Shown in pieces: positions 1 through 37,046 of a stretch of DNA of 37,046 nucleotides. The stretch lies in contig DYIZ01000056.1 of assembly GCA_020723385.1 (NCBI GenBank), positions 1 to 37,046 of the forward strand, given 5' to 3'. The position numbers and the translations under genes are program-made. Under the pieces are notes generated by a model. The model ran no database searches. It was not told the DNA's origin and saw nothing but the letters and a program-made list of their open reading frames with translations. Position 1 is the stretch's first letter. Each line of letters starts with the position of its first letter. This DNA is from Candidatus Aquidulcis sp. GTDB lineage: Bacteria; Chloroflexota; Anaerolineae; Anaerolineales; UBA4823.

Positions 1-13
1 TAGGCCGCTTTTC

Positions 14-29
14 GCAGGCTAAAGCCTGC
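14..29. repeat. Short perfect palindrome
   Basis: A 7-bp inverted repeat (GCAGGCT / AGCCTGC) with a 2-base spacer. It lies in non-coding sequence at the window edge and resembles the dispersed intergenic palindromes found elsewhere in this window. No gene is visible in positions 1-121. Confidence 0.5.
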
Positions 30-121
30 ACTCCGGAGCGGGTTCACCCCGGAATATTGAGAATATACAAAATGAGAATTACTGAATTCCGGGGGTGCAT
101 GTCTGTGTGGAACACAAAATG

Positions 122-147
122 AAAAACCGGCCTCAAGCCGGTTTTTT
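122..147. terminator. Rho-independent, probably bidirectional terminator
   Basis: A stem AACCGGC / GCCGGTT closes a 5-base loop and is flanked by an A-run on the left and a T-run on the right, so it can work on either strand. It lies about 30 bases past the stop of the minus-strand ferritin-like gene and would end that transcript. Confidence 0.8.
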
Positions 148-178
148 GGTGACGGTTTATGTTAAATCGCGGCATTTA

Positions 179-682
179 TCAATTTCCATAGGTCTGCATG
201 ACTGACTGGCTCGCGGTTGTCGTGTACTCCACCGGGAAATTCTTCATCAGCTTGCAAACATGCTCCTGCAGCCGGGCGGCAAGCGCGAAAGCTGATATAT
301 CGTTAATTGGTTTTTCAGCAATCAAGAATTCGAAAATGGCATAGGTCTTCGAGCATTCCAGCCTTCGTGCCAGTTGGTAAGCATCATTCGGCGTCTCGAT
401 ATCGTTGAGGGCGTTAACCGCTGAAAACTGGGCCGCGTCGCGCACATACGCCAGAAAATGGGGATCAGCCGGTGCTGACAATTGCTCCGGGCTTTTGGCT
501 TTTCGGATAGCTTCCAGCTCGGCAGTGTGCATGGCCTCTTCCTGAGCGTATTCCCGCCAAAAATTCGCGACGGCAGGCAAATGAGCAAATTTGGCCTCCA
601 GGCCACGGTAGAATAGTTCAGCGGCCTTTTCCGATGAAATCGCTATCTCGTACATAGCATTTGTGGAAATAGAATCGTCCAT
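179..682 (-). CDS. Ferritin-like (rubrerythrin-type) diiron protein, copy 1
   Basis: About 167 residues, all-helical. The start is ATG at 682, preceded by GGGAGG about 11 bases upstream; the frame extends further upstream to 841 but that part looks non-coding. Residues 15-31 (SEKAAELFYRGLE) and 44-53 (YAQEEAMH) give the E...ExxH pattern of ferritin-like diiron sites. A second helix pair contains LARRLE and FEFL. Family members bind two irons and act in peroxide reduction or iron handling; the substrate cannot be told from sequence. There is no rubredoxin-like Cys4 domain, so it is not a full rubrerythrin. A paralogue lies immediately upstream in the same direction. A terminator follows at 122-147. 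Confidence 0.7.
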   Translation of the reverse strand: MDDSISTNAMYEIAISSEKAAELFYRGLEAKFAHLPAVANFWREYAQEEAMHTAELEAIRKAKSPEQLSAPADPHFLAYVRDAAQFSAVNALNDIETPNDAYQLARRLECSKTYAIFEFLIAEKPINDISAFALAARLQEHVCKLMKNFPVEYTTTASQSVMQTYGN

Positions 683-1055
683 TGCAGCAAAACCTCCCGT
701 TCCGAAATCACCCCGCCGGTGATTCCATCGCACAGACAGAATCATCGGTTTTGGCGCTGATGGAAATGGCCTGATGACCCCATGACATTTGATGTATTGA
801 TGTGTCCCATTCAGGCGTTTGATATTGGTATTGTTGCACAAAAACGGGAGGAAAATAATTTGAATTGGTTTGGATTTATTGGGAAAATTCTAATATATTG
901 GGATTTCCCTCCATCTCGGCCAAAGGGGTGTTTCGACCTGATGATGGTCGCACAACCGGGCGGTAATGACAAGGTTGGATGATCCCTATTTTTGGGCCGG
1001 GATGACCCGCCGGCTGTCTGGCGTGCAGAACTCTTCGGGAAATGAATTGATAATT
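683..1055. other. Non-coding spacer upstream of ferritin-like copy 1
   Basis: No convincing gene. A weak plus-strand open frame at 782-982 has no recognisable ribosome site or family resemblance. The stretch around 831-880 shares two short blocks with the upstream region of the paralogous gene (around 1611-1660), which suggests a common promoter or operator. Confidence 0.4.
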
Positions 1056-1487
1056 TTAATATAGGTGAACCTGCAAGCGGGCAGCCAATCCGACGCTGGA
1101 AAGTTGGGTCATGGATGACCCGGTAACCAGGAACTCGAAAACAGCGGTTGCTTCAGAGCCTTCCAGCATTTGCGCCAGGCGGTAAGCATCTTCGAGGTTA
1201 TTGACGCCATTGAGTGCGTCAACCACTGAGAATTGGGCAGCCTTGCGGGCATAGGCCAGTATGTGAGGGTTGGCGGGTGCCGCCAGTCGTGCCTGGCTCA
1301 AGGAATTTCGCACGTTTACCAACATCAGCACGTGCGTTGCTTCATCACAGGCATAGTCTTCCCAGAATTGGGCGACAGCAGGGATATGGGTAAACCTGGT
1401 TTCCAGGCCGCGGTAGAATTGTTCAGATGCTTTCTCCGAGGTGATAGCTAACTCGAAGAGATCGTTGATAGTTGCTGTGTCAGTCAT
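1056..1487 (-). CDS. Ferritin-like (rubrerythrin-type) diiron protein, copy 2
   Basis: About 143 residues, starting at ATG 1487. It is clearly paralogous to the protein at 179-682 along its whole length: SEKASEQFYRGLE near the N-terminus, CDEATH as the ExxH-like motif (Asp in place of the first Glu), AAQFSVVDALN, and the final AARLQ. It stops about 20 residues earlier than its sister, just after that last shared helix, so the C-terminus may be trimmed. Tandem placement points to a local duplication. The DE-for-EE change near the metal site could alter metal binding. The role is probably iron or peroxide handling; assignment to a specific subfamily is not possible from sequence alone. Confidence 0.65.
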   Translation of the reverse strand: MTDTATINDLFELAITSEKASEQFYRGLETRFTHIPAVAQFWEDYACDEATHVLMLVNVRNSLSQARLAAPANPHILAYARKAAQFSVVDALNGVNNLEDAYRLAQMLEGSEATAVFEFLVTGSSMTQLSSVGLAARLQVHLY

Positions 1488-1673
1488 GGTTTTTCGATAG
1501 ATCAGATAAGCTCTTAAACAGTAACTCGCCCTACGCGCCAACCTGAGCTTATAACCAATACAATGATCTGCCGGCGGCGCTTGTCAGGCGGAACTCTCTC
1601 GTTGGATTGATTGTGACATAAAAACGACTGCTGGAAATTGGAAATGATTGGGATTTATTAGTAAGTTGTCTAT

Positions 1674-2378
1674 CTATGGTGTGATCGGTGTGATCTGTTT
1701 CAACCAGCGCGCGAATTCTTCCTTGCCTGCCCTCTCGACCAGCTCGTGAATGCTGGTTTTTTCAAGAAAATATCGAAATACCGTAGCGTACTGCCGATAG
1801 TCGCCCCGTTCCTCTGCTCCTACCACTTCCCAGATCGCATCTGCTTCCATGACTGGCGCAGTTTTCTCGAATTGGCTGGCGGTGTGGAGCGCGAATCCCT
1901 CGTAGAACCAGACCGGCCCCATAGCGTCTTCATCCCCTTTCAGGATGCGGATGTGCAGCCTGTGCGCCATCTCGTGGGTCAACAACTTCTCGAAGGCAGA
2001 ATCCTCCTGGCCTGCGGGGAACAACTCTCGGTATAGATCGGGCGACACACTGATTAGCACCCCCTTTTCCAGCGCGGCGCAATAAGTTTTAGGCAGCTCG
2101 ATGCTTGTATCAAGTTCGCAGAACTCCAAAAGATCGTGATCGAAACGGGCTTTGTCATCGTAGAAGCGAGCCAGCTTTGGAAATGGAGCTTGTATATGCT
2201 CCCGCCAGCCATGCTCGATGGCGAAGCGCGCCAGCCGTTGTTGGGCTGCCAGCAGCGTTTCTCTCAGCGCCCCACGCTGCTCTTCGAGCGAGCCTTCCAA
2301 CTGGATCGGGATATCGAAAACACCCTCGGAGATAGCTTGTGGAAGCTCGGCGTCGTTTTTGGGTGAAAGTGTGGTCAT
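1674..2378 (-). CDS. Gluzincin-type metallopeptidase-like protein (HEMAH motif)
   Basis: 234 residues, starting at ATG 2378 with GGAG about 9 bases upstream. The key motif is HEMAH at residues 135-139 (HExxH), followed about 21 residues later by WFYEGFA with Glu160 as the likely third zinc ligand. This is the arrangement of MA-clan gluzincins. No signal peptide or membrane segment is visible, so it is predicted cytoplasmic. Upstream helical residues 30-60 may form a cap. It sits 32 bases downstream of the degenerate APH-fold gene and probably shares its transcript. The substrate is unknown. The catalytic residues look complete, so it may be active. Confidence 0.65.
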   Translation of the reverse strand: MTTLSPKNDAELPQAISEGVFDIPIQLEGSLEEQRGALRETLLAAQQRLARFAIEHGWREHIQAPFPKLARFYDDKARFDHDLLEFCELDTSIELPKTYCAALEKGVLISVSPDLYRELFPAGQEDSAFEKLLTHEMAHRLHIRILKGDEDAMGPVWFYEGFALHTASQFEKTAPVMEADAIWEVVGAEERGDYRQYATVFRYFLEKTSIHELVERAGKEEFARWLKQITPITP

Positions 2379-2410
2379 TGTTGCTCTCCTGCGCCCAACT
2401 CTTTCTCGTT

Positions 2411-3442
2411 TTACGGCCGGTTAGCTGGATACCAGTCGAAAGCATCATACGTCTCGGCTTCGATCAGATCGGGCAACCTGGCCATCAGCCAATCGGGGTT
2501 GGGGATCGCTGCGACCGGTTTCCCGCCCAGGTCGAGCAGCAGGAAACACAGCAGCACGGTTTTGAACGCCTCCAGCGCCGGGCGTTGTCCGTAAACGCTG
2601 TAGAAATGATCTCTCCAGGCCAGGTTGCCGATTACCGGGGCCAGTTGGAGCTCGTTCCCCACCAGGTCGAAGATCGGATTGCCCGAAGACGCCGCCTCGA
2701 AATCGTACAGCCCGGCGGCGCGCCAGCCCGAGGGGCCCCGCACGACATGGATGTGAAATGGGTGATAATTGTTGATCACGAGGCGCGGCGGCGAGTACCC
2801 CGGCCCCACCGAGACAGGAATCGCCTCGATCATCGCCTCGAAGCTGGCGCACAGGTTGGGAGAGAGCAGCGCCTTTTTCGCCTCCAGTATGCCCGAAGCC
2901 AGCTTTTGGTAATTCGCCTCTTTCTGACAGGCGTGCGTATCCCACCAATAGCACTCGCGTGGGTCGAGGGCGAGCGGCATATCCGCATCCCCGCAAAATT
3001 CGATGTACCCGGCTGTCGCAAATGTCAGCTCGTGCAGTTGCCTCAGGAAATGCGCCAGCGCGGCCAGGATTTGATCGCGTTCCCCTTGCGACTCGACGAG
3101 CGCCGTGGGAACCGGTATTCCCGGTAGCTCGCTCGAAATGAGCACCGACCGGCTGACGATGCTCCGGCTGCAATCCACCCAGGTGTCGTAGTTGAGTGGA
3201 ATCCCCTTGCGCTTCAGCATCTCGCTGACCGCCTTTTCCCGCTGCACCACGAGATAGGTGTCAGCCGCCTCTTTGTACCATTGCGATGTATGGAACTTGA
3301 CGTAAAAATTGCCATCCCGCTCGGTGACGACTTTGAACACGTCATTGGTGTTCGAGATGTGCTGAACGTCAAGGATTGGGCTGTCGGTGATTGCTGTTAA
3401 TAACTTGCTGGCAGCGTCAGTTGATAGCTGAAGGGAATCCAT
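2411..3442 (-). CDS. Aminoglycoside-phosphotransferase-fold protein with degenerate catalytic loop
   Basis: 343 residues, ATG at 3442 with a GAGG ribosome site. The layout is that of APH/choline-kinase-like small-molecule kinases: an N-lobe with Lys49 (FYVKF) and Glu69 (QREKAV), a helical core, and the metal-binding DFE at 247-249 in the segment GLYDFEAASSGNP. The catalytic loop, normally HGDxHPGN, reads NNYHPFHIH at 224-232. The catalytic Asp is Tyr, the His is Asn and the metal-binding Asn is His. It therefore looks like a pseudokinase or a kinase with altered chemistry. It could bind a nucleotide or small ligand without transferring phosphate. Its neighbour downstream is a zincin-type protein. 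It should not be read as an antibiotic-resistance gene. Confidence 0.65.
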   Translation of the reverse strand: MDSLQLSTDAASKLLTAITDSPILDVQHISNTNDVFKVVTERDGNFYVKFHTSQWYKEAADTYLVVQREKAVSEMLKRKGIPLNYDTWVDCSRSIVSRSVLISSELPGIPVPTALVESQGERDQILAALAHFLRQLHELTFATAGYIEFCGDADMPLALDPRECYWWDTHACQKEANYQKLASGILEAKKALLSPNLCASFEAMIEAIPVSVGPGYSPPRLVINNYHPFHIHVVRGPSGWRAAGLYDFEAASSGNPIFDLVGNELQLAPVIGNLAWRDHFYSVYGQRPALEAFKTVLLCFLLLDLGGKPVAAIPNPDWLMARLPDLIEAETYDAFDWYPANRP

Positions 3443-3644
3443 TTGTGGCCTCTACTCCTATTTTAAGGCATTCTATTACTCTTTTCCTCGCCGCTACGTG
3501 GTAATACTTATCCCCAAATCCATCCTCGACCATCTGAAATCCTGCCGCCGCCAGCCGCCGTTTCTCCTCGATCCATCTCGCCCTCGTAATCTCCACTTTT
3601 GCTCCCACTTGCCCCTTGCTTATTTGCCCATTCGCCCCTCTCAC
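3417..3644 (-). CDS. Possible small hypothetical protein
   Basis: A 75-residue frame with a GTG start that overlaps the stop of the upstream serine-hydrolase gene (GTGA) and runs 26 bases into the APH-fold gene. A later internal GTG would give a protein of about 59 residues. The part rich in charged residues (ARWIEEKRRLAAAGF, then GDKYYHV) looks protein-like, but the first 15 codons derive from C-rich spacer sequence. No family is recognised. The frame could equally be chance. Confidence 0.3.
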   Translation of the reverse strand: MRGANGQISKGQVGAKVEITRARWIEEKRRLAAAGFQMVEDGFGDKYYHVAARKRVIECLKIGVEATNGFPSAIN

Positions 3645-5146
3645 GGCGTCGGCAAATTATAGAAGTTATACACCGCCCGCGACAGATCCGACACCAGCTT
3701 GTTCGACGGGTCGAACACGAGCTGCACCGGGTGCCAAAGATATACCGCCAGCACATAATCCCCGCCGGGCGTGTACACAATCGCCGCGTCACTCATATCG
3801 TGGATCACCCCGAACGCATCCACCACCCAGCCGTGCTTGTGCGCCACTTTCGTCCCATCTGGCACGCCTGCCTGGATCAGCAGCGCAATACGGTCCTCGA
3901 TCAAATACCGCATCATCGTGTCGCACTTGGCGGGCGTGATCTCCCCCGGGAATGCCGCAATCAATGCGCCGCCGCCTTCATTGGCGCAGAGGTAGATGTC
4001 CTGCATCAGCATCCCAATCTCGTCCGGCGAAGTCTGGCTATAGGGGTCTGGCTCGGTCGAAATATCATCGCGCTGGTTGGCAGGAGTCTGAAATCGCGTC
4101 AACAGCGGCGCGCCGGGATAGAAGAATCCCGCCAGGAAGGTGTTTTCCAGCCCCAATGCCTGCATATCTTCTGTCACGATCAGCGGGCCTCGGATCGAGT
4201 CAAGCTCCTGCTCCATCAACCAGTCGGTAGCGGAATTGATGGATTTTCCGATCATCTCTTCGAGATATTGGTTGGTTTCATCGTCCGGGGTTTCCGGCAG
4301 CCGCCGCATCACAGATACCATCACCGGAATCTTGATCGTGCTGCTGGCGCTGAACGCAACATTTGGCGGCATTGGCAGCGGCTCATTCTCCTGCATGACG
4401 AAATAGATATCTTGCCCGCTTTGCAGATCGAGCACGTAGACGCCGATCACCCCGTCGAAACCCGACAGGCGGATCGTCTGCTTGAGCAGGACGCTCAAAT
4501 TGGTGAACGCTGGCCGCAGGGGATCGGTGCGTTCGAGCGGGAGACTCACCACCCGGCTGGTCGGCGAACGCAGCGCATTCTCGATCAGCAGCACCGCCCG
4601 GTCAATATCCAGCGCCGTACCCTGTTGGCCGGCCTGAAAATTCACTGTCCCCACTACTGGCATTGCTGGCAGCGGCGCTTGATCGTAACGCGCCCCGATC
4701 TCGTAAGTGAGATACGATCGCAGGCGCTCCTCCGAGAAATTGGCGACCCGTAGGGGAATATCAACCGGTGTAGCGGTGCGTCCCCAAAGATAATCCCAAA
4801 ACGCATTCCAAAACGGTTGGCGCACGCGTTCCTGATCGGCAGCCGCCAGCATACTTTCGATATCCAGCTCCACACCGAACACCCCAGGGCTGACTTGAAT
4901 CACCGCTTCCCCATAATGCAGCTCGACCGGCAGGGAATACACCTCCAGGATGCGCTGCGCCGCCTGTTGGCGATCCAGCCCCTCCACTGGGATTCCAGCA
5001 ATCGTCAGACCTGCCGGGAAATAGCCCCACAACCGGCTGAAGCGTATCAAGTTGATGGTGAACAGCACCACAGCCCCCACCACCAGCACCACCGATAACC
5101 AACTGAGAGCAGAAAGCGGGCCACGAGATCTCATGGCGGCAATCAT
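3641..5146 (-). CDS. Membrane-anchored class A beta-lactamase-fold serine hydrolase with PG-binding-like domain
   Basis: 501 residues (or 497 from ATG 5134; neither start has a clear ribosome site). One membrane anchor lies at about 12-35. Residues 42-200 resemble the YoaR/VanW-associated peptidoglycan-binding-like domain (GLTIAGIPVEGLDRQQAAQRI). Residues 230-500 form a beta-lactamase-type domain with SSTIK (Ser269-x-x-Lys272), a SIN motif in KSINSATDW matching the SDN position, and KHG in place of KTG. The fold is therefore likely extracytoplasmic and acts on peptidoglycan peptides or a related acyl substrate. The altered second and third motifs make antibiotic hydrolysis uncertain. It lies downstream of the FtsZ/TPR/peptidase run, separated by 114 bases of repeat-rich DNA. 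Confidence 0.75.
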   Translation of the reverse strand: MIAAMRSRGPLSALSWLSVVLVVGAVVLFTINLIRFSRLWGYFPAGLTIAGIPVEGLDRQQAAQRILEVYSLPVELHYGEAVIQVSPGVFGVELDIESMLAAADQERVRQPFWNAFWDYLWGRTATPVDIPLRVANFSEERLRSYLTYEIGARYDQAPLPAMPVVGTVNFQAGQQGTALDIDRAVLLIENALRSPTSRVVSLPLERTDPLRPAFTNLSVLLKQTIRLSGFDGVIGVYVLDLQSGQDIYFVMQENEPLPMPPNVAFSASSTIKIPVMVSVMRRLPETPDDETNQYLEEMIGKSINSATDWLMEQELDSIRGPLIVTEDMQALGLENTFLAGFFYPGAPLLTRFQTPANQRDDISTEPDPYSQTSPDEIGMLMQDIYLCANEGGGALIAAFPGEITPAKCDTMMRYLIEDRIALLIQAGVPDGTKVAHKHGWVVDAFGVIHDMSDAAIVYTPGGDYVLAVYLWHPVQLVFDPSNKLVSDLSRAVYNFYNLPTP

Positions 5147-5151
5147 ACCAC

Positions 5152-5180
5152 GATCAGTGATCAGTTATCAGTGATCAGTG
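5152..5180. repeat. Short tandem repeat, TGATCAGT-type
   Basis: Imperfect copies of a 7-8 base unit (GATCAGT/TATCAGT). The same word family appears at 7081-7170 inside the upstream peptidase gene. It is non-coding here. Confidence 0.7.
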
Positions 5181-5228
5181 CGCCGACTGTTGCTCGTTGA
5201 CTGCTCCCGCCCCCTGCCCCCTAATCCC

Positions 5229-5263
5229 CTGATTACCTAATTACCTGATTACCTGATTACCTA
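5229..5263. repeat. Tandem repeat of GATTACCT-type unit
   Basis: Four near-identical copies of a unit like TGATTACC, ending on the stop codon of the C25-like peptidase. It is preceded by a C-rich simple stretch (about 5206-5228). This is typical of short tandemly repeated repetitive sequences. Confidence 0.75.
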
Positions 5264-8008
5264 CCTCGACACCACCAGCTTCACCAATTTCCCCTGCGCA
5301 TCCAGCGTCAGCCTCGCATAGTGGCGGTGGACGTGCGCCGCCTGTTCTACCCGCTTGCTCAACGTGACCACCTGGCGGCTCGGCGCGTGCGCCGGGCGGG
5401 ACTTGGCCCCGAACTGGCTGGTCGGGCAGGTATGGCCGCCATCGTGGCACTCCGATTTCTCGTGCGCCAAGGCCACCGTCGCATCGGCCATGCCTGGCAG
5501 ATATTGGGCAACCACGTGTTTGACGTGCGCCATCACCTCCGCCGGGACGGGCGCTGGCAGGTCGGTTTCGGCCCGGTCGCACACCACTTTGATCGTGGTG
5601 GGTGTTGTCAGGGGACGAAGTATCGCCTTTGGGGTACGCGGCTGTCCCATTGGCTGCGCCAGCGGATCGCCGTACAGCACAAAGGAGATCAGCGTCTTCT
5701 GGTCTTCCCCGTCGAGATAGCCTTGGCGGCGGTGCATCTCCTTAGCGAGGTGAATCTTCGCCCGGCGCAGCGCCTCCCCGGCGGGAATCCCCTCCCGCAG
5801 GTAGCTCCAAAAGGCAATCCCCAGCAAATCGGCGGCGATGAGCGGCGTCGTCACCGAGCCGTAAGCCGTCACCGTCGAGCCGACCACCGCCTGGCTGCCC
5901 GAGGTCAGGAATTTCAGCGCCAGCGTCTCCTCGATATTTCGCCCGATGATATGCGCCCCATAGCAGGCCTCGCTGAAGACCACTTTCGGGGTATAGCCGT
6001 GGTTGACGTCGCCGCGATGATTGGTATCGGTGCGGTGATTGGTGTTGCCCAAATCCTCGGGGCGCAGCGCCACCGGGTAATCTGCCCCGGACTCGCTTTC
6101 GAGCGGATCGCGCTGCCCATACCATTCCGCCGAATCAACCACGCCGTGCAGGTTGAAATAGCCCAGCCTCGACTTGGGGAAGAAGACGTTCACCGGCAAT
6201 CCAGTGCGCTGGTCGCACATCCCTTTGCCCGGCTCCACGGTCACCGGCGGCGAGACCAGCAGCCCGCGCGGATCGCCGATTGGATGGAATACCGAAAGGG
6301 ACGCCCGCCGCCAGATTTCTGCCGTGTACCCGAGGCTCGCCCGCGTTTGAGAATTCTTTTTGAAAAGTGATGCTGCCCGCTCCAATAACCGGCGGTACCA
6401 CGGTGCGCGCCTGGCTTGCTCGACGTGCAGCGCCGCCAACTCGCGCAGCAGATGCCACAGCGGGTCGGGGTCGCTCCCTGCGCCTCCCGGCAGGCGGCCT
6501 ACCGGCCACTCTGGAATGAAATAATTCTCGTCGCGTGTTCCATAAGGATTATCCGATGGAACCTCGGCGTCGGCATCGTCCACCGGGTTGGGCAGGCGGT
6601 GGAACGGCACGATCTCCGGCCCGCCCACGATGAGCAGCGCCCCGATCATCTGACCGCGTTTTCGCAGCACGGCATCCAGGTCAGCCAGCGCTAATTTGAT
6701 CGTCCAGGCGTCATTGTGGCGGGCAGGGGTCAGGTTGTATTCGGCCATGCATGCCGCGTCGTCTGCGTAGAAGACGATGGCGTTCCACCCGTTACGGGTG
6801 CGTACCGCCGCCGCCAGCCGCCTCAGGGAATCATCCAGGCGGGCTGCGCCTTCCGCGCCATATTGAGTTTCCAGCCCCAGCCGGGTGCAGAGCACCACGT
6901 AAACCGGGAACCGCCCATCCGAGTGAGCCAGGTAGGGCTTCTTCAAGCTGGCAGCCACCTTCTCCAACTCGGCCTGGATGGGTCGCAGCGTTTCGGGGAT
7001 TTCGGCGGGAGGTGGTTGACGGTTGACCGTGGACGGTTGACCGTGGATGGTTGATGGTTGACGGTTGACGGTTGACGGTTGATCATTGACCGTTGACTGA
7101 TCACTGATAACTGATAACTGATAACTGGCAACTGATCGCTGACTGCTGACCGCTGACTGCTGATCGCTGCCTCCCGTCAACAGATTCCACCCCATCACCG
7201 CCGCGACCGCTGCCGGGATGGGGATTTCCTGCGGCGAGGTCGGCCCAAAGGCCTGGATTTCGAGCATCTCCGGCCACAGGCTGGCGTAGGGATGTCCCGT
7301 TCCCCACAGCCGGTTGGGGATCTGCCCTGCCACATCTTTGGCGGCGGCCTGGTGGAGTAGCGCCACGGCCATGTCTGATTCGCCGCCCTCCATGAGCGTA
7401 TCGGCCAGGATGAGCATAAATAGCAGACAGTCGGGCCAGCGCTCGTGATAGGACTGCGCCAGGCTGCAAATCGCCTGCGTGGGCAGTTTCCGGCTGGCGT
7501 ACAACACCCGCAGATGGGTTACCGCGCCCAGCGGGTGTACCGGGTTGGTCGGCAAGACCTGGTGAACGAGGGCTTCGGCCTCTGCCAGGCTGCCGCGCGC
7601 CAGCGACTGCCGCGCCCGTTGGAGGGCGTGCGCCCCTTTGGGCAGGGGAATCCTCGGGTCGGGCGCCCCGCCCAATGCCAGGACGTTCCCGGCAGTTTCG
7701 CCAGCCAGCGGGTCGCCGATCGCCTTCTGCACGCTGGTCAGCAAGTCCTGCGCCTCGAAGAATTCCGGGTCGGCGGTGATCAGCCCTTCGATGATCGTCA
7801 ATGCCGACTTGGGGCTGCCCCCCTGGTAGAGCGCCTGCGCCTGCAGGAGGCTGATGAGCAGATCGCCGGGGTAGGCTGCCAGCCAGGCCAGGGCGGCGCG
7901 CTGGGCATAATGCGCCTCACCGACGGTCAGGGCGGTGCGGACGAGGGTGAGCAGGGTAGCGCGCTTGAGGGGCTGCTGGGCGAAAGGGAGGGTGGATGGC
8001 AGGGTCAT
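5261..8008 (-). CDS. C25-like (gingipain/caspase-fold) cysteine peptidase with N-terminal helical repeats
   Basis: 915 residues, ATG 8008, three bases after the stop of the giant TPR gene, so probably translationally coupled to it. Residues 1-270 are TPR-like helical repeats. Residues 280-332 are low complexity, encoded by a DNA tandem repeat. Residues 365-790 carry the peptidase: PVGRLPGG at 502-509, a catalytic-type His in NLHGVVDSAEW (His621), and a catalytic-type Cys in FSEACYG (Cys682). The HG...W and AC-x-G arrangement matches the gingipain family of clan CD. The His-Cys gap of about 61 residues is lengthened by an NHR-type repeat at 657-670. No signal peptide is seen, so the enzyme is probably cytoplasmic, unlike secreted gingipains. 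It likely works with the TPR partner; activation and substrate are unknown. Confidence 0.75.
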   Translation of the reverse strand: MTLPSTLPFAQQPLKRATLLTLVRTALTVGEAHYAQRAALAWLAAYPGDLLISLLQAQALYQGGSPKSALTIIEGLITADPEFFEAQDLLTSVQKAIGDPLAGETAGNVLALGGAPDPRIPLPKGAHALQRARQSLARGSLAEAEALVHQVLPTNPVHPLGAVTHLRVLYASRKLPTQAICSLAQSYHERWPDCLLFMLILADTLMEGGESDMAVALLHQAAAKDVAGQIPNRLWGTGHPYASLWPEMLEIQAFGPTSPQEIPIPAAVAAVMGWNLLTGGSDQQSAVSSQRSVASYQLSVISDQSTVNDQPSTVNRQPSTIHGQPSTVNRQPPPAEIPETLRPIQAELEKVAASLKKPYLAHSDGRFPVYVVLCTRLGLETQYGAEGAARLDDSLRRLAAAVRTRNGWNAIVFYADDAACMAEYNLTPARHNDAWTIKLALADLDAVLRKRGQMIGALLIVGGPEIVPFHRLPNPVDDADAEVPSDNPYGTRDENYFIPEWPVGRLPGGAGSDPDPLWHLLRELAALHVEQARRAPWYRRLLERAASLFKKNSQTRASLGYTAEIWRRASLSVFHPIGDPRGLLVSPPVTVEPGKGMCDQRTGLPVNVFFPKSRLGYFNLHGVVDSAEWYGQRDPLESESGADYPVALRPEDLGNTNHRTDTNHRGDVNHGYTPKVVFSEACYGAHIIGRNIEETLALKFLTSGSQAVVGSTVTAYGSVTTPLIAADLLGIAFWSYLREGIPAGEALRRAKIHLAKEMHRRQGYLDGEDQKTLISFVLYGDPLAQPMGQPRTPKAILRPLTTPTTIKVVCDRAETDLPAPVPAEVMAHVKHVVAQYLPGMADATVALAHEKSECHDGGHTCPTSQFGAKSRPAHAPSRQVVTLSKRVEQAAHVHRHYARLTLDAQGKLVKLVVSR
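7014..7170. repeat. Intragenic heptanucleotide tandem repeats
   Basis: About 155 bases made of 7-base units in two flavours: GGTTGAC/CGTGGAC-like, then CTGATAA/CTGACTG-like. They lie inside the C25-like peptidase gene and are read as a heptad-periodic peptide (units like STVNRQP and QLSVISD). Because 7 is not a multiple of 3, the peptide period is 7 residues per 3 units. The frame stays open throughout. Confidence 0.9.
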
Positions 8009-8011
8009 GTT

Positions 8012-11000
8012 TTATATTTCAGCGTGCTCGACGGCTGGCTTCCGGTTGTGAACCAGGTTGAGGGCCACGACTGCGGCCAGGTTGCGGCGGATACTGACAT
8101 CATTGGGTGATAGGGCAGCGGCACGGCGCAGCATAGCTTCGGCGGCAGGGTAATCTTTGCCATCTTTGAAGGCCAGCGCGGCGCAGTAATACGGACGGGG
8201 GTCGCGCGGGGCAATCGTTGTGGCCTGTTTGAAGATTTCCAGCGCCTTGACGTGCTGGCGGCGTTCCTGATGGGTGTATCCCAGGTCGAGATATGGCTCG
8301 ACCCAATCCGGCGATTGGCGCACTGCCTCGCTCAAATGTTGGATGGCCTGATCGAGCTGCCCGGATTTCCGCAACAGGCTGCCGACCAGATGGTGGAGTT
8401 TGGCGCGCCCGGCTATATCCAAAGCTTCTGATCCATTCTGCAGGGGTGCGCTCTTCAGCGCTTTCTGTGCGGTGGCGATGGCTGTATCGTACAGCCCGGA
8501 GTCGGCCTGGGTATGCGCCAGCACAGACAATACTTCCGGATCATCCGGGTGATGGTGAGCCAGCTCGGTGACGGCGTTGAGCGCGGCGGTCGTATCGTTC
8601 AACTGGCGCAGCAGATGGACACGTTCGAGAAGAAGCGGCAGGGGATCGTCGGCCAATGGAACGGCATCCTCGAGGGCAGCCAGGGCCTCTTCGGGGCGTT
8701 TGAGCGCTTTGAGGGCGCGCGCCAGGATGAGAGCCGCCGGCGGCTGGTTGGGCTGCAACCGCGCGGCAGCCTGGGCGCTGGCGAAAGCGGTCTGCGGATC
8801 GTTGCTTTGCAGGGCCAGTTCGGCGCGCATTATCAGCGGTTCGGGCTGTTCGGGGGCCAGCGTGATCGCTTTATCGGCGCAGGCGACCGCTTCGTCAAGA
8901 TGGCCGGCCTGCCGCTGGGCGTGGGCCATTGCCAGCCAGGCTTCGACATTTTCGGGAGCCATCCGGCAGGCGCGCTCAACTGTTCGCAGCGCCCGGCGGA
9001 TATGGCTGGCTTCGATGTTTGGTTCGGCCAGCAGCGCCTGCCCCAGGGCGAGGTGATGCCCGACGTTTTTCGGCTCCAGTTTGACTGCTTCCTCGAGATA
9101 GGCGACCGCGCTCGCCAGGTCACCCTCGGCCAGGCAGATTTCAGCAGCCAGCGCCTGCCAGCGGGGCTCGTTGGGCCACAGGCCGAGCGCCACCCCGATG
9201 GCTTTTTGTGCTGCCGTATCATCGCCGGTTGCCAGTAGCAGTCGTGCTGCCAGCGCGTGGCTGATGGCAGACAACGGATAGCCGTCAACCGCGGGTAGCG
9301 ACGATGCAAAACCGTCTTCGACTGCGCTCAGACTGCCCGGTAAGGCGCCCTGGGCGTAGTCGAAGGGGGCTTTTGCGCCAGAAACAATGCCCTGAATCGC
9401 CGACAGCGCGGCGCGCGGGTTTTCCTCGGCGATCAGCAAACCAAGCTGCAACTGAACGAGCGGGCGCCGGCCGCAAGCGCGTACTGCCTGGGTGGCGAGG
9501 TGCAGCTCGGCATTTTTCGGCTCCTTGATGATGCGCAGCGCGGCCAACCGGGCGGCTACATCCTCGGCGTCGGGCTGCGTCCCGGAGAGGGCGGCCAAGG
9601 CCTGGATGGCTTCGATACTGGGTTGGAAAACCGCCCGTCCGCGTGCCCGCCAGCGGGCGATTGTCTGGCCGCCGGTCTCTGTGCTGCCGCCTGGTTGGTT
9701 CCCAGTATCACCGGTGTGTTTATTGGCAGCCGTTATAGCCTTTTCGAACGATTGGCGGGCGTGATCGGCCAGCGCCGATTGGCCGGGGGCATGTTTGATC
9801 ACCCCGGCGGCCTCGCACAACCGCTGGAACTCGGCGCGCCGCACAAGAGCACGCGCCAAGCTCAGGTGGGTGTAGGGTTCGAGCGGAGCCGCCTCGACCG
9901 CCTGCCGGGCGAGATAAATCGCCGGGTCCCATTCACCCAGGTCGAGGGCAGCTTCGGCCAGCGCCGCAGATGAGCGATGGTCTCCGGCGGCTTCTACCGC
10001 CTCCTGAAAAATGCGCAGCGCATCGCCCGAATCGCCACGCCGGGCGGTGAGGCGCGCCTGGGCGGCCAGGATGCGCGCCTGGTTGTGCGCTTCGGGGGGT
10101 GTGGTCTCCAGCGCCGCCGACAGGCTGGCGGCAGCGTCCACGTCTGCGCCTGCTTCCAAAGCCAGCTCGGCGCGCAGGCAGTAATATGGCAAGAAACTGA
10201 CATCCACCAGTGGGCTGCTGAGAAAGCTGCGGGCGCGCTCGGGCATCAATAGGGCGCGTGCCAATTCTGCTGCCAGGGTACGCGCCTCCAGGCCGCTGGT
10301 GTCGGGTTCGGTAGTCTGCGCCGCAGCGTCGCAGGCGGCAATCATGCATTCGGCATGCGCCAGGGCTGCGGCAAGTTTGCCGCCTGCCCGCAGAATCAAG
10401 GCCGCCCGGCGGCGAAGACCGGGGTCATTGGGCAGGTGGTTGATGGCTGCCTCCAAACAAACCAGCGCCTCGGCAGAGCGCCCGGTCTCTTGCAGTAAAT
10501 CGGCTTTGAGATGATACAGGCAGGCGTTTTCCGGATCGAGCGGGATCGCCTTCCCGAGCGTTTCCAGTGCGGCTTGTGGATTTCCGGCTTGCCGGTAGGC
10601 TTCAGCCAGATCGGACAGCACCGGGACGGCCGCTATGCCGGCAGCTTGCAGGTCGCGGGCGGCCCGTTCCAGGCAGGTAGCCGCCGCTTGTACGTCACCT
10701 ATGTCGAGCAGCATCCGGGCGGCCTGTTGCAAATCGGCGGGAGTCGCCTCGGGTGCAACGATGATCTTGCGCAGCGTCTCCGCCCCCGTTGCGTTGTCGC
10801 CGAGATCGGCCTGCATTTTGCCCAATCGCAGAAGCAGGTCAGGACGGCCGGGGGCCAATTGGGCGGCGCGGGTCAGCGAGCCGGCCATCTCGTTTTGAAG
10901 CTCTTTGGCGGGCAGCGAGACCTCACCGGGCTGCGCCTGGATTTCGAGCACCTGCTCGGCAAACCAGATCAATGTGTCGAGGTCGCTGGACGCCAGATGG

Positions 11001-13495
11001 AGCGCCATCCGGGCGGCTTTGAGGGCGTCGTTGGGCAGCCCGGCGGAGCGGTAAGCCGCGGACAGCATCCGGTAAGCGCGCGCATCCGACGGAGCGGCCT
11101 GGGCGGCTTCTTGCAGCGCGGCGATGGCCACATCCGGTTGATTCAAATCCAGCGCGACCTTCCCCAATCCGAGCGAGAGTCGTTCCCGCCAGCCGCTATC
11201 GGCGACCAGGGGGGATTTGAGCGCCGTCTGGTAAGCTTTCAGCGCAGCAGGCAGATCGCCCAGCGCAGACAGCGCCTCGCCGAGCAGCGCCTGGGCCTCA
11301 TCGAGCGCTCCATCAGAGGCGTTCATCTCGAGCACGCTCTCCAGGGCGTTGACGGCTGCTTCCGGGTTGTGACTGGTCGCCAGCAGGGTGCGGGCGTAAT
11401 CCAGGTAGGGCGCGGCCTCATCGGGGCCGGAGGCGACTGCTGCGCCGAGTGGGGCCAGCGCGGCGAGCGTGTCGCCCAGGTCGAGCAGCGTCCGGGCGTA
11501 ACAATAGGCCAGCCCAGGGTAATCAGGCTGCCGCGCGTAAGCGGGAGCCAGCGTCTGCTGGGCGTTTTCGATGTGACCAAGCTGTCGAAGCGCCTGCCCC
11601 AGCCGGAACGCCGCCCGAACGTCGGACGGCGACAGCGCGGCCGCGCGCTGCAACGGCTGCAGGGCTTGAGTGGGTGAATCCGCCTCCAGGCAGGCTTCGC
11701 CCAGCGCCAATTGCAGGCTGGCATCGCCGGGGATAGATTGGATGGCAGCGCGCAGCGTTTCAATGGCTTTGTTTGACTGACCGGCCTGTCCGAGCGCTTC
11801 AGCCAGCGCCAGCCAGGGGCGCGGCAGGTGCGGGGCCAGCCGCGTGGCGGCGACGAAGTGTTCCTGGGCTTTGGCGGGGTTGTTCAACGCCAGGTATGCT
11901 TCACCAAGAATAGCGCAGGCTGCCCCGTCTTTGGCGTCGAGCGTAAGCGCCTGCTGGCAGGCTGCAATGGCTTGCTGAGGATCGCCCGCGCGCAACGCGC
12001 ACTTTGCTAATGCATGCAGGTCGCTGGCGGGCGCGCCTGGCTCACCGGCCAGGCGGACGCGTTCGGGCAGGGCGGCTTCGAAATCGCCGCCTGTTTCCAG
12101 GCTGTCGGCCAATCCCCGGCGAAAATCAATGATCCCGGGGGCCAATAAAACGGCTAATTGATACGCCTGAGAAGCATCCGAATGCTGGCCGCTAATCGAA
12201 GCTGCTTTGCCCAGCAAAGCCAGCAGGCGCGGGTCGTTAGGCTGCTGGTCGAGCGCGAGCGATGCGGCGTGTGCGGCTTCGACCGGCGCGTTCAAATCGA
12301 GCAGCAGCCCGATGAGCGACGGAATGCCATCGGTCGAAATGCCGCCGGCGGTTGACAGCGCATCGTGAACATGGCGGCTCACCGCTTCAACGTCGCCTTT
12401 GCGGGCTGCCAGGCGCGCCAGGACGCTATTCCACGCCGGGCCGGCGGCGGTTTCGGTGTCGAGTAAAACGGCCATGGCTTCATCGGCGCGCCCGGCGGAG
12501 AGCAGCGCATTCACCAATCCAGCGCGGTAAACCGGCTCATTGGGATCAAGTGTGATGGCTTGCTGCCAGGCGGAAACGGATTCTTCGGGGCTATGGGCCA
12601 GCGTTTGTGCGATTTGAGCGTTCAGGCTGGCTTGCAATGAGTGGGAGCGCTCCCGCGCCTGATTGAGAAAATGGGCTGATTGCGACTGTTGGGATGCGAA
12701 TTGGTACATCTCGGCCAGGCCACACAGGCGGTTGATATCACCGGTCAGCACGGCATGGCGGGTTTGACGCTCATCTATCCGTTGGCTGGCCGGGGCGTTT
12801 GCCAGGATTTGCTGCGCTAACTCCAGAGATAATTCTGGCCGGAGCGCAGCCAGGGAGCGCAGCAGAATCAGCGGGCTGGCTTGGGTGGAAGACAATAATT
12901 GCTCGATGGCCTGGATCTGTTCACGAACAGGGTTGGGGTTGCTCAACAGAGTGTGCAAAACAAGTGTGTAGTGGTCGGCGCTGGCATCGGATGGGAGCAG
13001 GGCTGCCAATAATTCCAGAGGATCGGCGATGAGGCCGTAAAGGCAAGCCAGGGGAGTCTGCCACACGGGTAAAGGAAGATGGCGCAGCGCATCCGGTAAG
13101 CCATCCCATTTACCGGTGAGCCTGCGGCGCTCGCGCAGCGCCAGCGCCAGGAGACCGGCTTCTGGCAGGGAGGCTGGCGGTTTCGACGAAGGGCTGCGCT
13201 TTTTGGTAAAAGCCTCGAAAGCCTGATTGGCGCGCTGAGCCAAAGCCGGGTCGAGCTCGGGCAGGGGTAACAGCCGCAGGCTCTCGGCGCAGGCTGGTTG
13301 GTCGAGGGCAGCCAGGGCCAGCGAGGCGGGCGACCAATCTTTGGGTCTCGGTAATCCCTGTCTCTTGAGGCGCCGCGTCAACTCAGGGTCGAGAACAGCC
13401 TGCCAGGTTAACGAATCCTGCCGCAGCGCGGCGATCACCGACTGCCAATCTGTCTCTGGGAGTGATTGTTTGAGAAGTTCGATGACAGGCAACAT
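8012..13495 (-). CDS. Giant tetratricopeptide-repeat scaffold protein
   Basis: 1827 residues, ATG 13495, five bases after the preceding small membrane gene. After an N-terminal region of about 250 residues with no clear repeats, nearly all of it is TPR/helical repeats with the usual W-LG-Y-A-F-A-P spacing (for example AWLALAEALGQAGQ, PYLDLGYTHQERRQ). No signal peptide, membrane segment or catalytic domain is visible, so it should be a cytoplasmic protein-binding superhelix. A linker near residues 1260-1300 is Gly/Thr rich. Around residues 1377-1394 the TPR pattern is interrupted by a segment encoded by a dispersed inverted repeat. The adjacent downstream gene is a clan-CD peptidase with its own N-terminal repeats, suggesting scaffold and effector. 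The repeat count was not computed. Confidence 0.85.
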   Translation of the reverse strand: MLPVIELLKQSLPETDWQSVIAALRQDSLTWQAVLDPELTRRLKRQGLPRPKDWSPASLALAALDQPACAESLRLLPLPELDPALAQRANQAFEAFTKKRSPSSKPPASLPEAGLLALALRERRRLTGKWDGLPDALRHLPLPVWQTPLACLYGLIADPLELLAALLPSDASADHYTLVLHTLLSNPNPVREQIQAIEQLLSSTQASPLILLRSLAALRPELSLELAQQILANAPASQRIDERQTRHAVLTGDINRLCGLAEMYQFASQQSQSAHFLNQARERSHSLQASLNAQIAQTLAHSPEESVSAWQQAITLDPNEPVYRAGLVNALLSAGRADEAMAVLLDTETAAGPAWNSVLARLAARKGDVEAVSRHVHDALSTAGGISTDGIPSLIGLLLDLNAPVEAAHAASLALDQQPNDPRLLALLGKAASISGQHSDASQAYQLAVLLAPGIIDFRRGLADSLETGGDFEAALPERVRLAGEPGAPASDLHALAKCALRAGDPQQAIAACQQALTLDAKDGAACAILGEAYLALNNPAKAQEHFVAATRLAPHLPRPWLALAEALGQAGQSNKAIETLRAAIQSIPGDASLQLALGEACLEADSPTQALQPLQRAAALSPSDVRAAFRLGQALRQLGHIENAQQTLAPAYARQPDYPGLAYCYARTLLDLGDTLAALAPLGAAVASGPDEAAPYLDYARTLLATSHNPEAAVNALESVLEMNASDGALDEAQALLGEALSALGDLPAALKAYQTALKSPLVADSGWRERLSLGLGKVALDLNQPDVAIAALQEAAQAAPSDARAYRMLSAAYRSAGLPNDALKAARMALHLASSDLDTLIWFAEQVLEIQAQPGEVSLPAKELQNEMAGSLTRAAQLAPGRPDLLLRLGKMQADLGDNATGAETLRKIIVAPEATPADLQQAARMLLDIGDVQAAATCLERAARDLQAAGIAAVPVLSDLAEAYRQAGNPQAALETLGKAIPLDPENACLYHLKADLLQETGRSAEALVCLEAAINHLPNDPGLRRRAALILRAGGKLAAALAHAECMIAACDAAAQTTEPDTSGLEARTLAAELARALLMPERARSFLSSPLVDVSFLPYYCLRAELALEAGADVDAAASLSAALETTPPEAHNQARILAAQARLTARRGDSGDALRIFQEAVEAAGDHRSSAALAEAALDLGEWDPAIYLARQAVEAAPLEPYTHLSLARALVRRAEFQRLCEAAGVIKHAPGQSALADHARQSFEKAITAANKHTGDTGNQPGGSTETGGQTIARWRARGRAVFQPSIEAIQALAALSGTQPDAEDVAARLAALRIIKEPKNAELHLATQAVRACGRRPLVQLQLGLLIAEENPRAALSAIQGIVSGAKAPFDYAQGALPGSLSAVEDGFASSLPAVDGYPLSAISHALAARLLLATGDDTAAQKAIGVALGLWPNEPRWQALAAEICLAEGDLASAVAYLEEAVKLEPKNVGHHLALGQALLAEPNIEASHIRRALRTVERACRMAPENVEAWLAMAHAQRQAGHLDEAVACADKAITLAPEQPEPLIMRAELALQSNDPQTAFASAQAAARLQPNQPPAALILARALKALKRPEEALAALEDAVPLADDPLPLLLERVHLLRQLNDTTAALNAVTELAHHHPDDPEVLSVLAHTQADSGLYDTAIATAQKALKSAPLQNGSEALDIAGRAKLHHLVGSLLRKSGQLDQAIQHLSEAVRQSPDWVEPYLDLGYTHQERRQHVKALEIFKQATTIAPRDPRPYYCAALAFKDGKDYPAAEAMLRRAAALSPNDVSIRRNLAAVVALNLVHNRKPAVEHAEI
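9316..9365. repeat. Dispersed inverted repeat inside the TPR gene
   Basis: Arms CTTCGACTGCGCTCAG (9316-9331) and CTGGGCGTAGTCGAAG (9350-9365) are complementary at 14 of 16 positions. The same arms occur at 16263-16329, and one arm at 25529-25544. Here the element is translated in frame (…FDYAQGALPGSLSAVED…) and breaks the TPR periodicity. Confidence 0.85.
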
Positions 13496-13500
13496 AAGGT

Positions 13501-13836
13501 TTATCCGAGGGGAAATTGGATTTTAAGTACCATCCAAAAGGCAATGCCCATCAGTGCGATGCCGGTGATGGTGAGGAACAGGCCGATGCCAGTGGTGGTG
13601 CGGATCAATTCGTTGATGGTGCTGAGCAACGCCGAGGCGTTACCCACTAAACCGGCTACGTCTTCGGCCAAACCTTTTTGCGCCAGCCGGGCGGTTTGGT
13701 TGGTGAGCGAGCGCAGATCCCTTCCCCAGGTTTTGCTGACCAGGATGTAAAGGCCGATGAGGAAGGTTGCCATCCCCATCATGAACATCGAGCTTGCCAT
13801 AACGAGCTGGATGGTGCGCAGAAAGGTTGTGTCCAT
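13501..13836 (-). CDS. Small membrane protein with two transmembrane segments
   Basis: 111 residues, ATG 13836 with GGAG about 6 bases upstream. Hydrophobic helices lie at about 10-33 and 84-106. The segment between them is amphipathic, rich in Ala/Leu/Thr (SLTNQTARLAQKGLAEDVAGL), and may form a coiled coil or lie along the membrane. No known family is recognised. It is tightly linked to the TPR and peptidase genes downstream (5-base gap) and to the LCP-like gene upstream (27-base gap), so it may anchor the TPR complex to the membrane. That role is inference from position only. Confidence 0.7.
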   Translation of the reverse strand: MDTTFLRTIQLVMASSMFMMGMATFLIGLYILVSKTWGRDLRSLTNQTARLAQKGLAEDVAGLVGNASALLSTINELIRTTTGIGLFLTITGIALMGIAFWMVLKIQFPLG

Positions 13837-13863
13837 GCTGACTCCAAAACGTTTGATAGCCGC

Positions 13864-14613
13864 TTACCTGGTGGCTGCGGATTGTTTTTCAAAAGTGGGG
13901 AACTCGCATATCAGGTTGTCGCTTGTCGCGAGCATTGACTGCCATTCGGCGATGACCTGTTCGGGCGGCAGGTTGGTGGCGACGTGAGTTTTGGCCTGGC
14001 GATAGATGCCAGCCAGGTCTGGCGGAGCTGCCAGGCGGGATGACTGTTCACAAATGGAGCTGATCACCGATTTCTGCTGGTTCAACGCCTCGGACGGGTT
14101 TTCCCAGGGATGGTGAATGCCCTCGATGACCATTCTCCCGTAGTCTTCGCCGTAATAGCCGCTCCAGGTCTCGATAGCCAACGCCGCCGTGGTTTTATCC
14201 AAAACGAGGTAGCCGTCCCACAGGATGCGGCGTTCGTTTTCAAGAATATCAATAAACCCCTGATCGAGATGCTGTTTGCGATCCAGTTTGAATTTATCTT
14301 CCAATTGGTGGTTGGCGGCTTCGGCGAGGGCTTGCGCGCCGCTGCCGTCGCTCGGGTAAACGGGAAAGAGGATGAGCGGTTTGCCTGGTAACGTGTAAAC
14401 CATCAACCAGACGCCTTCCAGCCGAGGCTCGACTGATTCCAGATCGTCAACGTACACGAGCAGGACATTCTTTTGGCCGGTTTCAGCAGTTGGGAGGCTG
14501 CGTTTGGATGGAAGGTAAAGCCGAATGTTCTCTCTCAGGGCAGAGCCTAGCCAAAATCCAATCGAAAGGGTCACTGCAAAGGCGAGCGAGGCAATCAACC
14601 GGTAGTTTTTCAT
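13864..14613 (-). CDS. Membrane-anchored LytR/CpsA/Psr-like protein (divergent)
   Basis: 249 residues. The ATG at 14613 overlaps the stop of the upstream gene (ATGA). A single N-terminal anchor lies at about 6-26, leaving the rest outside the cytoplasm. Two stretches recall the LCP fold: NVLLVYVDDLES...VWLMVYTL near 49-75, and the later WDGYLVLDKTTAALAIETWSG, resembling the strand-helix in which LCP proteins grip a polyprenyl phosphate. Conserved LCP Arg residues cannot be placed with certainty, so catalysis is doubtful. LCP enzymes attach glycopolymers to cell wall. That would fit the beta-lactamase-fold and FtsZ genes nearby. It may instead be an unrelated secreted domain. Confidence 0.45.
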   Translation of the reverse strand: MKNYRLIASLAFAVTLSIGFWLGSALRENIRLYLPSKRSLPTAETGQKNVLLVYVDDLESVEPRLEGVWLMVYTLPGKPLILFPVYPSDGSGAQALAEAANHQLEDKFKLDRKQHLDQGFIDILENERRILWDGYLVLDKTTAALAIETWSGYYGEDYGRMVIEGIHHPWENPSEALNQQKSVISSICEQSSRLAAPPDLAGIYRQAKTHVATNLPPEQVIAEWQSMLATSDNLICEFPTFEKQSAATR

Positions 14614-15722
14614 GGCGCGGAGACTTTCTTGAATTCGATCTTCTCGTTGGTAATCTTAGAAAATACGATTTCGTAGGTATTTTTGCCATTCGGTGTGATG
14701 ATCTGGCTGAGACGGGTATAGGCAGGGTGAAGGCTCATGTCAGCTTGTATGAGGCTGTTTGGGGCGGGCGACAGCGTGGGATCGGGGTTGATCTGGCTGA
14801 AGAACGCTGCCCCGATGAAGAGCTGCGCTTTGAGCAGTTGGTAAGCTTGCCCTAACCAGCGAGCCTGGTTTTCCCGCTGGTTGTAGGCCGCATCTGTAGG
14901 GCTGATGCTGCCAGATGGCCAGGAAAAACCCGTAATCCAGATCAGCCCATCTTTGTGGTCGTAATTACGCATCACCTGGCGAACCTCTTCGAAATGCCGC
15001 AGCACGCGGTGTTCCGTTGGGCCTGCGGCCAGCATGGGTTCACCGGTGATCTCCGGCAGACGCATCCCGACGATCGGCATGACGGGAGCGGCCCCCAGGC
15101 GATAGAGGTTGTCAAGGAAAGCCAGATCATCCATATCGCTCGGGTCCGGGTTCGAGCCGAGGGGTGTCAGGCCGGCGGCGACGATCAGCACGGCGCGGCG
15201 ATCGTTCTTCAACGCGGTATCCACGGTTTGGAGCAAAGTTAAATAATCTGCCGGATTGGGTGAGGTTCCCCAGCCGTGAGTGGTGTTCGCCGCCGGGAAT
15301 AGCTCGACGGCCTGGAATGACTCCGGGTACAGGCGCGCCAGCCCAATGACCAGGTTGGCAGTGATGGCGGCATCCGGCCCAGCGCTGGTCATGGCCCAGG
15401 CCGGGACATTCTTGATGCTAATCATTACGCTGATCTGTTTGTCATGCGCCTGCCCAATAGCCTGGCCTAATGCGTCCAGATTGGGCATCGTGTTCTGGTC
15501 AGACCACAGGGATGCCCAGTCGAAATCAACCGCCACCCATTCAAGCCCCAACCCGGCAGCAGCATTGATCGCCTGCGGGACTTGTTGTCCACCCAGGTCA
15601 ACACGGCCGCCGTAACCGAAACTCGGCGAATTGGGCACGCCGCTAGCTGCATGTCCCAATGTTGGAACGGTGATGAAGGCGACTAGTAACGCCAAACCCG
15701 CAACTACGAAGAAAGCTCGCAT
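14610..15722 (-). CDS. Secreted TIM-barrel glycosidase-like protein
   Basis: 370 residues, ATG 15722 with AGGAG about 8 bases upstream. A signal peptide covers about 1-26, with a likely cut after GHAA. The rest looks like a (beta/alpha)8 barrel: FGYGGRVDLGG, WVAVDFDWASLW, ISVMISIKNVPAWA, VELFPAANT, LIWITGFSWPSG. The order and the Trp-rich strand ends resemble cellulase/GH39-like secreted barrels. The usual NEP motif for the acid/base Glu is not present; the equivalent strand has FPAANT, so hydrolysis is uncertain and carbohydrate binding is possible. Its stop overlaps the LCP-like gene start by 4 bases, indicating one operon. Confidence 0.6.
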   Translation of the reverse strand: MRAFFVVAGLALLVAFITVPTLGHAASGVPNSPSFGYGGRVDLGGQQVPQAINAAAGLGLEWVAVDFDWASLWSDQNTMPNLDALGQAIGQAHDKQISVMISIKNVPAWAMTSAGPDAAITANLVIGLARLYPESFQAVELFPAANTTHGWGTSPNPADYLTLLQTVDTALKNDRRAVLIVAAGLTPLGSNPDPSDMDDLAFLDNLYRLGAAPVMPIVGMRLPEITGEPMLAAGPTEHRVLRHFEEVRQVMRNYDHKDGLIWITGFSWPSGSISPTDAAYNQRENQARWLGQAYQLLKAQLFIGAAFFSQINPDPTLSPAPNSLIQADMSLHPAYTRLSQIITPNGKNTYEIVFSKITNEKIEFKKVSAP

Positions 15723-15746
15723 TTCAATCTCCTGTTTGACGGCCTG

Positions 15747-15983
15747 TTACCAGGCCGGTATCCCCACCAATCCTAGAATGAAACCTGCGGCTAAACCAAT
15801 TGCAGCCCACAGGCAAACCTGGGCGGCTGCTTGCTCTCGGCTCAATGTGCGATTTCCATTCGAGACCGGGCGCAGGCGTTGAATGAGACTCATGAGCGGG
15901 ATGATGGTGTTCCAAAACGCAATCTCGATTCGTGCAAGGATATGCGTGACGACCATAGGGCCAAACCTTTGTGTAGTTTGCAT
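15747..15983 (-). CDS. Small protein with C-terminal membrane helix
   Basis: 79 residues from ATG 15983, chosen because it leaves a 10-base gap to the upstream stop. An upstream ATG at 16031 would overlap that gene by 38 bases. The N-terminal half is amphipathic (THILARIEIAFWNTIIP). The C-terminus carries one hydrophobic helix (QVCLWAAIGLAAGFILGLVG). No family is recognised. It lies between the FtsZ-like gene and the secreted barrel in the same transcript. Confidence 0.55.
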   Translation of the reverse strand: MQTTQRFGPMVVTHILARIEIAFWNTIIPLMSLIQRLRPVSNGNRTLSREQAAAQVCLWAAIGLAAGFILGLVGIPAW

Positions 15984-15993
15984 AGTTTTGCTT

Positions 15994-16233
15994 CTACCGG
16001 GATGTTGTAATTTTGATGATCTTGCCTTCATGATTTACAACCACACGCACCGCGCGTGGGATCGTTTTTCCACCGGGGAGTTCGCCTGTTCCTCGGAAAG
16101 TGAGCAGGTAGACTGGTCCTGGCTGGTTTTCGGGGGTCTCCTGGGTGCGCACCTTAGGCTGGCTCCCAGCGACTTCGGGGAAGCGTTGGTGGATTTGTCG
16201 AGTAATAGCGGCGACGATTTTCGAGTCGAGCAT
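15994..16233 (-). CDS. Small hypothetical protein
   Basis: 79 residues from ATG 16233, chosen over an upstream TTG at 16257 because AGGAACT lies before it at a fair distance. The order is an N-terminal helix (SKIVAAITRQIHQRFPEV), a flexible middle (SQPKVRTQETPENQPGP), then a short beta-rich end (VYLLTFRGTGE ... VRVVVNHEGKIIKITTS). It is soluble, without signal or membrane segment. It follows the FtsZ-like gene after a 126-base gap that holds a dispersed inverted repeat. The function is unknown. Confidence 0.55.
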   Translation of the reverse strand: MLDSKIVAAITRQIHQRFPEVAGSQPKVRTQETPENQPGPVYLLTFRGTGELPGGKTIPRAVRVVVNHEGKIIKITTSR

Positions 16234-16262
16234 AATTTTAGATAGTTCCTGAGGCAAAGCCC

Positions 16263-16329
16263 CTTCGACTACGCTCAGGGTGTTTATGCGGGCGGTCTGA
16301 GCGTGACCGAACGAAGTTCGGCGTCGAAG
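16263..16329. repeat. Dispersed inverted repeat, intergenic copy
   Basis: The left arm CTTCGACTACGCTCAG (16263-16278) matches the arm found in the TPR gene. The right part begins CTGAGCG and ends CGTCGAAG, with an inner palindrome CCGAACGAAGTTCGG (16307-16321). It lies between the FtsZ-like gene and the next gene, where it could fold in the mRNA and uncouple expression. Confidence 0.85.
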
Positions 16330-16359
16330 GCCGTATCACATCAAAAATAGATAGCTCTC

Positions 16360-17532
16360 TCAATACCGGCGGCGCAGGAAGGCCGGCAGATCAAGCTGGT
16401 TGGGAAGCGAGGCTTCGACGGCGACTGGCTGAGTGATGGCGATGGAGGTTCGATCTCCCATCGCGGGTTCTATTTCCCGTTTGGGGAGAGGCGCAGCCGT
16501 GCGTAAACGCGCACCGGGCAGGGTCTCCTCCAGGGTGGGCGATCCCAGCCCGGTGACGATGAGAATAACCTGAGTGCGGTCGTCGAAGCGCTCGTCGGTG
16601 ATAACGCCCATGGCGATCTCGGTGTTCGGGTTGGCCTGTTCGCGTAGACAAGAGACCGCTTCGCTGATTTCGAACAGCGATAAATCTGCGCCTCCGGTGA
16701 AATTGACCAGGATCCCGGCGGCATTGTCGAGCGAGGCAGTTTCGAGCAGGGGGTGGTGCAGCGCCTGTTCGAGAGCTTTACGGGCCTTGTTCTCGCCCTG
16801 CCCGTGCCCGATGGCCATGAGCGCCCCGCCGCCGAGTTTCATGACTCGCCGGACGTGAGCGAAATCCACGTTGATCAGGCCGGTTTCCGTGATCAGCTCG
16901 GTGATGCCCTGCACAGCCTGGCGCAGCACGTCATCAGCAAGGCGGAAAGACATTTCGAGCGACAGGTCCCGCGGGGCTACGTAGAGCAGCCGGTCGTTGG
17001 GGATGGCGATGAGGGTGTCTGTGTTGGGGCGCAAGGCGTCCAATCCCTGGCGGGCGTTGATCTGCCTCCGGCCAGCCTCGAACGCAAATGGGGTGGTGAC
17101 GATGGCGATGGTGACTGCGCCCAGGTGGCGGGCAATCTTGGCGGCCACCGCGATGGAGCCAGTGCCGGTTCCGCCGCCCATCCCGGCGGTCAGGAAAACC
17201 ATGTCTGCGCCCTGAAGCGCTTGCTCCAGCTCGCGGTAGCTTTCGACGGCGGCTTCCTTGCCGACTTCAGGCTTGCCGCCCGCGCCCAGGCCGCGCGTCA
17301 GATGCGGGCCAAGCTGGACTTTCACCGGGGCCAGGCTGTGATTCAGCGCCTGGTGATCGGTGTTGGCGGCGATGAAATCTACCCCGCTGATGCCTAACTC
17401 GATCATACGATTGACAGCATTGCTGCCCCCGCCGCCCATCCCGACGACTTTCAGCACGGGTTTATGAATTGTGGGCTGGGTGGGAGCTTCGGAGGAAGAA
17501 ATGAGTGCAGAAGATGATTTTTCGATGGTCAT
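16360..17532 (-). CDS. ftsZ: FtsZ-family tubulin-like GTPase with substituted T7 catalytic residue
   Basis: 390 residues from ATG 17532, which has AGAGGA about 8 bases upstream and follows the previous stop by 10 bases. The family is certain: VVGMGGGGSNAVNRM near 29-43, ANTDHQAL near 56-63, the tubulin signature GGGTGTG at 119-125, and a C-terminal LDLPAFLRRRY like the FtsZ partner-binding tail. FtsZ polymerises with GTP at the division site. The T7 synergy loop reads NVDFAHVR at 221-228. The first Asp (223) is kept, but the second (E. coli Asp212 equivalent) is His226. GTP hydrolysis may thus be slow. The gene is not in a mur/ftsA cluster, so it may be a second FtsZ dedicated to this operon. 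Whether the genome has another FtsZ cannot be seen here. Confidence 0.9.
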   Translation of the reverse strand: MTIEKSSSALISSSEAPTQPTIHKPVLKVVGMGGGGSNAVNRMIELGISGVDFIAANTDHQALNHSLAPVKVQLGPHLTRGLGAGGKPEVGKEAAVESYRELEQALQGADMVFLTAGMGGGTGTGSIAVAAKIARHLGAVTIAIVTTPFAFEAGRRQINARQGLDALRPNTDTLIAIPNDRLLYVAPRDLSLEMSFRLADDVLRQAVQGITELITETGLINVDFAHVRRVMKLGGGALMAIGHGQGENKARKALEQALHHPLLETASLDNAAGILVNFTGGADLSLFEISEAVSCLREQANPNTEIAMGVITDERFDDRTQVILIVTGLGSPTLEETLPGARLRTAAPLPKREIEPAMGDRTSIAITQPVAVEASLPNQLDLPAFLRRRY

Positions 17533-17542
17533 AGGGGTCCTC

Positions 17543-18874
17543 TTACAGGCTTGCCAATAGGGTTGCAATTTCTGTGCCATCCCCGCTGATCCGCTCGACG
17601 CGGCGTCCGGCGGTTCTCAACTGCTCCAGCGTTGTCTCTGGGAAAGATTGCTCCCCGCCAATGACGGTAACGCGTGCGGCCTGGGCCGCCTCGGCGACCG
17701 AAAATCCGATGGCGGGCCGATATTTCTTGACGAATGGACGGATAACATCCAGATGCCAATCGGCGACGCCCCATTCGTAGGTGGGGAGGAGCAAATAATG
17801 TTCGATTGGGTATTGGAATGGTGAGAATGATGGGTTTAGCGCGGAGGAAGCAGCGAGGGGAGAAGGGCGAGGGGCGAGGGTGGAGGGTTTGGATGCAGCC
17901 CGCTGGCGGAATGCGCCGACGGTGGGGAGAGTATTGCCATTGGGCTGGAACCAGGCTTGCGGGCTGTATGGACTGTCGGGGGAGGCGGTGAGCAGCCAGA
18001 AGTTGCAGGCCAAGACCTCAGCCGGGATGGGTTCGAGAGTCTCGACAGCCTCGCCATCCATCAACCGGGCGATGGTCAGATTCTGCCGGGCGTGCGCAGC
18101 GTTATCAATCGCCGGCGCGGTGGGGTCATCGCGGTCCCCGGGGCGGCTGCCCGCTCCGAGAAGGATGATCCTGTAAGGGCCGCGCAACACCGCCTGGCTG
18201 ATCGTCAAGTACCAATCGAAGATGCGAAAGCCGCGCTGATCCTGCTCGCCTGCGGGCGTGTTGTAGGGGCGTGCGCCAGGCCAGCGCTCGGGACCGCCGG
18301 TACCCCAATCGAGGCTGCGGTTTCCAGCCCAGGCATACGCGCCGATGACGAGTTTTTCGAGCAGTGGGGCGTATCCTCTCCGCTGGATGCTTTGCAGCGC
18401 GGCGCGCAGGAAAGCGGTATCCCAATAGTCGCCGCCCGGTTCGAGCGGGGGAAAGACCGGGGTAAGCCCGGCCTGCAGGGCGGCGTAGGCCAGCGGCAGG
18501 TAGAGATCGAGAAATCGCTCAACCAGGTCTTTCTGCGCCCAGGCGGTAGCGGGCCAGGCGGCGCGCAGGTTGGGACGGTCGAACAGCGCGGCGTAGCGCA
18601 CCCCCCAGCGGGCGTAAGCCTCGAAGAGCGGGCGCAGACCCGCCGGCCGGTTGGATAGATCGAGCGGAAGGTGAAAATGGAGCACCGGCTGGATATTCGC
18701 CGCCATCAAGCCGCGAATGAAGGCCTCGGGGATGGCGCGGTCGGCGGGAGCGACGAGGGTGAGCCAGCTCGCGCCCAGGGCGCGCAGCTCCGGCAGCCAG
18801 GCGGCCAGGTCGGTGTCGCGGTAGTGGAGGGCGTCGGGGAAGTAGTGGAAGCCAATACGGTTTGTGTCGGGCAT
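17543..18874 (-). CDS. TIM-barrel-like protein, glycosidase-related fold, first gene of the FtsZ run
   Basis: 443 residues from ATG 18874, chosen for GGAG about 10 bases upstream; the frame is open back to 18949. Strand-like stretches at the start (IGFHYFPD, ASWLTLVAP, QPVLHFHLPL, RYAALFDRPN) suggest a (beta/alpha)8 barrel related to glycosidases or sugar-binding barrels. No secretion signal is seen with this start. A low-complexity segment (STLAPRPSPLAASS) is encoded by a G-rich simple repeat at 17854-17887. After it, the C-terminal part (VTVIGGEQSFPETTLEQLRTAG) looks like a small alpha/beta domain. It is the first gene of the run and ends 10 bases before the FtsZ-like start. The function is not recognised. 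Confidence 0.55.
   Translation of the reverse strand: MPDTNRIGFHYFPDALHYRDTDLAAWLPELRALGASWLTLVAPADRAIPEAFIRGLMAANIQPVLHFHLPLDLSNRPAGLRPLFEAYARWGVRYAALFDRPNLRAAWPATAWAQKDLVERFLDLYLPLAYAALQAGLTPVFPPLEPGGDYWDTAFLRAALQSIQRRGYAPLLEKLVIGAYAWAGNRSLDWGTGGPERWPGARPYNTPAGEQDQRGFRIFDWYLTISQAVLRGPYRIILLGAGSRPGDRDDPTAPAIDNAAHARQNLTIARLMDGEAVETLEPIPAEVLACNFWLLTASPDSPYSPQAWFQPNGNTLPTVGAFRQRAASKPSTLAPRPSPLAASSALNPSFSPFQYPIEHYLLLPTYEWGVADWHLDVIRPFVKKYRPAIGFSVAEAAQAARVTVIGGEQSFPETTLEQLRTAGRRVERISGDGTEIATLLASL
17854..17887. repeat. G-rich simple repeat inside a coding frame
   Basis: Repeats of GAGGGGC/GAGGGTG-like 6-8 base units, read on the minus strand as Ser/Leu/Ala/Pro-rich peptide. Similar C-rich spacers occur at about 3600-3640 and 5206-5228. 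Confidence 0.7.
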
Positions 18875-19282
18875 GGGGAGTCTCCGGGCAGGTCTGCCGG
18901 AGATGGTGCAAGAGGTGTGCCAGAACACAGGGGGGATGAGAATTTTCACTGCCGGTCAAATTCGATCACGAATGGCACGAATGGACGAATGACACGAATT
19001 TTGTAAAATTCAAAAGACATTCGTAGTGTTCATTAATAAATACATAATCGCTGCACATCTTTCACGATTTTGGGGTTTATGATAAAACTATTTCATTCGA
19101 GATCGATGTGGAGTGACCACCTGGAGCGCCGTGAAAAATGTCAAGTGATGCGCTGTTTGCGCCTGAAACGGATTTGTTCAATCGTTGTAGAATCGTTCTA
19201 TTGCCTGGGTAGAGTGGACTTGGAACGTTATATCTTGCTCAAACTTGCCTGATCGCTCGCTATTACCAGTAAAGGAGGAGGA
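18875..19282. other. Divergent intergenic region with CACGAATGG repeats
   Basis: This region separates the minus-strand FtsZ run from the plus-strand FGE-like lipoprotein, so both promoters must lie here, but I could not fix either. Positions 18967-19000 hold direct copies of CACGAATGG/GACGAATG. An open frame at 19070-19252 lacks a good ribosome site and is not called. The strong ribosome site AAAGGAGGAGG for the next gene lies at 19271-19281. Confidence 0.5.
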
Positions 19283-20974
19283 ATGAAAAGGATAACGGAA
19301 TTGCTTATACTAATAGCTCCATTATTCGTTGCATGTAATTCTTCTCGATTGTTGGTATCTACACCAACCAAATCCTTAACCGATACCCCAGCACTGATAA
19401 TGACATCAACCATCACCGCAACGCCGACACTGACGCGTACATCAACCCGCACGCGCACTCCAACCGTGACGATTACGCCTACGCCCACCTTGCCCATTGG
19501 CTTGACGCAGGTCTCGCCTAAAGATGGCATGATGATGGTGTACGTGCCGGCTGGTGAGTTTGTGATGGGTTCCGACGATAGCAACAGCGATGAAAAGCCA
19601 ATGCATTCCATTTACCTGGACGCCTACTGGATTGACCAAATCGAAGTAACCAACGCCATGTATGCGCTTTGCGTTCGAGCGGGTTCATGCTATCCGCCAT
19701 CGTATAGCCACTCTCAAACTCGCAATAGTTATTTTGGCAATTCGCAATATGACGAGTATCCTGTGATTTGGGTATCATGGTACGACGCGCAAGATTACTG
19801 TGGATGGGCTGGACGCCAGTTGCCAACAGAAGCGCAATGGGAGAAAGCAGCGCGCGGGACGGACGGGCGCAAGTTTCCATGGGGAGAGACGATCAGTTGC
19901 ACTCAGGCAAATTACGGCATCTGCGAGGGTGATGCGACGGCAGTGGGGAGTTATTCGAGTTATGCCAGCCCTTATGGCGTTTACGATATGATTGGGAATG
20001 TTAATGAATGGGTAGCCGATTGGTACGATCCAAACTACTACGCCTCGTCGCCAAACAGGAATCCCACGGGTCCAGCCGGTAGCCAGTCTCGGGTAATCCG
20101 CGGTGGCAGTTCGGGAGTTGCCACCCGCAACAACTTCTTGCCTGGCGTTAGCGGCGGTGGCCTCGGGTTTCGTTGTGCAGCTCCAGATAATGCTGTTTTT
20201 CCTCCCTTGCCAGAACTGCAACCGACAACGGCATCCGATTTTTCAATCGGTTCTACCGCGATTTCATCCAGGGATGGCATGACGATGGTGTATGTACCGG
20301 CTGGGGAGTTCACGATGGGCTTGAATGGTATTGTTGACAATTACAATGTCTACGAGGAGCCCCACACGGTATACCTGATCTCCTATTGGATAGATCAAAC
20401 CGAAATAACCAACGCCATGTATGCGTTGTGTGTTCAGGCAGGCTCTTGTCAGCCACCGTCTAGCAGCGGGCCCCATATAGGCAGCAGTTATTACGGTAAT
20501 TACCCTGTGGTCTATGTTTCCTGGAACGATGCACATGATTACTGCGAATGGGCTGGGCTTCGGTTACCGACCGAAGCCGAATGGGAGAAAGCAGCCCGTG
20601 GTACAAATTTGCGTGCCTATCCATGGGGCGACCAGACTCCCGACTGTACCCTGGCAAACTTTTGGCCCTATTCTGCGTGCATGGGCAGCACTTCGCAAGT
20701 AGGCAGTTACCCTAACGGAGCCAGTCCTTATGGCGCGCTTGATATGGCCGGTAACGTGATGGAGTGGGTCAACGACTGGTATGATAGTGGTTATTACAGC
20801 ATCTCGCCGAACATAAACCCTACTGGACCCGAGAGGGGCAGTTACCGGGTGGTGCGCGGATGCGGTTGGAGAGATGATGCTTACGGCATTCTTGCGGTCG
20901 AGCGATCCTATGGAGATCCCGACATTGGTGACTCCAGCCTTGGTTTTCGTTGCGCGGTTTTCGCAGGGAAGTGA
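19283..20974 (+). CDS. Lipoprotein with two formylglycine-generating-enzyme-like (SUMF1) domains
   Basis: 563 residues, ATG 19283 after a near-perfect ribosome site AAAGGAGGAGG. A lipoprotein signal ends in LFVAC (Cys18), followed by a Thr/Pro-rich linker to about residue 75. Two FGE-sulfatase domains follow, at about 82-300 and 332-560. Each has MVYVPAGEF, a W-I-D-Q-x-E-x-T-N-A-M-Y stretch, LPTEAxWEKAARG, GNVxEWVxDWYD and LGFRCA. The two copies are close enough to be an internal duplication. The Cys pair that oxidises sulfatase Cys in true FGE is not present near RGGSSG, and only one Cys (RGCGW) appears in the second copy. The domains are probably structural or ligand-binding (C-type-lectin-like fold) on the cell surface. 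Confidence 0.85.
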
Positions 20975-21015
20975 TCTGCCGCAGCCTTGTCGGATCTTAG
21001 CAGAGGGTTATTTGC

Positions 21016-21024
21016 TGGTATAAT
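21016..21024 (+). promoter_or_regulatory. Extended -10 promoter of tmRNA
   Basis: TGGTATAAT: a perfect TATAAT at 21019-21024 preceded by TG at the extended -10 position. The tmRNA 5' end follows 10 bases downstream. The -35 region is weak (TCTTAG at 20995-21000). Confidence 0.8.
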
Positions 21025-21034
21025 CCCTCCACCT

Positions 21035-21427
21035 GGGGATGACAGGCTTCGACGGAGGAGGCTGGCCCCAGATTGCGAGCCGAGAGGCGCCGACCTCGTT
21101 AACTCAGCGCAAAACAAAGTGCCAAAAACACTTCCTACGCTGCTCTTCCCCTCGCTGCATAAGCGTTCGGAACCAGTCCTGACCCTCTAGCAGGGTCACG
21201 TCCGCCAGCCCCGCTCTCTGACCGGAGGTTGGACCGGGCGCTAAAATGCCAGAGTGCCGCACGCAATGCCGCTTACCGTGCGAAAGAGAAGCCCTCGGGC
21301 TTCAGCGGCTAACAGGGTGAGCGCCCTGTCGCTCGTGCGCCGCCTTGCGATTAACTACGAACGACTACGCTCGTAGATATCTGCGGGTCTAATCTTTCGG
21401 ACGCGGGTTCGATTCCCGCCATCTCCA
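21035..21427 (+). ncRNA. ssrA: tmRNA (one-piece)
   Basis: The 5' end GGGGATGACAGGCTTCGAC and the 3' end GGTTCGATTCCCGCCATCTCCA are classic tmRNA ends. The acceptor stem GGGGAUG pairs with CAUCUCC (one G-U), and the T-arm is GTTCGATTC. The tag frame starts at the GCA at 21109 and ends at the TAA at 21160-21162, giving AKQSAKNTSYAALPLAA, a 17-residue tag with the usual hydrophobic LAA degradation end. The CCA is not fully encoded (the genome reads CAA after the discriminator A), so it must be added after processing. tmRNA rescues stalled ribosomes together with SmpB, which is not in this window. It has its own promoter and terminator. Confidence 0.97.
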
Positions 21428-21428
21428 C

Positions 21429-21479
21429 AAAAAGCGCATTGCCGTTCAGGATTGAACACGGCAATGCGCTTTTATTTTT
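21429..21479 (+). terminator. Rho-independent terminator of tmRNA
   Basis: A perfect 15-bp stem (21430-21444 with 21459-21473) around GCGCATTGCCG / CGGCAATGCGC, followed by a T-rich run. It begins two bases after the mature tmRNA 3' end. Confidence 0.93.
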
Positions 21480-21558
21480 GTGGAAGAAACTCAACCCCAA
21501 CTCTGGGAATCAACCCGTCAAATGAGGGAAACTATTTCGATTCGTTTTCAGTTGCGGA

Positions 21559-21990
21559 TTATTTCAGCGTGCGGATATAAGTGACCACCTGCCAGATTTC
21601 CTCTTCACTCAACGACCCTTTCCAGGCAGGCATTTGCGAATTGAAGGGCGCCATCATGCCGCCTTCGGATATTCGCCAATACAACAGCCCGTCGCTGTCG
21701 TCCGAAGTCGTGGTCAAATCGGTTGGCTTGGGGTTCAGCGCGCCGGCTGCCACGCCATCGCCTTTACCGCCGTCGCCGTGACAAGAGGTACATTTTCCCT
21801 GGAAAATCGCCTCGCCAGCAGATGCGGCATCGGCTTGTCCGGCATACGGATTGGTTTTGTTGGCGAATTCAGCGGGTACACCCTCTTCATCGCCAGTTTC
21901 GACACTCTCTGTCGCTTTACCGCCGCAGGCTGCCAGCAGCATCGTGCTCAACACGAGCACGGTCAACAAAATAAATATGATCTTCTTCAT
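21559..21990 (-). CDS. c-type cytochrome lipoprotein
   Basis: 143 residues, ATG 21990 with AGGAAGGA about 8 bases upstream. A lipoprotein signal ends LLAAC (Cys22), followed by an acidic linker. The haem site CTSCH is at 67-71 and the likely axial Met is Met120 in NSQMPAW. The final helix EEIWQVVTYIRTL is typical of class I monohaem cytochromes. It is tethered outside the membrane and would carry electrons between a quinol-oxidising complex and an oxidase or reductase. No such partner is in the window. It appears to be a single-gene transcript with a TATAAT at 22028-22033. Confidence 0.92.
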   Translation of the reverse strand: MKKIIFILLTVLVLSTMLLAACGGKATESVETGDEEGVPAEFANKTNPYAGQADAASAGEAIFQGKCTSCHGDGGKGDGVAAGALNPKPTDLTTTSDDSDGLLYWRISEGGMMAPFNSQMPAWKGSLSEEEIWQVVTYIRTLK

Positions 21991-22027
21991 AAGTTTCCTT
22001 CCTCTGCTTAATTGTATATTTCGTTAA

Positions 22028-22033
22028 ATTATA
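22028..22033 (-). promoter_or_regulatory. Likely -10 element of the cytochrome gene
   Basis: TATAAT on the minus strand, about 38 bases before the start codon, in an AT-rich stretch. No good -35 is seen at 17 bases. Confidence 0.45.
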
Positions 22034-22104
22034 CCCCGAATTGTCTTATTTATTGCTAGATTATTATAAAAATCCCCTTAAAAATTCGATTGCCCCAGGA
22101 TTTC

Positions 22105-22470
22105 TCAAAGTAATTTTGCCGCCCGCAGTGCATCCTCAAGCGCCTCGAACGATGCAGGTTTGATGATTGTAGCAATCGCGCCTTCGCGTTGGGCGCGTTG
22201 CGCCGTGGTTTTTTGATCATCTGCCGTGACCACCACCACCGGGACCTTCAGCAGCCGCGGCTCCCGACGCAGGTAAGCCATCACCTCGAATCCATCCACC
22301 CCCGGCATGTTGATGTCCATAAAAACAATATCGGGAACCTGCTCGCTTAACGCCATAATCGCAGCCCGAGGGCCGTAAGCTGGATGTGCATCGAGGTCGA
22401 GGAGCGATAGCAGTTGGCATAGGCCATCTGCCGTATGGCGGTTATCATCAATTACAAGCGCTGTGTGCAT
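22105..22470 (-). CDS. Stand-alone CheY-like response regulator
   Basis: 121 residues, receiver domain only. It has the acidic pair DD at 8-9, the phospho-acceptor Asp in IVFMDINMPG (about residue 51), the switch Thr in VVTADD and the conserved Lys in IIKPAS. There is no output domain, so it must act by protein contact or phosphotransfer. Its ATG lies two bases past the stop of the MoeA-PBP gene, implying coupled expression, which is unusual for the two functions. No histidine kinase is adjacent; the nearest one, at 31862, is in a different operon. Confidence 0.92.
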   Translation of the reverse strand: MHTALVIDDNRHTADGLCQLLSLLDLDAHPAYGPRAAIMALSEQVPDIVFMDINMPGVDGFEVMAYLRREPRLLKVPVVVVTADDQKTTAQRAQREGAIATIIKPASFEALEDALRAAKLL

Positions 22471-22472
22471 AA

Positions 22473-24422
22473 CTATCCGATCTCCGCAATGATGCGCCCC
22501 ATTGGGGCTACATCGTAACCAGGCAAAGCTGCCACAGCCCGACGAAACGCTGGGTCATCCAACACCTGGAAGAGCGGCGCCAGCAGCGGTGATTGGTAAT
22601 ATTGGCGGGGGATCACCAGATCGTACCGCTCCTGAAACAACGGGATGAAATCCAGTTCCAGAGCTTGTGCCGCAGCCGCAATACCCAGGCCGCAGTCTGC
22701 CCTGCCGGAAGCCACCGCTGCCGCAACTGCCAGATGCGTGTATTCCTCTTGATTGTAGCCTCGAACCGATTCAGGTGCAATCCCCATTAAGTCTAATTGA
22801 TAATCGAGCAGCACACGCGTCCCCGCGCCGCGCTGCCGGTTGACGAAAGCCACTTCCGGGCGGGCCAGATCGGCCAGCGAATGAATGCCCTTTGGATTGC
22901 CTTTCACGGTGAGCAATCCCTGCTCACGGCCCACCAGCGCCATCACCACCACCGGCACGCCCGGCAGATACTCGCCAATTGCTGCCAGGTTGTATTCCCC
23001 GGTTTCAGGGTCGAGCAGGTGCGAGCCGGCCAGGTGCGCCTCGCCCCGCCGCAGCGCCACAAGCCCCCCCTGGCTGCCCACGTTGGCCGAGGCCAGCCGG
23101 CGATCACGCTTCGAGAGGAACTGCGCCAGCACATCCAGCGTGATGTCGTGCGAGCCGATAGCAAATATTGTGCGTTCGATCTCGGCGGGCGAGCGATACA
23201 ATCGCACGCTGACCTCCGCCCCGGCGGGCAGCCCTTGCGACCCCCTGGGGATAATGGCAATCCCATCGGCGCGCACCAGCGAGGAGATAACCCCCGCCCC
23301 GCGCGCCACCGGCGCGGCCAGCAGCTTTTCGCCCACTCTCCCGACGACCACGCGTAGAAAATCATCATCCCCGGCAGGCGATGTGACCTTGCGGGTCAGC
23401 GTCGCCGCCAGCAGGAGCGGTTCGACGGGCGGCCGCCCCAGCCAGCGCGAGATCAACGGCTCGACGAAAATCTCTCCCGTCAGCGCCGTCGAGACCGGAT
23501 ACCCCGGCACGCCGATGACCGGTTTTTTCCCGATTATCCCCAGGATGACAGGGTGGCCGGGACGCACCGCGACCCCATGCACCAGCAGTTCGCCCAGCGT
23601 CTCGACGACTTTGGATGAAAAATCCTCCGACCCGGCAGAGGAGCCGGCGTTGAGCAGGATGAGATCGTGCCCGGAGGCGGCTTCCTGCACCCGTTGACAA
23701 ATAACCTCGAACCGGTCGGGAGTGATGGGAAACCGGGTGGCGATCCCGCCCCATTGGTTAACCTGCGCTGCCAGCACCATCGAGTTGTATTCGATGATAT
23801 CCCCGGCCTTCACCGGCTGCCCAATGGCGACCAGTTCACTCCCGGTAGGCAGGATAGCCACGCGTGGCCGGCGGCTGACTCGTACCCGGTCGTGCCCGCA
23901 GGCAGCGATGGCCCCCAGGTCAACCGGGCGCAGTGTGTGCCCGGCGGGCAGCACAAGCTGTGTAGCGACCATATCTTCGCCCATCGGGCGGACGTGACTC
24001 CACGGGGTCACGGCTGCCCGGATGCGGATCGCCGCCGGGCGGCGCGCATCATCGGCAGGTTGATCCTCAGCGGTGCGCGGTTCCACATTCTCGATCGGGA
24101 TCACCGCATCTGCCCAGCCGGGAAGCGGGTCGCCGGTATCCACGTAGGCGGCTTGCTCGCCGCACACCAGCGTCAACGGCTCGGAGAGCATTGCTCTGGT
24201 GGTATCGGCAGAGCGCACTGCGAACCCATCCATCGCCGAGGCATGGTAGTGCGGCGACGAGATTTTGGCCCACACCGTCTCGGCCAGCACGCGCCCGGCG
24301 GCCTGTTCATCGAGTGGAATATCTTCGACGCCCAATATGCCCCACAATCTGGCGGATTCGAGCGCCGTTTGCAGCCGGGCCTGGGCATCGGGGAGGGGGA
24401 TGTCGTGGAGGTAGATGGACAT
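22473..24422 (-). CDS. MoeA-type molybdopterin molybdenumtransferase fused to a periplasmic-binding-like domain
   Basis: 649 residues. The first about 420 are MoeA: SAMDGFAVR near 63-71, a VDTGDPLPGWADAVIPIE segment, LPTGSELV, NAGSSAGSEDFSSKVVE and the GVPGYPVS loop. Residues about 440-640 form a LysR-substrate/PBP-like domain (ASANVGSQGGLVALRRGEAHLAGSHLLDPETGEYN, split across lobes). This two-domain design is known in several bacteria and archaea, where the PBP part is thought to sense or deliver molybdate or tungstate. MoeA inserts the metal into adenylated molybdopterin. No ribosome site is obvious. A second, unfused MoeA lies 1.6 kb upstream, suggesting one each for Mo and W or for different cofactor forms (inference). 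Confidence 0.88.
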   Translation of the reverse strand: MSIYLHDIPLPDAQARLQTALESARLWGILGVEDIPLDEQAAGRVLAETVWAKISSPHYHASAMDGFAVRSADTTRAMLSEPLTLVCGEQAAYVDTGDPLPGWADAVIPIENVEPRTAEDQPADDARRPAAIRIRAAVTPWSHVRPMGEDMVATQLVLPAGHTLRPVDLGAIAACGHDRVRVSRRPRVAILPTGSELVAIGQPVKAGDIIEYNSMVLAAQVNQWGGIATRFPITPDRFEVICQRVQEAASGHDLILLNAGSSAGSEDFSSKVVETLGELLVHGVAVRPGHPVILGIIGKKPVIGVPGYPVSTALTGEIFVEPLISRWLGRPPVEPLLLAATLTRKVTSPAGDDDFLRVVVGRVGEKLLAAPVARGAGVISSLVRADGIAIIPRGSQGLPAGAEVSVRLYRSPAEIERTIFAIGSHDITLDVLAQFLSKRDRRLASANVGSQGGLVALRRGEAHLAGSHLLDPETGEYNLAAIGEYLPGVPVVVMALVGREQGLLTVKGNPKGIHSLADLARPEVAFVNRQRGAGTRVLLDYQLDLMGIAPESVRGYNQEEYTHLAVAAAVASGRADCGLGIAAAAQALELDFIPLFQERYDLVIPRQYYQSPLLAPLFQVLDDPAFRRAVAALPGYDVAPMGRIIAEIG

Positions 24423-24447
24423 AATGAGTCGTCAGTCAAATAGGCTT

Positions 24448-24498
24448 GTAGTAGCGACTTCAGTCGCTTTATCGTTGGACGACTGAAGTCGTCACTAC
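24448..24498. repeat. Dispersed inverted repeat with GACTTCAGTC arms
   Basis: Arms at 24448-24465 and 24481-24498 are complementary at 16 of 18 positions (core GACTTCAGTC / GACTGAAGTC). It lies between the deacetylase stop and the MoeA-PBP start. The RNA hairpin could act as a terminator or processing signal there, although there is no T-run. Confidence 0.8.
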
Positions 24499-24506
24499 GA
24501 ACATCG

Positions 24507-25640
24507 CTACGGTGAGCTGGCAGTCTCCGTCGGTGTCGGTTCAGCAGTTGGCGTTGCCGTAGGGATTGGGCCAGTCCACGGCAGCAAACCGCCGAAACGG
24601 TCCAGATCGAAGCTGCCCTCGACCTCGCGGCGGATGAGGTAGTACACGTAGTTTGAGTAATGGGTTACCGCCGTTCCCAGCCACATCCCTGAGGTATAAC
24701 CGCAATCTTTTACTTGTTGCACGATGAAATTATCAACCACACCATTTGGGTAAGCGAATGATAACACCGGCGCGCCGGTGGCGGTTTCGAGATCGGTGCG
24801 CGATTGGCAGATTTCGACAGCGGCTACATCATAATTCAGATTCAGCACATAATGACTCTGGCTGTGACTGCCGATCTCCCACCCGGCAGCGGCCATTTCT
24901 TTCAATTGATCGGCGTTGATATATCCGCCAGATTCCATGCGAAAGGTGACCACGTACACTGCGCCCACCAGCCCAAGTTCTTTCATCATCGGGAAGGCAT
25001 TCGTGTAGACATCGAGATTGGCATCATCGAATGTGATGACAACCGGGCGTTCGGGCAGCTCGCCGCCGTTGACCAGCACATTCGCCAAGTATGAGGGGGT
25101 GATGGAGGTGTAGCCCCAATTGATCAACCTCTCCATTTGCTGGCGGAAATCGTCGGGGGAGATGTAATAACGGTTAGCCGGAGAAACATCACCGATGTGG
25201 TGATAGAGCAGGATGGGTGCGGTAACTTGACCCGCCCCAACGTGAATCCAGGTCGCCGTGGGTGGGGTGGTTGGGGCAGGTGTCGCTGATGCTGTGGGCG
25301 TCAGAGTTGGGGTCGGCGGGATGGCAGTTGCCGTAGGGAATACCGGTTGAAAAGGGGTTGGGGTCGGCGAAGCATTAGGGACCGAGATGAGCACGACCGG
25401 CGAATGGGCGGGTGTTGCCGCTGGGGGATCGGCTATGGCGGGGCTGGCGCACGCTGACAACGACAGCAAACAGGCGACGAGTATGAGCGGGGGAAGGATA
25501 AGACGCAGATTTCCCAAAAACAGGCAGGCTGAGCGCAGTCGAAGCCTGGGGCGCAGTCTAAGCGGCGTCTCGAACGCTTCCGCGTAGCGCACGCTCGACG
25601 CGCCTGAGCAGAAAAGTTTGCTGGTGATAGCGTTTTTCAT
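24507..25640 (-). CDS. Polysaccharide deacetylase (NodB family) lipoprotein
   Basis: 377 residues. The ATG at 25640 overlaps the ACT gene stop (ATGA). A very long basic n-region precedes a hydrophobic segment (about 47-62) and the lipobox LSAC (Cys64). A Thr/Pro linker follows, to about residue 135. The deacetylase domain has the motifs APILLYHHIG, VITFDDAN (two metal/catalytic Asp), IGSHSQSH (metal His pair) and LSFAYPNG. CE4 enzymes remove acetyl groups from peptidoglycan or other N-acetylated sugars, outside the cell. A Thr/Pro tail ends the protein. Part of the n-region (about residues 10-37) is encoded by a dispersed repeat, so the true start could be downstream. It is last in an overlapping run with moeA and ubiA-like genes. 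Confidence 0.88.
   Translation of the reverse strand: MKNAITSKLFCSGASSVRYAEAFETPLRLRPRLRLRSACLFLGNLRLILPPLILVACLLSLSACASPAIADPPAATPAHSPVVLISVPNASPTPTPFQPVFPTATAIPPTPTLTPTASATPAPTTPPTATWIHVGAGQVTAPILLYHHIGDVSPANRYYISPDDFRQQMERLINWGYTSITPSYLANVLVNGGELPERPVVITFDDANLDVYTNAFPMMKELGLVGAVYVVTFRMESGGYINADQLKEMAAAGWEIGSHSQSHYVLNLNYDVAAVEICQSRTDLETATGAPVLSFAYPNGVVDNFIVQQVKDCGYTSGMWLGTAVTHYSNYVYYLIRREVEGSFDLDRFGGLLPWTGPIPTATPTAEPTPTETASSP
25529..25612. repeat. Repeat-derived segment in the deacetylase leader
   Basis: CTGAGCGCAGTCGAAG at 25529-25544 is the arm of the inverted-repeat family seen at 9316 and 16263. It is followed by GC-rich partly palindromic sequence with CGTCTCGAACGC and GCACGCTCGACGCG. 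It lies within the first 40 codons of the deacetylase gene. Confidence 0.65.
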
Positions 25641-26032
25641 GATGTCTCGGCGATGACGGTGTGCCCGGCCTGCTGCAAGGCTTGAATGGCGCTATCGAGC
25701 TGGTAGGCTTTGACCAGAATGTAATCGGTATCGAATGTCGAAAGGGCGAAAATGCTGACCCCCGCGGCCGCCAACGGGATACTCAATGATGCCAGAACGC
25801 CTATCAGTGTGAATTCCAGCGGGCCTTGTACTTTCAATGCGCGCATCCCTCGCTCAGAACGGCCGGCCAGTGGTACTGCGCTATCGTCACAAACAACCGT
25901 GATTTCTTGGGGGGTGCGAATAAGCGCCAGCAAGTTTTTACCGTGCGCCCAGCCCGGCGGCATGTGCGCGTCGGGATCCAGCCGGATGATTGCCAGTCGG
26001 TCGGGCAGGAGGGTGAGGGAGTGATTGGGCAT
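25637..26032 (-). CDS. ACT-domain protein
   Basis: 131 residues. The ATG overlaps the moeA stop by one base (TGATG). The C-terminal half (EFTLIGVLASLSIPLAAAGVSIFALSTFDTDYILV) is the helix-strand pattern of an ACT domain. The N-terminal half (RLAIIRLDP ... LLALIRTPQEITVVCDD) is the paired domain of the small COG3603-type ACT proteins. Such proteins bind amino acids or other small effectors as dimers, but their target is usually unknown. It has no enzyme domain. Its place between moeA and a deacetylase does not reveal the ligand. Confidence 0.82.
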   Translation of the reverse strand: MPNHSLTLLPDRLAIIRLDPDAHMPPGWAHGKNLLALIRTPQEITVVCDDSAVPLAGRSERGMRALKVQGPLEFTLIGVLASLSIPLAAAGVSIFALSTFDTDYILVKAYQLDSAIQALQQAGHTVIAETS

Positions 26033-27264
26033 CAGATCAACTGCACTTCGACGGTATCCCCGGCGTTCAGGCCGGTGGCATCGGGCGGGATGCGCACCAG
26101 ACCATCGGCGCGGGCCAGGGTGAAAATCAGGTTGCTCTTGCCAAAGATCGGCTCGGCGTAGGGTTTCCCCGCCAGCGAATTGATACGCACGGGGATCCAG
26201 TCTTCGCGCCCGGCCTCGGATGGGATGTTGAGCGTCAGGCGGGCAGCCATAGCCTGCCGCGGGCGGCCGCGGCGCAGCCCCAGGAGAGTCTCCACCACCG
26301 GGATGACAAACAACCCGGCGATAACCAGCGCGCTGACCGGGTTGCCGGGCAGGCCGATCACAGCTTTGCCGTTGCAGACTGCTAGAATGGTGGGCTTGCC
26401 GGGGCGGACGCTGACGCCATGTACCAGCACGCCCGGCTGGCCCAACTCGCCGATCACCTGGGCGGTCAAATCACGCGTGCTGGCCGAAGACCCGGCGGTG
26501 ATGACGAGCAAATCGCATTCCGCCAGGGCGCGTTTTGCCACTGAGAATAGCGCATTAGCTTGATCGAGGACGATGCCGTAGCGGGCGGGGATCGCGCCGG
26601 CGCTGCTCACAAGAGCGCTGAGGGTATAGGAGTTGACATCCCGTACCTGGCCGGGGAGGGGATCGCTTTCGGGTGGGACGATCTCGTCTCCGGTGGAGAT
26701 GATGCCAGCCACCGGCATCCGCGCCACCGGGAGCGCGGCGACTCCCAGGGCCGCCAAGCCCCCGATCTCCGGCGCGCGCAGCCGCACGCCCGCGGGGATG
26801 ACGATCTCATTGGCGGCTACGTCTTCGCCCACTTTGATGATATTCTCCCCGACCGCCGCGGCCCGCATCACTTCGATTTCGCCGGCGCGGGCGGCCTGGG
26901 TGTGTTCGACCATCACCACGGCGTCAGCGCCATCGGGCAGCATCCCACCGGTGTGAATCAGGGCGCATTCGCCTTTTTGGAGGCCAAAGACCGGCCTCCG
27001 CCCCATCGGCGCTTCTCCGGCCAGGCGCAGGTAAGCGGGCAGATTTTCACCTGCGCCGAAAGTATCGCCGGCGCGCACCGCGTAACCGTCAACCGTGCTA
27101 CGAGGAAAGGATGGCAGCGAGTGCGGCGCGGTGACCGGCGCAGCGGTGACCCGGTCCAGCGCGTTGATCAGCGCTACACTTTCCGAGAGCAGGGCAGGTT
27201 CGAGGCGCGCCAGCAGGCGAGCCAGCGCGTCTGCGGGTGGGAGGAGGGTGAGAAATTCGGGCAT
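26032..27264 (-). CDS. moeA: Molybdopterin molybdenumtransferase MoeA
   Basis: 410 residues, the normal family length. The ATG overlaps the stop of the UbiA-like gene by one base (TAATG). The domains are all present: the N-terminal helix and FPRSTVDGYAVR loop, the LIHTGGMLPDGADAVVMVEHT region, ISTGDEIVPP, ITAGSSASTRDLTAQV (MPT-binding loop), GLPGNPVSAL, and the C-terminal beta-barrel ending ATGLNAGDTVEVQLI. MoeA ligates molybdate to molybdopterin in the cytoplasm. It differs from the fused paralogue at 22473 by lacking the PBP domain. Other moa/mob genes are not in the window. Confidence 0.93.
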   Translation of the reverse strand: MPEFLTLLPPADALARLLARLEPALLSESVALINALDRVTAAPVTAPHSLPSFPRSTVDGYAVRAGDTFGAGENLPAYLRLAGEAPMGRRPVFGLQKGECALIHTGGMLPDGADAVVMVEHTQAARAGEIEVMRAAAVGENIIKVGEDVAANEIVIPAGVRLRAPEIGGLAALGVAALPVARMPVAGIISTGDEIVPPESDPLPGQVRDVNSYTLSALVSSAGAIPARYGIVLDQANALFSVAKRALAECDLLVITAGSSASTRDLTAQVIGELGQPGVLVHGVSVRPGKPTILAVCNGKAVIGLPGNPVSALVIAGLFVIPVVETLLGLRRGRPRQAMAARLTLNIPSEAGREDWIPVRINSLAGKPYAEPIFGKSNLIFTLARADGLVRIPPDATGLNAGDTVEVQLI

Positions 27265-28169
27265 TACCGGGTCCAGAATTCGAAGGTGAGCAGGTAGGCC
27301 GCTACCCCAAAGGTCGCTACCGCGGTGAGGGTCAATCCAAGCCAGTTGGGTTTTGACCCGGCAGCGATGCGGTTCATTTGCCAGATTTGGAAGACAGCCA
27401 GCGGGAGGGCCAGGAAGACTGGCCCGGCGATGGGTATAGGCAGGCCAAAGATGACGGCCAATCCGAAGATGACGAAAGCTGTCATGAGCAAAATGTTGTG
27501 GAGCAGCATCCCCCGCTCCCAGCCGATGCGGATCATCAATGTGCGTTTGTTATGCTTGAGATCGGAGGCATAATCGGGCAGCTCGAAAGCCAGCATCATT
27601 GACAGGTGAATGAGCACAAGCGGAAAAGTCGTCATCGCCAGCAGGCGGTGCAGCTCGCCAGTTTGAAGCAAAAAGGCAAAGGCCGGTGTCAGGCTGGCGA
27701 CGAGCACCGATGTGGTCAGCTCGCCGTAACCGGACGAGGCCAGCCGGATGGGGGGGACGGAATAGTAGAAGGCTGCCAGGAATGCCATCAATAAGACAGC
27801 CGCCAGCGCTGGCGTGTTAATGATGGATTGGAGCAGGGGAATCGTGAACGATGCAACGGCAGCCAGGCAAGCCATCGCCAGCCACAAGGCCACGGGTCGA
27901 GGCAATTTGCCGGGGCCGAGCGCGTCGCTGCCTCCGGTGAAGAATGTCCGGTGGGGATTGTCGGCGTCTGTGGGGGAATCGAAATATTCGTTGAGCAGGT
28001 GGGCGGCAAGCTGGAGCAGTGTAACCCAGGCCTGGCCGAAGAAATACAGCCCCGAGTTGATCGGATGCCCTAGATAGTGGGCAATGCCCACCCCGAGGGC
28101 GTAAAGCAGCGCCGCGCCGAGCAAAAAATGGGGCCGCGTAAGCCGGACGAGAAGCCGAAAAGTGGTCAT
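27264..28169 (-). CDS. UbiA-family prenyltransferase (MenA-like)
   Basis: 301 residues. The ATG at 28169 overlaps the DinB-like stop (ATGA). It is a polytopic protein with about 8-9 hydrophobic helices. The first Asp-rich motif is NEYFDSPTDAD (NxxxDxxxD), the second is DYASDLKHNKRT. These bind the Mg-diphosphate of a polyprenyl donor. UbiA-family enzymes attach a prenyl chain to an aromatic acceptor in quinone, chlorophyll or lipid pathways. The spacing and the HNKRT end of the second motif resemble 1,4-dihydroxy-2-naphthoate prenyltransferase, but the acceptor cannot be proved. No other menaquinone gene is present. Confidence 0.88.
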   Translation of the reverse strand: MTTFRLLVRLTRPHFLLGAALLYALGVGIAHYLGHPINSGLYFFGQAWVTLLQLAAHLLNEYFDSPTDADNPHRTFFTGGSDALGPGKLPRPVALWLAMACLAAVASFTIPLLQSIINTPALAAVLLMAFLAAFYYSVPPIRLASSGYGELTTSVLVASLTPAFAFLLQTGELHRLLAMTTFPLVLIHLSMMLAFELPDYASDLKHNKRTLMIRIGWERGMLLHNILLMTAFVIFGLAVIFGLPIPIAGPVFLALPLAVFQIWQMNRIAAGSKPNWLGLTLTAVATFGVAAYLLTFEFWTR

Positions 28170-28642
28170 TGATTCAGAACCCGGCGGATATCTCGCAGGT
28201 GAATCTGGTTGTGCCGGTAGATCATTTTGACAATCTCGGAAAGCGGGGCGATGCCAAGATAGGGGTGGCGTCCCTGCCGGGCCAGGTCGCTCTCCCCGAC
28301 CCGAGAGACCTTTTCGATGTTGCTCCGCCGCGCCTGCTCGAAGCGGCGCATCAACTCGATTGGCTGTACCTCGCCCAAAGCGGCGACTTCCCGCGCATTG
28401 AAAGCGTCAATGTCGAATCCTTCGGGCGCGCCCAGCCCGCCAGCCAGGAAATCATCCAACTGCCGGGTAAATTCGATCTCGGCCGATGCCAGGTGCGCCA
28501 AAATCTGCTGAATCGTCCACGGCTTATCGCCGCTATAAACGGTCTGCGCCCATTGATCGGGCGCGAGATCATGGAAGAACGCTAACAGTTTATCGGTCTC
28601 ACTCGAGATGCGCTGGACAAGATGTTGTGTGATTGCGACCAT
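28166..28642 (-). CDS. DinB/YfiT-like four-helix metal-binding protein
   Basis: 158 residues, ATG 28642, one base after the extended rhodanese frame. The four-helix DinB_2 fold is seen in LLAFFHDLAPDQW, TIQQILAHLASAEIEFTRQL and IYRHNQIHLRDIRRVL. His in ILAHLASAE and the His pair in YRHNQIHLRD form the usual three-His metal site. Members include thiol-dependent transferases and many uncharacterised proteins. It is cytoplasmic with no signal. Its close coupling with a rhodanese-like protein may hint at thiol or sulfur chemistry (inference). Confidence 0.85.
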   Translation of the reverse strand: MVAITQHLVQRISSETDKLLAFFHDLAPDQWAQTVYSGDKPWTIQQILAHLASAEIEFTRQLDDFLAGGLGAPEGFDIDAFNAREVAALGEVQPIELMRRFEQARRSNIEKVSRVGESDLARQGRHPYLGIAPLSEIVKMIYRHNQIHLRDIRRVLNQ

Positions 28643-28643
28643 T

Positions 28644-29132
28644 TTAGGGGGAAGTAGAACTCGTCGGATAACCGGCGGATAGCCAGCCCTGAAAACCGCC
28701 TAAGAGTGGGGTGACTTTGCTGAAACCGTTGTCAAGAAGCACTTGCGCCACACGGGCGCTGGATTGTTCGGCAGGTCAGGTGCAGTAGGTGATGATCCAG
28801 TCCGATGGGTCTAGCTCGCTGAGCCGGGTGGCGATCTCCTCCTCGGGGATAAGCAGCGCTCCTTCGATATGGCTCTGTTGGTAGGAAGCCACGGTGCGCA
28901 CATCCAAGAATACGGCTGTGCCAGCGTCGAAGGCGGATTTGGCATCATCCAGGGAAACCCTCGTGATCACAGCCGGCGCGCTGACGGCAGCGGTCGTTGG
29001 CGCGGCGACTTCGGTCGGAATGGCGGTCGGCTGCGGTGAATTTGGCCGAAGCAGCCAAAAACCTGCAATCATAATGAGAGTAACACCTAGCACAATTGTA
29101 ACGAGTGGTATAAGCTTGTTCTTATTGGACAT
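28644..29132 (-). CDS. Membrane-anchored rhodanese-like protein, candidate selenoprotein with in-frame UGA
   Basis: 162 residues if UGA (28776-28778) is read as selenocysteine at position 119; otherwise 118 residues. ATG 29132 has GAGGA just upstream. A membrane anchor covers about 8-28, then a linker and a rhodanese domain from about 57 (ITRVSLDDAKSAFDAG, VFLDVRTVASYQQSHIEGALLIP). The frame reads IITYC-T-UGA-PAEQSSARVA, then VLLDNGFSKVTPLLGGFQGW, and ends at TAA 28644-28646. The part after the UGA is exactly what a rhodanese needs: the active-site loop, the Arg-containing helix and the final GG-x-x-GW turn. Related proteins, from memory, have YCxCP here, so UGA replaces Cys. The TAA lies one base before the next ATG, matching the tight packing of the whole operon. 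A nonsense mutation is the alternative. Confidence 0.75.
28745..28759 (-). promoter_or_regulatory. SECIS-like hairpin after the UGA
   Basis: A GCGCC / GGCGC stem with the loop CGUGU. The loop starts 22 bases after the UGA, within the distance range of bacterial SECIS elements, and has G as its second base, as expected for SelB binding. The stem is only 5 bp, so this is suggestive rather than proof. Confidence 0.5.
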
Positions 29133-29287
29133 TTTTCCTCACTTGTTGCTACCAATAAATTGGGTTGTTGCGCGCTAATTCAGACCACAACCCCCCAATT
29201 TTACCGCTTATTTTATAACGGGGCATAAGACGAAAATTAATACAATCTCAGGTCTTCAGTTTATGATCGGAAAACCCCCGGAATTGG

Positions 29288-29320
29288 GGTGCGAGAGTGG
29301 GCAAAGCCTATTCTCGCACC
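29288..29320. repeat. Inverted repeat between proline dehydrogenase and rhodanese genes
   Basis: GGTGCGAGA (29288-29296) pairs with TCTCGCACC (29312-29320), with further pairing inside. It lies just past the stop of the proline dehydrogenase gene. It may end or stabilise that transcript, but no T-run follows directly. Confidence 0.6.
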
Positions 29321-29347
29321 TCACACCCTTCTTATTAGCATGAAGCG

Positions 29348-30307
29348 TTATTTGCGGAAAAAATTCGAAGCCATGAACCAGACGTTGGCCGGGCGTTCCG
29401 CCAGCCGGCGCATGAAATACGGATACCATTGTGTGCCAAAAGGAACGTAGATGCGCACCGGATAGCCTTCGGCGGCAAGCTGTTCTTGCAAGTCGCGGCG
29501 AATGCCATTGAGCATTTGAAATTCCATGGCATCCTTGGGCAGGTTGACTTTTTGAGCATAGTTTTTAGCGAAGACGATCCGCTTTGCGTCGTGAGTGGCT
29601 AACCCCGGCAGGGGCGGTACGCGGCAGCCCTGGCGGAGACGCGGCGCGCCAAGTTTCAGCGAACCGTCAATCAATGCGGCTGCCAGCTTATCGTAATTGG
29701 CGTCAACATCTTTTTTCTTGGGGAAAGCCACTTCGGCTGGTTCTTTGTAAGCGCCTTTGCACAGACGGACTGAGATACCCCCTTCGGCTAACCGCTGGAT
29801 ATCTTTCTCGCTGCGATACAAATAAGATTGGATGACAATACCGACCTCGGTGTAGCCTCTGCGCCGCATCTCGTACAGTAGATCGAGGGTAACCTGGGTG
29901 ACCGGGGAGTCTTCCATGTCAATGCGCACGAAATTTTTGTAGGATTTTGCGCGTTCCAGGATGGCAGCCAGGTTTTCGGCGCACAGGGATTTATCCAGCG
30001 CCAGCCCGATTTGGGTGAGCTTGATGGAGACGTTGGAACACACCCCCGATTTTTCGATGGCATCCAGCGTCTCAAGTATGCCTTGTGTAGCCTGGCGCGC
30101 CTCCTCGGGCGTGGTGGTATGCTCTCCAAGCTGATCGAGGGTGGCGTTGATTCCTCTTGAATTGAGCTGCCGGACGACGTTGATGGCTTTTTCGAGCGTC
30201 TCGCCGGCGACGAAACGGGAGGCCATGCGCCATGCCAGCGACCAACCGGTGACGATTTTCTTCGCCCAACCAGCTTTAGATAGGTAGATAAAAAATGAAC
30301 GGAGCAT
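29348..30307 (-). CDS. Proline dehydrogenase (mono-functional PRODH)
   Basis: 319 residues from ATG 30307, chosen for AGAGGA about 6 bases upstream; an open extension to 30391 would cover the sigma-54 promoter. The fold is a (beta/alpha)8 barrel with FAD: VSIKLTQIGLALD, FVRIDMEDSPVT, GIVIQSYLYRSEKDI, VRLCKGAYKEP, GLATHDAKRI, FQMLNGIRRDLQEQL and VRIYVPFG followed by the C-terminal YFMRRLAERPANVW helix. These are the substrate and FAD contacts of PRODH. It oxidises proline to pyrroline-5-carboxylate and passes electrons to quinone at the membrane. The partner P5C dehydrogenase is not in the window. Before ATHD there are about 12-14 extra residues (APRLRQGCRVPPLP) compared with the family as I know it. 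Confidence 0.92.
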   Translation of the reverse strand: MLRSFFIYLSKAGWAKKIVTGWSLAWRMASRFVAGETLEKAINVVRQLNSRGINATLDQLGEHTTTPEEARQATQGILETLDAIEKSGVCSNVSIKLTQIGLALDKSLCAENLAAILERAKSYKNFVRIDMEDSPVTQVTLDLLYEMRRRGYTEVGIVIQSYLYRSEKDIQRLAEGGISVRLCKGAYKEPAEVAFPKKKDVDANYDKLAAALIDGSLKLGAPRLRQGCRVPPLPGLATHDAKRIVFAKNYAQKVNLPKDAMEFQMLNGIRRDLQEQLAAEGYPVRIYVPFGTQWYPYFMRRLAERPANVWFMASNFFRK

Positions 30308-30385
30308 GAGGATCCTCTTTGAGTGGAGTCGGTTACGATGCCGCCATTTTAGCATAATCATCGCTTTGGTGTGCTCGAATCTTCC

Positions 30386-30401
30386 TGGCATAAAACTTGC
30401 A
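30386..30401 (+). promoter_or_regulatory. Sigma-54 (-24/-12) promoter of the rpoN operon
   Basis: TGGCATAAAACTTGCA: GG and GC are separated by exactly 10 bases, as in the consensus TGGCAC-N5-TTGC. Predicted transcription starts near 30412, about 25 bases before the rpoN start codon. The opposite gene starts at 30307. Confidence 0.75.
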
Positions 30402-30436
30402 ACTTACACAAAACAGGCTATACTTGAGTGTAACCC

Positions 30437-31852
30437 ATGCTGCTTCAACGACAATCCCCCTCCCTTCGGCCGCTCACCACCGCCCACCTGGCGCAGACGA
30501 TGACTTTGCTCGGGCTGACGCTGGCCGAGCTTCGACAAAAAATCGAATCCGAGCTGGCTGCCAACCCGGCATTGGAGCTGGTCGAGGAGCGCCGCTGCCC
30601 GGTGTGCCGCAGGCCGCTGGCGGGCGGCGCGGTTTGCCCGATGTGTTCCCGCCCCCAAGGGCTGGGGGCAGACGAGCCAATCGTATTTCTTTCGCCTCGG
30701 GAAGATTTCCACCCCGGCTCAGGGCTTGCCTCAGCAGAAGATTTCCCCGATGATAACTTCATCGCCACGAGCGAAGATTTGCCGCATTATGTTTTGCGCC
30801 AGATCGCTGCCGAATTGAGCGCCGAAGACCGCCGCCTGGCTGCCCACCTCCTCACCAGCCTCGATGATGACGGGCTCCTGGCTGTGCCGCTTGCCGAGAT
30901 CGCCCTGTACCACCGGGTTTCATTGGCAAAGCTGACGAGCGTGCTGCGCATGATCCAACGGGCCGAGCCGGTGGGCGTGGGGTCGCCGTCGCCGCAGGAA
31001 GCACTGCTGATCCAGTTGGAAGTGCTCAGCGAGTCTCGCCCCGTTCCGCCGTTGGCAATCGAGGCGGTTCGCAAGGGGATGCACCTCTTGAGCAGCCATC
31101 ATTACCTCGAATTGGGCCGCGTGTTGGGCGTATCAGCCTCCGAGGCGCGCCAGGCGGCGCGCTTCATCAGCGATAATTTGAATCCATACCCGGCGCGCTC
31201 CTATTGGGGCGAGATTCACCAGGGAACGGCTGAGCCGATGAGGGTCTATCGAGACCCGGATGTGATCATCTCCCAATTGGAAAACCGGGACGATTCGCCG
31301 CTGGTGGTCGAAATCGTCGCCCCCATTTTTGGGCTTCTACGAGTCAATCCCCTGTTTCGTGATGCCCTCCGGCTGGCGCCCACAGACAAGGCCGATGAGT
31401 GGCGGGTTGACCTGGAAAAGGCTGAATTGTTGGTCAAATGTGTCCAGCAGCGCAACCATACCATCGTCAGGCTGTCTCACCGGCTGGCGGTTTTGCAGCG
31501 TGAGTACATCCTGCGGGGCGACGCCTATTTGCGGCCAATTACCCGCGCATCCCTGTCGAAGGAATTGGAAGTCCACGAATCGACCATCTCCCGTGCCGTC
31601 TCCGATAAAACCGTGCAATTGCCGAGCGGGAGGATCATTCCTATGTCGTCGTTTTTCGACCGCAGCTTGCAAGCGCGTACAGCGCTCAAAGCCATCATCA
31701 GCCAGGAAACCACGACACTCAGCGACTCTGACCTGGCGCGTCTGTTGGCTTGCCAGGGCTACCCGGTGGCGCGGCGCACGGTTGCCAAATACCGCGCCAT
31801 GGAAGGAATCCTGCCGGCTCATTTACGAGAACGACTTCCAGCCGGGAATTGA
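30437..31852 (+). CDS. rpoN: RNA polymerase sigma-54 factor with an added zinc-ribbon-like motif
   Basis: 471 residues. Region I, which receives the activator signal, is at 1-50 (Q-rich start, LLGLTLAELRQKI, LAANPALELVE). Right after it, C54-P-V-C57 and C67-P-M-C70 form a CxxC-x9-CxxC zinc-ribbon-like module where other sigma-54 proteins have an acidic linker. The core-binding region covers about 100-280 (AELSAEDRRLAAHLLTSLDDDG). The HTH region has SLSKELEVHESTISRAVSDK. The RpoN box reads ARRTVAKYRA near the end, with the last Glu of the consensus changed to Ala. It recruits polymerase to -24/-12 promoters and needs an AAA+ activator, which is encoded two genes downstream. Its own promoter appears to be sigma-54 type. 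Confidence 0.96.
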   Translation: MLLQRQSPSLRPLTTAHLAQTMTLLGLTLAELRQKIESELAANPALELVEERRCPVCRRPLAGGAVCPMCSRPQGLGADEPIVFLSPREDFHPGSGLASAEDFPDDNFIATSEDLPHYVLRQIAAELSAEDRRLAAHLLTSLDDDGLLAVPLAEIALYHRVSLAKLTSVLRMIQRAEPVGVGSPSPQEALLIQLEVLSESRPVPPLAIEAVRKGMHLLSSHHYLELGRVLGVSASEARQAARFISDNLNPYPARSYWGEIHQGTAEPMRVYRDPDVIISQLENRDDSPLVVEIVAPIFGLLRVNPLFRDALRLAPTDKADEWRVDLEKAELLVKCVQQRNHTIVRLSHRLAVLQREYILRGDAYLRPITRASLSKELEVHESTISRAVSDKTVQLPSGRIIPMSSFFDRSLQARTALKAIISQETTTLSDSDLARLLACQGYPVARRTVAKYRAMEGILPAHLRERLPAGN

Positions 31853-31861
31853 TATTTGATT

Positions 31862-33823
31862 ATGAATACCCCTGCTTTTCGCTCGAATTTGTCGGTCTAT
31901 AAAAAATCTGCCCTGGGGTGGATTGAATTCCAATCACTGCTAGATCTGCTGCCAGATGCCGTCATTCTGGCGGATTTACGCGAGGCCATCGTTGTATTGG
32001 CGAATTCGAAAGCCACCGAGCTGACCGCTTTTACCCGATCGGATCTGGCGGGGATGAGTTTGACAACCTTATTCCCATTGGCGGGAAAGGATTTTCTGCG
32101 AAAACCGGTTGGGCAGAACCGGGTGATCGAATTATCGCTGGCAAGGCACGGCGGCGCGAAGGTTATTGTCAGGGCGACGCTGCTCCCACTCGAAACCCAG
32201 GGTCGTTGGATGCTGTTGGCGCTGGAACCGGCGGCAGCGCATGATTTACGTCAGGCTGAGGCGCTCCGAGATGAGCAGCTTTGGGGTGCGGCGCAGCGGC
32301 TGGCCTCAGCGCCCTTGCTGCACGATCTGGATGCGGCGTTATGCCAGGCGCTGCAAGCTGGCAGTGAGTTGACCGGCGCGCCGATCCTGGCGATTTATCA
32401 GGCTGACGGCGAAGCCACGATTCTTCATCGCACCACCTCCTTTGGCCGCGCCGACTCGTTGCCCGAAACCCTCAAGCCAGGCGATTGGTTTGCCCTGCAA
32501 TCCCCGTGTTTGTGGCTTCCTGGCAAGCGTCCAACTTCCGATTTGCATCGCTCAGCGCGTATCGAAGGTTTATCTTACGTGGGGAGCGTGTCACTGGGCC
32601 AGGCAAATGCTTCGATTGGCCTGGTCGCAATTGCCGGTGAGCAGACTGCACCGCTTGTCCATGCTCTGGATGCCTTGTCTGCCCTGGCGGCAGTGCTTGC
32701 CAGCATTATCCAGACACGGGTCAATGTGAAAAATTTAGGCTGGTGCGTTGAACAGCAGCGCCGCACGTTGACTCTTCACCACGGGATCCTGGAATCTGTA
32801 TTGGATGGGGTGATCGTTGTTTCGGAAAGTCTCAATGTTTTGGAATTAAACCCGGCGGCTGAGGAGATTTTCGGCTACGCCACCCGCGAGGTGAGCGGCC
32901 AGCCGTTGGAGAGTATCCTGGTCGGCGTGGATACCCTGCTCTCCGCGTTGGAGGAAGCAAAAAAACATCCGGTGCTGCAGAGCCTCGGGAATGTCACGCT
33001 CTACCGGCGGAATGGGCAGGCTTTCCTGGCGCGCATCCGCATCTTCCCGGTGGAAGACGAACGGGTTGGAACGATCCTGGTTTTTGTCGAGGATCTCAGC
33101 CAGGAGGAGGAGTTCCGCATCCGTACCCAGCAGCTCGAACAACGCGCCCTCCTGGGTGAAATCATGGCGGTGTTTGCCCACGAAGTCCGCAACCCGATCA
33201 ACAATATCAGCACCGGCCTCCAATTGATGGGGATGAATTTACCGTTGGAGGATGCAAATCAGGAAACGATCCACCGGCTGCAACAGGATTGCGACCGTTT
33301 GGAACATTTGATGAAGTCGGTGCTGGCGGCTTCGCGCCCGGTGGAATATAAAATGGAGCCGGTAGATATCAACTTGCTGCTGCTGCGGCTGCTCGACCGG
33401 TGGCATACGCGTTTGCTGCGTGTAGACATACAACATCACCTTCAGGTCGAAGCGGCCACGCCGCATGTGCAAGGGGATGGGCGCGCCCTGGAGCAGGTTT
33501 TTGCCAACCTGATCAGCAATGCCATGCAGGCAATGAGTGACGGCGGGGGAACGCTGGCATTGAAGATACGCCCGATCCAGGTGGGTCAAAGTACCCAGGT
33601 TGAGGTCAGCATCACCGACACGGGGCCAGGCATCCCGGATGATATTCGTGACCGGTTGTTCGAGCCATTTTTCACGATGAGTAAAACTGGAACCGGGCTG
33701 GGGCTTGCCATCGCGAAACGAATTGTCACCGCCCATCGCGGCTCGATCCAGGTTACCAGCGTCCCCGGAGGTACTGTGTTTCAGGTGCGGTTGCCGGCGG
33801 CGAAACCGGCGGAGGATTTATGA
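31862..33823 (+). CDS. PAS/GAF sensor histidine kinase (NtrB-like)
   Basis: 653 residues from ATG 31862 (a TTG at 31856 would add two). No membrane helix is seen, so it is a cytoplasmic sensor. The domains are a PAS at about 15-105 (LLDLLPDAVILADLREAIVVL), a GAF-like domain at about 150-280, and a second PAS at about 300-405 (ESVLDGVIVVSESLNVLELNPAAEEIFGY). HisKA follows, with phospho-acceptor His440 in FAHEVRNPINN. The ATPase domain has NLISNAMQAM (N box), DTGPGIP (G1) and GTGLGLAI (G2). It should phosphorylate the NtrC-type activator whose ATG overlaps its stop (ATGA). The ligand of the PAS/GAF domains is unknown. Confidence 0.94.
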   Translation: MNTPAFRSNLSVYKKSALGWIEFQSLLDLLPDAVILADLREAIVVLANSKATELTAFTRSDLAGMSLTTLFPLAGKDFLRKPVGQNRVIELSLARHGGAKVIVRATLLPLETQGRWMLLALEPAAAHDLRQAEALRDEQLWGAAQRLASAPLLHDLDAALCQALQAGSELTGAPILAIYQADGEATILHRTTSFGRADSLPETLKPGDWFALQSPCLWLPGKRPTSDLHRSARIEGLSYVGSVSLGQANASIGLVAIAGEQTAPLVHALDALSALAAVLASIIQTRVNVKNLGWCVEQQRRTLTLHHGILESVLDGVIVVSESLNVLELNPAAEEIFGYATREVSGQPLESILVGVDTLLSALEEAKKHPVLQSLGNVTLYRRNGQAFLARIRIFPVEDERVGTILVFVEDLSQEEEFRIRTQQLEQRALLGEIMAVFAHEVRNPINNISTGLQLMGMNLPLEDANQETIHRLQQDCDRLEHLMKSVLAASRPVEYKMEPVDINLLLLRLLDRWHTRLLRVDIQHHLQVEAATPHVQGDGRALEQVFANLISNAMQAMSDGGGTLALKIRPIQVGQSTQVEVSITDTGPGIPDDIRDRLFEPFFTMSKTGTGLGLAIAKRIVTAHRGSIQVTSVPGGTVFQVRLPAAKPAEDL

Positions 33824-34989
33824 GTATTACCGTATTGATTGTGGATGACGAAGAGAATGCCCGTTTGAATATTGGCTCATTTTTAATGGGACGCGGCTAC
33901 GAGGTTATCGGAGTGCCTACGCTGGCCGATGCGCGCGTGTGCGTCCGGCGCGGCGACGCGGACATTATTCTACTGGATGTGCAGCTTCCCGATGGCTATG
34001 GCCCGAATTTGATCGCCGAGACGGCCGCGCTGCCGGCGCGCCCGCCGATCATCGTGATCACCGCCTATGGCGATGTCGAAATGGCAGTAGATGCGATGAA
34101 GAACGGCGCTCACGATTTCTTGCAGAAACCCATACAACTGGCGCAGCTCGAAAAATCTATACAGCGCGCTCAGGAGATCGTCGCTATGCGGCGGGAGCTG
34201 GCGCATCTTCGGCAGGCGCAGCACCAGGAGCTTGACTTTGTGGTTGGACAAAGCCAGGCCATGAAAACACTCTTGGCCCAGGCGCAACGGGCATCGGGCG
34301 CTTCGGCTTCGGTGCTCGTCACCGGCGAAACAGGAACCGGCAAAGAAGTGCTGGCGCGTGCGATTCATCGCACCGGGCCGCGCGCCAACAAACCATTCAT
34401 CGCCATCAATTGTGCGGCCATTCAAAGCACGGTGCTCGAATCGGAGCTTTTCGGTTACGAGGCGGGTGCGTTCACCGGGGCTGATAAACGCAAGCACGGT
34501 TTGATGGAAGTGGCCGATGGGGGTATCCTTTTTCTGGATGAAATATCCTCGATGCCGGTTGATATCCAGGCCAAGTTGTTGCGCGCCATCGAAGAGCGGG
34601 CGTTTCGCCGGGTGGGAGGCACCATTTTGATCCACGTGGATGTGGAGATTCTGGCGGCTTCCAATCGGGATTTGCCTACCATGATCGCCAATGAGAAATT
34701 CCGCGAGGATTTGTACTGGCGATTGAAAGTTGTCAATCTCCATATTCCCCCTCTCCGGGAACACAAAGAAGATATCCCCGAACTTGTGGGGTTATTCATT
34801 CGTAACAACAACTCTCGGATGGGTCTCAATATTGGAGATGTGACTTCACGGGCGATGGCGATGCTGATGGCGCACAATTGGCCGGGGAATATCCGCGAGC
34901 TGCGCAACGTCATCGAGCGCGCCATGCTCTTTTGTGATGATCCCTCGATTGATGTTCAGCACTTGCCTGTAGAAATAACCACCCTGTAA
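33820..34989 (+). CDS. NtrC-family sigma-54 activator lacking a DNA-binding domain
   Basis: 389 residues. The receiver domain covers 1-120 (acidic pair 9-10, phospho-Asp53, Thr81 and Lys103 switch residues). The AAA+ domain covers about 140-375: Walker A GETGTGKE (169-176), the sigma-54-contacting GAFTGA loop (216-221), Walker B GGILFLDE (234-241) and an arginine-finger region with FREDLYWRL. The protein ends at VEITTL, soon after the C-terminal helical part of the AAA+ module. The Fis-type helix-turn-helix that normally follows is missing, and the next stop is genuine because a terminator comes at once. It probably activates from solution, as in FlgR-like regulators. Its gene overlaps that of the kinase by 4 bases. 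Confidence 0.95.
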   Translation: MSITVLIVDDEENARLNIGSFLMGRGYEVIGVPTLADARVCVRRGDADIILLDVQLPDGYGPNLIAETAALPARPPIIVITAYGDVEMAVDAMKNGAHDFLQKPIQLAQLEKSIQRAQEIVAMRRELAHLRQAQHQELDFVVGQSQAMKTLLAQAQRASGASASVLVTGETGTGKEVLARAIHRTGPRANKPFIAINCAAIQSTVLESELFGYEAGAFTGADKRKHGLMEVADGGILFLDEISSMPVDIQAKLLRAIEERAFRRVGGTILIHVDVEILAASNRDLPTMIANEKFREDLYWRLKVVNLHIPPLREHKEDIPELVGLFIRNNNSRMGLNIGDVTSRAMAMLMAHNWPGNIRELRNVIERAMLFCDDPSIDVQHLPVEITTL

Positions 34990-35000
34990 TCCTTAGAAAG

Positions 35001-35057
35001 CCCCGAAAGCGGAAGTGCGCCCGAGGCATAGCCTCAGGCGCACTTCCGCTTTTCGGG
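35001..35057. terminator. Bidirectional terminator between convergent genes
   Basis: A long stem (CCCGAAAGCGGAAGTGCGCC with its complement at 35037-35057) closes a short loop near 35027-35030. It sits in the 84-base gap between the activator stop and the convergent lipoprotein stop. The T-run is short, but the stem is very stable. Confidence 0.85.
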
Positions 35058-35073
35058 AATTTGCTCTTTCCTT

Positions 35074-36537
35074 TTACGGATTTTCCCAAATATAGAAGGA
35101 TTCCATGACGCATACCTGTGGCTGCACCTGACTGGCAACGCACACCTGATATTCGATCAGTGTGCCATTAAGCGCAGTGATTGGATCCAGTTTGAAGGAA
35201 GTTTGACCGGTAGCATCGGTGGGGTTCATGCGGTAAACGGCAATGCTGCCATCCGGCATCGTAACGTTGAGCGTCACGTCTACATCGGGCACTGGCACCA
35301 TATTGGAAGTGAAAACACTCACGCCAATGATTTGTGACTGGCTGGATGAGACATAAGAGTCACCTTCCCACACTTGCAGTTTAATGCCCTCGGGTTGTGG
35401 GGTAGGTGAAACCTGAGCATCAAGGGTGCAGAGCGCATTGAGAAGACAGTAAGTATAGCCGAGCGACTGAACCTGGATTTTGAGTGAAGCCGGGGCCGTA
35501 GCAATTTTGTGCCGTAAAATGCACAGATTCGTAAAACACTGCCGGCTGATTGTGCGCGAGACGTTGTACTCTTCCATAATCGGCGCGCCGGTATTTTCCA
35601 ATGTGCCGTGGGCGGTGATGTAATCCCGGATTTCCCCACAGATATTGTAACCAAGGCCGTCTTTCACCGGGTAGAAATCGCAGCCGGTTTTGGCTTTCAT
35701 CAATGGACCAGATTGGATCGCCAGGCTTTCTGTGACTGCCAGGAAGTCGGTTTTCCCTAGATTATCTCGGTCAGCAATGAGGATCATGTTGTCGAAAATC
35801 TTCATGATCGTGTTTTCGTTGTACAAGAAAGCAGGCGTCAGGGGCAGGCTGGTCATATCCCAGCCGATTCGGTCGGCAACAATCTTGAAATTTTCGTCGG
35901 CAATGCGCAATTCATCGGAACTGGCAGGAGGTGGTAAACGCCGTGGGCCAGATTCTCGGATGTTGATTTGCTTCTGGCAAGGCTCGCCGCAATACCATTG
36001 GCCGTAGGGCATCAAGTGAATTTCTCCTACCGGGTCGTTCTCGTTGCGATAGAACCCCAAGTTGCTGAAATACTGTTCGTAGCGGTATTTTTCTGGGTTG
36101 TAGAAAACCTCAGTAAGCGGCACACCTACGATCCCTTGCCCGTGTTTTTTATAGAAAGGCGCTGCTTCCTCCCAAATCAGATGTCCATCTATATAAATCT
36201 GGGGGATGGCGGTAACATCTGGTGGGGTGATTTCCTGCCCATTGATGCCGAACTGCAATCCTAAGGAATCGAGCTGGCATTTTTTTATGGCTGGCGCCTG
36301 TGGATCGTATTTCAAAAGGGCATTTTCAGTATATTGGTAGAGGATACCATTGCGAACGAAAATATTGGTGGTCCCATAGCCTAACACAGTCGAGCCACCC
36401 AACGACTCATAGCAATCGGTGAAACGGGCATCAATGGGGATACCCGTTTGTGTATTTAGAGTGGCCTGGTATGTCGTACATGCGCTGGTAAAAATTACGA
36501 TGATTACGATCAGCATGAAACTGAATCGGCGGCCCAT
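35074..36537 (-). CDS. Large secreted lipoprotein with C-terminal Ig-like domain
   Basis: 487 residues, ATG 36537 with GGGAGG about 11 bases upstream. The signal ends FTSAC (Cys20). The N-terminal half resembles short glycine-rich repeats seen in wall-associated proteins (ESLGGSTVLGYGTTNIFVRNGILYQYTE). A middle domain of about 210-370 has Cys residues spaced for disulfides (TGCDFYPV, YNICGEI, CFTNLCILRH). The last about 100 residues look like an immunoglobulin-like beta-sandwich (GVSVFTSNMVPVPDVDVTLNVTMPDGS). There is no catalytic motif. It is probably a surface protein for binding or structure; no family name is assigned. It is transcribed convergently to the sigma-54 operon. Confidence 0.7.
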   Translation of the reverse strand: MGRRFSFMLIVIIVIFTSACTTYQATLNTQTGIPIDARFTDCYESLGGSTVLGYGTTNIFVRNGILYQYTENALLKYDPQAPAIKKCQLDSLGLQFGINGQEITPPDVTAIPQIYIDGHLIWEEAAPFYKKHGQGIVGVPLTEVFYNPEKYRYEQYFSNLGFYRNENDPVGEIHLMPYGQWYCGEPCQKQINIRESGPRRLPPPASSDELRIADENFKIVADRIGWDMTSLPLTPAFLYNENTIMKIFDNMILIADRDNLGKTDFLAVTESLAIQSGPLMKAKTGCDFYPVKDGLGYNICGEIRDYITAHGTLENTGAPIMEEYNVSRTISRQCFTNLCILRHKIATAPASLKIQVQSLGYTYCLLNALCTLDAQVSPTPQPEGIKLQVWEGDSYVSSSQSQIIGVSVFTSNMVPVPDVDVTLNVTMPDGSIAVYRMNPTDATGQTSFKLDPITALNGTLIEYQVCVASQVQPQVCVMESFYIWENP

Positions 36538-37046
36538 ATTATTGTAACCTCCCTGGAAACCAAAACTTCTTTTCGGATTGCAAGGTTATTCTCCTCAAAC
36601 AGGCTACTTTCGTGAAGGGCATGGATGATTCGATTTCCGCAGAGTCGACAGATTTTGTTCTGTTAGAGCGAGGTTGATAACAAACCAACTCAAAACTTTA
36701 TTTTTTGGGATACTTTGAAAATTTCCCATTCGTAAAAATAGCAAATGGCGCAATATTTTTCGGCTATCAAACATATTGCTAACAATAAAATTATACATCA
36801 CCCCCTAAAAAGATGTATCTTAAATGTTATCAATGCTTCAAAAATGATCGTTTCCCTAACAGTATTGATAGGAGCAGAATCTCCGTTCCATGTGGCGGAT
36901 CAGAAGATTCTTACCTCGGATCAGCCCGGATGAGTCTTCTCCTTCCCGGCCCCGGCCATGAACACGGTCATGCATCCTTGATCTCTGTGAAATATAGCTT
37001 TTCAGGAAAAGATTTAGGACGATGTGAAGCGGTTAGGCAGCTTCTG
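36538..37046. other. AT-richer non-coding end of the window
   Basis: No supported gene. Two short open frames (36604-36801 minus, 36745-36933 plus) lack ribosome sites and familiar composition. The promoter of the lipoprotein gene should lie in the first 150 bases, but no clear hexamers are seen. Confidence 0.5.

Follow-up and report, generated by a model that had tools for sequence, protein, structure and literature searches.

Does the single in-frame UGA in a rhodanese-like gene of Candidatus Aquidulcis sp. end a short protein, or is it read as selenocysteine (Sec)? The gene lies in the window, by which we mean the whole 37,046-nucleotide stretch of DNA that we analysed; it forms contig C163 in a draft genome of 6.4 Mb and 95.6% completeness. 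A reading of the sequence alone had proposed a likely selenoprotein, and the conserved UGA, a SECIS hairpin behind it and the Sec machinery of the genome all support that proposal. On this comparative evidence, which is as strong as a sequence by itself can supply, we are highly confident that the gene encodes a selenoprotein with Sec at codon 119, and we infer that Sec is incorporated there in the cell. The features of the locus are collected in Table 1.

Table 1. Features of the candidate selenoprotein gene and of the genes that follow it, in window coordinates.
Feature	Position	Strand	Remarks
moeA-like gene	26032..27264	(-)	same run of genes
UbiA-like prenyltransferase	27264..28169	(-)	same run of genes
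DinB-like gene	28166..28642	(-)	next after the selenoprotein gene, 1 base past its TAA
Predicted rhodanese-like selenoprotein CDS, 162 aa	28644..29132	(-)	Sec at 119; stop TAA; 1 in-frame TGA, otherwise no lesion
Rhodanese domain, residues 61-152	28677..28952	(-)	Pfam PF00581, E 8.5e-15; AlphaFold2 model and Foldseek matches
Candidate bSECIS hairpin, stem GCGCC/GGCGC, loop CGUGU	28745..28759	(-)	fits the bSECIS model in Fig. 2 of PMC13188914
In-frame UGA, predicted Sec119	28776..28778	(-)	TGA at this codon in every close homologue
Cys117, rhodanese catalytic-Cys position	28782..28784	(-)	directly after predicted strand 112-116; aligned with the C of CRSGNRS in paralogues
Predicted membrane helix, residues 8-27	29052..29111	(-)	AlphaFold2 helix 8-27, hydrophobic sequence; followed by a Pro/Thr/Ala-rich linker

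The frame runs on the minus strand of 28644-29132 from an ATG to a TAA (28646-28644), and the UGA at codon 119 (28778-28776) is its sole interruption. As the sequence-only reading had noted, the 43 residues past the UGA complete a rhodanese fold with no other lesion: the match of the read-through product to PF00581 covers profile positions 2-101 of 102 and scores 55.5 bits, against a gathering threshold of 22.2. Conserved residues in this downstream part of the homologue alignment include G136, G145-G146, W150, and P156. The gene spacing described earlier was also confirmed and suggests that translation runs to the TAA: a single base separates the TAA from the following ATG (28642), and the gap would be 133 bases if the gene ended at the UGA. 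Further along the run, successive genes overlap by 4, 1, 1, and 4 bases.

The genome contains the full set of sel genes that the sequence-only reading had suggested looking for. We detected selA at 547 bits and selD at 326 bits, the N-terminal part of selB at 296 bits (323.6 bits with its C-terminal piece, cut-off 242), and a tRNA-Sec (selC) with the anticodon tca at 72 bits, which is above the Rfam gathering score. The selD gene has an in-frame TGA of its own, in the context NCAGU, and thus provides an internal positive control for UGA decoding by this genome.

Alignment of homologues at position 119, proposed as a check, showed that the UGA is conserved in close homologues. The same codon is TGA in all of the best 18 matches in the same family-level group (18/18), and in all 10 loci from named GTDB contigs, every one of which belongs to the Chloroflexota. 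Of 396 genomes sampled from the class, 66 had a match with an E-value of 1e-18 or better, and in 63 of these the codon was TGA; roughly one in six of the genomes in this sample carries a gene of this lineage. The family motif is Y-C-[TA]-U-[PQ]-x-E-x-[ST]-SA. We considered the non-UGA matches in three genomes (G266, G326, and G417) as possible Cys orthologues, but rejected them because, when read, they are ordinary CRSGxR-type rhodaneses, and they are therefore uninformative on exchange between Cys and Sec. One of these genomes, G326, belongs to the same order and is 99% complete; it has a selB over the cut-off, and we found in it neither a tRNA-Sec nor a UGA rhodanese. Some genomes (G064, G167, G250, G148, and G382) carry multiple UGA rhodanese genes, two or three per genome.

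No Cys form at the Sec position was seen among the Chloroflexota homologues. Outside the phylum, a VTT/DedA-type rhodanese fusion of the Comamonadaceae (UST56291.1, locus L195) has the loop YCDCPAE, with Cys at the aligned position; it differs from the window protein in this Cys, in its fused VTT membrane domain and in sequence, with about 37% identity over the domain. The YC-x-C-P motif that the sequence-only reading had given for related proteins is thus real. Its proposal needs one qualification: the predicted Sec is at +2 and not at the catalytic Cys.

Genomes with the UGA gene also tend to have tRNA-Sec: by our tally, made by hand from the listed genomes, it is present in 57 of the 63 class genomes with the gene and in 238 of the 333 without it (Fisher p 0.0009). 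For the 6 UGA-positive genomes in which the strict search found no tRNA-Sec, a laxer search gave a weak candidate of about 50 bits in 3, and selB is present in 2 of the 3 that were left, so the missing tRNA-Sec looks like draft incompleteness.

A hairpin whose loop starts at the 22nd base after the UGA had been described as fitting bacterial SECIS rules, and this was borne out, with covariation in addition. The hairpin, GCGCC-CGUGU-GGCGC, has a 5-bp stem and a 5-nt loop with G at loop position 2 and then U, the distance from the UGA to the loop is 21 nt, and it agrees with the bSECIS rules in the form in which they are given in PMC13188914. Its folding energy is -7.6 kcal/mol alone and -9.4 kcal/mol for the 48-50 nt stretch. 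Rfam had no match at the hairpin, and dinucleotide shuffles of the whole 50-nt stretch indicated no unusual stability (z +0.78). We replaced plain shuffles with synonymous-codon nulls for the hairpin; only 0.85% of random synonymous recodings of the window's own sequence fold as well as the 21-nt core.

Across 85 distinct homologous regions, on average 4.54 of the 5 stem pairs are Watson-Crick, compared with 2.79 +/- 0.08 under synonymous recoding and 4.12 +/- 0.04 under within-column codon permutation, and in 300 trials the observed mean was never attained under either null. Some effects of relatedness are left in the permutation nulls, and also in the tree described below. Synonymous changes occur as pairs on the two sides of the stem, such as AGC..GCG to AGT..GCA and GCC..GTG to GCT..GTA, and in L072/L115 three stem pairs have changed together (UCA..UGA). 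The loop G is invariant, and the T that follows it, a third codon position, is kept in 84 of the 85 regions. The SECIS shape rules hold in 84/85 and the energy rule in 72/85 (27-nt fold).

These results bear on the other ways in which such a frame could come about. In a draft assembly, a lone TGA within a frame that is otherwise intact could stem from a nonsense mutation or from a misread TGC or TGT, in which case the gene would be damaged or its sequence wrong. However, the same TGA is present in dozens of independently assembled genomes, among them the single-contig assemblies G005, G025, G026, G064, G250, and G388, and the codons past it are under both protein and RNA constraint. Conservation of the UGA together with downstream coding refutes a pseudogene or a sequencing error, and we give this explanation next to no weight. 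In bacteria, decoding of UGA as Sec competes with termination, and some truncated product is expected. The UGA could on that basis be seen as a true stop that gives a 118-residue product, either alone or as a regulated alternative set by the selenium supply. We consider this very improbable: the part of the protein that would be lost completes the rhodanese domain and stays conserved, and the stop-to-start spacing suggests translation to the TAA.

An open frame would also result if UGA stood throughout the genome for one of the ordinary amino acids, such as Trp or Gly, but beyond the open frame itself we found nothing in favor of this. Where neighboring genes overlap by 4 bases, the shared sequence is ATGA, which shows that TGA does terminate genes of this run. 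The same is seen within the family, where the terminal stops of 84 distinct homologous genes are TGA in 28 cases, TAA in 41, and TAG in 15, so that one and the same gene would use TGA both as an internal Sec codon and as its terminal stop. The genome also has a tRNA-Sec and SelB, and the non-Sec homologue carries Cys at the aligned position. An alternative genetic code is refuted by the TGA stops, and its probability is negligible.

If the gene encodes a selenoprotein, SelB and a Sec-tRNA(UCA) would read UGA codon 119 as Sec, and the hairpin 21 nt downstream would direct the insertion. The product would be a 162-residue rhodanese-fold protein with one N-terminal helix in the membrane. The AlphaFold2 model, made with 35 homologues, has a mean pLDDT of 87 and shows the rhodanese fold and the helix at residues 8-27, in line with the earlier proposal of a membrane anchor, and the best Foldseek matches are rhodaneses (E 8.5e-10 to 6mxv). 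The N-termini of relatives have a membrane helix, some have a lipobox instead, and others have a zinc-ribbon-like segment ahead of the helix. Because relatives carry a membrane helix or a lipobox, we infer that the rhodanese domain is likely extracytoplasmic.

In the model, Cys117 follows strand 112-116, and residue 119 is in the loop before helix 123-134. The paralogues have CRSGNRS at the aligned place, so Cys117 is at the usual catalytic position and Sec119 would be an added residue at +2, which gives the active-loop motif YCTU (C-T-U, a case of C-x-U). Cys117 and Sec119 may form a selenenylsulfide pair, and the most likely activity would be thiol/selenol redox chemistry or persulfide transfer.

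The sequence-only reading had mentioned Sec-containing rhodanese-like proteins, and such proteins are indeed listed in PMC13188914 (Table 1) and PMC1088965. The best NCBIfam match of the window protein, which all 35 aligned relatives also match, is NF041203 'rhodanese_LYCAU', described in Table 1 of PMC13188914 as rhodanese-related (seleno)protein, form 3, with the motif CxU and the example TKB26178.1. The window protein scores 77.1 bits against this model and ten relatives score 62-93, so that none of the 11 members that were scored one by one reaches the curated cut-off of 115, and as a consequence genes of this lineage are likely to be annotated as truncated rhodaneses. The rhodanese domain and the C-x-U in the active loop are shared with NF041203; the window family differs in that it mostly has YCTU, carries a membrane anchor or a lipobox, and includes forms with U-x-U. 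By sequence, it is probably a divergent membrane-anchored sister branch of NF041203 that works like it.

Other known rhodaneses are further removed. TsoB (NF045694), a rhodanese/DsbD fusion-like selenoprotein listed as form 5 with the motif UxxxxU in PMC13188914, is rhodanese-related and has two Sec, like the U-x-U relatives described below, but its architecture and Sec spacing are different, and the window protein reaches just 20.6 bits with that model, whose cut-off is 805. Rhodanese-like selenoprotein forms 1, 2, and 4 (PMC13188914, PMC1088965) also have Sec in a rhodanese-family protein. Their motifs as listed there, UxxS and UxxG, start with U and contain no C-x-U, whereas the window family keeps the Cys at the catalytic position and would have Sec at +2. 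The single-domain rhodaneses GlpE, PspE, and YgaP, detected by sequence and structure, share the fold but have an ordinary rhodanese active loop without Sec and without C-x-U (of the CRSGNRS type in Chloroflexota paralogues). A CxU rhodanese selenoprotein is therefore a known kind; in the parts of these sources available to us, we did not find the membrane-anchored Chloroflexota branch or the UxU forms described.

Twelve relatives have a second UGA in place of the Cys that is invariant in all others, which gives the motif Y-U-[TA]-U (UGA-NNN-UGA). Seven of these belong to the class, with G005 and G012 from the same family-level group among them, and the remaining five belong to other classes (loci L034/L101 in G005, L040/L102 in G012, L103-L107, L183-L185, L187, and L188). 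Most of the genomes concerned have tRNA-Sec and/or selB, with the exception of G546, a draft. In a tree of the proteins in which C stood in for U, the Cys/UGA label changes at least 7 times on well-supported branches, although the alignment is short and the exact number of changes uncertain, and none of 200 bootstrap trees had a single change. A single origin of UxU is thus not supported, and by sequence there have apparently been several independent changes. We saw no UxU motif in the excerpts consulted from Table 1 of PMC13188914, a 2026 prokaryotic selenoprotein inventory, and a literature search for UxU with a diselenide found nothing, which is weak evidence given its limited coverage. With the states CxC, CxU, and UxU all in one family, the contribution of Sec could be compared position by position, and the UxU genes, with two Sec codons six bases apart and one hairpin, would be a good test of how SelB copes with such close UGAs. 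In f72, another family-level group of the phylum, otherwise similar membrane-anchored proteins (L171-L174, L177-L179, L181, and L194) have the loop GDAxRP, with neither Cys nor Sec.

The neighborhoods of the relatives suggest a metal-handling role that can be tested. Of 102 loci, some of them redundant, 33 have metal transport or regulation genes in their fetched flanks, versus 0 of 28 ordinary rhodanese loci. Among the Pfam families of nearest neighbors, E1-E2 ATPases are joint first (13/140). At L106, L116, L117, L024, L069, L110, and L125, the predicted Sec-rhodanese genes are beside P-type metal ATPases, PCuAC-like, CDF, ZIP, ArsR, Fur/DtxR-like or FeoB genes, as assigned by resemblance and tblastn. 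Because heavy-metal transporters are encoded next to some of the relatives, the protein may plausibly act at the cell surface in metal or thiol stress, although the window itself lacks such a neighborhood and this lead does not apply to it directly. One could go further and suppose that the selenoprotein acts on a metal or metalloid, with Cys-x-Sec as a soft-metal ligand or reductant, and is not a sulfurtransferase. The neighborhoods would fit this as well, but the control loci are few and in part redundant (Fisher p 0.036 for the ATPases), peptidase M3 is an equally frequent neighbor, and we recognised no metal gene among the neighbors in the window, which are the DinB-like, UbiA, and moeA-like genes, so we regard it as unlikely, if worth keeping in mind. 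Taking the family as a whole, we tentatively suggest, as a possibility we do not hold firmly, that the window gene belongs to a family of surface-anchored rhodanese selenoproteins found across the Chloroflexota, that the catalytic Cys of this family has repeatedly changed to Sec to give U-x-U under one SECIS, and that this would form a diselenide or Se/Se relay site that serves in extracytoplasmic metal or thiol stress.

The proposed linkage to moeA, ubiA, and DinB genes holds within the same family-level lineage and fails beyond it: G005 and G012 preserve the order DinB-UbiA-moeA, G025 and G026 preserve part of it, and it does not extend to other genomes. We therefore rejected a conserved operon as a clue to function, as the synteny is confined to genomes of the same family. 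Elsewhere in the window, Rfam detects a tmRNA at 21035-21430 (+) with 154 bits, which ARAGORN missed. A second moeA-like protein with an apparent C-terminal substrate-binding-like domain is encoded at 22473-24422 (-), in the same direction as the first, and both moeA-like genes are retained in G005, G012, G025, and G026.
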